This document shows, one piece after another, positions 1 through 64,000 of a DNA stretch of 64,000 nt. The notes beneath the pieces were generated by a model. That model worked only from the letters and a program-made list of their open reading frames with translations, had not been told where the DNA came from and made no database searches. Source of the stretch: Pseudomonas sp. MWU16-30317 (GTDB lineage Bacteria > Pseudomonadota > Gammaproteobacteria > Pseudomonadales > Pseudomonadaceae); the NCBI RefSeq assembly GCF_020515695.1, contig NZ_JAIWJA010000001.1, forward strand, positions 806,001 to 870,000, read 5' to 3'. The stretch's first letter is position 1, and each line of letters starts with the position of its first letter. The position numbers were made by a program, and so were the translations under genes.

Positions 1-1270
1 CTATCTGCTGGAGGATCGCGGGTTGATTCAGGCGCGGGCACGTTCCGGCTATTTTGTGCGTGAACACGCCATGCAGCCGCTGCCTGAAGCCGACGCCGGC
101 GATGGCCAGGCGCACACCACCGAAGTCGATGTCAGCGAGCTGGTGTTTTCGGTGTTGAGTTCGTTGAAGAACCCCGCGACCGTGCCCTTCGGCTCGGCCT
201 TCCCCAGCCCGGAACTCTTCCCCCTGGCACGGCTGGCACGCTCCATGGCCCAGAGCCTGAAGGCGCTGTCGCCCCACGCGATCGTTGCCGACATGACCGC
301 CGGCAACGCCGACCTGCGTCGCCAGATCGCCTTGCGCTATGGGGTCAGCGGCGTGCATTCGCCGGTCGACGAGCTGGTCATCACCAATGGCGCCATGGAG
401 GCCTTGAACCTGTGTCTGCAGGCGGTCACCCAACCTGGTGATCTGGTGGCGATCGAGGCGCCGGCGTTTTACGCCACGCTGCAGGTGCTGGAGCGCCTCA
501 AGCTCAAGGCCGTGGAAATCCCCGTGCATCCGCGCGAGGGCATCGATCTGCAGATACTCGCGCAGAGCCTGCAACAATGGCCGATCAAGGCTTGCTGGTT
601 CATGAGCAGTCTGCAGAACCCCCTCGGGGCGAGCATGAGTGACGAGACCAAGCAGGGGCTTTATGACCTGCTGTGCAAGCACCAGGTGCCACTGGTGGAG
701 GATGACGTTTATGCCGAGTTGTACTACGGCGTGCAGCCGCGCAAGCCGGTCAAGGGCTTTGACCGTGAAGGCCTGGTGATGCACTGCGGCTCGTTCTCCA
801 AGTGTCTGGCGCCGGGCTACCGAGTGGGCTGGGTAGCAGGTGGGCGCTTTGCCGAGCGAATCAGGCGGCAACAGTTGATGACCACGATTTCGCCGTCAGT
901 GCCCGCCCAGGCGGCCATCGCCGACTACTTGCAGCACGGTGGTTATGACCGGCACTTGCGCAAGTTGCGCGACAACCTGGAAATGCAGCAAAGCGCGATG
1001 CTGGCATCGGCGGCGCGGCATTTCCCGGCGCCAACGCGGGTGACGCGCCCTGCGGGTGGCTATTTCCTGTGGTTCGAGTTCCCGCGCCAGGTGGATTCGC
1101 TGCAGCTGTTTCACCAAGCGTTGGAGCGCAATATCAGCCTGGCACCCGGGCCGATCTTTTCCGCGACCGGGCGCTTCGGCCACTGCGCACGGCTCAATCA
1201 CGGTTATCCATGGGATGAGCACAGCGAGGCGGCGATGCAGACGTTGGGGAAGTTGTTGCAGCGATTTTGA
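1..1270 (+). CDS. MocR-family regulator (GntR HTH fused to aminotransferase-like domain), 5' truncated
   Basis: The open frame runs in from the window edge (YLLEDRGLIQARARSGYFV), which matches the end of a GntR winged helix, so the true start lies upstream. The rest is a fold-type I PLP aminotransferase domain. The asparagine loop (LQNPLGASMS), the aspartate/tyrosine segment (VEDDVYAELYYG) and the PLP lysine motif (CGSFSKCLAPGYRVGW) are all present, so it should bind PLP. MocR proteins usually regulate genes for PLP, amino acid or polyamine metabolism, often autoregulating or acting on a divergent neighbour; the likely target lies outside the window. It converges on the sugar porter gene, with a REP element between them. 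Function is inferred from the family only. Confidence 0.85.
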   Translation, partial: YLLEDRGLIQARARSGYFVREHAMQPLPEADAGDGQAHTTEVDVSELVFSVLSSLKNPATVPFGSAFPSPELFPLARLARSMAQSLKALSPHAIVADMTAGNADLRRQIALRYGVSGVHSPVDELVITNGAMEALNLCLQAVTQPGDLVAIEAPAFYATLQVLERLKLKAVEIPVHPREGIDLQILAQSLQQWPIKACWFMSSLQNPLGASMSDETKQGLYDLLCKHQVPLVEDDVYAELYYGVQPRKPVKGFDREGLVMHCGSFSKCLAPGYRVGWVAGGRFAERIRRQQLMTTISPSVPAQAAIADYLQHGGYDRHLRKLRDNLEMQQSAMLASAARHFPAPTRVTRPAGGYFLWFEFPRQVDSLQLFHQALERNISLAPGPIFSATGRFGHCARLNHGYPWDEHSEAAMQTLGKLLQRF

Positions 1271-1281
1271 CGTTTCAAGCG

Positions 1282-1308
1282 GTAGCGAGGGGCTTGCCCC
1301 CTCGCTAC
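1282..1308. repeat. REP element (palindromic, pseudomonad type)
   Basis: Perfect inverted repeat: GTAGCGAGGGG, a 5-nt loop CTTGC, then CCCCTCGCTAC. The same core recurs in the paired elements at 49011-49094. It lies between two convergent genes and may also work as a bidirectional terminator or mRNA stabiliser. Confidence 0.85.
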
Positions 1309-1316
1309 GGTCATGA

Positions 1317-2777
1317 TCAGGCAGGCACTTCATCCTCGCCCAAGTGCTTTTCCAGATGCCGTTCGATCTGCTCCAGCGACTTGCCCTTGGTTTCCGGTAC
1401 CCAGATCATCACGAAGATCAGCGAGACGACGTTGATGCCCGCGAAGACCAGGAAGGTAGCGCTGCCGAACAGACTCAACGACAGCGGAAAGAGGAACGCC
1501 ACCGTGGCGTTGCAGATCCACTGAAAGCACACCGCCATCCCCGTCATCGAACCGCGCAGATGGGAGGGGAACAGCTCCGACATCAGCAACCAGTAGACCG
1601 GAGCGATGAAGGTCTGCATGAACAGCAGAAACATCAAAATGCAGCCCAGTGCCAGATAGCTTTGCATCGGCCCGCTCGGGATCAGGCTCAGCACCAGCCC
1701 CAGTGCCACTTGCGCGAGCACCACGAAACTCAGGCCGCTGATCAGCATTGGCCGTCGCCCGATGCGCCCCACCAGCCAGATACCCAGCACCGTAGCCAGC
1801 ACGGACACGACGCCATTGCCGATGGTTGCGGTCAGCGCGGCATTGGTGCCCAGGCCCGTCGACTTGAGGATGATCGGGGTGAAATACATGAACGCATTGA
1901 CACCGGTGAACTGGGCGACGAAGCCCAGGGCCATGCCGATGTACAGCAGTTTGCGCGTCCAGGCTTCGCCAAACGCGGCAAACCAGCCTGATTGCTCGTG
2001 ATCGATCTCGTTCTGACGAATGATTTCTTTCATCTCGCGTTCGGCCTGCTCGGGGTCGGCGCGGATCTCCAGCAGCACCTCCCGCGCTTCGTCGTAGCGG
2101 TCCTTGGACGCCAGCCAGCGCGGCGATTTGGGCACGAAATGCATACCCACATACAGCAACGCCGCCGGCAGCATGGCGATTGCCAACATGTAACGCCAAA
2201 CGTGGGGGGTATGGGCGAAGTAGGCGAGCAGGGCATTGGATGAATAGGCCAGGAACTGCCCCAGCACGATCATCAACTCGTTCTGGCTGACCAGTCGCCC
2301 GCGCCGTTTAGGCCCGGCCATCTCCGCCAGAAACATCGGCACCGTTGCAGAGGCACCGCCCACGGCCATGCCGAGGATGAAGCGGGTGATGACCATTACG
2401 GTTACGTCTGGCGCGAGCGTGCTGCCCAGGGCGCCGATCATGAACAGAATCGCCAGGCCCTTGAGCGCCGTCAGGCGACCGAAGCGATCGGCCAGGTGGC
2501 CGGCGAACAACGAGCCCAGGGCCGCGCCAAGGATCAGCGACGAGGCAACCAGCCCCTCGGTCATGGGTGTCAGGCCCAGGCCGCCTTGATCGGCAGGCAG
2601 GGTCATGAACGGCAGCGCACCGGAAATGACCCCGGTGTCATAGCCAAAGGCGAGGGCGCCCATGGTAGCGATCACGGCGACGCGGATGATCAGTCGATTG
2701 GCGCGCTTGGCGGCAGCGTCATCGGTTTCGGCGCCCGCAGCGTGCGGGGCAGGGGTGGAGGCAAGCATGGCTGACAC
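1317..2777 (-). CDS. Sugar porter family MFS transporter
   Basis: A 486-residue, 12-helix major facilitator protein of the sugar porter type (inner membrane, proton-coupled sugar or polyol uptake). Family marks include FGYDTGVISGALPF in helix 1, the GHLADRFGR loop between helices 2 and 3, PKSPRWLASK before the central loop, GRIGRRP between helices 8 and 9, and PETKGKSLEQIE near the C-terminus. The start is GTG at 2777, very close to AAAGGA; the ATG three codons in (2768) is an alternative with better spacing. The substrate cannot be read from sequence. A hairpin at 2795-2819 separates it from the upstream dehydrogenase gene, so co-transcription is uncertain. Confidence 0.88.
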   Translation of the reverse strand: MSAMLASTPAPHAAGAETDDAAAKRANRLIIRVAVIATMGALAFGYDTGVISGALPFMTLPADQGGLGLTPMTEGLVASSLILGAALGSLFAGHLADRFGRLTALKGLAILFMIGALGSTLAPDVTVMVITRFILGMAVGGASATVPMFLAEMAGPKRRGRLVSQNELMIVLGQFLAYSSNALLAYFAHTPHVWRYMLAIAMLPAALLYVGMHFVPKSPRWLASKDRYDEAREVLLEIRADPEQAEREMKEIIRQNEIDHEQSGWFAAFGEAWTRKLLYIGMALGFVAQFTGVNAFMYFTPIILKSTGLGTNAALTATIGNGVVSVLATVLGIWLVGRIGRRPMLISGLSFVVLAQVALGLVLSLIPSGPMQSYLALGCILMFLLFMQTFIAPVYWLLMSELFPSHLRGSMTGMAVCFQWICNATVAFLFPLSLSLFGSATFLVFAGINVVSLIFVMIWVPETKGKSLEQIERHLEKHLGEDEVPA

Positions 2778-2794
2778 GATCCTTTATTCAGAAG

Positions 2795-2819
2795 ACAGGG
2801 GCAGTAGGGGTGCCCCTGT
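2795..2819 (-). terminator. Hairpin between the dehydrogenase and MFS genes
   Basis: Perfect 9-bp inverted repeat ACAGGGGCA / TGCCCCTGT with a 7-nt loop, downstream of the alcohol dehydrogenase stop and upstream of the MFS start (both on the minus strand). There is no long T-run, so it may be an attenuator or a Rho-linked stop. Confidence 0.5.
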
Positions 2820-2898
2820 AGTCAATGGATCGCGCCGCGACGCAGACGTTCAACACTAAATGGCATTGCGCCAGTTATTGGCACGGAGCGAAAGTGTA

Positions 2899-3960
2899 TC
2901 AGGCGGCGGCTTCAGCCTTGAGCGTCGCCATATCGATCACGAAACGGTACTTGACGTCACCCTTGATCATGCGCTCGTAGGCCTCGTTGATGTCCTTCAT
3001 GGCAATGATCTCGATATCCGAAACGATGCCTTGCTTGGCGCAGAAATCCAGCATTTCCTGGGTTTCACGAATCCCGCCGATCAACGACCCGGCCAGGCTG
3101 CGGCGCTTGAAGATCAGATTGAACACGGTAGGCGATGGATGCGGGTGGTCCGGAGCACCGACCAGGGTCATGGTGCCGTCACGCTTGAGCAGACTGAGGA
3201 AGGCATCCAGGTCGTGGGGCGCGGCCACGGTGTTGAGGATGAAGTCCAGGCGGTTGGCCTGGGTGGCCATCTCGTCCGGGTTGCGCGAGACCACGACCTC
3301 ATCGGCGCCCAAGCGCAGACCGTCCTCGCGCTTGCTTTCGGAGGTGGTGAACAGCACCACATGGGCACCCATGGCATGGGCGATTTTCACCGCCATGTGA
3401 CCCAGCCCGCCGAGGCCGACGACGCCGACCTTCTTGCCGGGGCCGACTTTCCAGTGGTTGAGCGGCGAAAAGGTGGTGATGCCCGCGCACAACAGCGGCG
3501 CCACGGCCGCCAGGTTGTCGGTAGGGGCGATGTGCAGGACGAATTTTTCCTTCACCACCACACTGTCGCTATAGCCACCAAAGGTGTTTTCGCCGCCGAA
3601 CACTGGCCCGTTGTAGGTGCCGGTGAAGCCGTTTTCGCAGTATTGCTCTTCGCCCTCGGCGCAGGAAGCACAGTGCTGGCAGCTGTCGACCATGCAGCCA
3701 ACGCCGGCCAGATCACCGACCTTGAAGCGCGTCACGGCCGAACCGACGGCGGTCACCTTGCCGACGATTTCATGCCCGGGGACCGATGGATACAGGGTGT
3801 TCTGCCATTCATTGCGCGCGGTATGCAGGTCAGAGTGGCAAACGCCGCAAAACAGGATGTCGATCTGCACATCGTCAGCGCCCGGTGCACGCCGTTCGAT
3901 CTTGAACGGCTTGAGGCGATCACTGGCGTTTTGCGCTGCGTAGGTTAAGGCCTGGGTCAT
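2899..3960 (-). CDS. Zinc-dependent NAD(P) alcohol dehydrogenase, YahK/cinnamyl-alcohol type
   Basis: A 353-residue medium-chain dehydrogenase. Catalytic zinc ligands lie in CGVCHSDLH and GHE; the structural zinc site is CQHCASCAEGEEQYC; the dinucleotide-binding motif is GVVGLGGLGHMAVKIA. The overall pattern matches YahK-like aldehyde reductases, NADPH-preferring cytosolic enzymes that reduce a broad range of aldehydes. AGGAG lies 7 nt before the ATG at 3960, which supports this start. The two-component genes diverge upstream and the sugar porter follows. Physiological substrate is unknown. Confidence 0.88.
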   Translation of the reverse strand: MTQALTYAAQNASDRLKPFKIERRAPGADDVQIDILFCGVCHSDLHTARNEWQNTLYPSVPGHEIVGKVTAVGSAVTRFKVGDLAGVGCMVDSCQHCASCAEGEEQYCENGFTGTYNGPVFGGENTFGGYSDSVVVKEKFVLHIAPTDNLAAVAPLLCAGITTFSPLNHWKVGPGKKVGVVGLGGLGHMAVKIAHAMGAHVVLFTTSESKREDGLRLGADEVVVSRNPDEMATQANRLDFILNTVAAPHDLDAFLSLLKRDGTMTLVGAPDHPHPSPTVFNLIFKRRSLAGSLIGGIRETQEMLDFCAKQGIVSDIEIIAMKDINEAYERMIKGDVKYRFVIDMATLKAEAAA

Positions 3961-4147
3961 CTAATGGCTCCTTGAAAGGAAGTCTCATGGGGAAACGGCA
4001 CAGGACAAGCCTACGCCAACAATGGTTACTGTGTATGAAAACACCGCGGTGCAAATGTGCAGAAAATTTGAAGTTTGCTTACAGCCCTTGTAAAACCGGG
4101 CCCTGGCGGCCTTAATGGCTCGATTGTGTACCCCGCCGGCCGCTTTG

Positions 4148-5545
4148 ATGATCAGAACCAGCCTCTCGACCAAGCTCTTTATCGCCGTACTGGCCACCAT
4201 GATTTCCGTGGTGCTGGCCATGGCGGTGGCCAACGGCGTGAGCTTCTCGCGCGGCTTCCTCGGCTACCTCAACGAGCTCAGCGTGCAGCGTATGGAGTCG
4301 GTGCAGCCCCGCTTCGTCGCCGCCTGGCGCCTGCATCAGGATTGGAACTTCGTGCACGACAAGCCACCGGCCTGGTTCGAGCTGATCCGCCCCGATCGGC
4401 CAATCAATGAACCCGACGGTGCCCGTTTTGGCCGTCAGACGCCGGTCTCCGACCTGACCGGCGCGGTGTTTCGCATCACCCTGCTGGACGCCGCTGGCGA
4501 GCGGGTCATGGGCTACTACCAGATCAGCCAGGATGCCATTCGCCTGCCGATCGATGTCGACGGGCGCACCGTCGGCTGGCTGGCGATGACACCGTTCCAG
4601 AGCGTAACGGAAGCAGGCGGCCAGCGGTTCTTCCACAATCAGATGGTCTGGAGCCTGGCGATCGGCAGCCTCTGTGTGCTGCTGGCCGGGCTGATCGCCT
4701 GGTGGGTGGCACGCCGCCTGCTGGCCCCGGTGCGCCAGGTGGCCGCCGCCACCCATCGTCTTGCAGCCGGCGACTACGCCGAGCGCGTGCACGTCATCAC
4801 CGATGACGAGGCCGGGCAGCTGGCGCGGGATTTCAACCTGCTGGCGCACACGCTGGAACGCAACGAGCGTCTACGGCGCGACTTTATGGCCGACGTTTCC
4901 CACGAGTTGCGCACGCCGTTGTCGGTGTTGCGCGGCGAGCTTGAAGCCCTTGAAGATGGCGTGCGCAAGCCCGATCGCGCAGCGCTGCAATCGCTGCAAG
5001 GCGAAGTGGCGCGGCTTGGCAAACTGGTGGATGACCTCTACGAGTTGTCGCTGACCGACGTGGGCGCCCTGAGCTACCGCAAGGAAATCATCGACGTGCA
5101 GGAAGAGGTCCGCCGCGCGGTGGCGTCTCAGGTCGAACGGTTTCGCCAGCGCCAACTGCGCCTGAGCATCGAGGCGCCTCCCCTGGCGCAATGGCTGGCC
5201 GCCGACGCCGATCGCTTGCAGCAGCTGTTCACCAATCTGCTCGAAAACAGCCTGCGCTACACCGATCCCGGTGGCGAACTGCGAGTGATCCTCAACGATG
5301 ACCCCACGCTTATTCGCATTGATTTCATCGATTCTTCGCCCGGTGTAGACGATCAGCAACTACCGCGATTGTTCGAGCGTTTCTACCGCACGGAAGGCTC
5401 GCGCAACCGCGAGAGCGGCGGGGCGGGCCTGGGCCTGGCGATCTGCGAGAGCATCGTAGCCGCCCACGGCGGCACCTTGACGGCCCAACGCTCGCCGCTC
5501 GGCGGGTTATGGCTGAGTATTCGTTTGCCCAAAGGAGCCGCGTAA
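4148..5545 (+). CDS. baeS: Envelope-stress sensor histidine kinase BaeS
   Basis: A 465-residue inner-membrane kinase resembling E. coli BaeS along its length. A first membrane segment (about 9-30) is followed by a periplasmic sensor region (about 31-165), a second membrane segment (about 168-187), a HAMP domain, the dimerisation helix with phospho-acceptor H252 (DVSHELRTP), an N box (NLLENS, 363-368) and G boxes ([16 protein letters not shown]). BaeS senses envelope damage and some toxic metabolites and phosphorylates BaeR. I chose the ATG at 4148 because [11 protein letters not shown] aligns with the family N-terminus; an ATG at 4115 would add 11 unlikely residues. The stop overlaps the baeR start by one base, indicating translational coupling. 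Confidence 0.92.
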
Positions 5546-6216
5546 TGGACGCCGCGCATATTTTGGTGGTCGAGGATGAACCCAAGCTGGCCGCGCTGTT
5601 GCGTGACTATCTGCTGGCCGCCGGTCACAGCGTGGAGTGCCTGGCCAACGGCTTGCAGCTGATCCCCGCCGTGCAGGCCCGCGAACCGGACCTGATCTTG
5701 CTCGACCTGATGCTGCCGGGCCGCGATGGGTTGTCGTTGTGCCGTGAACTGCGTGAGTTCAGTGACGTGCCGATCATGATGATCACCGCCCGGGTCGAGG
5801 AGATCGATCGGCTGCTGGGGCTCGACAGTGGCGCCGACGATTACATCTGCAAGCCTTTCAGCCCGCGCGAGGTGGTGGCGCGGGTGCGGGCCATTTTGCG
5901 CCGCCGCGAGCCGCGCGGTGCCAGCGCGAGTAGCGCGCTTGCCCTTGATGAAGGTAGCTGGAAGGCCAGTTATCGTGGGGTCGAGATGGACCTCACCCCC
6001 GTGGAATTTCGTCTGCTAAACTGCCTGGCCAGCGCGCCGGGCCAGGTGTTTTCACGGGATCAGTTGCTGGATCGGCTGTATCCGGATCACCGCGTGGTGA
6101 CCGACCGCACGGTCGACAGCCACGTCAAGAATGTGCGCCGCAAACTGGAACAGATCGATCCCAGTTGCACGCCGATTCAGTCGATTTATGGTGTGGGGTA
6201 CCGGTTTGAACTGTGA
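5545..6216 (+). CDS. baeR: Envelope-stress response regulator BaeR
   Basis: A 223-residue OmpR/PhoB-type regulator. The receiver domain carries the acidic pair in VVEDE, phospho-acceptor D54 (LLDLMLPG) and K103 (CKPFSP). The C-terminal winged helix ends with [14 protein letters not shown] and the usual YGVGYRF. The start ATG overlaps the baeS stop (TAATG), with AAAGGAG shortly upstream inside baeS. In enterobacteria BaeR activates RND efflux genes such as mdtABC and the chaperone spy; no efflux genes are next to it here, so the targets are elsewhere. Confidence 0.92.
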
Positions 6217-6245
6217 ACTGCACAGTGTTTGATCGGGCTTGGATC

Positions 6246-6276
6246 GGGCCTCTTCGCAACTGAACGCGAAGGGCCC
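6246..6276. terminator. Hairpin between convergent baeR and ybhN
   Basis: GGGCC-T-CTTCGC pairs with GCGAAG-GGCCC around an 8-nt loop (AACTGAAC), with a single bulged T. It lies between the convergent ends of baeR and ybhN and could stop transcription in both directions. Confidence 0.55.
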
Positions 6277-6294
6277 ATAAACATCACCACAGCG

Positions 6295-7275
6295 CTAGCC
6301 TGACTTGCGCGTACGCTGTTCCAACAGCAGATACATCACACAGGAAATCGCCAGCGGCAGCAGAAAATACAGCGCCCGATACCCAATCAGCGCGGCCAGT
6401 AGCGCGCCCTTGGAATACTCGCCCTGCAACAGGGTGATAAAGATGGTTTCCAGCACTCCCAGCCCGGCCGGGATATGGGTGATGACCCCGGCAATACTGC
6501 TGATCAACAGAATCGCCAGCACCTCGAACCAGCTCGCCTTGGCTGGCAGCAACAGATAGATCAGCGAGCCCATCAAGGCCCAGTTCAATGCTCCGGTCGC
6601 CCCTTGCAGCAAGGCAAAGCGAAACGACGGCAAGGTGATCTCGTTGCCACGCACACGCCAGGTGCGTTTGCGCGCAAAGGCGCAGGCCAGCAGATAGGCC
6701 ACCCCGGCCAGCACCATCGCCACGCCAATCAGGCGCAAGCCAGTGGAACCTAGCTTCATGCCTTCGGGCAGGTTGGGGAATCCTGATGCGAAGACCGTTC
6801 CGCCGATCAGCAGATAGCCCAGCCAATTGGTGATCAGCCCGAGGCTGAGTATTCGAGTGATAGTCGCCGCCTTGAGGCCCAGCTTGCCGTACAGCCGATA
6901 ACGCAGAGCGATGCCGCCCACCCAACTGCTCAGGTTGAGGTTGAACGCATAGCACACGAACGCCAGCGCCAGCACCTTGGGGGCCGGTACATCGTGACCG
7001 GTATAGCGCTTGGACAGCAGGTCATAACTGGCGAATACCAGATAGCTGGCCAACATGATGGCCGCCCCCAGCACCAAGGTACTCAGCTTGTAGGAGCGCA
7101 GAGCGTGGCTGACTTCCTGCCAATCCATGTTGCGCACCAGCATGAACAACAGCAACGGCACCATGACGAAACAAAACACGGCCATACCGCGCTTGAGCCA
7201 GCGCCACAGAGTGCGCTGGCGGCCCGTAGTGGGCGCGGTGGCTGCGCCGTCGTGTTCAGCGGCGCTCGCTTTCAT
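6295..7275 (-). CDS. ybhN: YbhN/AglD-type integral membrane protein, third gene of a clsB operon
   Basis: A 326-residue polytopic membrane protein of the UPF0104/lysylphosphatidylglycerol-synthase-TM-like family. About eight hydrophobic segments are visible, for example around MAVFCFVMVPLLLFML and ATGALNWALMGSLIYLLL. The family motif SSWVGGIALRYRLYGKLGL and the region AGVITHIPAGLGVLETIFI are present. The ATG at 7275 overlaps the clsB stop in an ATGA, so it is translationally coupled. In E. coli ybhP-clsB-ybhN is one operon and ClsB is a cardiolipin synthase; a role for YbhN in phospholipid handling is inferred, and its molecular function is unproven. A longer upstream reading is possible but would run deep into clsB. 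Confidence 0.85.
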   Translation of the reverse strand: MKASAAEHDGAATAPTTGRQRTLWRWLKRGMAVFCFVMVPLLLFMLVRNMDWQEVSHALRSYKLSTLVLGAAIMLASYLVFASYDLLSKRYTGHDVPAPKVLALAFVCYAFNLNLSSWVGGIALRYRLYGKLGLKAATITRILSLGLITNWLGYLLIGGTVFASGFPNLPEGMKLGSTGLRLIGVAMVLAGVAYLLACAFARKRTWRVRGNEITLPSFRFALLQGATGALNWALMGSLIYLLLPAKASWFEVLAILLISSIAGVITHIPAGLGVLETIFITLLQGEYSKGALLAALIGYRALYFLLPLAISCVMYLLLEQRTRKSG

Positions 7276-8555
7276 GAGGCTTTCTCCTGATCGAACGCTG
7301 GCGTGACAGGCGTCACTCCAGGCGTCGGCAACATCGGCTTGAGTTTCGGTGAGTGGGCAGGCAGCAGGCCGACGATCGCCGGAAAATGACGCAAGAAGTG
7401 GAAGCACACAAAGATGATCGGCGCACGCCACCAATAACCGCGCAATACGCGCTCCAGAGGGATGGATTTGCATTTGGTTTGCGACAGTTCGTGCAAGTGC
7501 TCATGGAGCCGGGCGTTGAAGGCGCGATCATCAATGATCAGGTTACCTTCCAGGTTTAGCGAAAGGCTCAGGGGATCGAGATTGCTCGACCCTACCGTCG
7601 CCCAACGCTCGTCCACCAGGGCGACCTTGCCGTGCAAAGGGCGCTCGGTATATTCACGAATGACCACCCCGTCGCGCAGCAAGTAGTTGTAAAGCAGGCG
7701 CGAGCACAAGCGCATCAGCGGTATATCCGGCATGCCTTGCAGAATCAGCGTGACATCGACGCCACGCCGCGCCGCATTGCGCAGTTCGCGCAGGAGTCGA
7801 TAGCCCGGGAAGAAATAGGCGTTGGCAATGATGATGCGTTGGCGCGCGTGAGTCACCGCGTGCAGATAGTGCTGCTCGATATCGTTGGTGTGCTCGGTGT
7901 TGTCGCGCACGCTCAGCAACATCCTCGCCTTGGCGGTATCGGCATCCGGCGCGGGGCCGCGGGACAGCCAAGGCCTGGCTGCGCGGGTCAGGCGGCTGGT
8001 TTCGTCCATCAGCTTGAGGGTCGCGCGGTGCAGGTCGGCGACGATAGGGCCACGCACACGCATGGCGTAATCCTGCTTGGCCATCGGGCCGTAATCGGCC
8101 AAATGATCCGCACAATAATTGATCCCGCCGACAAAGCCGATCTCGCCGTCGACCACGACATGCTTGCGGTGCAAGCGGCGGAACAGGTTGGTCCGCACAC
8201 CGAACCGCCGTGGTTGCGGATCGAACGCCAGTAGATGGACGCCGGCATCGGTCATGGCGCGGATAAAAGGCGCTTGCAACTCGTCACTGCCGTACCCATC
8301 GACGAGCATCTCCACCCGTACGCCGCGCTGCGCGGCATCGATCAGCGCCTGCTGCAGTTCGCGGCCGACCTTGTCGTCGCGAAAGATAAAGGTCTCGATC
8401 AAGACTTCTTCACGGGCGCCGCCAATCGCGGCGAACACGCTCGGGAAAAACTCTTCGCCGTTGATCAGCAACTGCGCTTCGTTGTCGGTGCGCCAGTGTT
8501 CGCCGGGGTGAGCGATGAAATCCTGCATCGATGCGTCCTTGCCAGGCGGGCTCAT
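7272..8555 (-). CDS. clsB: Cardiolipin synthase B (phospholipase D family)
   Basis: A 427-residue phospholipase D superfamily enzyme with two HKD motifs: HRKHVVVDGEIGFVGG (first half) and HGKVALVDERWATVGSSNLD (second half). It makes cardiolipin in the inner membrane; E. coli ClsB can condense phosphatidylglycerol with a second phospholipid or transfer to alcohols. The ATG at 8555 (MSPPGKDASMQ) overlaps the ybhP stop as ATGA, which decides the start over a possible upstream reading into ybhP; the internal MQDF is a second candidate. A C-terminal hydrophobic stretch (IIFVCFHFLRHFPAIVGLL) may sit on the membrane. ybhN overlaps its 3' end. Confidence 0.9.
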   Translation of the reverse strand: MSPPGKDASMQDFIAHPGEHWRTDNEAQLLINGEEFFPSVFAAIGGAREEVLIETFIFRDDKVGRELQQALIDAAQRGVRVEMLVDGYGSDELQAPFIRAMTDAGVHLLAFDPQPRRFGVRTNLFRRLHRKHVVVDGEIGFVGGINYCADHLADYGPMAKQDYAMRVRGPIVADLHRATLKLMDETSRLTRAARPWLSRGPAPDADTAKARMLLSVRDNTEHTNDIEQHYLHAVTHARQRIIIANAYFFPGYRLLRELRNAARRGVDVTLILQGMPDIPLMRLCSRLLYNYLLRDGVVIREYTERPLHGKVALVDERWATVGSSNLDPLSLSLNLEGNLIIDDRAFNARLHEHLHELSQTKCKSIPLERVLRGYWWRAPIIFVCFHFLRHFPAIVGLLPAHSPKLKPMLPTPGVTPVTPAFDQEKAS

Positions 8556-9364
8556 AGGTGCACCTCGACAGCCAGCGGGACGTGATCTGACAAATGCGAC
8601 CAAGGCTTGCGCGACAGCACCTGGGGCATGAAGGCCTTGGCATTGCGCAAGTAGATGCGATCCAGGCACAGCAGCGGCCAGCGGGCCGGAAAACTGCGAG
8701 CCGGCGCACCGAAGGTGTCGACGAAGACTTCGTGCATGCCCGCTTCGGCGAGCATGCCGTCAGCGCGCTGGCGCCAGTCGTTGAAGTCCCCCGCGACGAT
8801 CACCGGCGCGTCCTCGGGAATACTTTGCAGCAGCTCACAGAGCAAACGCAGTTGCTGCTGGCGCTGGGCTTCGCGCAGGCCCAGGTGCACGCAGATGGTG
8901 TGCACTTCGCCCTGGCCTGGCACCGCCAGCACCGAATGCAGCAGGCCACGCTCTTCAGTGCCATCGCTCACCGACACGTCGAGGTTGTCGTGGCGCAGGA
9001 TGGGGAATTTCGACAATAAGGCATTGCCATGCTCGCCGTCCGGGTACACCGCGTTGCGCCCGTAGGCGAACACCGGCCACATGCTGTCAGCAAGGAACTC
9101 GTATTGCGGGACGTCGGACCAATTGTCGTAGCGCTGACCGTGCTGACGGTGAGTACCGAGCACTTCCTGCAAGAACACCACATCGGCGGACAGCGCCCGC
9201 ACCGCTTCACGCAGCTCGGGCAGTACAAAGCGTCGGTTCAGGGGGCTGAAGCCTTTATGGGTGTTGACCGTCAATACCCGCAAGACGGTGACCGCAGGGG
9301 CGTCCGTGGGCAATGCCGTGGCTGGCGTCGCATGGGCGGCGTCGGCGAGATCCTGGGTGTGCAT
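8552..9364 (-). CDS. ybhP: Endonuclease/exonuclease/phosphatase-family protein YbhP
   Basis: A 270-residue EEP-fold protein, first gene of the ybhP-clsB-ybhN operon. Metal-dependent hydrolase motifs are visible: LTVNTHKG, FLQEVLG (metal-binding Glu), GNALLSKFP, HLGLRE, GDFNDW (catalytic Asp and Asn) and LSDHVPLAVEV (terminal catalytic Asp-His). Members cleave phosphodiesters in nucleic acids, inositol phosphates or phospholipids; given its partners, a phospholipid or head-group substrate is plausible but inferred. AGGAG lies about 9 nt ahead of the ATG at 9364. The first 25 residues are low-complexity Ala-rich and not part of the fold. Confidence 0.85.
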   Translation of the reverse strand: MHTQDLADAAHATPATALPTDAPAVTVLRVLTVNTHKGFSPLNRRFVLPELREAVRALSADVVFLQEVLGTHRQHGQRYDNWSDVPQYEFLADSMWPVFAYGRNAVYPDGEHGNALLSKFPILRHDNLDVSVSDGTEERGLLHSVLAVPGQGEVHTICVHLGLREAQRQQQLRLLCELLQSIPEDAPVIVAGDFNDWRQRADGMLAEAGMHEVFVDTFGAPARSFPARWPLLCLDRIYLRNAKAFMPQVLSRKPWSHLSDHVPLAVEVHL

Positions 9365-9656
9365 GAGTAAAGCTCCTGGCGGGTCATTCGCAGTCGTGCC
9401 TTGGCAGGCAGCGAGCGTCGGGCGGCTTACGCCAGAGCCGCTTGGGGGAGAAAAGCGGACTCAGAATTTCCGACTGGGCGAGGGGCAAGAAGTTTCAGTG
9501 GGGTGCCTGACGGCAAGGGTTGATGGCCAGGACGGGCATTTGATTCAAGCGCCGCAGCACTTGACGTCACCCGGATGAGGAGCAATACCTTTGTATGATA
9601 TCGTACGACCTGGTGGCAGGAATGTCCCCTCCAACAACAATAAAAGGAACACCACT

Positions 9657-10088
9657 ATGCACGCACTCAAGCGCAGCCTGATTTTTCTTTGCCTGTTCAG
9701 CGGTCTGGTCAATGCATCACCGGCGTCGGATGAAGCCGCCGTCACGGCGGCGGTGGATCGTCTGACGCAAGCGATGCTGCACAAGAATATCGCCGAACTC
9801 GAAGCCTTGACGGCGGATAACGTCAGCTACGGCCATTCCAGCGGCAAGGTTCAAGACAAACAGGCTTTTATCGACGATATCAAAACCGGTAGAAGCGGCT
9901 TCAACACCTTGAAGATGCTCAACCAGAAGATCGTCATGAATGGTGATGTCGCCCTCGTCAGAAACCATTTCTCGGCTGAAGCGGTGAACAGTGGCCAAGT
10001 GGTGCCGACCGAGATCGAGAATTTTCAAGTGTGGCAGCAGCGTGGCGGCAAGTGGCTTTTGATTGGGCGGCAGGCTTTCAAATTCTAG
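9657..10088 (+). CDS. Small exported NTF2-like (DUF4440/SnoaL) protein
   Basis: A 143-residue protein with a clear signal peptide (KRSLIFLCLFSGLVNASPA, predicted cleavage after NAS or ASP). The mature part has an NTF2-like cone fold: AAVTAAVDRLTQAMLHKNIAELEALTADNVSYGHSSGKVQDKQ, cut here as one run in the protein, is the typical DUF4440 opening helix and pocket region, and WQQRGGKWLLIGRQAFKF is the closing strand pair. AAAGGAAC lies before the ATG at 9657 and fixes the start. Such proteins bind small hydrophobic ligands or act as minor enzymes; no function can be assigned. It is monocistronic and converges on the LysR gene. Confidence 0.75.
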   Translation: MHALKRSLIFLCLFSGLVNASPASDEAAVTAAVDRLTQAMLHKNIAELEALTADNVSYGHSSGKVQDKQAFIDDIKTGRSGFNTLKMLNQKIVMNGDVALVRNHFSAEAVNSGQVVPTEIENFQVWQQRGGKWLLIGRQAFKF

Positions 10089-10179
10089 CCATCCCGCACC
10101 ATAAGGCAGAATCTGGCGGCCCGCTGGCCAGATTCTGTTGTTCTCTCTTCCTGCGTGGTTGCCTGCGTTGCAGCAGCCT

Positions 10180-11076
10180 TTAACGTACAGGCTCCCGACG
10201 CAGGATTTCCAGCAACAGCCGAAAAGCCGGCTTGTGCTGGCGTCGGCTCGGATAATAAAGATGGTAAGACAAGGCCGCCGCACACCAATCCTCCATCAAT
10301 CTCAGTAACCGACCTTGGGCGAGGTCCTGCGTTACGACATGTTCTGGTACGTACACAAGACCGCTACCCGCCCGAGCGAAATCGAGCATCAGTGCCAGGC
10401 TGTTGCACACCAGATGCCCGTCAACGCGCACTTTGATTTCCCGACCGTCCTTGGCAAACGGCCATGACCACAAGCCCCCCGATGTCGGCAGGCGCAAGTC
10501 GATGCACTGATGCTCGGTCAAATCTTCAGGCGTGAGCGGTTTTGTCCTGTGCTCGAAATACGCGGGGCTGCCCACCAGTGCCATGCGAAACGCGGGTCCT
10601 ACCGGCAGGCTGATCATGTCCTTGGCCAGTTGTTCGCCCATGCGAATACCGGCGTCGAAGCGTTCGGCGACGATGTCGACGAGGGCATAGTTGTCGTTGA
10701 TTTCAACCGTGATGTCCGGATAGTCGGCCATCAGCCGGCTGATTGCGGGTGCCAAGGCCCAGGGACTGGCATGTTCGAGGGAGGTGATGCGCAGATTACC
10801 CGTCGGCTTGCCGCTCAGTTCACCCAGTTCGCCCAGGCCCGCTTCTATGCCATCGAAGTGCGGCCCGATGGTGTCCATCAGCCGCACCCCAGCCTCGGTG
10901 GGGGCGACACTCCGGGTACTGCGCGTCAGCAACTGCACCCCCAGCCGTGTCTCGAGCTTGCGGATGGTACGGCTCAGGGCCGGTTGCGAGATACCCAACT
11001 GCGCCGCAGCCTTGGTGAAGCTGCCTTCGCGAGCGACCCTCAGGAATGCCACCAGATCGGTTACCGTGTCACGCAT
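10180..11076 (-). CDS. LysR-type transcriptional regulator (CrgA-like subgroup)
   Basis: A 298-residue LysR protein. The N-terminal winged helix (DLVAFLRVAREGSFTKAAAQ, then GISQPALSRTIRKLE) is followed by a linker and an effector domain that opens with GNLRITSLEHA. It is divergent from the saccharopine-dehydrogenase-like gene at 11189, the usual arrangement for a LysR regulator and its target. A short dyad (ATAGG-N6-CCTAT) lies 18 bp upstream of its start and could be the shared operator. The inducer is unknown. Confidence 0.88.
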   Translation of the reverse strand: MRDTVTDLVAFLRVAREGSFTKAAAQLGISQPALSRTIRKLETRLGVQLLTRSTRSVAPTEAGVRLMDTIGPHFDGIEAGLGELGELSGKPTGNLRITSLEHASPWALAPAISRLMADYPDITVEINDNYALVDIVAERFDAGIRMGEQLAKDMISLPVGPAFRMALVGSPAYFEHRTKPLTPEDLTEHQCIDLRLPTSGGLWSWPFAKDGREIKVRVDGHLVCNSLALMLDFARAGSGLVYVPEHVVTQDLAQGRLLRLMEDWCAAALSYHLYYPSRRQHKPAFRLLLEILRREPVR

Positions 11077-11094
11077 GATTGATGCCTTGAGGTT

Positions 11095-11110
11095 ATAGGT
11101 CCATTCCTAT
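11095..11110. promoter_or_regulatory. Candidate LysR operator dyad
   Basis: ATAGG-TCCATT-CCTAT inverted repeat in the 112-bp divergent spacer between the LysR gene and the reductase gene. Size and position suit a LysR recognition site. Assignment rests on position and symmetry only. Confidence 0.4.
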
Positions 11111-11188
11111 CATACCCGCTAATCATTATTACCCTGGGTTGCTAGAGTGACGCACTTGTTTTCAACCCTTCGCAGGAAACACCACGAC

Positions 11189-12364
11189 ATGAGCTCTCGG
11201 TCCTTTGATGTGATCATTTTTGGCGCCACCGGCTACACCGGCCGCCTGGTCGCCGAATATTTCTTCGCCACCCATGGGGTCGGCGGCCCGGTCAAGTGGG
11301 CGCTCGCCGGCCGCAACCTGAGCAAGCTGCAAGCCATCCGCGACACCTGGGCCGACGCTGACGCCTTGCCGTTGATCATGGCTGATGCCGAACAGCCGAC
11401 CACCCTGCGCGACATGGCGTCGGCGACCCGGGTGATGATCAATACGGCGGGGCCGTTTTCGCTGTACGGCTCTGATTTGGTTGCCGCCTGCGCCGAGCTC
11501 GGCACGGACTACGTGGACCTGTGCGGGGAGATCCCGTGGATTGCGCAGATGATCGAGCGCCATCAGGCCACCGCACGCGCCTGCGGTGCCAGACTGGTGT
11601 TCTCCTGTGGTTTCGACTCGGTGCCTTTCGACCTCGGCGTGTGGTTCGTCCAGCAGCAGGCCATGCAGCAGTTCGGCCAGTACGCCCCCCGTGTGCGGGC
11701 GCGCATGCGCAAGATGCACGGTGTGTTGTCGGGCGGCACCTTCGCCAGCGTCGGCGCTGTCGAGGCGGCCGCAGCCACGGATTCGGCCCTGGCCGCCTTA
11801 CTGAACGATCCGTTTGCCTACACGCCCGGCTTCGAGGGTGTCGAGCAACCGGACGGGCAGACGCCCTACGTCGATGATGTGGCGGGCAGCTGGGTGGGGC
11901 CATTCATCATGTCGACCATCAATACCAAGGCCGTGCACCGTACCAACTACCTGCAAGGCCACCCGTGGGGAGAAGACTTCCAGTATGACGAAATGCTGAT
12001 GCTCGCCGCTGCGCCTGCCAAGGATGACGTGCCGGGCCTGGCAGGGTTCTCCTACAACGAAGGGGGTCATCCGCAACCTGGACAAGGGCCGAGCCAGGCT
12101 GAAATCGACGCCGGTTTCTACGACCTGGTGTTTTATGCCGAACTGGGTGAGGGCAGAGTGGTGAAGGCCTCGGTCAGCTGTGATGAAGACCCCGGCTACC
12201 TGTCCACTTCCAAGATGCTCGCGGAGTCGGCATTGGCGTTGGCCTTCGAAGTCGATCGCGAGCAGACGCCCGGTGGCTGCTGGACGCCGGCGGCGGCGCT
12301 GAACGAAGCCTTGATCTCGCGCCTGAGCAAGAACGCACGGATCAGGTTTTGCCCTGAGCAGTGA
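11189..12364 (+). CDS. Saccharopine dehydrogenase-like NAD(P) oxidoreductase (trans-acting enoyl reductase type)
   Basis: A 391-residue protein. The N-terminal Rossmann fold has the motif IIFGATGYTGRLVAEYF, followed by AGRNLSKL and the family segments NTAGPFSLYGSDLVAACAE, YVDLCGEIPWI and SCGFDSVPFDLG. These are shared with mycobacterial trans-acting enoyl reductases and fungal saccharopine reductase homologues. The substrate in pseudomonads is unknown. I chose the ATG at 11189 because MSSRSFDVIIFGATG is the normal N-terminus; an in-frame upstream ATG at 11147 would add 14 residues without family support. Probably controlled by the divergent LysR gene. Confidence 0.82.
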   Translation: MSSRSFDVIIFGATGYTGRLVAEYFFATHGVGGPVKWALAGRNLSKLQAIRDTWADADALPLIMADAEQPTTLRDMASATRVMINTAGPFSLYGSDLVAACAELGTDYVDLCGEIPWIAQMIERHQATARACGARLVFSCGFDSVPFDLGVWFVQQQAMQQFGQYAPRVRARMRKMHGVLSGGTFASVGAVEAAAATDSALAALLNDPFAYTPGFEGVEQPDGQTPYVDDVAGSWVGPFIMSTINTKAVHRTNYLQGHPWGEDFQYDEMLMLAAAPAKDDVPGLAGFSYNEGGHPQPGQGPSQAEIDAGFYDLVFYAELGEGRVVKASVSCDEDPGYLSTSKMLAESALALAFEVDREQTPGGCWTPAAALNEALISRLSKNARIRFCPEQ

Positions 12365-12439
12365 GTTGCCTTGGCGAATTGCTAAAAAACTGCCACACGC
12401 AGCTGGCACAGACGTTGGCCTGAACACAGTCAGGGACGT

Positions 12440-14281
12440 TCATACCTGCGCGCGCAACCGCTTATAAACCGTATTGCGGCTTACGCCCAAGTGCTTGGCA
12501 AGCTGCGAAATATTCCCGCCACAGGCTTGCAACAGCTCGTTCAGATTGCCATACGAGCCCGAAACAGCGGGGCTGTCAGCGGTTTTGACAGTCACGCCGC
12601 TGTGGTTGCAGACCTCCAGGTCGGCGAAGAAATCCTCCGGTAGATGCGCGGTACCGATCAACTCACCGTCGGCCAAAGCCAACGCTACCTGAATGACATT
12701 ACTCAGTTGGCGCAGGTTGCCGGGCCAGGGATGGCGTTCGAACAGTGCCATCACGTGCGAATCGAAGCCCGCCGTTTGCCGGGGTTCCCGGTGCTGGTTC
12801 CAGAGGCTGCGCACCAGCGCGGGCAGGTCAGTGCGCTCGCGCAGCGGCGGCAGTTCGAGATTCAAACCGCTGACGCGGTAATACAGATCCTGTCGGAACA
12901 GCCCGCGATGCACCTGATCGCGCAGGGAGCAATGGGTTGCAGAGATCAGCCGGATGTCCACCGGGTGTTGCTCGCTGCTGCCCAAAGGCTGTACGCAACG
13001 TTCCTGCAAGACCCGCAGCAAGCGTGCCTGCACCGCGAGCGGCATGTCGCCGATTTCGTCCAGGAACAGTGTGGCCTTGTGCGCTTTGCGAATCAGCCCG
13101 ATGCTGCCTTTGTGGTGCGCGCCGGTAAAAGCGCCCTTTTCATAGCCGAATAGCTCCGCTTCCACCAACTCTGAAGGAATTGCCGCGCAGTTCACCGCGA
13201 TCAACGGCTGCTTGGCCCGGGTGCTGGCCTGATGCAGCGCCTTGACGAACACTTCCTTGCCTGCACCGGTTTCGCCAAGAATCAATAGCGGTACGTTCTT
13301 TTCAAGCAATCGTTGCGCCTGCTCGAAAGCTTTTTCGATCTTCGCGTCGCCAAAACCCACAGCCATTGGTAACGCGCCGGCCACCGGTTGCCCTGACCGA
13401 GGCAGACTTGCCAAGGGCAGAACGGGGGCTTTGGGACGTTTGAGCTGACCGTAAAAGCGGTTGTCACGCGACGCCTGCAGGGCGAAAGGTTGCCCGTTTG
13501 ATTGATCGAGCACCTCGGCCAGCGTTGTCCTGAACAGCTCGTCGATGCTTGCCTGCAACAGGCTCGTCCCCAGCAGGCTGTCAGCGCGGCGGTTGGCGCA
13601 AAGGATGTGCCCGCTCTCATCGAATATCAGCAGGCCAGCCCACTGGCTGTCGAGGTTGTCCAGGCCCGTGTTGAAGGTCAGCTGAAAATGGGTGTTCTGA
13701 AACTGGTCAAGGATCAGCCTGTTTTCGATGGTCTGACTGATCATCTTCACCATCCCCAACGTGTAGGAGGGCGGCAAGAAACTGTCGCTGGACAGGTCCA
13801 GCACCCCGACCAAGCGCCGTGAGGCGTCGAAGATCGGCGCTGCAGAGCCGGTCATGAAGCGATTGGCCTTGAGGAAATGCTCGTCGTGCTCGATGTGCAC
13901 TGCTTGCTCACCGGCCAGCGCGGTACCGATGGCATTGGTGCCGGCGGCCTGTTCGATCCAGCATGCACCGGCTACGAAGCCCAGGCCCTGGGTCGGTTCG
14001 ACGAAGCGCTGAGTGCCCCACGAGTTGAGCACCTGCCCCTGGTTATCGGCGAGCAGGATCAGGCAGTTGGCATTGCTCAGGATGTTTTCGTAGAACGGCA
14101 ACACTTGCTGGTGCGCCGTCAGCGACAGCACCCGGTGACGTTCGAGCAACTGGCAAACCTGCTGTGGCGGCAACTGGCCGAAGGCCGGGAGCGAACGGTG
14201 GTCCAGGCCGAACTCCCTGCAGCGTGCCCAGGAATCCTTGATCATGGTGTCGTGCGCGATGGAAATGCCGGGTGTGGCCAT
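12440..14281 (-). CDS. AcoR-like sigma-54-dependent activator for the glp-type ABC operon
   Basis: A 613-residue enhancer-binding protein. An N-terminal GAF-like sensor region (about 60-200, including GFVAGACWIEQAAGTNAIGT-type residues) is followed by a PAS-like segment. The AAA+ domain has Walker A (GETGAGKE), an intact sigma-54-contact loop GAFTGA, Walker B (LFLDEIGDM) and an arginine-finger region. A Fis-type helix-turn-helix closes the protein (NISQLAKHLGVSRNTVYKRL). It is divergent from the transporter operon, and the spacer holds repeated TGTTC sites plus a -24/-12 promoter, so it very probably activates that operon. GGAG lies about 10 nt ahead of the ATG. The effector is unknown; glycerol or a related polyol is inferred from the transporter family. 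Confidence 0.88.
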   Translation of the reverse strand: MATPGISIAHDTMIKDSWARCREFGLDHRSLPAFGQLPPQQVCQLLERHRVLSLTAHQQVLPFYENILSNANCLILLADNQGQVLNSWGTQRFVEPTQGLGFVAGACWIEQAAGTNAIGTALAGEQAVHIEHDEHFLKANRFMTGSAAPIFDASRRLVGVLDLSSDSFLPPSYTLGMVKMISQTIENRLILDQFQNTHFQLTFNTGLDNLDSQWAGLLIFDESGHILCANRRADSLLGTSLLQASIDELFRTTLAEVLDQSNGQPFALQASRDNRFYGQLKRPKAPVLPLASLPRSGQPVAGALPMAVGFGDAKIEKAFEQAQRLLEKNVPLLILGETGAGKEVFVKALHQASTRAKQPLIAVNCAAIPSELVEAELFGYEKGAFTGAHHKGSIGLIRKAHKATLFLDEIGDMPLAVQARLLRVLQERCVQPLGSSEQHPVDIRLISATHCSLRDQVHRGLFRQDLYYRVSGLNLELPPLRERTDLPALVRSLWNQHREPRQTAGFDSHVMALFERHPWPGNLRQLSNVIQVALALADGELIGTAHLPEDFFADLEVCNHSGVTVKTADSPAVSGSYGNLNELLQACGGNISQLAKHLGVSRNTVYKRLRAQV

Positions 14282-14369
14282 GTGGAGATCGCTCCGTGCA
14301 GCGTGTTTTTATTGTTATGGGGTACTGCGTAGGCCGGGCTTAGGCGCCCTGAAAACTTCTGTGCAGTGT

Positions 14370-14448
14370 TGTTCAGTATTGCTCAAAGTCAATGTTCATT
14401 GTGTTCAAGTGTTCAGCTATTTCTGTTCATTTGTGTTCGCCAACGAAC
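14370..14448 (+). promoter_or_regulatory. Cluster of TGTTC motifs, candidate upstream activator sites
   Basis: Exact TGTTCA occurs at 14370, 14393, 14402, 14410 and 14424, and TGTTC again at 14434. The last is part of a perfect dyad GTTCG-CCAA-CGAAC (14435-14448). All lie 80-160 bp upstream of the sigma-54 promoter, where an enhancer-binding protein should sit. The motif resembles half of the AreR-type sites at 45263-45321. Confidence 0.65.
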
Positions 14449-14525
14449 GCTCCCGGCACGCGATGGTTTGCCGACACCGCTCTGGCGCAAGCTTCCCAGG
14501 CGAATGAAGGTCGGCAGGCTGCGCT

Positions 14526-14541
14526 TGGCACGATTGTCGCT
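14526..14541 (+). promoter_or_regulatory. Sigma-54 (-24/-12) promoter of the transporter operon
   Basis: TGGCAC-GATTG-TCGCT, with GG and GC exactly ten bases apart; only one base of the -12 element departs from consensus (TCGC for TTGC). It lies about 77 bp before the first ATP-binding gene and downstream of the TGTTC cluster, matching the divergent sigma-54 activator. Confidence 0.7.
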
Positions 14542-14618
14542 ATCTCTCCAGCAGTCGACGAACGTGTCGGCCAGCACCCGCCTTCTAATAAAAATCGCCA
14601 CTGACCAAAGGGCACGCC

Positions 14619-15713
14619 ATGTCTCTCACGCTGGAGCACGTCAGCCGCTCGATCGACGGCCAGATCTGGATCGATGATGCCTCGCTGAGCTTCGAACCTG
14701 GCTCATTCAACGTTTTGCTGGGGCGTACCTTGTCGGGCAAGACCAGCTTGATGCGCTTGATGGCCGGGCTGGACAAGCCCGACAGCGGGCGCATCCTGAT
14801 GAATGGCAACGATGTCAGCCGGGTTGCCGTGCGCCATCGCAACGTGTCCATGGTGTACCAGCAGTTCATCAACTATCCGAGCATGACCGTTTACGACAAC
14901 ATCGCCTCGCCGCTGCGTCAGGCCGGTGTCTCGAAAGACGAAATCCAGCGCAAGGTGCTGGAAACCGCCACGATGCTGCGGATCGAAAAATTCTTGAGCC
15001 GCTATCCTCTCGAGTTGTCCGGAGGCCAACAACAACGCACGGCCATGGCCCGTGCACTGGTCAAGGACGCGGAGCTGATCCTCTTCGACGAGCCGTTGGT
15101 CAACCTCGACTACAAACTGCGCGAAGAGCTGCGTCAGGAAATGCGCCTGCTCTTTGAAGCTCGCCACACCATCGCCATCTATGCCACCACCGAGCCCAAC
15201 GAGGCCTTGGCGCTGGGCGGCACCACGACCATCCTGCACGAAGGGCGGGTGATCCAGAGCGGCCTGACTCCCAAGGTCTACCATCAGCCCAAGACAGTAC
15301 TGGCCGCCGAGCTGTTTTCCGAGCCACCTATCAATCTCATGCCAGGCAGCATCAAGGGTAACGAGGTCAGCTTTGCCAACTTCGCCCACTTCCCGCTCAA
15401 CGTTGACCTGCGCAAAATCGGTGATGGTGATTACCAGTTCGGTGTACGGCCCAGCCACCTGAGCCTGGTGCCCTCCAACGATGATGACCTGGAGCTGGCG
15501 GTCACCGTCGAACTGGCGGAGATCAGTGGTTCCGAGACCTTCCTGCATGTGCGCAACGAGCATTTCGCCTTAGTGCTGCATCTACCGGGCGTGCATGGAT
15601 ACGAGGTGGACGCGCCGATCAGGGTGTACATCCCCACCCACAAATTGTTTGTGTTTGACCCGCAAGGCGGCCTGATTCAGGCACCTGGCCTGCGCATGGC
15701 GAGGGTTGCCTGA
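14619..15713 (+). CDS. glpS: ABC transporter ATP-binding protein, GlpS-like
   Basis: A 364-residue ATPase of the carbohydrate ABC importer family (N-terminal nucleotide-binding domain, C-terminal TOBE-like domain). Walker A is atypical, GRTLSGKT (35-42) instead of GPSGCGKS. The signature LSGGQ (133-137) is canonical and Walker B is LILFDE (153-158). The switch histidine is replaced by T191 (YATTEP for the usual YVTHDQ). This suits rhizobial GlpS, one half of the GlpST ATPase of a glycerol importer. It should pair with the next gene, whose defects are complementary. First gene of the sigma-54-controlled operon; the next gene starts on its stop codon. The glycerol substrate is inferred from family resemblance. 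Confidence 0.85.
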   Translation: MSLTLEHVSRSIDGQIWIDDASLSFEPGSFNVLLGRTLSGKTSLMRLMAGLDKPDSGRILMNGNDVSRVAVRHRNVSMVYQQFINYPSMTVYDNIASPLRQAGVSKDEIQRKVLETATMLRIEKFLSRYPLELSGGQQQRTAMARALVKDAELILFDEPLVNLDYKLREELRQEMRLLFEARHTIAIYATTEPNEALALGGTTTILHEGRVIQSGLTPKVYHQPKTVLAAELFSEPPINLMPGSIKGNEVSFANFAHFPLNVDLRKIGDGDYQFGVRPSHLSLVPSNDDDLELAVTVELAEISGSETFLHVRNEHFALVLHLPGVHGYEVDAPIRVYIPTHKLFVFDPQGGLIQAPGLRMARVA

Positions 15714-16864
15714 TGGCTGAGATCCGCTTGCAGAACCTGGCCCACAGCTACGTCGCCGCGCCCACCGGCCCCGACGACTATGCGATCCGCGAAATGAGCC
15801 ACATCTGGGAGCAGGGCGGCGCCTACGCACTGCTCGGTCCTTCCGGTTGCGGTAAATCCACATTGCTCAACATCATCTCCGGCCTGCTGAGCCCGTCGGA
15901 GGGCCAGGTGATGTTCGATGCCAAGGTGGTCAACGCGCTGTCGCCGGAACAGCGCAACATCGCCCAGGTGTTTCAGTTCCCGGTGGTCTACGACACCATG
16001 ACGGTGTACGACAACCTGGCGTTTCCGCTGCGCAACCAAGGCATGGATGAAAAAAGGATCCACGCCAAGGTCAGTGAAATTGCCGAAGTGCTTGATCTCC
16101 AGCCATTGCTCAAAAAGAAGGCCAGGAACCTCACCGCTGATGAAAAGCAGAAGGTCTCCATGGGCCGTGGGCTGGTGCGCGACGACGTGTCGGCGATTCT
16201 CTTCGATGAGCCGCTGACGGTGATCGACCCGCATTTGAAATGGAAACTGCGGCGCAAGCTCAAGCAGATCCACGAGCAATTCAACATCACCATGGTCTAC
16301 GTGACCCACGATCAGTTGGAGGCCTCGACCTTCGCGGACAAGATCGCGGTGATGTACGGCGGCCAGATCGTGCAGTTCGGTACGCCGCGTGAACTGTTCG
16401 AAAAGCCCCGGCACACCTTTGTGGGTTATTTCATCGGCAGCCCCGGCATGAACCTGATCGAGGTCACTCTCCAGCCGGGTGGGGTCGGGTTTGGTGAGGC
16501 CGGTCTTGCCAAGGTTGTCGTGCCAGTGTCCGAGGGCGTGCAACAGCGCCTGGCAGCGACTCGATGGACTCGCCTGACCCTGGGGATCCGCCCCGAATTC
16601 GTGCATGTCTGGGACGGTCCTTATGACGAAGCCTGGTGCGCTGACGTGACCTATGTCGAAGACCTCGGGACCTACAAGATCCTTACCTTGAAGCTCGCCG
16701 GCCAGTTGCTCAAGGTGCGCCTGCAAGAAGACAAACCGGTGCCGCAGGGGCAGGCCTGGATCAGCTTTCCGGGACAATGGCTGATGGTCTATGCCGATGA
16801 TTTCCTCGTCGAAGGCGACGTCCCGCTTGCCAGTGACTCGGCCCAAGGGGTAGCCCATGCGTAA
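15713..16864 (+). CDS. glpT: ABC transporter ATP-binding protein, GlpT-like
   Basis: A 383-residue ATPase partner of the preceding gene. Walker A is canonical (GPSGCGKS, 42-49), Walker B is ILFDE (162-166) and the switch histidine H199 is present (YVTHDQ). The signature is degenerate: LTADE (140-144) stands where LSGGQ is expected. A heterodimer would therefore combine this protein's good Walker A, Walker B and H-loop with the intact signature of GlpS, leaving the second site degenerate. A C-terminal TOBE-like domain follows. The start overlaps the glpS stop by one base and the 3' end overlaps the permease start by 8 bases. Do not confuse it with the unrelated glycerol-3-phosphate antiporter GlpT. 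Confidence 0.85.
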   Translation: MAEIRLQNLAHSYVAAPTGPDDYAIREMSHIWEQGGAYALLGPSGCGKSTLLNIISGLLSPSEGQVMFDAKVVNALSPEQRNIAQVFQFPVVYDTMTVYDNLAFPLRNQGMDEKRIHAKVSEIAEVLDLQPLLKKKARNLTADEKQKVSMGRGLVRDDVSAILFDEPLTVIDPHLKWKLRRKLKQIHEQFNITMVYVTHDQLEASTFADKIAVMYGGQIVQFGTPRELFEKPRHTFVGYFIGSPGMNLIEVTLQPGGVGFGEAGLAKVVVPVSEGVQQRLAATRWTRLTLGIRPEFVHVWDGPYDEAWCADVTYVEDLGTYKILTLKLAGQLLKVRLQEDKPVPQGQAWISFPGQWLMVYADDFLVEGDVPLASDSAQGVAHA

Positions 16865-17723
16865 AGTGCAGAACAACAAGGCCTGGTGGCTGGTGCTGCC
16901 GGTGTTCCTGCTGGTGGCCTTCAGCGCGATCATTCCGATGATGACGGTGGTCAATTACTCGGTGCAGGACATCTTCGATCAGTCCAGCCGCTACTTCGTC
17001 GGCACGGATTGGTTCAGGCAGGTGCTGCAGGATCCGCGCCTGCACGACTCGCTGCTGCGCCAGTTCATCTATTCGGGCTGCGTGCTGTTGATCGAAATCC
17101 CGCTGGGTATCGGCATCGCCTTGAGCATGCCGACCAAGGGCCGATGGTCGTCGCTGTGCCTGATCGTCATGACCATCCCCCTGCTGATTCCCTGGAACGT
17201 GGTGGGCACCATCTGGCAGATCTTCGGGCGTGGCGACATTGGCCTGATGGGCTGGTTTCTCAACAACGTGCTGGGCATCAGCTACAACTACGCGGCCAAC
17301 GCCTCGGACGCCTGGGTGACGGTGCTGATCATCGATGTCTGGCACTGGACATCGCTGGTGGCGCTGCTGTGTTATTCGGGCTTGCGTGCCATCCCGGATG
17401 TCTACTACCAGGCGGCGCGGATCGATCGCGCGTCGGATTGGGCGGTGTTTCGGCACATCCAGCTGCCAAAAATGAAGAGCGTGCTGCTGATTGCCGTGAT
17501 GCTCCGGTTCATGGACAGCTTCATGATCTACACCGAACCCTTCGTGCTGACCGGTGGCGGCCCCGGCAACTCCACGACCTTCCTCAGCCAAACGCTCACG
17601 ACCATGGCGCTGGGGCAGTTCGACCTCGGCCCGGCGGCGGCCTTCTCGCTGGTGTATTTCCTGATCATTCTGTTGGTGTCGTGGGTGTTCTATACCGCGA
17701 TGACCCACGGCGAAACGAACTAA
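16857..17723 (+). CDS. glpP: ABC transporter permease, GlpP-like
   Basis: A 288-residue inner-membrane permease with six predicted helices. The EAA loop that docks on the ATPase is visible (YYQAARIDRASDWAVFRHIQ, then LPKM). The start overlaps glpT by 8 bases, typical of tightly coupled operon genes. It pairs with the next gene to form the transmembrane channel. Resemblance is to the MalF-side permease of carbohydrate importers and to rhizobial GlpP. Confidence 0.87.
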   Translation: MRKVQNNKAWWLVLPVFLLVAFSAIIPMMTVVNYSVQDIFDQSSRYFVGTDWFRQVLQDPRLHDSLLRQFIYSGCVLLIEIPLGIGIALSMPTKGRWSSLCLIVMTIPLLIPWNVVGTIWQIFGRGDIGLMGWFLNNVLGISYNYAANASDAWVTVLIIDVWHWTSLVALLCYSGLRAIPDVYYQAARIDRASDWAVFRHIQLPKMKSVLLIAVMLRFMDSFMIYTEPFVLTGGGPGNSTTFLSQTLTTMALGQFDLGPAAAFSLVYFLIILLVSWVFYTAMTHGETN

Positions 17724-17731
17724 GGGAGAGC

Positions 17732-18550
17732 ATGAGCATGCGCAAGAACGTGTCGTTCAGAAAACTCGTGCCCCTGTGGCTCTACTTGCTGTTTTTGCTG
17801 CTGCCCATCTATTGGCTGGTCAACATGTCGTTCAAGACCAACACCGAGATACTCAGCGGCTTGACGCTGTTCCCTCGGGACTTCACCTGGGCCAACTATC
17901 AGGTGATCTTTACCGATGAGAGTTGGTACAGCGGCTATATCAACTCGCTGTATTACGTGTGCTTGAACACTGTGATTTCGCTGAGTGTCGCGCTGCCTGC
18001 CGCCTATGCGTTCTCGCGCTACCGGTTTCTCGGCGACAAGCACTTGTTCTTCTGGTTGTTGACCAACCGCATGGCGCCACCTGCGGTGTTTCTGCTGCCG
18101 TTCTTCCAGCTGTATTCGTCCATTGGTTTGTTTGACACGCACATTGCGGTCGCCTTGGCTCACTGCCTGTTCAACGTACCGCTGGCAGTGTGGATTCTGG
18201 AAGGCTTCATGTCCGGGGTGCCGAAAGAGATTGATGAAACGGCCTACATCGATGGCTATAGCTTTCCCAAGTTTTTCGTCAAGATTTTCATCCCGTTGAT
18301 TGGCTCGGGTATCGGCGTCACGGCGTTTTTCTGCTTCATGTTCTCGTGGGTCGAATTGCTTCTGGCGCGCACCCTGACCTCGGTCAATGCCAAGCCTATC
18401 GCCGCAGTGATGACGCGCACGGTGTCGGCCTCTGGCATCGACTGGGGCGTGCTGGCGGCGGCGGGGGTGTTGACCATCCTGCCGGGCATGCTGGTGATCT
18501 GGTTCGTTCGCAACCATGTGGTCAAGGGCTTCGCTCTTGGCCGTGTCTGA
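17732..18550 (+). CDS. glpQ: ABC transporter permease, GlpQ-like
   Basis: A 272-residue permease of the MalG side, with six predicted helices. The EAA-type loop IDETAYIDGYSFPKFFVKIF is clear. GGGAG lies just ahead of the ATG at 17732 (MSMRKN), eight bases after the glpP stop, which fixes the start. Together with GlpP, GlpS and GlpT it forms the importer core. Not related to the periplasmic phosphodiesterase also called GlpQ in E. coli. Confidence 0.86.
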   Translation: MSMRKNVSFRKLVPLWLYLLFLLLPIYWLVNMSFKTNTEILSGLTLFPRDFTWANYQVIFTDESWYSGYINSLYYVCLNTVISLSVALPAAYAFSRYRFLGDKHLFFWLLTNRMAPPAVFLLPFFQLYSSIGLFDTHIAVALAHCLFNVPLAVWILEGFMSGVPKEIDETAYIDGYSFPKFFVKIFIPLIGSGIGVTAFFCFMFSWVELLLARTLTSVNAKPIAAVMTRTVSASGIDWGVLAAAGVLTILPGMLVIWFVRNHVVKGFALGRV

Positions 18551-18562
18551 GGAGTGGTAAAA

Positions 18563-18835
18563 ATGGATTGGATGGCCTGGACACTGCCCACCGCGATTTT
18601 CTTTGCCGGCATTGCCTTGCTGCTCACGGCAATGACCGCCTGGGAACTGCGCTCGGCAAGCGTCCCTCGTCGGGGTTTCCTGCCGATTTCCACAACGCGT
18701 GGTGATCGGTTGTTCATCGGGCTACTGGGAAGTGCCTACCTGCATCTGCTGGTGATCGGCGCGACCGACTGGAGTATCTGGATAGCCACCGGGGTTTCCC
18801 TGGTATGGCTGGTGGTGGTCATGCGCTGGGGTTGA
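18563..18835 (+). CDS. glpU: DUF2160 small membrane protein of the glycerol-type ABC operon
   Basis: A 90-residue protein with three hydrophobic segments (IFFAGIALLLTAMTAWE, LFIGLLGSAYLHLLVIGA and WIATGVSLVWLVVVM). DUF2160 genes sit between the permease and binding-protein genes in this transporter family; the rhizobial counterpart is called GlpU. GGAG lies 8 nt ahead of the ATG at 18563; a GTG three codons upstream overlaps that site and is less likely. Probably an accessory subunit; its role is unproven. Confidence 0.8.
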   Translation: MDWMAWTLPTAIFFAGIALLLTAMTAWELRSASVPRRGFLPISTTRGDRLFIGLLGSAYLHLLVIGATDWSIWIATGVSLVWLVVVMRWG

Positions 18836-18897
18836 GCCCTTTCAATCCTGCCAGCGCACGAACAGCGGACTAATAACAAGCATCACTGGAGGTGTCT

Positions 18898-20667
18898 ATG
18901 TTCAATAAAAAAAACAAGCTGCGACATAGCGTGACGATTTCAACCCTGCTGACCCTCAGCGGGCTGAGTCTCTCGACCTGGGCGGACCCGTATGAAGACG
19001 CGGCGAAGAAATGGGTGGGCAACGAATTCAAGCCATCGACACTGACCAGTGAGCAGCAGCTCGACGAGCTCAAGTGGTTCATCAAGGCAGCCGAACCCTT
19101 TCGTGGCATGAAGATCAAGGTCGTATCCGAGACCTTGACCACCCATGAGTACGAGTCCAAGACCCTGGCCAAGGCCTTTACTGAAATTACCGGCATCGAA
19201 GTGACGCACGACCTGCTGCAGGAAGGCGATGTGATCGAGAAGTTGCAGACCGCGATGCAGTCGGACAAAAGTATCTACGACGGCTGGGTTAACGATTCCG
19301 ACTTGATCGGCACCCACTTTCGCTATGGCAAGGCCGAAGCCCTCAGTGATTTGATGGCCAATGAAGGCAAGGACTTCACCTCGCCGACGCTGGATATCAA
19401 GGATTTCATCGGTATCTCGTTTACCACCGCCCCGGACAAGAAAATCTATCAGTTGCCCGACCAACAGTTCGCCAACCTTTACTGGTTCCGTGCCGACTGG
19501 TTCGAACGCGCCGACCTCAAAGCAAAATTCAAGGCCAAATACGGTTATGAACTGGGCGTGCCGGTGAACTGGTCGGCGTATGAAGACATCGCCAAGTTCT
19601 TCAGCGAAGACGTCAAGGAAATCGACGGCAAGAAGGTTTATGGCCACATGGATTACGGCAAGAAGGACCCTTCGCTCGGCTGGCGCTTTACCGATGCCTG
19701 GTTCTCCATGGCTGGCAGCGGCGACAAGGGCCTGCCCAATGGCTTGCCCGTGGACGAGTGGGGCATCCGCGTGGAGGATTGCCACCCGGTGGGTTCGAGC
19801 ATCACCCGCGGCGGCGACACCAATGGCCCTGCGGCGGTATTCGCGACGCAGAAATACATCGATTGGCTCAAGGCCTACGCGCCACCTGAAGCAGCCGGCA
19901 TGACCTTCTCGGAGTCGGGGCCGGTGCCTTCACAGGGCAATGTCGCGCAGCAGATTTTCTGGTACACCGCCTTTACCGCGGACATGACCAAACCGGGCTT
20001 GCCGGTGATGAATGCTGACGGCACGCCGAAATGGCGCATGGCACCGTCGCCAAAAGGCCCGTACTGGAAGGACGGCATGAAGCTGGGCTATCAGGATGTG
20101 GGCTCATGGACCTTCCTCAAGGCCACGCCGGAGAAACAGCGCTTGGCCGCTTGGCTGTATGCGCAGTTCGTGACCTCGAAAACCGTGTCCCTGAAAAAAA
20201 CCATCGTCGGCCTGACCCCCATTCGCGAGTCGGACATCAATTCCAAGGAGATGACCGCGTTGGCGCCTAAACTGGGCGGCCTCGTGGAGTTCTACCGCAG
20301 CCCGGCCCGTGTGCAGTGGTCGCCCACCGGCACCAACGTACCGGACTATCCGAAGCTCGCGCAGCTGTGGTGGAGCCATGTCGCCGAAGCGGTCACGGGC
20401 GAGAAGTCGGCCCAGGCAGCACTGGACGGGTTGGCGAAAGACCAGGACGCGATCATGACGCGCATCGAGCGCTCCAAGGTGCAGGACGCCAGCGGTTGCG
20501 CGCCGAAGATGAACCCCGAGACCTCGGCGGAGGCCTGGTACAAAAAGGCTGAATCCAGCGGCGGCCAGTTCCTGGCACCTCAACGCAAACTCGAGAACGA
20601 GAAGCCTAAAGGCGAAACCATCAGTTACAACGAATTGCTCAAGAGCTGGGAGGCGGGCAAGAAGTAA
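18898..20667 (+). CDS. glpV: Extracellular solute-binding protein, GlpV-like
   Basis: A 589-residue periplasmic binding protein, longer than the roughly 430 residues usual for sugar-binding proteins, as in the glycerol ABC family. The signal peptide (MFNKKNKLRHSVTISTLLTL then SGLSLSTWA) is cut before DPYEDA. The extracellular solute-binding fold is visible in EITGIEVTHDLLQEGDVIEK and KKIYQLPDQQFANLYWFRAD. GGAGG sits 5 nt ahead of the ATG at 18898; the in-frame GTG at 18892 overlaps that site, so ATG is preferred. Last gene of the operon, followed by a hairpin. It would deliver glycerol or a related polyol to GlpPQ; the ligand is inferred. Confidence 0.85.
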   Translation: MFNKKNKLRHSVTISTLLTLSGLSLSTWADPYEDAAKKWVGNEFKPSTLTSEQQLDELKWFIKAAEPFRGMKIKVVSETLTTHEYESKTLAKAFTEITGIEVTHDLLQEGDVIEKLQTAMQSDKSIYDGWVNDSDLIGTHFRYGKAEALSDLMANEGKDFTSPTLDIKDFIGISFTTAPDKKIYQLPDQQFANLYWFRADWFERADLKAKFKAKYGYELGVPVNWSAYEDIAKFFSEDVKEIDGKKVYGHMDYGKKDPSLGWRFTDAWFSMAGSGDKGLPNGLPVDEWGIRVEDCHPVGSSITRGGDTNGPAAVFATQKYIDWLKAYAPPEAAGMTFSESGPVPSQGNVAQQIFWYTAFTADMTKPGLPVMNADGTPKWRMAPSPKGPYWKDGMKLGYQDVGSWTFLKATPEKQRLAAWLYAQFVTSKTVSLKKTIVGLTPIRESDINSKEMTALAPKLGGLVEFYRSPARVQWSPTGTNVPDYPKLAQLWWSHVAEAVTGEKSAQAALDGLAKDQDAIMTRIERSKVQDASGCAPKMNPETSAEAWYKKAESSGGQFLAPQRKLENEKPKGETISYNELLKSWEAGKK

Positions 20668-20683
20668 TCGCTGACGCTACTCG

Positions 20684-20705
20684 AACGGTACCTGTGGGTG
20701 CCGTT
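20684..20705 (+). terminator. Hairpin after the ABC operon
   Basis: AACGGTACC-TGTG-GGTGCCGTT, a 9-bp stem with one G-U pair, 16 bases after the binding-protein stop. There is no strong T-run. Beyond it (20706-20919) I see nothing coding that I can support. Confidence 0.5.
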
Positions 20706-20919
20706 TGGGTGACGTACCTTGGTCAACAGGGACTGGATAAGCAATCCTTACCTGGCAAATCCTTGGTCGTTCGGAAGAGGATATGGGTAATGATTCGATG
20801 TCTTCAAGCAGGCTGCATCACGTATGTCCAGGACGCTGCGTTCATCTGTGGGTGACCGAGCGGCTGCTGACTTGCGCCAGCAACCCATACGGCAAGCTCC
20901 AGGTCAGATCAGTGCCGGG

Positions 20920-21075
20920 TCAAGCCTGCTCGTTTTGCTTGTCATCGTCGTGCTTGAGGGGTGGCTTCATGCCTGGCTGAGGCGCGTGCTCGGCATCGGG
21001 CGCGATTTCTTCGCCGTGGTTCTTTTTCTCTTGCTGGACTTTTTTGTCGTGAGCGACGTTACGTGGATCTGTCAT
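20920..21075 (-). CDS. Small, highly charged hypothetical protein (51 residues)
   Basis: Reads MTDPRNVAHDKKVQQEKKNH and continues with an acidic, Pro- and Lys-rich tail ending DDDKQNEQA. GAGGA lies 7 nt ahead of the ATG at 21075, a good start. There are no hydrophobic segments; it looks intrinsically disordered. Small hydrophilic proteins of this type are common in pseudomonads, but I assign no function. It is transcribed towards the end of the ABC operon. The 208 bp between it and the hydrolase gene hold no other supported feature. Confidence 0.55.
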   Translation of the reverse strand: MTDPRNVAHDKKVQQEKKNHGEEIAPDAEHAPQPGMKPPLKHDDDKQNEQA

Positions 21076-21283
21076 GAAAATTCCTCGATCGGGTAAATGA
21101 TTCAAACACCCACCTAGGCGATACGCCGGCGTTGAGCATCTGGGCATGATTTGGAGTTGGGCCGGGCTTGAGCGTTCAATACATCTCGGACTGCAACGGC
21201 CTGAGGAGGTGAACCGCTTGCTCCTAAAGGTTCTGGGCCGCATCAAGGTGGGTGCTGGGGCGTTTGATGTTCGCTCGAAAGCA

Positions 21284-22291
21284 TCACAGTAATAATCTCT
21301 CCATTCCCACAAAAATCTGCGTCATGGCTTGACGGTCGCGGCCTGGACCCCCGGCGCAGTGGCCCCAGTCTGATTGCAGTACCTGCACGTGGGCATCCTT
21401 GATCAGGCTGGCCTCATGCCGCGCATCCTCGACGGTAAAGTACAGGTCGCTGCTACCGGGCATGCTTAGGGTGCGTGCACGGATGCGGGCGAGGCCGCTA
21501 GCCAGGCTTTCACCGTTCGGCGGTGCGGCGTCTTGCCAGGTGTGCAGGGTGCACAGCAGGTCGTTGGCGTCTTGTGCCAAGTGGTCGTTCTCCCAGAACT
21601 CAAGCAGCGCCTCGACCGTACTGAAGCCCAACTCGCGGTACAGGCCGTTACGGAAGAACGCCTGAGAGTATGCCCACCCCGCATAGACCCGGCCGAACGC
21701 ACGCAGCCCGGCCTGTGGCTGCGCCTCGTAACGTCCGTGTTGCCAACTGCTGTCGGCGCACAATGCGGCCTTGACGCCTTCAAGAAATACCCGATTATGC
21801 GGCCAGCATTGGGCTGTCGCGCAGATCGGCAAAATGCGCTCGACCCTGTCCGGGTAATGCATCGCCCAATGCAGAGCCTGCATGCCGCCCATTGACCAAC
21901 CGCACACCAGCGCCAGCCGCCATTGGTCAAACAGAGTGTCCAGCAGTCGGCGCTGCGCCTCGATGTTATCGACCAGGCTGATCCGCGGAAAATCCGCTCC
22001 GCGCTGGCCTGGCTTGGCATTGCTGGGCGAACTCGACCAACCAGAGCCAAACAGGTTGGTCAGCACCACACAGTAGTTTCCGCTGGCCAGCGGGCTGCCC
22101 GCACCAAGCAAGGGCAAGCTGCCCCAATGCGTGCCACCGTAATAGCTGGGGATCAGCACAACGTTGTCGCACGCGGCATTGGGCCGGCCCAGCACTTGGT
22201 AACACAGCTGTGCATCCTGGATCGTCTGGCCGCTCTGGAGGGGGATGTCGCCCAGATTCATGAAGTGTTTTTCTTTCATCAACTCAAGCAT
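21284..22291 (-). CDS. MetX-like alpha/beta hydrolase (homoserine O-acetyltransferase family)
   Basis: A 335-residue alpha/beta hydrolase of the homoserine acyltransferase family. The nucleophile elbow is GWSMGG, followed by MQALHWAMHYPDRV; the late acid is in the SSDLYF region and the histidine in DWGHCAGG. It is not the housekeeping metX, because the N-terminal half (VVLIPSYYGGTHWGSLPLLG) differs and it sits in a nitrogen cluster; it could be an amide or ester hydrolase. GAGGA lies 9 nt ahead of the ATG at 22291; a second ATG four codons in is possible. It is divergent from glnT with a palindrome between them, so both are probably controlled by the TetR gene at 24959. Confidence 0.75.
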   Translation of the reverse strand: MLELMKEKHFMNLGDIPLQSGQTIQDAQLCYQVLGRPNAACDNVVLIPSYYGGTHWGSLPLLGAGSPLASGNYCVVLTNLFGSGWSSSPSNAKPGQRGADFPRISLVDNIEAQRRLLDTLFDQWRLALVCGWSMGGMQALHWAMHYPDRVERILPICATAQCWPHNRVFLEGVKAALCADSSWQHGRYEAQPQAGLRAFGRVYAGWAYSQAFFRNGLYRELGFSTVEALLEFWENDHLAQDANDLLCTLHTWQDAAPPNGESLASGLARIRARTLSMPGSSDLYFTVEDARHEASLIKDAHVQVLQSDWGHCAGGPGRDRQAMTQIFVGMERLLL

Positions 22292-22359
22292 TTAGCTTAT
22301 TCCTCTTTGTGTCACTGGAGCCGAGCGCCCAAACCTGGCAAGCCTTGCTCTGCGCTTAT

Positions 22360-22381
22360 ATATACACGCTGGCATGTATAT
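22360..22381. promoter_or_regulatory. Palindromic operator, candidate TetR-family site
   Basis: ATATACA-CGCTGGCA-TGTATAT, a perfect 7-bp inverted repeat with an 8-nt centre. It lies between the divergent hydrolase and glnT genes. The AcrR-type regulator at 24959 in the same cluster is the natural candidate to bind it. Confidence 0.6.
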
Positions 22382-22443
22382 TGAATGAACGAATCGTGCC
22401 AGGGCGCTTGGCGCCATGACCTTATCAGCGGAGATAAACTGCA

Positions 22444-23802
22444 ATGAGCCACAGCCCGGAAGCGGAACAGCTGAAAATCACCCTGCAGGCGAAGGGGGTG
22501 AAATATGCCATGGCCAGCTACGTCGACATTCATGGCGTGATCAAAGGTAAATTCGTGCCGCTCGCGCATCTGGGCCAGATGCTCAACGGTTCGGAGCTGT
22601 ACACCGGCGCGGCACTGGATGGCGTGCCCCAGGACATCAGCGACAATGAAGTCGCGGCAATGCCCGATCCGGCCAGCGCCATTCAGTGCGCCTGGAACAA
22701 AGAGCTGGCCTGGTTTGCCAGTGATCTCTACCTGGACGGCAAACCCTTCAGCGCCTGCTCCCGAGGTGCGCTGAAACGCCAGACCGACGCTGCGGCCGCC
22801 ATGGGTTACACCTTCAATCTGGGCATCGAGACCGAATTTTTCCTGTTCAAGGACACTGCCGACGGCGGCTTCGAACCCCTCAGTCAGCGTGACAACCTGG
22901 CCAAGCCCTGCTACGACCCACGCGGGCTGATGGACAACCTGCACATCGTTGGCGAACTGGTCGAGGCGCTCAACGATATCGGTATGGATGTCTACTCGTT
23001 CGATCACGAAGACGCGAACGGTCAGTTCGAAACTGACTTCAAGTACGCCGACGCACTCACCATGGCTGACCGTTTCGTTTTCTTCCGCCTGCTGGCCAAC
23101 GAGATCGCTCGCAAGCACGGCGCCTTCGCCAGCTTTATGCCCAAACCCTCGGCGGACCGCACTGGCAGCGGCGCGCACTACAACATGTCGCTGGCCGACC
23201 GCGAGACCGGGCGCAACCTGTTCGAGCCTGACAACGACGATGTTCATGAATGCGGCGTCAGCCAATTGGGCTATCACTTTATCGCAGGGGTCTTGAAGCA
23301 CGCGCAGGCCATCTGCGCGGTCATTGCGCCGACGGTCAACAGCTACAAGCGCCTGGTGCGCAAGGGCAGTATGTCGGGCTCGACCTGGGCGCCGGTGTTC
23401 GTCTGCTACGGCAACAACAACCGCACCAACATGCTGCGCATCCCCTCCCAAGGCAGTCGTGTCGAGTGCCGAGCGGCGGACATCGCCTGCAACCCTTATC
23501 TGGGTGCTGCGTTGATCCTCGCAGCGGGCCTTGAGGGTATTCGCGACAAGCTTGACCCCGGCTTGCCGCACCGCGAGAACATGTACAACTACAGCGAAGC
23601 GCAGGTGGCCGAAATGGATATCGAATGCCTGCCGCGCAATCTTGATGAGGCCATTGACGCTTTCGAAGCGGACCCTCTGTCGCGCGAAGTCTTTGGTGAT
23701 GACCTGTTCCGTGCCTTCATCGACTTCAAGCGTGATGAATGGACCGCGTACCACACCCATGTTTCCGATTGGGAAATACAGCGCTACCTGAAGTTCTTCT
23801 AA
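22444..23802 (+). CDS. glnT: Type III-like glutamine synthetase / gamma-glutamyl ligase (GlnT)
   Basis: A 452-residue glutamine synthetase-fold ligase. Metal and ATP-site motifs are clear: GIETEFFLF (metal Glu), DHEDANGQFETDF, FMPKPSADRTGSGAHYNMSL (nucleotide and substrate loop), NSYKRL, and RVECRAADIACNPYLGAAL. It lacks the adenylylation region of GlnA. GlnT-type enzymes join ammonia or a small amine to glutamate; close relatives include gamma-glutamylmethylamide synthetase, so methylamine is an alternative substrate. GGAG lies about 8 nt before the ATG. A binding-protein gene follows 18 bases after its stop. The neighbourhood suggests nitrogen scavenging from an amide, urea or amine. Confidence 0.85.
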   Translation: MSHSPEAEQLKITLQAKGVKYAMASYVDIHGVIKGKFVPLAHLGQMLNGSELYTGAALDGVPQDISDNEVAAMPDPASAIQCAWNKELAWFASDLYLDGKPFSACSRGALKRQTDAAAAMGYTFNLGIETEFFLFKDTADGGFEPLSQRDNLAKPCYDPRGLMDNLHIVGELVEALNDIGMDVYSFDHEDANGQFETDFKYADALTMADRFVFFRLLANEIARKHGAFASFMPKPSADRTGSGAHYNMSLADRETGRNLFEPDNDDVHECGVSQLGYHFIAGVLKHAQAICAVIAPTVNSYKRLVRKGSMSGSTWAPVFVCYGNNNRTNMLRIPSQGSRVECRAADIACNPYLGAALILAAGLEGIRDKLDPGLPHRENMYNYSEAQVAEMDIECLPRNLDEAIDAFEADPLSREVFGDDLFRAFIDFKRDEWTAYHTHVSDWEIQRYLKFF

Positions 23803-23820
23803 ATTGAACGAGGTCAGACC

Positions 23821-24894
23821 ATGTCCATCAAGCCCCTGAAGACGCTGCTCTGTGCAATCAGCGTGGTCCTGGCCGGCAGCCTGCCGATCAGCGCCTACGC
23901 CGAACCTAAACAACAGTTCAACCTGGCGTGGAGCATCTATGCCGGCTGGATGCCATGGAAGTATGCCGACGAGTCCGGGATCATGAAAAAATGGGCCGAT
24001 AAATACGGCATCAAGGTCAACATCACCCAGATCAATGACTACGTCGAATCGATCAACCAGTACACCGCGGGCAAGTACGACGCGGTGGTACTGACCAGCA
24101 TGGACGCCTTGTCGATTCCAGCGGCGGGCGGGGTCGACAGCACGGCGTTGATCGTGGGTGACTATTCAAATGGCAACGATGGCATCGTCATGAAAGACAG
24201 TGCCGACATGAAGACCCTCAAAGGGCAGAAAATCAATCTGGTCGAGTTGTCAGTCTCGCACTACCTGCTTGCGCATGCCCTGGAGAGCGTCGGCCTCAGC
24301 GAAAAAGATGTAAAGGTGGTCAATACTTCGGATGCCGACATCGTCGGCAGCTTTGCCAGCAAGGACGTGCGCAACGTGGTCACCTGGAACCCGCTGCTCG
24401 ATCAGGTCGCTGCCGTACCGGGCGTTCATCGCGTATTCGACTCCAGCCAGATCCCTGGGCATATCAAAGACCTGACCCTGGTCAACAGCAAGACGTTGGC
24501 CGACAACCCGGCGTTCGGCAAGGCAGTGGTCGGCGCGTGGTATGAGGTGATGGGCATCATCGCCAGCAACACGCCGGCCGGTGCCAAAGCCCGTGCCTTT
24601 CTGGGCGAAGCGTCGGGCACTGATCAGGCCGGTTACGAGTCGCAACTCAAGGGCATGAAAATGTTCTGGACCCCCGCAGAATCGCTGGCGTTCATTGAAA
24701 GCCAGCAGGCCTACAATGCGATGGACAGCGTCAGGCAGTTCTCCTTCGCCCACGGTCTGCTTGGCCAAGGCGCCGCCAACGCAGACTTCATTGGTATCAG
24801 CCTGCCCAATGGCAAGTTGCTCGGCGATGCCAAGAACGTCAAACTGCGCTTCGATACCTCCTACATGCAGATGGCCCGCGACAACAGGTTGTAG
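23821..24894 (+). CDS. Urea-type ABC transporter substrate-binding protein (orphan)
   Basis: A 357-residue periplasmic binding protein with signal peptide (LLCAISVVLAGSLPISAYA, cut before EPKQQF). The mature N-terminus FNLAWSIYAGWMPWKYADES is typical of the NitT/TauT-like binding proteins found near urea carboxylase genes. The ligand is therefore probably urea or a small amide, by family only. No permease or ATPase gene is adjacent, so it must share a membrane complex encoded elsewhere. It is in operon order after glnT. A hairpin separates it from the tetR gene. Confidence 0.8.
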   Translation: MSIKPLKTLLCAISVVLAGSLPISAYAEPKQQFNLAWSIYAGWMPWKYADESGIMKKWADKYGIKVNITQINDYVESINQYTAGKYDAVVLTSMDALSIPAAGGVDSTALIVGDYSNGNDGIVMKDSADMKTLKGQKINLVELSVSHYLLAHALESVGLSEKDVKVVNTSDADIVGSFASKDVRNVVTWNPLLDQVAAVPGVHRVFDSSQIPGHIKDLTLVNSKTLADNPAFGKAVVGAWYEVMGIIASNTPAGAKARAFLGEASGTDQAGYESQLKGMKMFWTPAESLAFIESQQAYNAMDSVRQFSFAHGLLGQGAANADFIGISLPNGKLLGDAKNVKLRFDTSYMQMARDNRL

Positions 24895-24903
24895 CAACGG
24901 CCC

Positions 24904-24930
24904 GCCACGGCGTTGCCATGGCGCCGTGGC
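24904..24930 (+). terminator. Hairpin between binding-protein and tetR genes
   Basis: GCCACGGCG-TTGCCATGG-CGCCGTGGC, a perfect 9-bp stem, 9 bases after the binding-protein stop and 29 bases before the tetR ATG. No T-run follows, so it may only reduce read-through. Confidence 0.5.
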
Positions 24931-24958
24931 TACGCTCCTGAACACGTGAAGAGCCTCA

Positions 24959-25561
24959 ATGCGCCGAACCAAAGAAGATGCCGAAACCACCCGCCTGAAA
25001 GTCATCGAAGCCGCGCTTGAGCTCTTCAGCCAGCACGGCTATTCCCACACTACCTTAGCCATGATTGCCGACGCTGCGGGTTTCAGCCGCGGGCCGATCT
25101 ACTGGCACTTCAAGAACAAGGACGAACTTTACGAAGCGGTCTTGCACTATTCCCAGGCGCCGCTGGAGCAATTGGTTGCCCAAAGCCTGGAGCTGCAGGC
25201 CACCCCCTTGCAGGCGTTGCAGTACTTTTGCGATCAGTGGTTCACCTTGCTCCTGGAAAACCGCTGGCACCGACAATCCTTCGAAATCTTGCTGAACAAG
25301 ACAGAATTGACCGTGCAGATGTCTGGCACGGTACGCCGCGAGCGAAAACTGACGCGCAAGATCGTGAACAGCCTGGCGCGCCTGATTGGTGAGGCACAGC
25401 GGTTGAAGCAACTGCCTGAGCAGGACAGCGAACAAAGCGCGGTATTGCTGTACACGGCGTTGATGGGCGTCACCCATACGTGGTTGGTAGACCCCAAGCT
25501 GTTCAGCTTGAAGAAGAATGCAAAGGTGTTCAGCGCGCGGTTGTTACGATTGCTGGACTGA
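24959..25561 (+). CDS. TetR-family repressor, AcrR/TtgR-type
   Basis: A 200-residue TetR repressor. The N-terminal helix-turn-helix is very close to AcrR/TtgR (IEAALELFSQHGYSHTTLAM, then IADAAGFSRGPIYWHFKNKD). The C-terminal ligand domain fits the AcrR group (LLLENRWHRQSFEILLNKTE). No efflux pump gene is nearby; instead it ends the glnT cluster, and the palindrome at 22360-22381 is its likely operator. It converges on the GH3 gene. Confidence 0.88.
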   Translation: MRRTKEDAETTRLKVIEAALELFSQHGYSHTTLAMIADAAGFSRGPIYWHFKNKDELYEAVLHYSQAPLEQLVAQSLELQATPLQALQYFCDQWFTLLLENRWHRQSFEILLNKTELTVQMSGTVRRERKLTRKIVNSLARLIGEAQRLKQLPEQDSEQSAVLLYTALMGVTHTWLVDPKLFSLKKNAKVFSARLLRLLD

Positions 25562-25648
25562 TGCGCTCAGTGTCAGCGCTGGCGCGCATCGTGCTGCCTA
25601 GCGTGCTAGTGCTCGATAGGCATACCTCGCGTGCCAAAGTCCTGTCTC

Positions 25649-27634
25649 TCAGTACTTCAGGCCGAAATGCAGAGGGTAGAGGGGCGAGGTGCTGTCGGCG
25701 GCCTTGCCCGATTGTTGGGCCTCGACAGCAGCCATGGACGACGGCAGCTCGAACGGCAATTTGCCCTCTGGTGCCTGCTTGCCAGTCAACACATCAAGCA
25801 GTGCCTGATCGCTCACGCCGAAGTTGGCAACGAGCGCGCGGCTGGCCTGCGCGACGTTACCCAGGATCGCCGGTCTGTCGAGATAGACTGTGGTCACGAC
25901 GGGTACTTTCGCGCTGATCTTCAGCAGCGCCGCGTATTCGGCGTTGTCTTGCTTGAAGTCCAGATCGCCTTCATGCAACCCGGAGCCGAACGCATAGGTC
26001 GCATGGGTCTGGAATGGTGCGTTCATGCGTACCACCGCTACATCGGCGGCCTCGGGAGCGGATACCACGGTCAAACCATGCTGTTGCGCCTGAGCACTCG
26101 ACACACCGACCAGATACACCTTGGTGCCGGGTTTGAGCGGCAGCACATGCTGCTGGTTCTGCAGCATGACCAGCGAGCGGCGCTGCGCCTGGAGGCCTTC
26201 TTCCTTGAACTGCGCATTGCCAACGATTCGCTCGGCTGCGGCGCCGTCCGCGTAAGGCGTCTCGAACAGGCCGAGTTGGAATTTCTGCAATAACAGTCGC
26301 GTGACCGACTGGTCGATCCGGGCCATGGAGACAGCGCCGTCCTTGACCGCTTCGATCAGCGGCTCGGTATTGAAGGTCCCGCCAAATTGATCGACTCCGG
26401 CATCCACCGCTTTGATGAAGCGCTGTTTTTCGGTCAGCCCCTCGACGCCCCACGGCATGCCGTACTTGGAATAAGCCTTGTTGGGATCTTGCCCTACTTT
26501 GCTGCCGGTCAGGCATTCGTCTGTACAGCTGTTGGTGATCAACCAGTCGGTCAGGATGATGCCCTTGAAACCGTACTCTTTGCGCAGCAACTCGGTCAGC
26601 ATTTGCTTGCTGAAGCTTGCACCGACGCGCTCCAGAGGCTTGCCATTGACGGTGATCCCTTCAGGTGGCACGCCATAGGTGGGAATGATCTCTGCCGCGT
26701 CGACGGCGAACGCCGCCTTGAAGGGGCTCAGTTGTGTCGTGAAGTCCTCGGCGCCATAAGCAAGATTGCGCCCGTAGGCATTCATCGCATCCAGGCCCTT
26801 GTAGGCTGCGCCGTAGCCGGCCCAGTGCTTGACGGTTGCCGCGACGCCGTCAGGTTGCAGGCCGTGGCTGCCATGTTGAAAACCGCTGATATACGCCGCA
26901 GTCATCTTGCTGACCAGATCGACATCTTCACCGAAGGTACCGTTGATGCGCGACCAGCGCGGCTCCGTGGCCAGGTCCGCCTGGGGTGACAGGGCGATCT
27001 GGATACCCATGGAGCGGTATTCCTGCCGGGCGATATCGCCGAATCGCTCAACCAGTTTTTCGTCACCGATGGCAGCAAGCCCCAGTGTCTCTGGCCACTG
27101 GGAAAAACTGCCGGAGCTGACGCTTGCACCCAGGGTGTACTGGAAATGATTACGTGGATCGGTACTGAAGCTGATCGGGATGCCCAGGCGGGTCTTTTCT
27201 GCCAGCCCCTGAAGCTGGTTGTAGCTGCTGACCATCTCGGCAGGGGAGATGCTGAGGCGCGAGATGAAATGATTGATGTGCTTGTCGGCAATCAATGGCG
27301 AGAGCTTTGCAAGGTTGTAACCCGCGTCTGCGCCTGTCGCGATGTAGGGGGCGGTGCTGTGCATCATCAAGCCGATTTTTTCTTCCAGGCTCATGCGCTG
27401 TACCAGATCTCTGGTACGGGCTTGGGGGGGCAGCCGCCAGTCCTCATAGGTGTCCAGCAGACCATTGTGATCGAGGTCCTTGAAGGTCAGGCCATCCTGG
27501 TGGAGCAACGGGCTGGAAACGGTTTTGAGCGAGGGCTGGGCGATGTCGGGCGAGGTCGCTGCGCTATGGCTGCAGGCACTCAGATAGCAGGAGGCGGCGA
27601 TGACTGCAGCCGTGCTGGAGATGGCTTTGTTCAA
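25649..27634 (-). CDS. Glycoside hydrolase family 3 lipoprotein (beta-glucosidase-like)
   Basis: A 661-residue GH3 enzyme. A lipoprotein signal ends in lipobox LSAC, giving acylated Cys21. It is followed by a calcium-binding-like loop DLDHNGLLDTYEDW and the GH3 barrel (MSLEEKIGLM, TVKHWAGYGAAYKG, and nucleophile Asp in ILTDW). The C-terminal alpha/beta sandwich carries LVMLQNQQHVLPLK and GKLPFELPSS. It probably trims beta-glucosides at the envelope; the exact substrate is unknown. The start is TTG at 27634: an in-frame stop lies just upstream and no ATG or GTG precedes the lipobox, so the lipobox supports TTG. It lies downstream of nicT in the same orientation but is unlikely to belong to the nic pathway. 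Confidence 0.85.
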   Translation of the reverse strand: MNKAISSTAAVIAASCYLSACSHSAATSPDIAQPSLKTVSSPLLHQDGLTFKDLDHNGLLDTYEDWRLPPQARTRDLVQRMSLEEKIGLMMHSTAPYIATGADAGYNLAKLSPLIADKHINHFISRLSISPAEMVSSYNQLQGLAEKTRLGIPISFSTDPRNHFQYTLGASVSSGSFSQWPETLGLAAIGDEKLVERFGDIARQEYRSMGIQIALSPQADLATEPRWSRINGTFGEDVDLVSKMTAAYISGFQHGSHGLQPDGVAATVKHWAGYGAAYKGLDAMNAYGRNLAYGAEDFTTQLSPFKAAFAVDAAEIIPTYGVPPEGITVNGKPLERVGASFSKQMLTELLRKEYGFKGIILTDWLITNSCTDECLTGSKVGQDPNKAYSKYGMPWGVEGLTEKQRFIKAVDAGVDQFGGTFNTEPLIEAVKDGAVSMARIDQSVTRLLLQKFQLGLFETPYADGAAAERIVGNAQFKEEGLQAQRRSLVMLQNQQHVLPLKPGTKVYLVGVSSAQAQQHGLTVVSAPEAADVAVVRMNAPFQTHATYAFGSGLHEGDLDFKQDNAEYAALLKISAKVPVVTTVYLDRPAILGNVAQASRALVANFGVSDQALLDVLTGKQAPEGKLPFELPSSMAAVEAQQSGKAADSTSPLYPLHFGLKY

Positions 27635-27719
27635 ATGGGTTCACCGTTTTCTGGGCGGTAGTGGTCGTGGACTTCAGTGATATTGCTATCGCTGAAGCCA
27701 CTCGGTGGAGCGCGGTGAT

Positions 27720-29027
27720 TTATCGGTTGACGACTTTTGCAGGCAGCGCCACCACCAGCAATGAACTCAGCAACAAGCACCCGGCGAAGATCCACAGCGC
27801 TATTTGCGGGCTGTGGAAGTGGTCCATCACCACGCCCATGAGTGAGTTGCTTACCAGCCCGGCGATGTTTGCCACCGAGCAGGCCAGGGCGAAGCCCGTA
27901 GCGGCCGCGGTGCCCTTGAGGAAGGTCGCGGGCAGGCTGAAGAACACCGGCACGGCGCCGATGATGGTCAGCGAAGCGACCGAGAACAACGCTACGGTCG
28001 CCGCCACGTTCTGGGTGAAGAAGGTGCTTAGGAACATCGCTGCGGCACCGACGATAAAGGGCACGATGATGTGCCAGCGGCGCTCGCGGTGCTTGTCCGA
28101 ACTGGCGCCGATGGCGAGCATGCCGATCAACCCGGCCAGGCTCGGAATGGCCACCAGCAGGCCGATATCTGCGGGGTTGGACACCCCGGCGTTTTTGATG
28201 AAGGTCGGCAGCCAGAAGCCCATGGCGTAGGCACTGAGCAGGATCGAGAAGTCGATGCCGCCGAGCATCCAGACCTTGATGTTGAAGAAGCCGTCGCGGA
28301 ACGAATGGCCGCCCGGGTTTTCGCCTTCATCCTTGGCCAGCACAGCGCTGAGTTCGGACTTTTCCGCGTGGCTCAGCCATTTTGCGTCGCTGATGCCGTT
28401 GGGCAGTACCGCGAAACACAGGAAACCCAGCACCACGGTCGGCACCGCTTCCAGGAGGAACAGCCACTGCCACGCGGCCAGCCCGCCGACACCGCCGAAG
28501 TGGCCCATGATCCAGCCCGACAGGGGGCTGCCCAACAGGCTCGAGAGCGGCAGGCCGATCATGAACAGGGCGATGATGCGGCTGCGACGGTAGGACGGAA
28601 ACCACTGACTCAGGTAATACAGCACGCCCGGCAGAAAGCCTGCTTCGGCGGCGCCCAGCAGGAAGCGCAGGGTGTAGAACTGCCATTCGCTGGTGACGAA
28701 CATGGTCAGTCCCGACAGCAGCCCCCAACTGATCATGATGCGGGCGATCCACAGGCGTGCGCCGACCTTTTCCAGCACCAGGTTGCTCGGCACTTCGAAC
28801 AGGATGTAGCCGACGAAAAACAGCCCGGCCCCCAGGCCGTAGGCGGTTTCGCTCATGTGCAGTGTGTCGAGCATCTGCAGTTTGGCGAAGCCGACGTTGA
28901 TGCGGTCCAGGTAGGAGGCCAGGTAGCAGAAACACAGGAAGGGGATCAGCCTCCAGATGATCTTGCGGTAGCTGTCGGACGCCTGCGCACGCGGCATTTC
29001 AAGGGCTCCGGTTTCGCTGAGTGACAT
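27720..29027 (-). CDS. nicT: Nicotinate-pathway MFS transporter NicT
   Basis: A 435-residue, 12-helix MFS protein of the anion:cation symporter family (FCYLASYLDRINVGFAKLQM in helix 1, VPSNLVLEKVGAR between helices 2 and 3). Position directly after nicF in the nicCDEFT order identifies it as NicT, proposed in P. putida to take up nicotinate or a pathway intermediate at the inner membrane. In P. putida the porin gene nicP follows; here a GH3 gene follows instead. The ATG at 29027 encodes MSLSETG. Expression is expected from the nicC promoter under NicR. Confidence 0.87.
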   Translation of the reverse strand: MSLSETGALEMPRAQASDSYRKIIWRLIPFLCFCYLASYLDRINVGFAKLQMLDTLHMSETAYGLGAGLFFVGYILFEVPSNLVLEKVGARLWIARIMISWGLLSGLTMFVTSEWQFYTLRFLLGAAEAGFLPGVLYYLSQWFPSYRRSRIIALFMIGLPLSSLLGSPLSGWIMGHFGGVGGLAAWQWLFLLEAVPTVVLGFLCFAVLPNGISDAKWLSHAEKSELSAVLAKDEGENPGGHSFRDGFFNIKVWMLGGIDFSILLSAYAMGFWLPTFIKNAGVSNPADIGLLVAIPSLAGLIGMLAIGASSDKHRERRWHIIVPFIVGAAAMFLSTFFTQNVAATVALFSVASLTIIGAVPVFFSLPATFLKGTAAATGFALACSVANIAGLVSNSLMGVVMDHFHSPQIALWIFAGCLLLSSLLVVALPAKVVNR

Positions 29028-29137
29028 GTCGTGTCTCCTGATTCTGCCGCTTTTGCGGCGCTACGGGCTATGTTCATGGGCAGACAGGAATCAGTGGGCG
29101 AGGGGCGTCTCTTGAATGGACGCCTCCCTGGGAGCCC

Positions 29138-29764
29138 TTACAGCGTGGCGAGATAGTCCAGCGTTTGTGCTCGGGAAACCACATCCCCGTATTTATTATC
29201 GATGTCGAACAGGTTGGCCTCGTGGGGTGCCTGGTGCCGATCGCCGACGCACTCGCGCACGACGATGCCGCGATAGCCGTATTGCACTGCGTCCACGGCG
29301 GTGGCGCGCACGCAGCCGCTGGTGGAGCAGCCCAGCATGATCAGCGTGTCTATGCCCAGTGCATGCAGCATGGGTGCCAGGCTGGTACCAAAAAAGGCGC
29401 TGGCGTATTGTTTGGTCAGCACCACCTCGGTCGGCAGTGGCGTCACTTCAGGGCAAAACGCGGCCAAGGGATTGCCCTCGATCATGTCCTTCATCACCGG
29501 CGCCTTTTTCACCCACATGCCACCGTCTGCGAAGTGCCCGGGATGGTAGCGGATATTGGTGTGGATCACCGGAACGCCGATGGCGCGTGCGGCCGCCAGC
29601 AGCTCGACGCTATGGGACACGGCATCGACTACGCCGGGCGCGAACAGCGGTGCGCCCTCGGTGGTGTAGCCCTGCATGAAGTCGATCAGCAGCAATGCCG
29701 GGCGCTGACCGAAGCCGACGCGATTACCCCACACCCCGGCATAATTGTCTTCTGCGCTGCTCAT
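29138..29764 (-). CDS. nicF: Maleamate amidohydrolase NicF
   Basis: A 208-residue isochorismatase-fold amidase. By my count the Asp-Lys-Cys triad is D28 (LLIDFMQGY), K118 (VLTKQYASAF) and C151 (STSGCVRATAVDA). It hydrolyses maleamate to maleate and ammonia in the cytosol. AGGAG lies 7 nt ahead of the ATG at 29764, and it is separated from nicE by only 11 bases. Genes on both sides confirm the pathway assignment. Confidence 0.92.
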   Translation of the reverse strand: MSSAEDNYAGVWGNRVGFGQRPALLLIDFMQGYTTEGAPLFAPGVVDAVSHSVELLAAARAIGVPVIHTNIRYHPGHFADGGMWVKKAPVMKDMIEGNPLAAFCPEVTPLPTEVVLTKQYASAFFGTSLAPMLHALGIDTLIMLGCSTSGCVRATAVDAVQYGYRGIVVRECVGDRHQAPHEANLFDIDNKYGDVVSRAQTLDYLATL

Positions 29765-29775
29765 GAGCGTGCTCC

Positions 29776-30528
29776 TCAGTAGGCGCCAGACAGCAAGGCC
29801 CCGGCACCGGGCACGATCGGCTCCAGTTGCAGGGCCTTAAGCATGGCGTAAGTAGTGGCGATGGCGGCGGTTAGCACAGGCTTGCCGGTTTGTGCCTCGA
29901 CCTTGGCGACGGCGCCCAGCGAGGGCATTTGCACGCAGGCGGAGAGCACGATCACGTCCACATCGGTCAGGTCCAGGCCGGCGACGATACCCGGCAAACG
30001 GGACGGATCATGGCGAGCCACGTCGAGGTTGTCGGGGATCTCCAGGGCGTGCCACACCTTCACCTCGATACCTTCGTGCTGGATGTAGTCCACCACCAGT
30101 TCGGTCAGCGGTTTCATGTAGGGCGCCACCAGGGCGATGCGCTTGGCACCCAGCACCTTGAGGCCGTCTACCAGAGCGCCGGCACTAGTGATCACCTTGG
30201 CCTCGGAGTCGTTGTCCAGCACCACTTGGCCCAGGCGCTGCTGGGATTCACGGTGGTAGCCACGGCCCATGGCCATGATCGCCACCAGGCAAGCGTAGCC
30301 GAGCACATCGACGCGGGCGTCGGACAGCTCCAGGGCGCAACGGTCGGACTGTGCATCCATGGCTGCCAGTTCTTCCTTCTTCACGTGCTTCATGCGCATG
30401 CGCGCCGAGTGGAAGGTGAAGCGCTCGGGACGGATCAACTGGCGCGCGGTGAGCATCGCCGGAATCTCGGTTTCCATGGTGGTGTTGGAGCTCGGCACGA
30501 TCTGGCCGATGCGGTAGAGCTTGCTCAT
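29776..30528 (-). CDS. nicE: Maleate isomerase NicE
   Basis: A 250-residue Asp/Glu-racemase-superfamily enzyme that converts maleate to fumarate, feeding the TCA cycle. Both catalytic cysteines are present: C80 (LGYACLVAIMAMG) and C198 (VLSACVQMPSLG). The N-terminal RIGQIVPSSNTTMETEIPAM is characteristic. It lies between nicD (15-base gap) and nicF in the nicCDEFT operon. Confidence 0.93.
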   Translation of the reverse strand: MSKLYRIGQIVPSSNTTMETEIPAMLTARQLIRPERFTFHSARMRMKHVKKEELAAMDAQSDRCALELSDARVDVLGYACLVAIMAMGRGYHRESQQRLGQVVLDNDSEAKVITSAGALVDGLKVLGAKRIALVAPYMKPLTELVVDYIQHEGIEVKVWHALEIPDNLDVARHDPSRLPGIVAGLDLTDVDVIVLSACVQMPSLGAVAKVEAQTGKPVLTAAIATTYAMLKALQLEPIVPGAGALLSGAY

Positions 30529-30543
30529 GGTGGGTCTCCGGAT

Positions 30544-32549
<2,006 letters not shown>

Positions 32550-32557
32550 TTACAGTG

Positions 32558-32791
32558 TATGCACTATTATTTTTCGCTGTGAAGGGGCTTGTCGAAAAAT
32601 AGTTGAAAAAGCTTCCAAGGTGCTAATTCAGCGTATATGCCCAGCGAAATATGAGACTTATCAATTTTCTAATCATTGGCTCGTACTTTGCAGACGCCGC
32701 TTCATGGTTTTTTGAATGTGTCATTAAGTAGCGTATACATTATAAATATGCACCATCACGAAGCGCGCCGCGCCATCGCGGTGCATATTTA
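32558..32791. promoter_or_regulatory. nicC-nicX divergent control region with repeated TATGCAC sites, candidate NicR operators
   Basis: The 318-bp spacer between nicC and nicX is AT-rich compared with its surroundings. TATGCAC occurs at 32558-32564 on the nicC side and at 32747-32753 on the nicX side, and its complement GTGCATA at 32781-32787. The two nicX-side copies form a perfect 12-bp inverted repeat, TAAATATGCACC (32743-32754) with GGTGCATATTTA (32780-32791), around a 25-nt centre. NicR is known to repress both nicC and nicX promoters in P. putida; that these are its sites is inferred. Confidence 0.55.
32712..32739 (+). promoter_or_regulatory. Sigma-70-type promoter for nicX
   Basis: TTGAAT (32712-32717), 16-bp spacer, TATACA (32734-32739). 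It immediately precedes the first arm of the candidate NicR repeat, so a bound repressor would block it. About 78 bp ahead of the nicX ATG. Confidence 0.5.
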
Positions 32792-32816
32792 ACCCACCGG
32801 CTCAGGAGAAAATGCA

Positions 32817-33869
32817 ATGGCTGTCAGCGACGCTGAACTGACCCAGATGTTCGAACATGTGCTCACGCTGTCGAAAGTGGACGCCACCCAAAGCGTGGCC
32901 ATCCTCAAGGCCCACTACTCCAACCCGCGCACCGTGCGTGCGGCGATGGAGGCCGCGCAGCGGCTGGGCGCCAAGGTGTATGCCGTGGAGTTGCCGGCCT
33001 TCAATGCCCCGGTGGCCATGGGCAACGACATGACCGCCTACTGCGGCGACACCGCGCTCACCGGCAACCTCGCGGCCCAGCGCGCGCTGGAAGCCGCTGA
33101 CCTGATCGTCGACACCATGATGCTGCTGCATTCCCCCGAACAGGAGCAGATCCTCAAGACCGGCACGCGCATCCTGCTGGCCGTCGAGCCCCCGGAAGTG
33201 CTGGCCCGCATGCTGCCGAGCGAGGCCGACAAGGCACGGGTGATGGCCGCCGAAGCCGTGCTCAAGCAGGCCCGTACGATGACCGTGCGTTCCCGCGCCG
33301 GCAGCGATTTCCGTGCGGCGCTAGGCCAGTACCCGGCGGTCACCGAGTATGGCTATGTTGATCAACCTGGGCGCTGGGACCATTGGCCCAGCGGCTTTCT
33401 GTTCACCTGGCCGAACGAGGAAACCGCCGCAGGCACTCTGGTGCTGGACGTGGGGGATATCCTGCTGCCGTTCAAGACCTACTGCCGCGAGCGCATCACC
33501 CTGGAGATCGAAAAAGGCTTCATCACCCGCATTCACGGCGGCTTCGAGGCGGAGTACCTGCGCGAATACATGAAGTACTTCAACGATCCCGAGGTGTACG
33601 GCATCTCCCATATCGGCTGGGGCCTGCAGCCGCGCGCGCAATGGACCGCCATGGGGCTGCACGACAAGAACGACGGCATGTGCATGGACGCCCGTGCGTT
33701 CTACGGCAACTTCCTGTTCTCCACCGGCCCTAACACCGAGGTGGGCGGCAAACGCAAGACGCCGTGCCACATGGATATTCCGCTGCGTCACTGCGACATC
33801 TACCTGGACGATCAGGCCGTGGTATTGGCCGGTGATGTCGTCGCCCCGGCGGCTTCTATCGCCAAGTGA
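32817..33869 (+). CDS. nicX: 2,5-dihydroxypyridine 5,6-dioxygenase NicX
   Basis: A 350-residue iron-dependent ring-cleaving dioxygenase that opens 2,5-dihydroxypyridine to N-formylmaleamate. The three Fe(II) ligands described for NicX, H265, H318 and D320, all fall at exactly those positions here (GISHIGWG and TPCHMDIPL). CAGGAG precedes the ATG at 32817. It is followed by nicR, matching the nicXR operon of P. putida. Confidence 0.94.
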   Translation: MAVSDAELTQMFEHVLTLSKVDATQSVAILKAHYSNPRTVRAAMEAAQRLGAKVYAVELPAFNAPVAMGNDMTAYCGDTALTGNLAAQRALEAADLIVDTMMLLHSPEQEQILKTGTRILLAVEPPEVLARMLPSEADKARVMAAEAVLKQARTMTVRSRAGSDFRAALGQYPAVTEYGYVDQPGRWDHWPSGFLFTWPNEETAAGTLVLDVGDILLPFKTYCRERITLEIEKGFITRIHGGFEAEYLREYMKYFNDPEVYGISHIGWGLQPRAQWTAMGLHDKNDGMCMDARAFYGNFLFSTGPNTEVGGKRKTPCHMDIPLRHCDIYLDDQAVVLAGDVVAPAASIAK

Positions 33870-33971
33870 CCGCGTACTGCTGGCGCCCGTGATGCTAGGT
33901 CCGGGCGCGCGGTGGGGGTGGGCTTTGAGTTATCGTATGTGTTTTCCAGCTGCTGCGGACCTGTCCTGCCC

Positions 33972-34412
33972 ATGAGTTCCACCGATCCTTCCTATGCCTT
34001 CACCGAACAGGTGGGGCACTTGCTGCGCAAGGCTTATCAGCGCCATATGGCGATCTTCCAGCAGAACGTCGGCGAGTCGCAGCTCACCGCAGTGCAATTC
34101 ATCACCCTCTGCGCCGTGCGCGACCATGGCCCCAGCTCGCTCACCGAACTGGTGGCGCTGACTGCCGTCGACCAGGCCACCATCCGCGGCATCGTCGAGC
34201 GTCTCAAGGCGCGCGAACTGGTGGCGCTGGGGCATGACGCCCAGGATCGGCGCAAGGTCATCGTGCACCTGGCCGAGGCCGGTCGCGTGGCTGTGGAGCA
34301 GACCGTGCCGTGCGCCCAGCAGATCAGCGAGCTGACCCTGAGCAACCTCAACCCCGGGGAGCGAGTGGCGATGCTGTTCCTGCTGCGCAAGATGATCGAC
34401 GACCCTGCCTGA
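33972..34412 (+). CDS. nicR: MarR-family repressor NicR
   Basis: A 146-residue MarR protein: a winged helix with SSLTELVALTAVDQATIRGI and the wing ALGHDAQDRRKVIVHL. In P. putida NicR represses nicCDEFTP and nicXR, and 6-hydroxynicotinate relieves it. The ATG at 33972 (MSSTDPSY) fits the family N-terminus; the in-frame ATG at 33912 would add 20 residues rich in Cys and hydrophobics. It lies 102 bp after nicX. Confidence 0.9.
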   Translation: MSSTDPSYAFTEQVGHLLRKAYQRHMAIFQQNVGESQLTAVQFITLCAVRDHGPSSLTELVALTAVDQATIRGIVERLKARELVALGHDAQDRRKVIVHLAEAGRVAVEQTVPCAQQISELTLSNLNPGERVAMLFLLRKMIDDPA

Positions 34413-34454
34413 TTCACCGCACCTGGCGCGAGTCTTTGAGCGTCAGTTGGCCGC

Positions 34455-34493
34455 TTGGCACCGTTCTTGCCTTTTGATGTAGTAAGTACTACA
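34455..34493 (+). promoter_or_regulatory. nicA promoter with overlapping palindrome, candidate NicS operator
   Basis: TGTAGTA-AG-TACTACA (34478-34493) is a perfect 7-bp inverted repeat 18 bases ahead of nicA. Two promoter readings overlap it. One is sigma-70: TTGGCA (34455-34460), 17-bp spacer, TGTAGT (34478-34483). The other is a sigma-54 core: TGGCAC-CGTTC-TTGC (34456-34470). The palindrome covers the -10 of the first and the start point of the second. NicS represses nicAB in P. putida; assigning the site to NicS is inferred. Confidence 0.65.
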
Positions 34494-34510
34494 CGAAAAT
34501 AGAGAGCGGC

Positions 34511-35020
34511 ATGAACACACCTCTTGCGCCTACCGCGTCGACTCGCATCAGTTGCACCGTCAACGGCCAACCGGTGACGTGCAGCGCCATGGCCGACACG
34601 CCCTTGCTGCTGGTGCTGCGCAACGATCTGCACCTTAACGGCCCCAAGTTCGGCTGCGGCCTGGGCGAATGCGGGGCGTGCACGGTGATCGTCGACGGCA
34701 AAGCCACGCGTGCCTGCGTGATGCCCTGGAGTGGGGTGGCGAATCGTAACGTCACCACCCTCGAAGGCTTGGGCGACCGCCATCGCCCGCACCCGGTACA
34801 GCAAGCCTTCATCGACGCCCAGGCGGCGCAGTGCGGCTATTGTCTGAATGGCATGATCATGACCGCCAAGGCCTTGCTCGACCGCAACCCCGACCCCAGC
34901 GAAGCGCAGATTCGCCGCGCGCTGTCGGCCAACCTGTGCCGTTGCGGCACGCACCTCGAAATCCTCGCTGCGGTGCGTAGCGCCGCCCAGCTTTATCGTG
35001 AGAGCCGTCGCAATGACTGA
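34511..35020 (+). CDS. nicA: Nicotinate hydroxylase small subunit NicA ([2Fe-2S])
   Basis: A 169-residue protein with two [2Fe-2S] clusters: C49, C54, C57, C69 (plant-ferredoxin-type) and C108, C111, C143, C145 (alpha-helical type, with CGYC and CRC). It passes electrons from the molybdenum subunit NicB during hydroxylation of nicotinate to 6-hydroxynicotinate. The 3' end overlaps nicB by 8 bases. Controlled by the palindromic promoter just upstream. Confidence 0.93.
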   Translation: MNTPLAPTASTRISCTVNGQPVTCSAMADTPLLLVLRNDLHLNGPKFGCGLGECGACTVIVDGKATRACVMPWSGVANRNVTTLEGLGDRHRPHPVQQAFIDAQAAQCGYCLNGMIMTAKALLDRNPDPSEAQIRRALSANLCRCGTHLEILAAVRSAAQLYRESRRND

Positions 35021-38000
35021 CCGTGCCGTTCCGACCCAGGCCGAACTGCTGGCGCGCGAAGGCGTGTTGCTCGTGGTCGACCAGATCCAGCCGCCGCCCG
35101 GACTGGTGCCCAAGGGCAAGACGCCCATTCTCAAACCTAAAGAGCTGGGGCTGTTCATCGCCCTGTGCGATACCGGCGAGTACTACGCCTTCAACGGCCA
35201 TGTGGACCTGGGCACCGGCATCCAGACCTCCCTGGGGCAGATCGTCGCCGAAGAACTCGACCTGCGCATGGACCAGTTGCGTGTGGTGCTGGGCGATACC
35301 GCCCGGGCGCCGAACCAGGGCGCAACCATCGCCAGTGCCACCTTGCAGATCTCCGCCGTGCCGCTGCGCAACGCCGCCGCCGAAGCGCGCCGCTGGTTGC
35401 TGGCGGCAGCGGCCGAGCGTTTGGGCAGTGACGACCTGCGCATCGAAGCCGGCGTGGTGCATAGTCGCGATGGCCGGGCGCTGAGTTTCGCCGAGTTGAT
35501 CCAGGGCCAGCGCATCGAGCTGACCCTCAGCGGCGACGCACCGTTGAAGTCTTTGGCCGATTACAAACTGGTAGGGCAAAGCTCGGCGCGGGTCGATATC
35601 CCCGCCAAGGCCACCGGCGAGCTGACCTTCGTGCACGACATGCGCGTGCCGGACATGCTCCACGGCCGCGTGGTGCGCCCACCCTATGACGGCTACGACA
35701 CCGGGGTGTTCGTCGGCACCAGCCTGATCGCTGTCGATGAAAGCTCAATCGCCCATCTTCCCGGCATTGTCCGCGTAGTGGTGATCGGCGACTTTATCGG
35801 CGTGGTGGCCGAGCGCGAGGAGCAGGCGATCAAAGCCGCACGTGAGCTCAAGGTGCAATGGAAGCCTTGGCAGCAACATCTGCCCAACCTCGACAATATT
35901 GAACAAGCACTGCGCGACAACCCGTCGATCGAGCGGGTCGTGCACGACACCGGCGGCGTCGATGCCGCGTTGGCCAGCGTCGCGACTCGCCTGACTCGCC
36001 GTTACCTGTGGCCTTACCAACTGCACGGTTCCATCGGCCCGGCCTGCGCGGTGGCCGACTACCAGCCCCAGGCGATCCGCATCTGGTCCGGTACCCAGAA
36101 TCCCCACGCGTTGCGCGCCGACTTGGGCTGGCTGCTGGAGGTCGATGAAACCGGCATCGAGATCATCCGCATGGAGGCGTCCGGCTGCTACGGGCGCAAC
36201 TGTGCCGATGATGTATGCGCCGACGCGGTGCTGCTGTCCCGCGCGGTCGGCAAGCCGGTGCGCGTGCAACTGACCCGCGAGCAGGAGCACGCTTGGGAGC
36301 CCAAGGGCACCGCGCAGTTGATGGACGTCGACGGCGGTATCGACGCTGCCGGCGACCTGGCCGTCTACGACTTCCGCACCCGCTACCCATCCAACGGCGC
36401 GCCGACCCTGGCACTGCTGCTGACCGGCCGCGTCGAGCCGGTGCCGGTGGCCTACGAGATGGGCGACCGCACTGCGGTGCCCCATTACAGCTACCCGGAG
36501 CTACGAGTCAGCATCGAGGACATGGCGCCGATCGTGCGCGCCTCTTGGTTGCGTGGCGTATCGGCGCTGCCCAACGTCTTCGCCCACGAATCCTATATCG
36601 ACGAGCTGGCCCACGAGGCGGGCGTTGACCCGGTGGAATACCGCCTGCGCTATCTGCCTGACGAGCGTGCCGCCGAACTGGTGCGCGCCACCGCCGAGCG
36701 CGCGCAATGGACGCCACACACCCAGCCCGGTCAGACCCCTGGCGAAGACGGTGTGTTGCGTGGCCGCGGCTTCGCCTACGCGCGATACATCCACAGTAAA
36801 TTCCCCGGCTTTGGTGCTGCCTGGGCCGCCTGGGTGGCCGACGTGGCCATCGACAAGCAAACCGGCGACATCGCTGTGACTCGCGTGGTGGTCGGCCATG
36901 ACGCCGGCATGATGGTCAACCCGGCCGGGGTGCAGCACCAGATTCACGGCAACGTGATGCAGTCCACCAGCCGTGTGCTCAAGGAGCAGGTGACGTTCGA
37001 GGAATCGCGGGTGGTCAGCAAGGAGTGGGGCGGCTATCCGATCCTGACCTTTCCCGAGGTGCCGCAAGTCGATGTGATGATGATGCAGCGCCAGCATGAA
37101 CCGCCGCTGGGGGCAGGGGAGTCGGCCTCGGTGCCCAGCGCTGCGGCGATCGCCAACGCGGTATTCGATGCCACCGGCATCCGTTTTCGCGAGCTGCCGA
37201 TCACTGCCGAGCGGGTGCTGGCGGCGCTCAAGGCTGCCGAGCCCCAGGACCCGGTCGGGCTGCCTTACGCTGCGCCAGTCAAAAGCAGGAAGCGCAAATG
37301 GCTGTTCGGCGGCCTGGCAGGGCTGTTCGGCACTGCCCTGGGCCTGGGTATCAGTGCCATGCCCTGGCGCGCGGAAATCGCCGCCGTGACGCCGCCACCG
37401 GCCGGCACCTGGAGCGCGGCGACGCTGGAACGCGGCCGGCAACTGGCCGCCGCCGGCGACTGCGCCGTATGCCACACCGCCCACGGTGGAGTGACCAACG
37501 CGGGCGGGCTGGCCATGGATACGCCGTTCGGGACGCTGTACAGCAGCAACATCACGCCTGATGCACAGACGGGCATCGGCAACTGGTCGTTCGCCGCGTT
37601 CGACCGGGCCATGCGCCAAGGCATCAGCCGTGACGGGCGACACCTCTACCCGGCATTTCCCTACACCGCCTTTCGCAACATCAAGGAAGCAGACATGCAG
37701 GCACTTTATGCCTACCTGATGTCACAACCCGCAGTGCCCAGTACGCCGCCGACCAACCAGATGCGCTTTCCGTTCAATGTGCGGGCGCTGATGGCGGGCT
37801 GGAATACGCTGTTCCTCAAGCAGGGCGAATATCAGGACGATCCGGCACGCAGCGCGCAGTGGAACCGTGGCAATTATCTGGTAAACGGCCTGGGCCACTG
37901 CGCCGCCTGCCACTCGCCGCGCAACCTGATGGGCGCGGAGCAGGGCGGGGCGAAGTTCTTGTCCGGGGCGATGGTCGACGGTTGGGAAGCGCCCGCCCTG

Positions 38001-38576
38001 ACCGGTTTGTCCAAGGCGCCCACGCCCTGGACCGAAGACCAGTTGTTCAGCTACATGCGCACCGGCTTCAGCACCGAACACGGCGTTGCGGCAGGGCCGA
38101 TGGGACCGGTGGTCAGCGAGCTGTCGACCTTGCCCGACGATGACCTGCGGGCGATCGCCCATTACCTCGGCAGCCTCGAGGGTGAGCCGGTGGCCCAAGC
38201 GCAAAAGACGGTCGCCAGCCTGCCCGTCACGGCGAACCTGGCCAATGGGCGGCGGGTGTTCGAAGGCGCCTGCGCCGGTTGCCACAGTGCCCTGGACGGC
38301 GGCCCCGAGTTGTTCGGCGTGAGCCCATCGATGGCGGCGAATACCAACGTGCACAGCGACCGTCCCGACAATCTGATCAAGGTCATTCTTCACGGTATCG
38401 GCAACCCGGCCGTCAGCGAACTGGGTTATATGCCGGCGTTCAAGGACAGCCTCTCCGATACTCAGGTCAGCGACCTGGTGGCCTATCTGCGCAGCACCTT
38501 TGCGGCCGACAAGGCCCCTTGGCCACCGCTGGGCAAGCAAGTGGCCTGGCTGCGCGTCAATCCAGGCAGCCACTGA
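35013..38576 (+). CDS. nicB: Nicotinate hydroxylase large subunit NicB (molybdopterin plus three cytochrome c domains)
   Basis: A 1187-residue subunit of nicotinate hydroxylase. The N-terminal two thirds is a xanthine-dehydrogenase-type molybdenum cofactor domain (LGTGIQTSLGQIVAEELDL, GCYGRN, GAGESASVPSAAAIANAVFD). A hydrophobic segment near residue 765 (LFGGLAGLFGTALGLGISAM) probably anchors it in the inner membrane. Three c-type haem sites follow: CAVCH (817), CAACH (963) and CAGCH (1087). These haems carry electrons to the respiratory chain, so no FAD subunit is needed. I chose the ATG at 35013 (MTDRAVPTQ), overlapping nicA by 8 bases. It converges on nicS with only 6 bases between stops. 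Confidence 0.94.
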   Translation: MTDRAVPTQAELLAREGVLLVVDQIQPPPGLVPKGKTPILKPKELGLFIALCDTGEYYAFNGHVDLGTGIQTSLGQIVAEELDLRMDQLRVVLGDTARAPNQGATIASATLQISAVPLRNAAAEARRWLLAAAAERLGSDDLRIEAGVVHSRDGRALSFAELIQGQRIELTLSGDAPLKSLADYKLVGQSSARVDIPAKATGELTFVHDMRVPDMLHGRVVRPPYDGYDTGVFVGTSLIAVDESSIAHLPGIVRVVVIGDFIGVVAEREEQAIKAARELKVQWKPWQQHLPNLDNIEQALRDNPSIERVVHDTGGVDAALASVATRLTRRYLWPYQLHGSIGPACAVADYQPQAIRIWSGTQNPHALRADLGWLLEVDETGIEIIRMEASGCYGRNCADDVCADAVLLSRAVGKPVRVQLTREQEHAWEPKGTAQLMDVDGGIDAAGDLAVYDFRTRYPSNGAPTLALLLTGRVEPVPVAYEMGDRTAVPHYSYPELRVSIEDMAPIVRASWLRGVSALPNVFAHESYIDELAHEAGVDPVEYRLRYLPDERAAELVRATAERAQWTPHTQPGQTPGEDGVLRGRGFAYARYIHSKFPGFGAAWAAWVADVAIDKQTGDIAVTRVVVGHDAGMMVNPAGVQHQIHGNVMQSTSRVLKEQVTFEESRVVSKEWGGYPILTFPEVPQVDVMMMQRQHEPPLGAGESASVPSAAAIANAVFDATGIRFRELPITAERVLAALKAAEPQDPVGLPYAAPVKSRKRKWLFGGLAGLFGTALGLGISAMPWRAEIAAVTPPPAGTWSAATLERGRQLAAAGDCAVCHTAHGGVTNAGGLAMDTPFGTLYSSNITPDAQTGIGNWSFAAFDRAMRQGISRDGRHLYPAFPYTAFRNIKEADMQALYAYLMSQPAVPSTPPTNQMRFPFNVRALMAGWNTLFLKQGEYQDDPARSAQWNRGNYLVNGLGHCAACHSPRNLMGAEQGGAKFLSGAMVDGWEAPALTGLSKAPTPWTEDQLFSYMRTGFSTEHGVAAGPMGPVVSELSTLPDDDLRAIAHYLGSLEGEPVAQAQKTVASLPVTANLANGRRVFEGACAGCHSALDGGPELFGVSPSMAANTNVHSDRPDNLIKVILHGIGNPAVSELGYMPAFKDSLSDTQVSDLVAYLRSTFAADKAPWPPLGKQVAWLRVNPGSH

Positions 38577-38582
38577 ATCCTG

Positions 38583-39224
38583 TCAGCCTGCCGCCAGCCC
38601 GCGCAGTACCTGGTCGCGAGCGTAATCCAGCCAGTGCTCGCGCGCGCCCTTGCTGTTCAGATCGGTGCCCAGGAAGGCGCCCAAGGTATGCAGGTTGGAG
38701 TTATAGAAGTAGCACAGTGAGGAAATCATCAGGTAGGTGTGGATCACATCCACATCCATGCGAAACAGTCCCTGCGCCTGCCCCGCCTGGATGATTGGCG
38801 CGAGGGTATCCAGCGCCGCGCCCGACAGCGCCAACAGATGGGGCGACTTGCGCGAGTGCTTGCCTTTGTGCAGGTTTTCGCTATTCAGGATGCTGATGAA
38901 TTCGGGGTGGCGCCCGTAGTAGTCCCAGACGAAACCCACCAGTTGCTCAAGGGCAGCGACCGGCTGGGCGAGGTCGAAGCGCTGGCGGCTCTCGGCTTCG
39001 TTGAAGCCCGCGTAGATGCCCTCCAGGACACGGATGAACAACTGCTCCTTGCTCTTGAAGTAGTAATAGATCATGCGGTCGTTGGACTTGGCCAGCCGCG
39101 AGATCTTTTCGATGCGTCCGCCCGAATAGCCGTCCTGGCTGAACACCTTAGTGGCGGCCTTGAGGATGCGTGCGCGGGTTTCTTCGGCTTGTTGGCTGCG
39201 CAGCCCGGAATTGGGAGTGGCCAT
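38583..39224 (-). CDS. nicS: TetR-family repressor NicS
   Basis: A 213-residue TetR repressor: N-terminal HTH (ILKAATKVFSQDGYSGGRIE, KISRLAKSNDRMIYYYFKSK) and a C-terminal ligand domain. Next to nicAB it corresponds to NicS, which represses nicAB and responds to nicotinate or 6-hydroxynicotinate. The probable operator is the palindrome at 34478-34493. The ATG at 39224 (MATPNSGL) is chosen over an in-frame ATG at 39317, which would add 31 atypical residues. Confidence 0.85.
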   Translation of the reverse strand: MATPNSGLRSQQAEETRARILKAATKVFSQDGYSGGRIEKISRLAKSNDRMIYYYFKSKEQLFIRVLEGIYAGFNEAESRQRFDLAQPVAALEQLVGFVWDYYGRHPEFISILNSENLHKGKHSRKSPHLLALSGAALDTLAPIIQAGQAQGLFRMDVDVIHTYLMISSLCYFYNSNLHTLGAFLGTDLNSKGAREHWLDYARDQVLRGLAAG

Positions 39225-39279
39225 GGAGGTCCTGTGGCTGAAAGAAAGTGCAGCGCCAATCATACGCCATGCTGCCCTG

Positions 39280-39600
39280 CTATCGACCGGCGCCATCTGG
39301 TGCGCAGGCACTTGCACGAATCCTCAGCGTGAGTGGCAGCTGTACGTGGCGTTCGGCCAACGGCTTGTTTTCGATCAGGGCGACCAGCCTGTGTACGGCG
39401 TGGCGGCCAAAGTCTTCGGCCGGTTGCTCTACGGTCGTCAACGGCGGATCACAGTAGGTGGCCATGGAGAACTCGTCGAAGCCTGCCACGGATACATCCG
39501 TGGGCACTCGCAGCCGTGCTTGCTTGATTCGCATCAGCGCACCGATGGCCATCTCGTCGTTTTTACAAAACAGCGCCGTGGGGCGGTGGGGCGGCGACTT
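39280..39600 (-). pseudogene. C-terminal remnant of a LacI-family regulator
   Basis: About 105 codons reading PPHRPTALFCKNDEMAIGAL, MRIKQARLRVPTDVSVAGFD, EFSMATYCDPPLTTVEQP and so on to a stop at 39280. This is unmistakably the last third of a LacI/GalR effector domain (the DEMAIGAL and VPxDVSVAGFD motifs). The DNA-binding domain and first effector lobe, about 230 residues, are missing. The remnant starts within about 15 bases of the areR stop, suggesting a deletion or insertion joined the are cluster to it. Probably non-functional. Confidence 0.85.
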
Positions 39601-39613
39601 CAGCTGAGCTGAG

Positions 39614-41425
39614 TCACCGCCCCAGCTTCTTGTAAAGCGTGGTACGGGAAATCCCCAATTGCGCGGCCGCGGCGGAGATGTTGCCGCCATTGGCTACAAG
39701 CGCGTTTTCTACGGTGCGCCGCAGCGTCGCCTCGAGGTCGCCGTCAGGCGCCGCCATGGGCAGTTGTTGGAGCTCCATGGGCAAGTGCTCGAGGCGAATC
39801 ATGGCCTCGTCCTGGGCCAGTGCCGACGCCAGGCGCAGGATCTGTTCCAGCTGCCGCACATTGCCGGGCCAGTTCTGCCGGCGCAGCGCTTGCAGGGCGA
39901 GGCTGTTCAGCGGTGGGCCGGCGTGGCGCAGCCGCAGGCGCTCAATCAGGATGTCGAGGTCTTCACGCTCGCGCAGGGGCGGCAACGACACGCTCAGCCC
40001 GTTGAGACGGTAGTACAGGTCTTCGCGAAACTGCCGCGCGGCCATGCGCCGGGGCAGATCGCAGTGCGTCGCGCTGATCACCCGTACATCCAGTGGCCGG
40101 CGCTGGCTGCTACCCAGCCGAGTGATTTCCCGTTCCTGCAAAACCCGCAACAGGCGCGTCTGCAGGGCCGCCGGCATGTCGCCGATCTCGTCCAGCAGCA
40201 AGGTACCGCCATGGGCCGCTTCCAGCTGGCCGCTGGCGCCACCCTTGCGCGCGCCGGTGAAGGTGCCTTCGGCATAGCCGAACAGCTCGGCCTCGATCAG
40301 GCTTTCGGGAATCGCCGAACAGTTGATCGCCACGAACGGCGCTTGTGGATTCCAGTGCTCGTGCAGGGCGCGGGCGAACACTTCCTTGCCGGTGCCGGTC
40401 TCGCCTTGCAACAGAATCGGCACGCCGGCGGCGAAGGCTTTGTGAGCCTGCTGCAATTGGCGGTTGAGCCCGGTATCAGAGCCCAGCGGCGACGCTGGCT
40501 GGTTCAGGCACGTGTTGCGGCTGACTACCGGGCGATGCTGTTCCAGCACCCGCGCGAACAGCCGCGAGCCGTCGTTGAGGGTCAATTGCTGGGGCGCGCG
40601 GTGCAGATCGATGGCGGTGCTGGCTTCGAACAGCTGGTCGAGGTGGCGGCCATCCGGCTGATACTGCGCCAGGCCCAGCAGCCGCTGCGCCGCGCGGTTG
40701 GCGTTGCGGATGCGGCCGGCGTGGTCGATGGCCAGCAGCCCTTGCAGCGGCGTGCCGAGCAGGCGCGGGTCGTGCTGCAGAGAGAGGATGCGACAGTCGC
40801 CCAGCCCGACGAACAGGCGGTTCTCGGCGGCCATGGCGGCGTGGCTGAGTTGCTCCAGCACAGCGCCCGCCTGGCGCTCACCCACGCCGGTGATGTCCAG
40901 CGCACCAATGATTTCCCCGCCCAGGCCGCGCACCGGCACGCTCACGCAGAACACATGCTCCAGCTCGCTGAGGTAGTGCTGGTTGCCGATCACCACCATC
41001 GGCACGCCCTCGGCCAAGGTGCAGGCCGGGGCAGTGGTGCCGATGTCGGCTTCCTGGATGCGTCGACCGATCTGTAATGGCAGCAGCGGCCCATCCAGTT
41101 GCTGCGATTGCCGCGCATGGACGATCACGCCCTGTGGGTTTACGCAGAATAGCGTCCATGAGGAACCACCGATCTGCTGCCACAAACGGTCGATTTCCGG
41201 GCGCACGCAATCGGCCAGGCGCAGGTCGGCGGCGTCGAGAATCTGCAGTTGGTCGTCACGCTCGGCCTGCCAGGTGTTCCACGGCAGCAGGCCGCTGGCC
41301 CGCGAGCGAGCCCAGGATTGGGCGATGGGTTCCGGCAACAGCCCAAGGGGCAAGGAGGCGCCTTCGATAAAGCGATGGCGCGCGTGGCTCAGCCGTTGCT
41401 GGTCCACCATTGCAAGGGCATCCAT
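39614..41425 (-). CDS. areR: Sigma-54-dependent activator, AreR/AcoR-like
   Basis: A 603-residue enhancer-binding protein. The N-terminal GAF-like sensor (about 80-200) is followed by a PAS-like segment (LLAIDHAGRIRNANRAAQRL), an AAA+ domain with Walker A GETGTGKE and Walker B LLLDEIGDM, and a Fis-type HTH (NISAAAAQLGISRTTLYKKL). The sigma-54-contact loop reads GTFTGA, a conservative variant of GAFTGA. Its neighbours encode benzyl alcohol and benzaldehyde dehydrogenases, as in the Acinetobacter are cluster, so it should respond to an aromatic alcohol or aldehyde. Start at 41425 (MDALAMV), with AGAGGT upstream; MIRGIS at 41443 is an alternative. Confidence 0.87.
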   Translation of the reverse strand: MDALAMVDQQRLSHARHRFIEGASLPLGLLPEPIAQSWARSRASGLLPWNTWQAERDDQLQILDAADLRLADCVRPEIDRLWQQIGGSSWTLFCVNPQGVIVHARQSQQLDGPLLPLQIGRRIQEADIGTTAPACTLAEGVPMVVIGNQHYLSELEHVFCVSVPVRGLGGEIIGALDITGVGERQAGAVLEQLSHAAMAAENRLFVGLGDCRILSLQHDPRLLGTPLQGLLAIDHAGRIRNANRAAQRLLGLAQYQPDGRHLDQLFEASTAIDLHRAPQQLTLNDGSRLFARVLEQHRPVVSRNTCLNQPASPLGSDTGLNRQLQQAHKAFAAGVPILLQGETGTGKEVFARALHEHWNPQAPFVAINCSAIPESLIEAELFGYAEGTFTGARKGGASGQLEAAHGGTLLLDEIGDMPAALQTRLLRVLQEREITRLGSSQRRPLDVRVISATHCDLPRRMAARQFREDLYYRLNGLSVSLPPLREREDLDILIERLRLRHAGPPLNSLALQALRRQNWPGNVRQLEQILRLASALAQDEAMIRLEHLPMELQQLPMAAPDGDLEATLRRTVENALVANGGNISAAAAQLGISRTTLYKKLGR

Positions 41426-41460
41426 GGAGATACCTCTAATCATTATTGGGGGTAAAGTAC

Positions 41461-41496
41461 AGGGCCCGTGGCGGCACAGGCACCGGCCACGGCCCT
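41461..41496 (-). terminator. Hairpin terminator of the are operon
   Basis: AGGGCC-C-GTGGC pairs with GCCAC-GGCCCT, an 11-bp stem with one bulged C and a 13-nt loop. It lies between the beta-barrel gene stop (41532) and the areR start (41425), so it separates the two transcripts. Confidence 0.6.
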
Positions 41497-41531
41497 TTCT
41501 CAGATATACCTTCCCCCCGCCAGCGTCAAGT

Positions 41532-42422
41532 TCAAAACACCAACAGCGCGCGCAGATTGATGCCGGCATCTTCCTGGAAACCGCCGACGGCGCGCACGTC
41601 GTGGGTCAGCTGCGCGCTCAGCTGCACCCGCTGGCCGACCATCTGCTGGAATTCCAGGCGCACTTGCTGCACTTCGGTCTTCTGGCCGGTGTAGTCGCCG
41701 TCGAGGTACTGCTTGCCGCCGGTGCTGGCGCTGTAGCCCAAGGCCACGCGCTGGGTAGGGTTGAAGTCGTAGCGCAGGTTGCCCTGGAGCTGATAGGTGG
41801 GATCCTGCTTGAGGGTCTGGCGGCCGCTGCCAGCGTCGTCGTTGTGGCCGTAGACCACGGCGTCGCCGTACAGCTCCATGGAAAAACGGCCCCACAGCGG
41901 TTCGACCCAGCCGAGTTGCAGGTCGCCCTTGAAGCGGTTTTCGCCCAGATTAACGGCATCGTGGCGGTCGTAGCTGCCCCACGGCAGGTACAGCAGCGGG
42001 GTGATGCCGAAGTAGCGGCCGCTGACCCCGGCGCTGGGCTGGTTGACCAGCCAGAAAGTGGCGCCGACGATCGGGTCGGCCATGCCGCTGGCGCTGCCTA
42101 GCGATTGCCCGCCGATGCGCGCGTCGTAGACGTGACCGAAGGGCAACAGGATCTGCGGGTCGACGGTGATGCCGCCGATGTCCATGAAGTGGATCAGCCG
42201 CAGTATGCTGATGTTGGATTTGAGGCTGGTTTGCCGGGTGCTGTCGGCGCCGCCGTCGGCGTTGAAGCGGTCTGAGTGGCTGTATTGCTGGTACCAGGCG
42301 GCGATGTTGGTGCCGGCGGGCAGGGCGGTGTAGTCGCCCGCGTTGACGTCGACGGCCATGGCTTTGGTCGAACCGAGGGCGAGCGCCAGCGCGCCCAGGC
42401 GTGAGCGGGAATTGATGTGCAT
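41532..42422 (-). CDS. Outer-membrane beta-barrel protein, phenol-degradation meta-pathway (MetA-like) family
   Basis: A 296-residue predicted outer-membrane protein. The signal peptide (GALALALGSTKAMA) is cut before VDVNAGDYTALPAG, and strands of alternating aromatic and polar residues run to a terminal Phe (NLRALLVF), typical of barrels. The family is found beside aromatic degradation genes and probably lets aromatic compounds cross the outer membrane. AAAGGA lies 8 nt before the ATG at 42422. It is last in the areCB-porin order, after a strong GC hairpin. Confidence 0.8.
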   Translation of the reverse strand: MHINSRSRLGALALALGSTKAMAVDVNAGDYTALPAGTNIAAWYQQYSHSDRFNADGGADSTRQTSLKSNISILRLIHFMDIGGITVDPQILLPFGHVYDARIGGQSLGSASGMADPIVGATFWLVNQPSAGVSGRYFGITPLLYLPWGSYDRHDAVNLGENRFKGDLQLGWVEPLWGRFSMELYGDAVVYGHNDDAGSGRQTLKQDPTYQLQGNLRYDFNPTQRVALGYSASTGGKQYLDGDYTGQKTEVQQVRLEFQQMVGQRVQLSAQLTHDVRAVGGFQEDAGINLRALLVF

Positions 42423-42470
42423 GGAAGGTCCTTTATTATTGTTGTGTGCGCCGGTGGTTGTCGGCACAGG

Positions 42471-42495
42471 GCCCGGGGCGGCAGGCGCCCCGGGC
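42471..42495 (-). terminator. Strong GC-rich hairpin between areB and the barrel gene
   Basis: GCCCGGGGCG-GCAGG-CGCCCCGGGC, a perfect 10-bp stem with a 5-nt loop, just after the areB stop. No T-run follows in the direction of transcription. It may reduce barrel-gene expression or protect the 3' end of the areCB message. Confidence 0.55.
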
Positions 42496-42501
42496 GTGAT
42501 C

Positions 42502-43626
42502 TTATTGGCCGATACGGATGATGGGTTTGAGGGTCACGCCCTTTTCGCTGTCGGCGGCGGCCTGGTTGATCTCGTCGAAGTTGTAGAACTTCACCAGGCG
42601 GTCGAACGGGAAGCGGCCTTGCAGGTACAGGTTGACCAGCTCGGGGATGAACTTCTGAGGCACGCTGTCACCTTCGACGATGCCGCGGATGGTCTTGCCG
42701 CCCAGCAGCAGGTCGTTGACGTCGAACTCGGCGGTGGTGCCCAGCGCGGGTGCGCCGACCACACCCAGAGCGCCACGGCTACCGAGGGCGTCCACGGCTT
42801 GGCGCAACACGGCCGGGCGGCCGGTGGACTCAAGGGCGAAGTTGACGCCCCCGCCGGTGATTTCGCGGATGGCCGCCACCGGGTCAGTGTCCTGACTATT
42901 GATCACGTGGGTGGCGCCTAGCTCGCTGGCCAGGGCCAGGCGGGAGGGCACCACGTCGACGGCGATGATGGTCGTGGCCCCTGCCACCCGTGCGGCGAGT
43001 ACCGCGCTCAAGCCCACGGCGCCACCGCCGAAGGCGGCGAAGCTGCTGCCCGGGGTGATTTTCAGCGAGTTGATCACCGCCCCGGCGCCAGTCTGGATGC
43101 CACAGCCCAGCGGCCCGAGCAGTTCCAACGGCGCCTCGCGGCTGACCTTGACCGCATTGTTCTCGCGGCTCAAGGCCAAGGTCGCGAAAGACGACTGGGC
43201 GAAGAAGTGGTCGTTGAGCCGTTGCCCGGCGTCGTCTTGCAAGGCGCTTTCGCCCTGCGGGTCGCCACCACTGAAGTTGCGCCCGAAGAACTCCTGGCAA
43301 TAGGCGGTATGGCCGCCGCCGCATGACAGGCAGTGGCCGCAGTAGCCGTACGTCAGCACCACGTGGTCGCCCACCTGCAGGCCCTGCACCAGTGGGCCCA
43401 CGGCTTCGACGATGCCCGAGCCCTCATGGCCGAGCACCGCTGGCAGCGGCACGGGGTAGTACTGGTCGCGCACGATCATGTCGGTGTGGCACATGCCGGT
43501 GGCAACGATGCGTACCAACACTTCATCGCCGCGCGGGTTGCGGATCTGTGCGGTTTCGAGGGCGAAGGGCGCGCCTTTGCCGCGGGTGACGGCGGCGGTA
43601 ACGGGACGGTAGACGGTTGCGTTCAT
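42502..43626 (-). CDS. areB: Aryl (benzyl) alcohol dehydrogenase, AreB/XylB-like
   Basis: A 374-residue zinc-dependent dehydrogenase of the benzyl-alcohol branch. Catalytic zinc: the Cys in ATGMCHTD and GHEGSG; structural zinc: CGHCLSCGGGHTAYC; NAD site: AAFGGGAVGLSAVLAA. It oxidises aromatic alcohols to aldehydes with NAD. The next enzyme, areC, is 18 bases upstream in the same operon, so the two together turn benzyl alcohol into benzoate. The motif GGAGAAC lies before the ATG at 43626. The exact aromatic substrate is inferred. Confidence 0.87.
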   Translation of the reverse strand: MNATVYRPVTAAVTRGKGAPFALETAQIRNPRGDEVLVRIVATGMCHTDMIVRDQYYPVPLPAVLGHEGSGIVEAVGPLVQGLQVGDHVVLTYGYCGHCLSCGGGHTAYCQEFFGRNFSGGDPQGESALQDDAGQRLNDHFFAQSSFATLALSRENNAVKVSREAPLELLGPLGCGIQTGAGAVINSLKITPGSSFAAFGGGAVGLSAVLAARVAGATTIIAVDVVPSRLALASELGATHVINSQDTDPVAAIREITGGGVNFALESTGRPAVLRQAVDALGSRGALGVVGAPALGTTAEFDVNDLLLGGKTIRGIVEGDSVPQKFIPELVNLYLQGRFPFDRLVKFYNFDEINQAAADSEKGVTLKPIIRIGQ

Positions 43627-43644
43627 TGTTATTGTTCTCCTGGT

Positions 43645-45123
43645 TTAAAGCGGATAGGCCGGGGCGTCACCCTTGACGGTCAGCCACTGCCATTGCGTGA
43701 ATTCTTCCCAGTTGGCCGGGCCGCCGATGCTGGTGCCGTTGCCAGAGGCGCCGACGCCGCCGAACGGGTTGATGACCTCGTCGTTGACGGTCTGGTCGTT
43801 GATATGCAGCAGACCCACGCGCAGCTGCTCGCCGAGCTTCAGGGCGCGGCTGACGTTCTGCGACAGCACCGCAGCGGATAGGCCGTAGTCGGTATCGTTG
43901 GCCAGTTCGATGGCCTGGGCGTCGGTGTCGAAGGGGATGACCACGGCCACCGGGCCGAAGATTTCTTCATGGAAGGCCGGGTTATCGCGGGTCACGCCGC
44001 TGAGCACGGTAGGCTTGAAGAACAGGCCTTCATAGGTGCCGCCGGCGTCCAGGCTGGCGCCGGCATCGACGGCGGCCTTGACCACCTTGGCGGCATGGTC
44101 GCGCTGCGCGGCGTTGATCAACGGCCCCAGGTGCACTTGGCTGCTGGCAGGATCGCCAACCGTGAGGCTGTCGGCCTTGGCTACCAGTTTTTCAAGGAAC
44201 CGGTCGTAGATGCCGCGTTGCACCAGCAAGCGGCCGGTGGACATGCAGATCTGCCCCTGGTGCAAGTACACGCCCCACGTGGCGTTGGCCAGCGCCAGGT
44301 CTAGGTCGGCGTCGTCCAGCACGATCAGTGAGTTTTTGCCGCCCAGCTCCAGGGACACTTTCTTCAAGTGTTTTCCAGCGGCTTCGCCAACCTTGCGCCC
44401 CGCGCCGGTGGAGCCAGTGAACTGGATCATGGCGATGTTGCGGTCGCTGGTCAGTGCTGCGCCGGCGTCAGCGCCGCCAGGGAGTACGTGCAGCACGCCC
44501 TTGGGCAAGCCGGCCAACTCGAACAGGCGGGCAATCACCAGGCCGCCGCACACTGCGGTGCGCGGGTCCGGCTTGAGTACCACAGCGTTGCCGGTCGCCA
44601 GGGCCGGGGCGACCGCGCGCATGGCCAGGTACAGCGGAAAGTTGAAGGGCGAGATCACCCCGATCACCCCCAGCGGCCGGCGCCGCGCCAGGCTCAGGCG
44701 GCCAGCGCTGGAGGGCAGCACTTCGCCCTGGCTGCGTGACGGCAGGGCAGCGCTTTCGTGCAGGGCCTTGATGGTGATGTTTGTTTCAAAGGCGGCCTTG
44801 GCCTGAGTCGAGCCGCTTTCGCGGACCAGCCAGCCGACGATGCTATCGAAGTGGCTCTCGGCCAGTTGCGCGGCCTTGCGAAACAGCGCTGAGCGCTCAT
44901 CGTAAGGCAGCTGGTACCAGCCACGTTGAGCGTCGGCGGCCTGCTGGGCGCTGCTGGCAATCTGCGCCGCGTCGGCATTGGCGATTTCGCCCAGGGCATT
45001 GCCGGTGGCCGGTTCGACCACCGCGCTGGATGCAGCGTTGCCGGGTTGCCAGGAACCGGTGAACAGGCGCTGGTGCCACAGGGCGTTCGGAAGAAATTCG
45101 GCAGTTGAGGCAGGGGTGCTCAT
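43645..45123 (-). CDS. areC: Benzaldehyde dehydrogenase, AreC/XylC-like
   Basis: A 492-residue aldehyde dehydrogenase. Motifs: substrate entry ISPFNFPLYLAMRAVAPALA, NAD site FTGSTGAGRKVGEAAGKHLK, general base in LELGGKN, and catalytic Cys in GQICMSTGRLLV. The N-terminal LPNALWHQRLFTGSWQPG is typical of benzaldehyde dehydrogenases. It is the first gene of the areCB-barrel operon. The ATG at 45123 (MSTPAST) follows GAGGGA; an in-frame reading from 45207 would enter the promoter. Its sigma-54 promoter is at 45191-45206. Confidence 0.87.
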   Translation of the reverse strand: MSTPASTAEFLPNALWHQRLFTGSWQPGNAASSAVVEPATGNALGEIANADAAQIASSAQQAADAQRGWYQLPYDERSALFRKAAQLAESHFDSIVGWLVRESGSTQAKAAFETNITIKALHESAALPSRSQGEVLPSSAGRLSLARRRPLGVIGVISPFNFPLYLAMRAVAPALATGNAVVLKPDPRTAVCGGLVIARLFELAGLPKGVLHVLPGGADAGAALTSDRNIAMIQFTGSTGAGRKVGEAAGKHLKKVSLELGGKNSLIVLDDADLDLALANATWGVYLHQGQICMSTGRLLVQRGIYDRFLEKLVAKADSLTVGDPASSQVHLGPLINAAQRDHAAKVVKAAVDAGASLDAGGTYEGLFFKPTVLSGVTRDNPAFHEEIFGPVAVVIPFDTDAQAIELANDTDYGLSAAVLSQNVSRALKLGEQLRVGLLHINDQTVNDEVINPFGGVGASGNGTSIGGPANWEEFTQWQWLTVKGDAPAYPL

Positions 45124-45190
45124 TGTGGGTGTCCCTCTTGTTTTGACGTATGCGCAAAGCCGAGTTGGCGTTGCGGCGCTGTCTTGGCAT

Positions 45191-45206
45191 AGCAGAGGGC
45201 GTGCCA
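45191..45206 (-). promoter_or_regulatory. Sigma-54 (-24/-12) promoter of areC
   Basis: On the minus strand TGGCAC-GCCCT-CTGCT, with GG and GC exactly ten bases apart and only one base off the -12 consensus. It lies about 70 bp before the areC ATG and downstream of the two palindromes at 45263-45321, as expected for an enhancer-dependent promoter driven by areR. Confidence 0.78.
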
Positions 45207-45262
45207 TTTTGCCGCAGGCGCGGACGGGCAGGGGTTGTAGCGGGTGTTAGCGGCTCAGGCCT

Positions 45263-45321
45263 TGGCGTCCATGTCCAGATACTGGACATGGACGCCAGGA
45301 TGAGTGTTCAGTTTCTGGACG
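45263..45321. promoter_or_regulatory. Two tandem palindromic activator sites (candidate AreR UAS)
   Basis: Site 1 has core TGTCCAG-ATA-CTGGACA (45273-45289) inside a longer perfect dyad whose 16-bp arms span 45263-45278 and 45282-45297. Site 2, TGTTCAG-TTT-CTGGACG (45305-45321), is an imperfect copy. Their centres are 32 bp apart, about three helical turns, so both face the same side of the DNA. They lie about 75 and 107 bp upstream of the -24 element. Confidence 0.75.
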
Positions 45322-45587
45322 TTGGCTATCACTACATAATTCCACCCGGGGCAGGTTGGCCCTTCCAGTGGATCTACTCGCGGACATTGACTGATTCGTA
45401 ATGGTCGAGAACCCTTCTATATGGCTCCGGATGGCTCTCAGTGTATGCCCGAACTGGGGTAGGGAGGTGGAACGCCCAGACGTTCTCCCTTGGTGACCTG
45501 GAAACCACAGATGGTTATGCGCAGCCCAGTTCTTGTTCGGCGCTGCTAACGCAGAGTGCCGGTGCGGTTTCGACATGTGTCAGGTAC
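45322..45587. other. Non-coding stretch between the are control region and yhaV
   Basis: 266 bp beyond the activator sites up to the yhaV stop. Open frames here lack ribosome sites or recognisable motifs. I see no terminator with a T-run and no mobile-element ends. It is probably a junction between the are cluster and the toxin-antitoxin locus. Confidence 0.4.
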
Positions 45588-46007
45588 TCAGGCGCAGCTC
45601 GCGGGCGGTAGAATACGAGCGCCCGCGTGCTCAGGTACCACGGCGTAGGGATCGGATTTGCTGCCTGCGGACCGTAGGGTATTCTCGTCGTTGACCCATG
45701 CATAGACGATGATCTTGGACCTTGAGTCGTAGCGAAAGAACAGCCGAAAGCGCCTGCCGATTTTTGCGCGGCGCCAATGTCTGTAGGCGGTGCCCAGCGT
45801 GTTGCCTTGGCGGAACTCATCACGGCCTGGGTCGGCAGGCACAGCCTCCATTATCAGATGGCTCAGTGCCCGAAACAGCTTGACGTTGGCGTTGCTCTCA
45901 AAACCTTGCGGATCGTTCTGCTCGGCTCGATCGGCGGCTTCTTGCAATTTGCGTAGCTGTAAAGTCACACCTTCATGGAACAACAGTCTCCACCCATTTC
46001 GCAGCAT
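45588..46007 (-). CDS. yhaV: Type II toxin YhaV (ribosome-associated RNase family)
   Basis: A 139-residue toxin of the YhaV family, RelE-like in fold. Family landmarks: NGWRLLFHEGVTLQLRKL, FRQGNTLGTAYRHWRRAKIG and RRFRLFFRYDSRSKIIVYAW. YhaV cleaves mRNA and is neutralised by PrlF. The start at 46007 overlaps the prlF stop (TGATG), so the toxin is translationally coupled to its antitoxin. It ends just before a non-coding stretch. Confidence 0.9.
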   Translation of the reverse strand: MLRNGWRLLFHEGVTLQLRKLQEAADRAEQNDPQGFESNANVKLFRALSHLIMEAVPADPGRDEFRQGNTLGTAYRHWRRAKIGRRFRLFFRYDSRSKIIVYAWVNDENTLRSAGSKSDPYAVVPEHAGARILPPASCA

Positions 46008-46324
46008 CAGATCGCGACCTCACCATCGATATCTTCGTCCAGGTTTACGCAGTGGTTTGCGTTGGCGAGCATGGTTTGCGCCAAGTCTTCCGGCAGAGTG
46101 GCGAGGTTGCGGCCGCCTCGGATATCAGCCTCCAGCAAACCCAGGAACGCACCGATGGCAGGGTCTTCGTGGATGGTTTCTACGCGGCTGACCACGATTT
46201 CACCTCCGCGTACGTCGAATGCAATCTTGCCACCAGTATCAATGCCCAGTAGCTGGCGAACGGATTTGGGCAGTGTGACCTGCCCCTTCGAAGTCAATGT
46301 GGCAATTTCGTGGATGGCAGGCAT
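46007..46324 (-). CDS. prlF: Type II antitoxin PrlF (SohA), AbrB-like
   Basis: A 105-residue antitoxin. The N-terminal SpoVT/AbrB-type swapped-hairpin domain is ATLTSKGQVTLPKSVRQLLG followed by GGKIAFDVRGGEIVVSRVE; the C-terminal half binds the toxin. It autoregulates the operon in E. coli. The likely operator is the palindrome at 46355-46372, 31 bp upstream of its ATG. The toxin gene overlaps its stop. Confidence 0.9.
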   Translation of the reverse strand: MPAIHEIATLTSKGQVTLPKSVRQLLGIDTGGKIAFDVRGGEIVVSRVETIHEDPAIGAFLGLLEADIRGGRNLATLPEDLAQTMLANANHCVNLDEDIDGEVAI

Positions 46325-46354
46325 GGGTGTTCTCCGGGATATGCTGAGTGAGTA

Positions 46355-46372
46355 GTAAGGAATAATCCTTAC
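46355..46372. promoter_or_regulatory. Palindrome upstream of prlF, candidate autoregulatory operator
   Basis: GTAAGGA-ATAA-TCCTTAC, perfect 7-bp arms, 31 bp ahead of the prlF ATG, in the expected promoter position. PrlF or the PrlF-YhaV complex is the natural ligand, by analogy with other toxin-antitoxin operons. Confidence 0.6.
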
Positions 46373-46851
46373 ATGGTCAATTTCGATTTTACCCTAATCA
46401 AGCATAAGCAGGGTGAAGGCTCAGAAGCGTGTCACGATAAGTTACCGCGGGACACGATCCGAACCCGCTCATAAACTGCAGACGAGGGGCCGTATCGCTC
46501 AGGCATATCTTGCCAAACCGCGCATGAACTCTGTTCCCACCCGTTGCGGAGCAGGACCATGCGGCTACTCTGATAGCACTTTTGAAAACGCTTGGGCTGG
46601 AAGCAGGGAAGCGAGTGACGTTCAGAACCCTCCGGATCGCAAATGATAGGGAGCCTCGCTGTGAACATTGCTGATCTCATTGACAACGGGTGAATTTTCG
46701 ATGAAGGAGACTGTTGGACCTTAGGCTGGGGGCATCCTTTTCAAACCATCCCAAGATGTGCCCCCAATTTAGCAAACCACTGGAAGTGAGTGGAGCTCCA
46801 TGGTTTGTGGAAAGGCAGAAATGATCAGCTAAACAGCCTGCCCAACGACAC
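46373..46851. other. Non-coding, AT-richer stretch with two inverted repeats
   Basis: 479 bp between the prlF operator and the LysR stop. GGGGGCA (46728-46734) pairs with TGCCCCC (46759-46765). CAAACCACTGGA (46773-46784) pairs imperfectly with TCCATGGTTTG (46797-46807). Short open frames lack ribosome sites and recognisable motifs. The second hairpin could end the LysR transcript. A decayed mobile element is possible, but no transposase fragment is recognisable. Confidence 0.4.
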
Positions 46852-47766
46852 CTAAAGACTCTCAGGGTCGCCAAAAAACATCTGCAACCGAGACCGCAAC
46901 CACCGCTCACCGGGATCATTGTCCTGCGACCCCCTCCACGCCATGTGCATCTCGAAGCTCTGAATCTCCAGCGGCAACTCCTCCGCGCGCAGGCCACCGA
47001 CGGCGGTCAGTGCATCGGCGGTATAGTCGGGGACGATGGCGATGATGTCGGTGCCCGCTAGCAGCGTGCCCAGCCCGTTGAACTGCGGCACGGCCAGCAC
47101 CACATGGCGCTTGCGGTCGATCTTCTCCAAGGCTGTATCGATAAAGCCGCTGAGGTCGCCGGCATAGGAGACCAGCGCGTGGGGCCGGCTGCAGAAGTCG
47201 TCCAGGCTCATGCTCCCTGGCATGCTGTCGGCGCGCAGCAACATCGGCCGTGCCCGGCGCAGCACTTTGCGCTTGGCGTTGGCGGGCAGGTCGTTGGTGT
47301 AGGCGACGCCGATGGATATCTCGCCGGAGGCCAGCAGGGCCGGCATCAGAATATAGTTGGTGCGGCGCACCACCAGGACGATCCCCGGTGCCTCGCCGCG
47401 CAGACGCTTGAGCAACTGGGGCAACAGCGAGAACTCGACATCGTCCGACAGCCCGATGCGGAATACTGCAGTGCTGGTGGCCGGGTCGAATTCGGAGGCA
47501 CGGCTCACTGCCGTGGAGATCGAGTCCAGGGCGGGGGACAACAGCGCGAAGATTTCCGTGGCGCGTGCCGACGGCTCCATGCTGCGCCCGGTGCGCACGA
47601 ACAGCGGATCATCGAACAGGCTGCGCAGGCGCGACAACGCTGCGCTGATGGCCGGTTGACCGAGAAACAGCTTTTCCGCGGCGCGGGTCACGCTACGTTC
47701 GTGCATCAGGGTTTCAAAGACGATGAGCAGGTTAAGATCGACGCGACGCAGGTCGTTACGGTTCAT
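46852..47766 (-). CDS. LysR-type regulator (NodD/LinR-like subgroup)
   Basis: A 304-residue LysR protein. The N-terminus RRVDLNLLIVFETLMHERSV then TRAAEKLFLGQPAISAALSR is typical of the NodD-like branch, followed by FDDPLFVRTGRSMEPSARA. The effector domain begins FRIGLSDDVEF. It is divergent from the quinone-oxidoreductase-like gene at 47978, and a 7-bp dyad lies between them (47863-47884). The inducer is unknown; that branch often senses aromatic or reactive compounds. Confidence 0.88.
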   Translation of the reverse strand: MNRNDLRRVDLNLLIVFETLMHERSVTRAAEKLFLGQPAISAALSRLRSLFDDPLFVRTGRSMEPSARATEIFALLSPALDSISTAVSRASEFDPATSTAVFRIGLSDDVEFSLLPQLLKRLRGEAPGIVLVVRRTNYILMPALLASGEISIGVAYTNDLPANAKRKVLRRARPMLLRADSMPGSMSLDDFCSRPHALVSYAGDLSGFIDTALEKIDRKRHVVLAVPQFNGLGTLLAGTDIIAIVPDYTADALTAVGGLRAEELPLEIQSFEMHMAWRGSQDNDPGERWLRSRLQMFFGDPESL

Positions 47767-47862
47767 CTTCAGTGCTTCTGTTCAGTGACGACGAGGGGGC
47801 GGGGTGAATCTTAAGGGCAAAGACTGGTAACCTGCACCGAGAAAATGAAAATTGTCGCCAGT

Positions 47863-47884
47863 TGATTGAATCGCCGATCAATCA
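47863..47884. promoter_or_regulatory. LysR-type operator dyad
   Basis: TGATTGA-ATCGCCGA-TCAATCA, perfect 7-bp inverted repeat in the 211-bp spacer between the LysR gene and its divergent oxidoreductase gene. Size and position fit a LysR box. Confidence 0.55.
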
Positions 47885-47977
47885 CAGGCATGTTGACTAT
47901 TAATAGGCCGCCATAGCCTTAGCGGGAAAGCCCGGATAAAGTTCATGGCATTAGAGGTCACTTTGACGAGGTTTGCG

Positions 47978-49000
47978 ATGTCCCGCACGATCCGTTTTCA
48001 CAAGTTCGGTCCGGCAGATGTGCTCAAGTGCGAAGAGCACGCAGCCGCTTTGCCTGCGCCTGGTGAAGTGCAGGTTCGTGTCGAAGCTATCGGCATCAGC
48101 TGGTACGACATTCTGTGGCGCCAGAACCTGGCGTCATCCCACGCTCGTCTGCCTGCTGGCCTGGGTCATGAAATGGCCGGCGTGGTCGTGGCAGTAGGCG
48201 AGGGCGTCGAAGTGCTGGCGGTCGGCGACAAGGTCGCCAGCTTCCCGGCCGAGAGTCCCAATCAATATCCGGTCTACGGTGAGGTCATCGTGCTGCCGGT
48301 GACCGCCCTGACCCGTTATCCCGAATTGCTCACTCCGGTTCAGGCCAGCGTGCATTACACGCCGCTGCTGATCGCTTACTTCGCCTATCGCGACCTGGCG
48401 CGCACCAAGCCCGGTCAGGTCGCGCTGGTTACCGATGCCAGTCATTGCGCCGGCCCGGCCTTCGTGCAACTGGGCAAGGCGCTCGGTGTGCGGGTGGTCG
48501 CGGCGACCAAATCAGCGGAGCAGCGCGACTACCTGCTGGCGCTGGGGGCGGAAAAGGTCATCGTCACCGAGGAACAGGACCTGGTCATGCAGATCAGCAA
48601 GTTCACCGATGGCCGTGGTGTCGATATGGTCTTCGACGGCCTGGGTGGCCCGCAGATGTCATTGATGGGCGATGTGCTTGCGCCCCGTGGCAGCCTGATC
48701 CTGTACGGCCTGCAAGGCGGCAATCAGACGCCGTTCCCGGCGTGCGCGGCGTTCCAGAAGAATATTCAGTTCTATGTGCATTGCATCAGCAATTTCACCG
48801 GCAAGCCGGAGCTGGGCATCGTTCAGGATCACGAGGCCTTGCAGCGTGCGTTGGCGGACATCAACCAGATGACCGCCGATCGCATCCTGCTGCCCCAGGA
48901 GATTCGCGTCTATCCCTTCGGCCAGTTCGTGGAAGCCCACCGCTACATGGACGAGTGCCCGTGCGGCGCCCGCGTGGCCCTGGAAGTGGAACCCGCTTGA
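47978..49000 (+). CDS. Zinc-independent quinone oxidoreductase-like dehydrogenase (MDR family)
   Basis: A 340-residue medium-chain reductase with the quinone-oxidoreductase N-terminus (RFHKFGPADVLKCEEHAAAL). The cofactor domain has LVTDASHCAGPAFVQLGKAL where AxGGVG usually stands, and VDMVFDGLGGPQ. There is no structural zinc Cys cluster, so it is likely an NADPH-dependent quinone or enone reductase. GAGG lies 6 nt before the ATG at 47978, which is preferred over an ATG at 47945. Probably under the divergent LysR gene. A REPIN follows. Confidence 0.83.
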   Translation: MSRTIRFHKFGPADVLKCEEHAAALPAPGEVQVRVEAIGISWYDILWRQNLASSHARLPAGLGHEMAGVVVAVGEGVEVLAVGDKVASFPAESPNQYPVYGEVIVLPVTALTRYPELLTPVQASVHYTPLLIAYFAYRDLARTKPGQVALVTDASHCAGPAFVQLGKALGVRVVAATKSAEQRDYLLALGAEKVIVTEEQDLVMQISKFTDGRGVDMVFDGLGGPQMSLMGDVLAPRGSLILYGLQGGNQTPFPACAAFQKNIQFYVHCISNFTGKPELGIVQDHEALQRALADINQMTADRILLPQEIRVYPFGQFVEAHRYMDECPCGARVALEVEPA

Positions 49001-49010
49001 GCCAAGCCCT

Positions 49011-49094
49011 GTAGCGAGGGGGCTTGCCGTCGATCAACTGTGTCAGCAAGGTGATGGTGCTGACACGCTTTGTCGGGGGCAGGCCCCCTCGCTC
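49011..49094. repeat. REPIN: two inverted REP elements with an inner hairpin
   Basis: The left REP GTAGCGAGGGGGCTTGCC (49011-49028) faces an inverted copy ending GGCCCCCTCGCTC (by 49094). Between them, GTGTCAGCA (49040-49048) and TGCTGACAC (49058-49066) form a perfect 9-bp stem. The core is shared with 1282-1308. Non-autonomous REPINs of this kind are mobilised by RAYT transposases; none is in the window. The remaining 180 bp up to 49275 hold nothing else I can support. Confidence 0.82.
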
Positions 49095-49274
49095 CATCTG
49101 TACATCCCCGCTTACGTTTGCTTGATCGCGGTGTAGGAAAATTCCGGTAATCTGCACTGGTTTTCCGCGCTGATCTGTATCTTTCAATACATTCCCATGC
49201 CCCGATAATACTTCCTGCCATTTGCCTCCCCGCCGGAGTGGAGCGTTGCCCGACGGTTTTGACAGGGATCGATC

Positions 49275-50732
49275 TTGAGCGAGCTGCATCAACAAGCCAT
49301 CAACTACGTCTATCTGCAGGTGTTACAGAAACTGCAGTGCCACTATTCCCATCGCCAGCGCCTGGCGCTAGAGCAGCTCATACCGCGCATCATTCTGGCG
49401 GCGGGTGGCCCGGGCCGGTTGGGGGAGTACCGGATCATGGTCGCCCATAATGGCGGTCGCGAGAGTGCTCAGGCCGTCGCCTTTCTGCGCGCTGCGCAGT
49501 TAAGCCTGACGGTACGCTGTGGGCAGACCTTCCTTCTGCGAATCGTGACCTGTCGCCAGGAAACCCTCACCGAGCCCACTGCGGGTAATGTACGGCGCCT
49601 CTACGCTGCCTTGTTCGTCGAGGACGACCCACGGGTAGAGACTCTGCTGGCCGACGATCATCAGGTATCGCCCTTCGACCTGCCGGAAGTTGGCATGGAG
49701 CCATTATCCGCCGTCCGGCGCATGAACTTGTTGATGGCAGGGCAGATCACCGGGGGCGATGTCCGCGCGACCTTCTGCCATCTCGATCACCAGCGCTACG
49801 CCAATGCCTTGCAGCGCGGCCTGCACTGGGGCGGCGCGGTGAATGCGCTGGTCCGGCTCGAGTCACCGCGCCAACGCCATCAGTATCAACTCTGGTCCCG
49901 CCAAGTCGCGCGCCGTGCTCAATCGCTGGCTCAACAGCGCGAAGTCGATGACCCTTTGCTCCAATCGTTCTGCGCGTTGCGTGCGGGGCTCGGGCAGGGC
50001 GCTCGTCCGCCACGGACCGTCAAGTCGTTGGCCTTGGACGATCTTATGGACGAGATTCTCGACACACCTTGCATGCCATTGCTCGAGTTCCTCGGCTTTC
50101 GGCTGACGGATCTGGGCGCGGTGATCGGCCAGGCCGATCTTGCTCATCCATTGCTGCTGGCGCATATCGCAGGGCTGCGATCCGAAGCCCTGACACTGCT
50201 CGACTACCGCGACGGCATCGAACACTACCTGAACCTCTCAAGCCCTTTGTTGCGTCAGCGCAAGTTGCCCCAGGAGTTGCTTCGTGCAGCGTTGGCCGGT
50301 TATGCCACCAAAGCAACCCTCACCGCCCACCGCAAACGGGCCAATGCGCTGCTCACTACACGCTATGGCCTAGGTGAAAAGCAGCTGGTGTGCATGCTGT
50401 TCGCGCCTTTTGTCGATCAGGGCGCCGGACTTGCGCGCTATCTGCGCCATTGCCATCACAGCATGCCGCGGGCGCTGCCCTATATGCATAGCGCACTGGC
50501 TGGCGAGACGGTGCCCATGCCCGTCCAACAATGGTTGACCGAGAGCAGCGGGTTGCCATTGAAACGATTGCGGGAGCTGTACAGGATGGCGCGGGTGCAC
50601 GTCGACGACGACCAGGGATTGTTGGCGAATTCGCCGCACTGGCCGCTCAACAGCCGTGGCGTGCGGGGCCTGCATCCGGTGACCGGTTTGCCCGCCCTGA
50701 GCCCGGCCAGCCGACGCGAGCGTGAATCATGA
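49275..50732 (+). CDS. Unrecognised 485-residue protein
   Basis: I do not recognise a family. The protein is mostly alpha-helical and soluble by eye, rich in Leu, Arg and Gln, with no signal peptide, membrane segment or clear catalytic motif. The N-terminal third (YLQVLQKLQCHYSHRQRLAL) looks helical; the C-terminal part ends in a basic Arg-rich tail (LSPASRRERES). The start is TTG at 49275 with AGGG 7 nt upstream; no ATG or GTG gives a better start. Its stop overlaps the next ATG as ATGA, so it is coupled to the MocR-like gene and the two probably act together. Confidence 0.7.
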   Translation: MSELHQQAINYVYLQVLQKLQCHYSHRQRLALEQLIPRIILAAGGPGRLGEYRIMVAHNGGRESAQAVAFLRAAQLSLTVRCGQTFLLRIVTCRQETLTEPTAGNVRRLYAALFVEDDPRVETLLADDHQVSPFDLPEVGMEPLSAVRRMNLLMAGQITGGDVRATFCHLDHQRYANALQRGLHWGGAVNALVRLESPRQRHQYQLWSRQVARRAQSLAQQREVDDPLLQSFCALRAGLGQGARPPRTVKSLALDDLMDEILDTPCMPLLEFLGFRLTDLGAVIGQADLAHPLLLAHIAGLRSEALTLLDYRDGIEHYLNLSSPLLRQRKLPQELLRAALAGYATKATLTAHRKRANALLTTRYGLGEKQLVCMLFAPFVDQGAGLARYLRHCHHSMPRALPYMHSALAGETVPMPVQQWLTESSGLPLKRLRELYRMARVHVDDDQGLLANSPHWPLNSRGVRGLHPVTGLPALSPASRRERES

Positions 50733-52147
50733 CCAGGGCAGCGGCCCGCGGCTATGCCTATCAAACCGTGTACGCCTATCTGGCGAGCCTGATTGCCGAA
50801 GCCACCGGCGAGCACAAGATCCGCCTGCCGTCATTGCGCGACCTGGCCAGCCGCCTGGACGTCTCCGTATCGACCGTACAGCATGCCTACCAGCTACTTG
50901 AAAGCGAGGGGCGGATCATGTCCGTGGCCAAGTCCGGCTATTATGCTGTCGCCTCCCCAGCGGGCCCGCCGCTCGCTGCACTGGCCACGCCCACCGCCGA
51001 ACCCGATCTGCTGCAAAGCCTCTACCACCATGCCTGTACCCCGGGCATGTGGGCACTGCACCGCAGCGACCCCTGGCCTGGCGACGCCTTTGGCCAGGCC
51101 CTGACCACACGGGAGCGGGAGATCCGGCGCCAGCACCGCAGCCCCGACAGCCATCCACTAGGCGAGCCGGCGCTGCGACGCGAACTGGCGGCGCGCTATA
51201 CCCAGGCTACCCATCACCGCTGGTGTGCCGATGATGTCTATCTAGCGGCCGATCTGCGCGCCACCCTCGATATCACCCTGGCCGCGCTGGATATCAGTGG
51301 CCGCACGGTGATGATCACGACCCCGGCGTCCCCCGTATTACTGATGGCACTCGACGCTGCGGGGCTGGATGTCTGCGAGTTGCCCCTGGATATGGGCGGC
51401 GACCTGGATCTCGAGCGGGCCGCACACTACTTGCGCGAGCGTGCGGTGGCGCTGGTGATCCTCAGTTCCACGCTCAATGGCCCACAAGGCGCACTCGTGC
51501 CTGACACCACTCGACAGGCGTTGGCAAAACTGCTCGATCACCACGGCACCTGGGTGCTTGAGGACGATGATCATGGCGAGTTGTGTTTTTCCCATGAGAC
51601 TCCCTTGCGAGATTGGGTAGCTCCGGAGCGTTTGCTCGTGTGTGGCTCGTTCGCACGGACCATCGGCACCGAAGCGCGCTATGGCTACCTGCTGGTTCCA
51701 CCGGAGGCGCGCTCGCCGATGACTGCATCGGTGCGTCAGCGCTTGTTGCAACGTGACTTCCATCTGCCTCCAGTACGCCAGAAGGCCATCGCGCGCCTTT
51801 ACCAGCGCAGGGCCATCGATGGCCAACTGCGTTCCCTGCGCAACGGCCTGAAACTCAATGTTGGTCGGCTGGTGCAGCAACTCGATGACAGCCTGGGCGA
51901 TCTGCTCTGCGTGCCGATGCCTGCGGGTGGCAGCGGGGTGTGGGTGAGTAGCCGCCACGCCATCGATGTGCGACAGGTGTACGACCACCTGCTGAGACGA
52001 CACATCCTCATCGCCCCAGGGCCGGTGTTCAGCAGCCAGGGCCATCATTCTCAATGCCTGCGCATCGCCTGTCCGGTCAACGGACGGGGGCTGCCGGGGC
52101 GGGTGATCGCCGAGTTGCGCAAGGCGTTGCAGTCTGGCCGTCGCTGA
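50729..52147 (+). CDS. MocR-like protein lacking the PLP lysine
   Basis: A 472-residue GntR-HTH/aminotransferase fusion. The N-terminal winged helix is clear (LPSLRDLASRLDVSVSTVQH, then AYQLLESEGRIM). In the aminotransferase domain the asparagine region (LNGPQGALVPD) and aspartate (LEDDDHGELCF) remain. The lysine that should hold PLP is replaced: GSFARTIGTEARYGYL has R310 where GSFSK is normal, as in the MocR gene at the start of this window. The usual Tyr after the aspartate is His. It therefore probably cannot form the internal aldimine and may be a repurposed regulator. Coupled to the upstream unknown gene; fan1 follows 91 bp later under its own promoter. Confidence 0.82.
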   Translation: MTRAAARGYAYQTVYAYLASLIAEATGEHKIRLPSLRDLASRLDVSVSTVQHAYQLLESEGRIMSVAKSGYYAVASPAGPPLAALATPTAEPDLLQSLYHHACTPGMWALHRSDPWPGDAFGQALTTREREIRRQHRSPDSHPLGEPALRRELAARYTQATHHRWCADDVYLAADLRATLDITLAALDISGRTVMITTPASPVLLMALDAAGLDVCELPLDMGGDLDLERAAHYLRERAVALVILSSTLNGPQGALVPDTTRQALAKLLDHHGTWVLEDDDHGELCFSHETPLRDWVAPERLLVCGSFARTIGTEARYGYLLVPPEARSPMTASVRQRLLQRDFHLPPVRQKAIARLYQRRAIDGQLRSLRNGLKLNVGRLVQQLDDSLGDLLCVPMPAGGSGVWVSSRHAIDVRQVYDHLLRRHILIAPGPVFSSQGHHSQCLRIACPVNGRGLPGRVIAELRKALQSGRR

Positions 52148-52174
52148 TCGAGGCGATCCATTGGTCGCCAGACA

Positions 52175-52206
52175 TTGTCATCGGCAGGGACTGTATGTAT
52201 AAACAG
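52175..52206 (+). promoter_or_regulatory. Sigma-70 promoter overlapped by a LexA (SOS) box, for fan1
   Basis: TTGTCA (52175-52180), a 17-bp spacer and TATAAA (52198-52203) give a near-ideal promoter. CTGTATGTATAAACAG (52191-52206) matches the LexA consensus CTGT-N8-ACAG exactly and covers the -10. The predicted transcript starts about 30 bp before the fan1 GTG. SOS control of the fan1-helicase pair is therefore strongly suggested. Confidence 0.82.
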
Positions 52207-52238
52207 GCCATGTTTTTTCCGTTGAAATATCTCGTCTC

Positions 52239-53969
52239 GTGACCATTCCTGCCAACTCCCTCGAAGACCCATTCTACTACCTGAGCAATTTTCGCCAGGT
52301 ACTGGCCTGGTTGCGCGAGCGCTACAGCGATGTGCTTTGCAACGAAGAACTGGCGTTCGTCGATGGCTTCGCCGTGCTCGACAAGGCCGCCCAGGCGCTG
52401 CTGGTGCGGATGATCATGCGCAAAGGCCCCTTGTATCGCGCGAGCAAACTGGTCTATGCCGAAATCGGTCCTACCGAACTTGCCGTGGCCCCGTTACTGC
52501 AGCGCGGCTGGGTCGACGATCAGCACCCCATCAGCCTGGGGCAGTTGTTCGATCTGCTGGGCAAGGCCGAACTCTATCAGCGCTTTCGTCACCACGGCCT
52601 GCTCTCGGGGGCACGCAAGGCGCAATGGCTCGAACAGCTGTGCGAGCACTACCTCGATGAGCAGCCCTTCGCCCATTGGTGGCCGGAGCTGGACGACGCA
52701 GTCTACGCGCTGCAGATCCGCGGGCTGTGTGAGCGCATGCGCTTGCTGTTTTTCGGCAATCTTTATCAGGACTGGTCGGAGTTCGTGCTGGCCGACCTGG
52801 GGATCTACCGTTACGAACAAGTACCCCTGAACGCGGAATCACGCAGCCTGCATCACGCGACCCATATCGACCAGTACATGGTCTTGCACGAGGCCCGCCA
52901 GGCGTTGGAAGCAGGGCTTGAGCGCGAGCCCTTGGTAGCTGGGGTGCTGAGCCTTGAACTCGACAACCCGTGGCTGCGCAGTCGACGCGACAAACTGCTG
53001 TTCCAGATGGGGTATCTGTATGAGCGCGAAGGGCTGCTGGATCAGGCGCTGGTGATCTATCAGGCCAGCACTTTCGCCGAAAGCCGCGCGCGGCAGGTAC
53101 GCGTACTCGAACGCATGGGCCGCTTGGAGCAAGCTGTGGAATTGGCGCAAAGCGCCCTGCAATCGCCGCAAAATGCATTGGAGGCTGCGCCCAACGCTGC
53201 CGAGCGTCAGCAATTGCAACGCATGCTGCCACGCCTGCGCCGAGGCCTGGGGTTACCCGCGCAACCCAAGCGCAAGGCCGCGCCGCCGCAACGTCTCGAT
53301 CTGTGCCTGCTGCGTGATGGGCCAGCGCGCAGCGTCGAGGCCTGGGTCCAGGCGCATCTGCAGGAGGAGGGCGGCCTGGTGTTCTATGTCGAGAACACCC
53401 TGTTCACGTCATTGTTCGGATTGCTGTGCTGGCCTGCGATCTTCGCGCCATTGCCCGGAGCGTTCTTTCACCCATTCCAGAGCGGGCCCACTGATTTGCA
53501 CCAGGCCGACTTCCACGCGCGCCGGGCGGCGCTGTTCGAGGCCTGCCTCATGGAGCTGGAGGATGGCCGCTACCCGGCGACGATCCGCCAGCGCTACCGC
53601 GATAAATTCGGCCTGCAGTCGCCCTTCGTATACTGGAGCATGCTGGACGAAGCCTTGCTCGATCTGGCCCTCAAGTGCCTGCCCGCTGCGCACCTGTCGC
53701 ACTGTTTCCGGCGCATGCTCGAAGACCTCAAGGCCAACTGCGCCGGCATGCCTGACCTCATCCAGTTCTGGCCCGAGCGCCGCAGCTACCGGATGATCGA
53801 GGTCAAGGGGCCGGGCGATCGGCTGCAGGACAACCAGGTGCGCTGGCTGGCCTTCTGCGCCGAACATCGCATGCCCGTGGAGGTCTGCTATGTGACTTGG
53901 CAATCCAGCGCCGATGACACATTGATCGACACCGCGATCGCAGCCATGGCGCAGCAGGCCGATGCGTGA
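52239..53969 (+). CDS. fan1: FAN1-type structure-specific nuclease (VRR-NUC)
   Basis: A 576-residue bacterial FAN1 homologue. The N-terminal DNA-binding part opens with DPFYYLSNFRQVLAWLRERY, followed by a helical repeat region and a C-terminal VRR-NUC nuclease. By my count catalytic D506 (GMPDLIQF), E521 and K523 (MIEVKGPGDRL) are within one residue of those reported for P. aeruginosa FAN1, a 5'-flap nuclease that can unhook interstrand crosslinks. The start is GTG at 52239; nearby ATGs are out of frame and no strong ribosome site is visible. The stop overlaps the helicase GTG, so the pair is coupled. A LexA box overlaps its promoter. Confidence 0.92.
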   Translation: MTIPANSLEDPFYYLSNFRQVLAWLRERYSDVLCNEELAFVDGFAVLDKAAQALLVRMIMRKGPLYRASKLVYAEIGPTELAVAPLLQRGWVDDQHPISLGQLFDLLGKAELYQRFRHHGLLSGARKAQWLEQLCEHYLDEQPFAHWWPELDDAVYALQIRGLCERMRLLFFGNLYQDWSEFVLADLGIYRYEQVPLNAESRSLHHATHIDQYMVLHEARQALEAGLEREPLVAGVLSLELDNPWLRSRRDKLLFQMGYLYEREGLLDQALVIYQASTFAESRARQVRVLERMGRLEQAVELAQSALQSPQNALEAAPNAAERQQLQRMLPRLRRGLGLPAQPKRKAAPPQRLDLCLLRDGPARSVEAWVQAHLQEEGGLVFYVENTLFTSLFGLLCWPAIFAPLPGAFFHPFQSGPTDLHQADFHARRAALFEACLMELEDGRYPATIRQRYRDKFGLQSPFVYWSMLDEALLDLALKCLPAAHLSHCFRRMLEDLKANCAGMPDLIQFWPERRSYRMIEVKGPGDRLQDNQVRWLAFCAEHRMPVEVCYVTWQSSADDTLIDTAIAAMAQQADA

Positions 53970-56233
53970 GCTACCGTATTTCGGTTCGCGCGCTGTGCGA
54001 ATTCACCGCCAAGGTCGGTGACCTCGACTTGCGCTTCACCCCTTCGCCGACGGCGCTGGAAGGCATCCAGGGGCATCTGCGTGTGACTGCCGGGCGCCCG
54101 GCCAGCTACGAACGGGAAGTCAGCCTCAGCCTCGATTTCGAAGACCTGCAGGTGCGTGGGCGCGCTGACGGTTATGACGCCAGCACCCATTGCCTGGAAG
54201 AGATCAAGACTCACCGCGGCGACCTGAGCCGCCAGCCCGACAACCACCGGCAATTGCACTGGGCCCAGGCGCGCCTTTACGGCTGGATGCTATGCGAACA
54301 GCGCCAGCTGGCGCAGATCGAGTTGGCCCTGGTTTATCTGGATGTCGACAGCGATCGCCAGACCCGCTTCGAACAGACCTGGCAGGCGGAGGATCTGCGC
54401 GAGTATTTCGAGCGCTTGTGCCGGCAGTTCCTCGGCTGGGCACGGCAGGAGATGCTGCGCACGGCACTGCGCAATACCGGCCTGCAAGCGCTGGCGTTCC
54501 CCCATGGCAGCTTTCGCAGCGGCCAGCGGCAGTTGGCCGAAACCGTCTACAAGGCGGTCAGCACCGGGCGCTGCCTGATGGCGCAAGCCACCACGGGCAT
54601 CGGCAAGACCCTGGGCACGCTGTTCCCGATGCTCAAGGCCATGGTCCCGCAGCAACTGGACAAGATTTTTTTCCTTACCGCCAAGACCCCAGGCCGGCAG
54701 CTGGCACTCGATGCCCTGCGTCAAGTGCACAGCGCACAACCGGACTTGCCCTTGCGAGTGCTCGAACTGGTGGCCCGCGACAAGGCGTGCGAACACCCCG
54801 ACAAGGCCTGTCATGGCGATGCCTGCCCCTTGGCCAAGGGCTTTTATGACCGACTGCCGGCGGCCAGAGCCGAGGCTGCCAAGGCGCCGCTGCTCGACCG
54901 CGCCCACCTGCGCGACATCGCCCTGAGCCATGACGTGTGCCCTTATTACCTGTCCCAGGAAATGGCGCGCTGGGTCGACGTGGTAGTGGGCGATTACAAC
55001 TATTACTTCGACCAGAGCGCCTTGTTGTTCGGCCTGGCCCAGGAACATCAATGGCGCCTGGCGGTGCTGGTGGACGAAGCCCATAACCTGGTCGAGCGCG
55101 GGCGTCAGATGTACAGCGCCAGCCTCGACCAGCGCACGCTGCAGACACTGCGCAAGCAGGCCCCGGCGGTGCTGAAGACGGTGCTGCAGCGGGTTAATCG
55201 CGAGTGGAACGCGCTGCACAGGGACCAGATCGCGGTGTATCAGGCCTATGACACGCCGCCGACCCTGCTGTTACTGGCGTTGCAGCGTTGCGTCGCCAAG
55301 ATCGGCGACCTGCTCAACGAACAGCCCGAAGGCCTGGCCCCCGAACTGATGGACTTTTACTTCACGGCGCTGCAGTTCACCAAGGTGGCCGAGTTGTTCG
55401 ACGATGGCTATGTCTTCGATATCAGCCTGCAGCAGGGCCCCAGGCAGAGCAGCCATTCGCGCCTGTGCCTGCGCAACGCGGTGCCCGCGCGCCTGCTAGG
55501 CCCGCGGCTGGCGGCAGCACGCAGTTGCGTGCTGTTCTCGGCCACCCTGAGCCCGCGGCACTACTTCGCCGATCTGCTGGGCATGCCGGCCGACTATGCC
55601 TGGCTCGACGTGCAATCGCCGTTTGCCGCCGAGCAGTTGGAGGTCCAGTTGGCGGCGCATATCTCCACGCGCTACAGCCATCGCCAGGCTTCCCTGGTAC
55701 CGATTGCCGAGCTGATCGCCCGGCAGTTCTCCCAGCGGCCCGGCAACTATCTGGCGTTTTTCAGCAGCTTCGACTATCTGCAACAGGTCGCGGCATTGGT
55801 CGCCGAACGCTATCCACAGCTGGCGCTGTGGTTGCAGGAACGGCAAATGGACGAGGCGCGGCGCGGGGCTTTTATCGAGCGCTTCCAGGCTGGCGGCCAG
55901 GGCATCGGCTTTGCCGTACTGGGCGGGGCCTTTGGCGAGGGTATCGATCTGCCTGGCAGTCGCCTGATTGGCGCCTTTGTTGCGACCTTGGGGCTGGCGC
56001 AAGTCAACCCGGTCAACGAACAACTCAAGCAGCGCCTGCAACTGCGCTTTGGCGCGGGTTACGACTACACCTATCTGTATCCCGGCCTGCAAAAGGTCGT
56101 GCAGGCCGCCGGGCGGGTGATCCGCGGCGTGCACGACCAAGGCGTGGTCGTGCTGATCGACGATCGTTTCGCCGAGGCCAAGGTGCAGGCGTTGCTGCCC
56201 AACTGGTGGCCCGCGCCCATCGCTTGCGCCTGA
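53966..56233 (+). CDS. PD-(D/E)XK nuclease fused to XPD/DinG-type iron-sulphur helicase
   Basis: A 755-residue protein. The N-terminal 110 residues look like a RecB/Cas4-type nuclease: D68 (GRADGYD), E79-I-K81 (EEIKTH), and Q101 with Y105 (QARLYGWM). The helicase follows, with Walker A GIGKT (about 211-215) and D370 EAH box (VDEAHNL). Four cysteines, C275, C282, C287 and C325, fit the XPD-type 4Fe-4S cluster. It should unwind DNA 5' to 3' and possibly cut it. GTG at 53966 overlaps the fan1 stop. Encoded with FAN1 under a LexA box, it is very likely a partner in crosslink or flap repair; the exact reaction is untested. Confidence 0.88.
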   Translation: MSYRISVRALCEFTAKVGDLDLRFTPSPTALEGIQGHLRVTAGRPASYEREVSLSLDFEDLQVRGRADGYDASTHCLEEIKTHRGDLSRQPDNHRQLHWAQARLYGWMLCEQRQLAQIELALVYLDVDSDRQTRFEQTWQAEDLREYFERLCRQFLGWARQEMLRTALRNTGLQALAFPHGSFRSGQRQLAETVYKAVSTGRCLMAQATTGIGKTLGTLFPMLKAMVPQQLDKIFFLTAKTPGRQLALDALRQVHSAQPDLPLRVLELVARDKACEHPDKACHGDACPLAKGFYDRLPAARAEAAKAPLLDRAHLRDIALSHDVCPYYLSQEMARWVDVVVGDYNYYFDQSALLFGLAQEHQWRLAVLVDEAHNLVERGRQMYSASLDQRTLQTLRKQAPAVLKTVLQRVNREWNALHRDQIAVYQAYDTPPTLLLLALQRCVAKIGDLLNEQPEGLAPELMDFYFTALQFTKVAELFDDGYVFDISLQQGPRQSSHSRLCLRNAVPARLLGPRLAAARSCVLFSATLSPRHYFADLLGMPADYAWLDVQSPFAAEQLEVQLAAHISTRYSHRQASLVPIAELIARQFSQRPGNYLAFFSSFDYLQQVAALVAERYPQLALWLQERQMDEARRGAFIERFQAGGQGIGFAVLGGAFGEGIDLPGSRLIGAFVATLGLAQVNPVNEQLKQRLQLRFGAGYDYTYLYPGLQKVVQAAGRVIRGVHDQGVVVLIDDRFAEAKVQALLPNWWPAPIACA

Positions 56234-56336
56234 CAGGCCGAAGTAACCGGCGCAATCCGCAGGCGCGATGCAACTGTTAGCGTCCACGGCAATCATAAAG
56301 GGGGACAGCAGCCACCCAGATGGACGAACTTGCCCC

Positions 56337-58400
56337 ATGAGCAAACCGACACCGGAACACGTGCAATGGCTGGTCGACCAGTCGATGCTGCATGCCGCGC
56401 AACAGCGCGCCACCTTGTACTCAGGCCAGGCCCGACTGTGGCAACGGCCCTTCGCCCAGGCCCGACCGCGCGACGCCTCGGCTATCGCCTCGGTCTGGTT
56501 CACCGCCTATCCTGCCTCGATCATCACCCGCGAAGGCGGCTCGGTGCTCCAGGCGCTGGGCGATGAGGCGCTGTGGCACGCGCTCTCGGAGATCGGCATC
56601 CAGGGCATCCACAACGGGCCGCTGAAACGCTCCGGCGGCTTGCAAGGTACGAACTACACGCCAACGATCGACGGCAACTTCGACCGCATCAGCTTCGACA
56701 TCGACCCGAGCCTGGGCACCGAGGCCGAACTCAGCGCGCTCAGCCGTATCGCCGCCGCCCACAACGCCGTGGTCATCGAAGACACGATCCCCTCGCACAC
56801 TGGCAAGGGCGCGGACTTTCGCCTGGCGGAAATGGCCTACGGGCAGTATCCCGGCCTGTATCACATGGTCGAAATCAAGGAAGAAGACTGGCCACTGCTA
56901 CCCGACGTGGCGGCCGGGCGCGATGCCTGCAATTTGACGCCCGACGTGGTCGACCAATTGCGCGACAGGCACTACATCGTCGGCCAGTTGCAACGGGTGA
57001 TTTTCTTCGAGCCCGGAGTCAAGGAAACCGACTGGAGTACCACGCCAGTGGTGGTTGGCGTCGACGGTAAACCGCGGCGCTGGGTGTACCTGCACTATTT
57101 CAAGGAAGGCCAGCCGTCGCTCAACTGGCTCGACCCCAGCTTCGCCGCCCAGCAGATGATCATCGGCGACGCCCTGCATGCGATCGACGTGGTCGGCGCG
57201 CGGATTCTGCGCCTGGACGCCAACGGTTTTCTGGGCGTGGAACGCCGCCCCGAAGGTAACGCCTGGTCCGAGAGCCACCCGTTGTCGGTGGTCGGCAACC
57301 AGCTGCTTGGCGGTGCCATTCGCAAGGCCGGCGGTTTCAGCTTCCAGGAGCTGAACCTGACCATCGACGACATCGCCAGCATGTCCCATGGTGGTGCTGA
57401 TCTGTCCTATGACTTCATCACGCGTCCGGCCTATCAACACGCGCTGCTCACCGGTAACACCGAGTTCCTGCGCCTGATGCTGCGCCAGACACACCAGTTT
57501 GGCATCGACCCGGCCTCGTTGATCCATGCCCTGCAGAATCACGACGAATTGACCCTCGAGCTGGTGCACTTCTGGACACTGCACGCCCACGACACCTACC
57601 TGTACCAAGGCCAGACCTTCCCCGGCAATATCCTGCGCGAGCACATTCGCGAGGAAATGTACGAACGCCTGGCCGGTGAACACGCGCCCTACAACCTCAA
57701 GTTCGTCACTAATGGCGTGTCGTGCACCACCGCCAGCATCATCACCGCAGCGCTGGGTATTCGTGAGCTCGATAGCTTGACCGCCGAGGATATCGCGCGC
57801 ATCCAGCACATCCACTTGCTGCTGGCCATGTACAACGCCATGCAGCCCGGGGTGTTCGCGCTGTCTGGCTGGGACCTGGTGGGGGCGTTGCCACTGCCCG
57901 CCGAGCAGGTTGCGCACCTGATGGCCGATGGTGACACGCGCTGGATCCACCGGGGCGCCTACGACCTGGTCGACCTCGATCCGAGCGCCGAGATCTCGAC
58001 CGGGCAGATGCCCAAGGCCCGCGCCCTGTATGGCAGCTTGCCAGACCAGTTGCAGCGTCCCGACTCGTTCGCTTCGCAGTTGAAGAAGATCCTCGCAGTG
58101 CGCCGCGCCTACGATATCGCCGCGAGCAAGCAGATCCTGATCCCCGACGTTCAGCATCCTGGGCTGCTGGTGATGGTGCATGAACTCCCGGCGGGCAAGG
58201 GCACCCAGATCACCGCACTGAATTTTTCGGCCGAGCCTTTGGTCGAGACGTTGCAATTGCCGGGTGTAGCACCGGGGCCGGTGGTCGATATCATTAATGA
58301 ACGGGTTGAAGGCGATCTGACCGAGCAGGGCGAATTCACCATTACCCTGGACCCATATGAAGGCTTGGCACTGCGGGTGGTAAGTACTTCATTGCCTTGA
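56337..58400 (+). CDS. treS: Trehalose synthase TreS (maltose alpha-D-glucosyltransferase), P. stutzeri type
   Basis: A 687-residue GH13 enzyme that interconverts maltose and trehalose. It strongly resembles the trehalose synthase of P. stutzeri CJ38 over long stretches. GH13 elements: nucleophile Asp in [11 protein letters not shown], acid/base Glu in FSFQELNLT, and transition-state Asp in QNHDE. Trehalose here would serve as osmolyte or carbon store. The ATG at 56337 ([10 protein letters not shown]) is preferred over one at 56268; the ribosome site is weak. No glycogen or other trehalose genes adjoin it. Two hairpins follow. Confidence 0.92.
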
Positions 58401-58412
58401 GCCGATCGGGGA

Positions 58413-58450
58413 GTGACCGAAATATCAGGACCAGTCCATATTTCGGTCAC
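58413..58450 (+). terminator. Long stem-loop downstream of treS
   Basis: GTGACCGAAATAT pairs perfectly with ATATTTCGGTCAC (13 bp) across a 12-nt loop, 12 bases after the treS stop. No T-run follows directly; the next hairpin at 58451 does have one. Confidence 0.55.
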
Positions 58451-58483
58451 AGCCCGGCCACCGGTCGCACAAACCGGGCTTTT
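58451..58483 (+). terminator. Rho-independent terminator after treS
   Basis: AGCCCGG pairs with CCGGGCT (7 bp, 16-nt loop), followed directly by TTT. It abuts the preceding stem-loop, forming a double hairpin between treS and the HD-GYP gene. Confidence 0.65.
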
Positions 58484-58572
58484 AAGCGTAGATACACCTA
58501 ATTTTGTTATCGAGGTTGGCGGGAATAGTGGCAAGATGGAATCGTGCGCGAGTAGCGTGGCGGGGCGGTTGA

Positions 58573-59772
58573 ATGATCAAGAAAATTGCGACATCAGACT
58601 TGATTGTCGGCATGTACATCCATGCATTGTGCGGTAACTGGATTGACCACCCGTTCTGGAAGGAACGCTTTTTGTTAAGCGACCCCCAGGACATCGCGCG
58701 CATCAGGCAATCGGCAATCGAGGCGGTGATGATCGACACCGACAAAGGCCGCGATGTCACTGTGCAATCGTCCATCGAAGCACCTGCGCCCCTCGTGGAG
58801 ACCGGCCCCGCGCCGCTCAAGCGCGTGTCCATGGACATGGAGATGTCCAAGGCATTCATCCTGTGCAATCGCGCCAAGGCAGCCGTCGCCAGCATGTTCA
58901 ACGACGCGCGCATGGGACACGCCATCAATACCGAAGAATCCGAGGCGCTGGTCGAAGAGATCGCCAACTCGGTGATTCGCAATCCCCATGCGCTGATCAG
59001 CCTGTCCCGGCTCAAGAGCAGTGACGAATACACTTACATGCATTCGGTAGCGGTCTGCGCCTTGATGATGGCCCTGGCGCGCCAGATGGACCTGCCCCAG
59101 GACTGGGTGCGTGAAGCCGGCATTGCCGGCCTGATGCACGACATCGGCAAGATGACCATTGGCTCGGACATCCTCAACAAGCCCGGCCGTCTGACTGATC
59201 CCGAGTTCGCCGCCATGCGCCTGCACCCCGAGGGCGGCGTCAGGATCCTGCAGCAAGGCGGGGTGCAGCATGCCTCGGCGTACGACGTGTGCCTGCATCA
59301 CCACGAAAAGTTCGATGGCAGCGGTTATCCGTTCGGGCTGCAAGGGGAGCAGATCAGCGTCTTGTCGCGGATGGCGGCGATCTGCGATGTGTATGACGCC
59401 ATCACCTCTGAGCGGCCTTACAAGAAAGCCTGGGGCCCAGCGCACTCGATCCGCGAGATGGCCAGTTGGGGGGGGCATTTCGATGAACACGTCTTCCAGG
59501 CGTTCGTCCGCACAGTGGGCATTTATCCGATCGGCGCGCTGGTCCGTCTGCAAAGCCAGCGGATCGGGGTGGTCGTCGATCAGGACGACAAATCCCTGCT
59601 CAAACCCAAGGTAATGATGCTATTGTCCGCGCGCACGAAAATGCCGCTGGAGCGCAAGGTGGTCGACCTGTCGCGCTTTGGTGAGGAAGACAAGATCATC
59701 CGCATCGAATCGGCCAAGGACTGGAATCTTGGCGACATCGATGCCCTCTGGACGGGTCGACCGGGAAGCTGA
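58573..59772 (+). CDS. DUF3391 HD-GYP protein, predicted c-di-GMP phosphodiesterase
   Basis: A 399-residue cytosolic protein: N-terminal DUF3391 (about 1-130) and an HD-GYP domain. Active-site residues: H157 (TYMHS), H189-D190 (MHDIGK), H218 (LHPEGG), H243-H244 and the HHEKFDGSGYP motif, so it should hydrolyse c-di-GMP and affect motility, biofilm or surface adhesion. The ATG at 58573 is chosen because MIKKIATSDLIVGMYIH is the usual DUF3391 start. The glycosyltransferase gene starts 10 bases after its stop, so the two are probably co-transcribed. Confidence 0.9.
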   Translation: MIKKIATSDLIVGMYIHALCGNWIDHPFWKERFLLSDPQDIARIRQSAIEAVMIDTDKGRDVTVQSSIEAPAPLVETGPAPLKRVSMDMEMSKAFILCNRAKAAVASMFNDARMGHAINTEESEALVEEIANSVIRNPHALISLSRLKSSDEYTYMHSVAVCALMMALARQMDLPQDWVREAGIAGLMHDIGKMTIGSDILNKPGRLTDPEFAAMRLHPEGGVRILQQGGVQHASAYDVCLHHHEKFDGSGYPFGLQGEQISVLSRMAAICDVYDAITSERPYKKAWGPAHSIREMASWGGHFDEHVFQAFVRTVGIYPIGALVRLQSQRIGVVVDQDDKSLLKPKVMMLLSARTKMPLERKVVDLSRFGEEDKIIRIESAKDWNLGDIDALWTGRPGS

Positions 59773-59782
59773 ATTGACTGCA

Positions 59783-61342
59783 ATGAAATCTCTACCTCCG
59801 TCGCCGACCGTTGACCGGACGCGGCGCTCGCGCCTGGCTTTCATTCTCGCCATGGGCGCCGTACTGATCTTGGCCACGATAGTGCGCTTGCACGGTTTGA
59901 CGGCGGTGGCCATCTGGTGCGACGAGGCTTCCAGCATCATCACCAGCCGCTACCCGCTGCCGGACCTGTGGTTCCACGCTGCCCACGATGTTCACCCGCC
60001 GTTCTATTACGTGCTGTTGCACCTGTGGATGGCGATGTTCGGCGAGGGACTGTTCTCGATCCGCCTGCTCAGTGCCATTCCCGGTATAGCCACCGTGCTG
60101 GTCGGGGCGCTGCTGGTGCGTCAGGTGGCGTCGCCGAAAACCGCACTGCTGGCCGGCCTGCTACTGGCGTTGTTCCCGTTTGCCGTGCGCTACAGCCAGG
60201 AAGTACGCATGTACTCGTGGCTCACCTTGCTGTTGCTCAGTGCCACCCTAGCGCTGATGCACTGGCTGCGCAACCCCGAGCGCAAGGGGTGGCTCGCCCT
60301 TTACGTGCTGTTGATGACAGCGAGTCTCTATACCCACTACTTCACGATCTTCTGCGCGCTGGTGCACTGGCTGCACGTCGGCGCGCTCAGCCTGCGGCAC
60401 GAGGGCCAGCGCCCAGCGACGTATAGACCGCTAAGGCGAGCCCCCTGGTGGCTGGCCAATATCACCATTGCGCTGCTGTTCATGCCGTGGGTGCCCAAGC
60501 TGTACGATCAACTGACCCATCTGCCCCAGTTGGAAGCCGGCGGGGATGTGGGTTGGATTGCTCCGGTCACGTTGTGGTCGCTGGCCACATCGATGTGGGA
60601 GTTCTGGACCCTGAGCGACGGCCAGTCCATGCCCAGAGCGGTGTATTTCCTGCTGCCGTTGACGGTTATCGCCCTTGCCAGCGTGGTGGTCCGCACCGAC
60701 CGCAGCCCCCAGCGCTCTGCGCGTTTCCTGGTGCTCTACACCTTTGCGCCCATGGTCGCGGTGTTGCTGTTGTCATTGATTTCGCCGCTGCTGGTCGAGC
60801 GTTATCTGATGTTCGCGGCCATTGGGCTGCCGATGCTGGTAGCGCTGGCCATCGCGCAGCTGTGGCGTAAATCCAGGCTGCTGGCGATGGCAGTACTGGT
60901 CGCCACGCTGGCCGTGGACAGGGTAGGGCTCAACGAGATCTATCGGATCGACGAGCCCCAGTTCGATCAATTGGTCGATTACGTCAACCAGCATTACCAG
61001 CCCGGCGATACCGTGGTGATAAGCGACCTGTTCTGGTACTTCACCTATGTCTACTACAACACCACACCGGTGGTGCCCCAACTGCTGACGTTGCCCAAGT
61101 CCGAAGGCGGCGCCGGCCGGCCCAATGCCTATGGCTTCGGCACCTTGGTGGATGCGCAGGGACCGCATATCTATGTCGATGAGCTGACCCAGCTGCCGCG
61201 CCAGGACCATCGTATCTGGCTGGTAGGCAGTGCGCAGCCACCGGACGACTTCTATGCGATTCCGGCCCAATGGCAATTGCTTGAGGATCGCAAGGTGGGT
61301 GATAACGAATTACGCCTGTATCAGGCGCATTGGGAGCGGTAA
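59783..61342 (+). CDS. GT39/PMT-like membrane glycosyltransferase
   Basis: A 519-residue integral membrane protein with about ten hydrophobic segments. The first periplasmic loop carries the GT-C acidic pair (WCDEASSI). The DVHPPFYYVLLHLWMAMFGE segment and SQEVRMYSWL are typical of the dolichyl-mannosyltransferase-like family in bacteria. It probably moves a sugar from a polyprenyl-phosphate donor to a periplasmic acceptor; the acceptor is unknown. The ATG at 59783 has only weak upstream ribosome signal, so a TTG at 59774 is an alternative. It follows the HD-GYP gene closely, suggesting an exopolysaccharide or envelope role. Confidence 0.85.
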   Translation: MKSLPPSPTVDRTRRSRLAFILAMGAVLILATIVRLHGLTAVAIWCDEASSIITSRYPLPDLWFHAAHDVHPPFYYVLLHLWMAMFGEGLFSIRLLSAIPGIATVLVGALLVRQVASPKTALLAGLLLALFPFAVRYSQEVRMYSWLTLLLLSATLALMHWLRNPERKGWLALYVLLMTASLYTHYFTIFCALVHWLHVGALSLRHEGQRPATYRPLRRAPWWLANITIALLFMPWVPKLYDQLTHLPQLEAGGDVGWIAPVTLWSLATSMWEFWTLSDGQSMPRAVYFLLPLTVIALASVVVRTDRSPQRSARFLVLYTFAPMVAVLLLSLISPLLVERYLMFAAIGLPMLVALAIAQLWRKSRLLAMAVLVATLAVDRVGLNEIYRIDEPQFDQLVDYVNQHYQPGDTVVISDLFWYFTYVYYNTTPVVPQLLTLPKSEGGAGRPNAYGFGTLVDAQGPHIYVDELTQLPRQDHRIWLVGSAQPPDDFYAIPAQWQLLEDRKVGDNELRLYQAHWER

Positions 61343-61408
61343 GTCCGGATCAGCCATGTGGGTCAATGGACGTATCACTCCCCTGGAGGTACAGGCGGCA
61401 AGTGTCAG

Positions 61409-62731
61409 TCAGGACACCCGATGCTGCGTATGCCGATTGACCGGCACCGCCAGGCCGAAGTTGTCCCGCAGGGTTTGGCCTGAGTACTCCTTGCGCCACA
61501 AACCACGTTTCTGCAGCACCGGCACGACCAGCTCGGTGAACCGCGCCAGCCCATCCGGCAGCAGCGAGCGGATGATGAAGCCATCGGCAGCGCCATTTTC
61601 GAACCAGTGCTGGATGGCATCGGCGACCTGCTCGGCGGTGCCGGTGAAATCACGGTTCGGTTGCGAGAAACGCAGCGCGACCTGGCGCAGTGTGAGGCTT
61701 TCTTCCTGCGCCAGGCGCTTGATCGCATCGCTGGTGCCTTTGTGGCTGTTACTGCCCAGCTCGCCGAGGTCAGGGAAAGGCGCGTCCAGGTCGTGGGGGC
61801 TGAAGTCGTAATCGTTGAAGGGACGGCCGAGGGCAACAATCGCGTCCTCGATGCTGACCAGCGCCACGGCCTGTTGGTAGCGGGATTCGGCGTCGGCGGC
61901 ATCGCGGCCGACGATGGGGCGGATGCCAGGCAGCAGGAACAGCTGCTGCGGATCGCGACCGAAGCCTTGGGCGCGCGCCTTGAGGTCCTTGTAGTAGGCA
62001 TGGGCCTCTTCGAAGGTCTCAGGGCTGGCGAAAATGGCATCGGCATTCTGCGCGGCGAAGTTACGCCCGTCTTCAGACACCCCAGCCTGGAAGATCAGCG
62101 GCTGGCCCTGACGCGAACGCGCAATGTTCAGTGGGCCCTTGACCTTGAAGAACTCGCCCTGGTGATTGAGGGTGTGCAGCTTGTCAGGGCTGAAGAACTC
62201 GCCGCTGGCCTTGTTGCGCACAAAGGCGTCGTCTTCCCACGAATCCCATAGGCCCTTGACCACCTGCACGTGCTCGCGGGCGATGCGATAGCGCTGCGCG
62301 TGGGGCGGATGCTCGGCCTTGCCGAAGTTGTCGGCGGTGCCGGAAAGCCACGAGGTCACCACATTCCAGCCGGCGCGACCGCCGCTGATGTGGTCCAGCG
62401 ACGAGAGCTGCCGGGCCACCTGGAAGGGCTCGGTGTAGCTGACGGTAATGGTCGCCACCAGGCCGATGTGTTCCGTCACCGCCGCCAGCGCCGAAAGAAT
62501 GGTCAGCGGCTCGAACCGATTGAGGTAATGCGGGCTGGACTTGGCGTGAATATGCAGGCTGTCGGCGATAAAGGCGAAGTCGAAGAAGGCGGCCTCTGCG
62601 GTTTGTGCCTCCTGCTTGTAGAACGCGAAATTGGTGCTGGCATCGGCCAGTGCATCGGGATGGCGCCATTCGCCCCAGCCGTGACCGACGCCGTGAATCA
62701 TCGCGCCCAGGTGCAGTTGTCGTGTGCTCAT
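61409..62731 (-). CDS. FMN-dependent monooxygenase, luciferase-like (NtaA/SnaA/DszA group)
   Basis: A 440-residue bacterial luciferase-family protein. Family marks: [70 protein letters not shown] and [20 protein letters not shown]. It uses reduced FMN from a separate reductase to oxidise organosulphur or chelator-type substrates. The ABC ATPase gene downstream overlaps its start region in an ATGA arrangement (the ATPase stop overlaps this ATG), so the ATPase is upstream in the operon and feeds translation here. This suggests uptake and oxidation of one sulphur-containing compound. The substrate is inferred only. Confidence 0.87.
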
Positions 62732-64000
62732 GCGGGGACTCCTTGTTTGAGTGGGGTGGCGGCCTGCGGTGGGCGGCGCCCGGGGATCGCGTCCAGCAGT
62801 TCGCGGGTATAGGGGTGTTGCGGGGTGTCGAGCACCTCACTGGCAGCGCCGCGCTCGACCACCTGGCCCTGGCGCAACACCACTACCTGGTGAGCGAGGC
62901 TGGCGACCACGGCCAGGTCGTGGGACACCAGCACGTAGGCGATGCCCAGGTCGGCTTGCAGGCTGCGCAACAAGTCGAGGATTTGCGCTTGCACCGAGAC
63001 GTCCAATGCCGAAACCGGCTCGTCGAGCAATAGCAGCTCGGGCTGCAGCGCCAGCGCACGGGCGATGGCGACCCGCTGGCGTTGACCGCCGGACAGCTCG
63101 CGGGGCAAGCGATCCAGGTAGCTGGCCGGTAACTGCACCTGATCCATCAATTTGCGTGCCGCCTGGTACAACGCCTCGCCTTTGACCAGTCCGAAGGACT
63201 GCAGCGGCTCGACCACGCTCTGGAAAATCGTGAAACGCGGATCCAGGGCGGCGAAGGGGTTCTGCTGCACCAGCTGCATGCGCTGGCGGACGGGCCGGAA
63301 CTGCTTCCAGCTCAAGTCGGTGACGTCCTGGCCATCGAAGCGCACCCGGCCCGCGCTCGGCGCCTCGAGGCCCAGGGCGATACGCAGACTGGTGCTTTTG
63401 CCCGAGCCAGACTCGCCGACGATGGCCAGGGTTTGTCCGGGGAACACTTCCAGGCTGAGGCCTTGCAGCGCATTAAAGCTTTGCGCCTGGCCTTTACGGG
63501 CGGGCAACCGGTAGTGCTTGCTGATGTTCTCCAGGCTCAACAGCGGCTGGCGACTGGTGTTGCCGACCGGCACTGGGCGTGGCCGGTTGCCGAACGCCGG
63601 TGCGGCGGCCAGCAGTTCACGGGTATAGGGTTGACGCGGGTTGGAGAGCACCTGGCGGGCCGGCCCCTGCTCGACCAATTCACCGCTCTTCATCACCAAC
63701 ACGCGGTCGGCCCGATCGGCCGCCACGCCCAGGTCATGGGTAATGATCAACAACGAGATACCGCGGGCCTGTACCAGTTGCTCGAGGTGATCGAGGATGC
63801 GCCGCTGCACGGTCACGTCCAGCGCACTGGTGGGCTCGTCGGCGATGATCACTTGCGGGTTGCCGGCCAGCGCGATAGCGATCAACACCCGCTGGCGCAT
63901 GCCCCCCGACAATTCGTGCGGATACTGCCGCGCGCGCAGCTCGGGGTTGTCCAGGCCCACCTGTTCAAGCAGTTGCAGCACGTCGGCGTCCAGCGCCGGA
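62728..64000 (-). CDS. Double ABC ATPase of a peptide/opine/nickel-type importer, N-terminus beyond window
   Basis: 424 residues are visible of a two-domain ABC ATPase (GsiA/DppDF-fusion type). The frame is open to the window edge ([16 protein letters not shown]), so the first Walker A is missing. The first domain shows signature ELSGGMRQR, Walker [13 protein letters not shown] and the H-loop ITHDLG. The second domain is complete: Walker [10 protein letters not shown], signature ELSGGQRQR, Walker [13 protein letters not shown] and H-loop VSHDLA. Fusions like this energise uptake of peptides or sulphur compounds. Its stop overlaps the start of the flavin monooxygenase gene. Confidence 0.9.

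Follow-up and report, generated by a model that had tools for sequence, protein, structure and literature searches.

What controls fan1 in Pseudomonas, and with which partner does its product act? Human FAN1 matters in crosslink repair and in repeat-expansion disease, and we know of no FAN1 in E. coli. The 64-kb stretch of Pseudomonas DNA analysed here, which we call the window, carries a fan1 gene directly followed by a gene for a nuclease fused to an XPD-type helicase. A sequence-only reading of this DNA had proposed that the two genes form an SOS-induced, physically coupled crosslink-repair module, controlled by LexA from a box over their promoter.

Layout of the locus

The fan1 gene (576 aa, GTG start) occupies positions 52239-53969 of the forward strand. 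The EndoDinG-type nuclease-helicase gene (755 aa, likewise with a GTG start) follows on the same strand at 53966-56233, and sequence and open frames agree that the fan1 stop and the helicase start have the four letters GTGA (53966-53969) in common, just as the sequence-only reading had it. On the 5′ side, a gene for a GntR-aminotransferase (MocR-type) regulator on the same strand ends at 52147; on the 3′ side, the helicase is followed by a trehalose synthase (maltose alpha-D-glucosyltransferase) gene. A scan of 53850-56450 returned no promoter between or behind fan1 and the helicase, and terminators at chance level (2 versus 1.9 expected), leading us to reject a separate promoter or terminator inside or after the gene pair. 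Further 5′ of the MocR-type regulator lies a 485-aa open frame (49275-50732) without a Pfam match at E 0.001.

The two proteins

The fan1 product contains FAN1_HTH, FAN1 SAP and VRR_NUC domains (Pfam), with the catalytic PD..(D/E)xK present as PD..EVK. It aligns over residues 5-555 with the PaFAN1 structures PDB 4r89 and 5y7g (E ~1e-182), the former of which we take to be the P. aeruginosa FAN1 protein. Likeness to PaFAN1 thus comprises this match and the VRR_NUC catalytic motif; the difference lies in the partner gene and its control, LexA control not having been found described for PaFAN1, and these are the new part. Gwon 2014 and Jin 2018, both cited by PMC12796719, name a 5′-flap and crosslink-unhooking activity of PaFAN1 in their titles, and by homology the window's fan1 would have a role in crosslink repair. 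In one other genome (G178:C1:1261822-1263425), two adjacent matches make up fan1, which suggests a frameshift.

The second protein has DEAD_2 and Helicase_C_2 domains (Pfam), the SF2 motifs ATTGIGKT, VDEAH and QAAGRVIR, and four FeS cysteines (Cys 275, 282, 287 and 325). At its N-terminus, the PD-(D/E)XK nuclease residues H, E, D and ExK are present (GRADGYD...EEIK at 65), the H and the first E having been identified by eye where the protein aligns with PDB 9kqh. This structure, whose subgroup the match does not state, aligns end to end with the helicase. On sequence grounds, the protein fits the EndoDinG subgroup of DinG-like proteins (PMC11981726, section 3.7), with which it has in common the N-terminal nuclease residues, the four FeS cysteines and the XPD-type motor, the fit being judged by residues and the 9kqh alignment. 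It differs in its setting: section 3.7 of PMC11981726 is silent on an operon and on SOS control, and FAN1 and VRR are both absent from the paper's main text. A plain DinG was considered and rejected, since the helicase, at 88.6 bits, stays far below the NCBIfam DinG equivalog cut-off of 598, and the genome has a better DinG elsewhere (L024, 543 bits for a frame truncated at the end of the locus).

A LexA-type box upstream of fan1

The exact CTGT-N8-ACAG that had been noticed at 52191-52206 of the forward strand, CTGTATGTATAAACAG, is present and is the only one in the window. It lies just before fan1, as described, with 32 nt between the end of the box and the start codon instead of the 33 bp given earlier. 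Exactness alone proves little, because chance would place 0.8 copies of the bare CTGT-N8-ACAG in the window: shuffled windows held a mean of 0.80, and at least one occurred in 53 of 100 shuffles. The longer pattern CTGTATATATATACAG, allowing up to three mismatches, has one match in the window versus a mean of 0.00 in shuffles.

The genome encodes LexA (L009, an open frame with LexA_DNA_bind) and contains CTGTATNNATNNACAG at eight exact places; with at most one mismatch, this pattern yields 29 strand-hits versus 3 for a reversed control pattern. Boxes in this genome precede two umuD-like genes (L003, called by Pfam, and L008, called by resemblance), yebG, lexA, recN, uvrB, dinG and a topoisomerase III gene, and other sites of the LexA-like pattern precede genes that are not obviously SOS. 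The recN box, CTGTATAAATAACCAG, has its CCAG end in common with most Pseudomonas fan1 boxes. From the boxes of umuD-like genes (two), yebG, lexA, recN, uvrB and dinG, we trained a position weight matrix (PWM), keeping the fan1 and topoisomerase III boxes out; these seven share the LexA form by selection, because they were found with a LexA-like pattern. The window's box scores 22.2 bits, within the training range of 18.8-24.2. As a side observation, the box before the topoisomerase III gene (CTGTATGGGTATACAG at C13:329679-329694, 77 nt upstream; L015) may mark a further SOS member.

The promoter that the box was said to overlap, TTGTCA-N17-TATAAA (52175-52203, forward strand), fared less well. 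Its hexamers can be read by eye (TTGTCA at 52175-52180, then 17 nt, then TATAAA at 52198-52203, with the -10 inside the box). A consensus scan of 52100-52300, whose rule needs a T at the last -10 position, does not list it and gives one site, on the opposite strand. Of 140 relatives, 93 have no TTGNMA within 40 nt upstream of the box and one has it at the window's spacing, and a conserved -35 at that spacing was rejected. Because the scan does not list it and the -35 spacing is rarely kept, we regard the promoter assignment as weaker than that of the box.

Conservation of the box in Pseudomonadaceae

We scored the region from -150 to +30 of fan1 with the PWM, at a threshold of 8 bits and a stricter level of 10, in two sets of loci: the named set, made up of the top 80 among 466 relatives from named genomes (78 are titled Pseudomonas), and 60 Pseudomonadaceae loci from 11 genera, chosen by genus and identity with their upstream DNA still unseen (the sampled set). 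A box of at least 8 bits precedes fan1 in all 80 named loci (at least 10 bits in 35) and in all 60 sampled loci (at least 10 bits in 58), as it does in 29 of 29 further loci of the same genus, some of whose promoters are identical to named ones. By comparison, letter shuffles reached 8 bits in 1-2% of cases, four equal-size neighbouring control windows gave 0-3 matches in 80 and 0-1 in 60, and helicase starts, also taken as controls, gave 0/80 and 0/57. Throughout the named set, the box starts 27-48 nt 5′ of the aligned fan1 start, mostly as CTGTACGCATAACCAG or CTGTATGCATAACCAG, and the DNA around it varies from locus to locus. In the nearest genome examined (G126), where FAN1 is 93% identical to PaFAN1, the box reads CTGTATGCATGAACAG; P. 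aeruginosa itself was not among the genomes found.

These locus counts are not independent, because many loci are close relatives. A column profile of the 60 sampled loci gives 1.42 bits for the box and 0.22-0.25 for its flanks, a figure inflated by the anchoring of rows on the best box, and the case for conservation rests on the control windows instead. Loci left unscored were L209 (too little upstream DNA), L223 (below the cut-off, no alignment) and L205 and L106 (the window itself); L196-L203 and L313 were also outside the scoring. A further Pseudomonadaceae locus with a box, L207, lies outside the 60, as do the genera g5, g14 and g17, which have FAN1.

Whether the box is kept in related species was one of the points on which the sequence-only reading had put its claim at stake, and kept it is. 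Its conservation before fan1 in relatives is what makes the box credible, and strongly supports the proposed SOS control; on this evidence, fan1 is very likely under LexA. That the palindrome instead arose by chance at an ordinary constitutive promoter, with the operon outside LexA control, agrees with how often the bare motif is expected in such a window, but is very hard to reconcile with near-empty control windows, varying surrounding DNA and a box at every locus scored in both sets. How tightly LexA would bind is a separate matter: the box is imperfect at most of the 80 named loci (exact CTGT-N8-ACAG in 5, at least 10 bits in 35; compare 30 exact among the 60 sampled), so that binding there may be weak.

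FAN1 and its box in other families

FAN1_HTH is found in 20 of 369 Gammaproteobacteria genomes. Outside the Pseudomonadaceae, a box of at least 10 bits precedes fan1 at 14 of 14 loci of family f145 and 20 of 31 of family f141 (shuffles 2%), the other 11 f141 loci falling under 10 bits; at one f141 locus (L256), the box lies outside the scored window. A third family, f3, has a degenerate box (22/31 loci at 8 bits, 14/31 at 10). In f141, the scored loci represent 31 of the 39 genomes that gave a match, in f3 31 of 105 and in f145 all 14. Among remaining class members scored, the box is present in one of ten and absent from nine.

Two observations stand beside these counts. Many f3 loci (in L265-L293) have the recurrent variant ATGGATNNATGAACAG before fan1, possibly a weak LexA site whose left half is degenerate. 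One f141 locus (L222) carries tandem LexA-like boxes at -45 and -24 before fan1, a gene that may be broken or interrupted there, because the matched frame has only 118 aa.

Relation to known damage responses

We found no description of the regulation of bacterial fan1 in searchable papers. LexA control of FAN1 was likewise not found in the open-licence literature searched; subscription papers such as Cirz 2006 could hold an earlier mention, for example in a table. Other open literature naming both FAN1 and LexA concerns, in its available parts, mismatch repair, Lynch syndrome and a T6SS effector, and the main text of a Shewanella piezotolerans LexA paper names no nuclease, VRR or FAN1.

What is available of PMC12796719 bears most closely on the locus. 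There, PA1865, which is tied to crosslink unhooking, and PA1866 are induced by UV-C and placed outside the LexA, PrtR and AlpR regulons, with 15 known SOS genes counted in P. aeruginosa; ciprofloxacin induces PA1865 and hydrogen peroxide represses it. PA1865, for which that paper gives FAN1 references, is the P. aeruginosa FAN1, and the gene order in the nearest genome (L143) suggests that PA1866 would be the helicase. The operon is not to be confused with PA1044-PA1045, an identity that we considered and rejected: in the accessible text, these are named as LexA genes separately from PA1865, which counts there as another gene, belonging to none of the regulons. The fan1 box is of the same type as those of the Pseudomonas LexA regulon, whereas fan1 and the helicase are absent from this regulon as described in the parts of PMC12796719 at hand.

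Could the box then be a conserved operator for another LexA-like repressor, be it a LexA paralogue or one of PrtR/AlpR type, with damage induction arriving by another route? Some pseudomonads have a second LexA with its own motif, which lends this reading some appeal. The placement of PA1865/PA1866 outside three known regulons (PMC12796719, as far as available) would also fit. Against it, the same motif stands before lexA, recN, yebG, uvrB, dinG and umuD-like genes of this very genome and recurs in families f145 and f141, and we consider another repressor improbable.

We favour, with high confidence, an SOS operon, in which LexA would sit on the box and fan1 and EndoDinG would be made together upon damage. 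LexA on the box would repress transcription of both genes; DNA damage would give rise to RecA filaments and LexA self-cleavage, upon which FAN1 and EndoDinG would be co-produced. The UV-C induction of PA1865/PA1866 speaks for this indirectly; that PMC12796719 does not count the two genes as known LexA targets, and that hydrogen peroxide represses PA1865, speak against it. Control by LexA, shared with an FeS helicase-nuclease, would account for the otherwise unassigned induction of PA1865-PA1866, and would add to the SOS response a nuclease that E. coli cannot show.

Linkage of the helicase to fan1

Do the two products also work together? The helicase adjoins fan1 at 80 of 80 named, 57 of 60 sampled and 5 of 5 f3 loci, which confirms the proposed operon with an XPD-type nuclease-helicase. 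Adjacency is found at one of nine f141 and none of four f145 loci (one more f145 contig ends too early), and where no adjacent copy exists (eight genomes of f141, four of f145), the helicase is missing genome-wide (E 1e-40). The box belongs to fan1, not to the gene pair, because in 10 of these 12 helicase-less genomes, out of 13 checked in the two families, fan1 still has it. Two FAN1 genomes, G735 and G698, have neither the helicase nor a fan1 box.

In three sampled Pseudomonadaceae, fan1 stands alone with its box and the helicase lies elsewhere in the genome. Each detached helicase is preceded by a box-like site: CTGTACGCCTATCCAG at -69 in G222 (7.6 bits), CTGTACACCCATCCAG at -86 in G216 (7.6 bits) and CTGTACGGATAACCAG at -83 in G007 (10.0 bits), two of the three being under the 8-bit threshold. 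Since the helicase promoters of G222 and G216, at least, look by eye like the usual fan1 promoter, the site was probably kept, not gained. Across the class, 13 of 369 Gammaproteobacteria genomes encode the helicase, and in 12 its contig also carries FAN1 (P ~1e-16, uncorrected for relatedness); in G404, the one genome that departs from this, no box precedes the helicase. All 11 Pseudomonadaceae checked, out of 41 that have no FAN1, lack the helicase too. Of the physical coupling suggested earlier, what stands is gene overlap and co-occurrence in 12 of 13 helicase genomes.

These patterns frame the most serious alternative, namely that the SOS wiring is real and the two genes are merely co-transcribed, the helicase having another repair job and no part in a joint module. 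FAN1 occurs without the helicase in the 12 f141 and f145 genomes, most of them with a box, and in G404 the helicase occurs without FAN1. Yet the helicase is otherwise found with FAN1, is missing along with it, and has a box-like site at all three places where it is detached. We think mere co-transcription rather less probable than not.

A joint FAN1-EndoDinG machine is plausible, backed by gene linkage, co-occurrence and the box-like sites after separation. In it, FAN1, a 5′-flap and crosslink-unhooking nuclease if it behaves as its P. aeruginosa homologue, would cut near an interstrand crosslink or stalled fork, and the FeS helicase-nuclease would open and trim the DNA around it, much as FANCJ works with FAN1 in plants. 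The available parts of PMC6550410 describe FANCJB as acting with FAN1 in Arabidopsis crosslink repair, in which an FeS helicase likewise works in concert with FAN1; the plant system is eukaryotic, with no operon and no LexA, and the comparison is an analogy, not one of homologous systems. A broader reading would make FAN1 an SOS member in much of the FAN1-bearing Gammaproteobacteria, with EndoDinG as its partner in a dedicated, damage-induced crosslink-repair machine and LexA control surviving their separation; such a machine, combining two nucleases with an FeS motor, would be the bacterial equivalent of FAN1-FANCJ. We hold this tentatively, as falling a little short of an even chance. With the pair wired in this way, FAN1 function could be studied by simple genetics.

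Another neighbour is seen in family f141. In L302, a small gene (3180-3455) follows fan1, and the first 40 residues of its product match TIGR03643, below the cut-off; the small gene after fan1 in L304 (3226-3537) looks similar by eye. It is possibly a fan1 neighbour where the helicase is missing.
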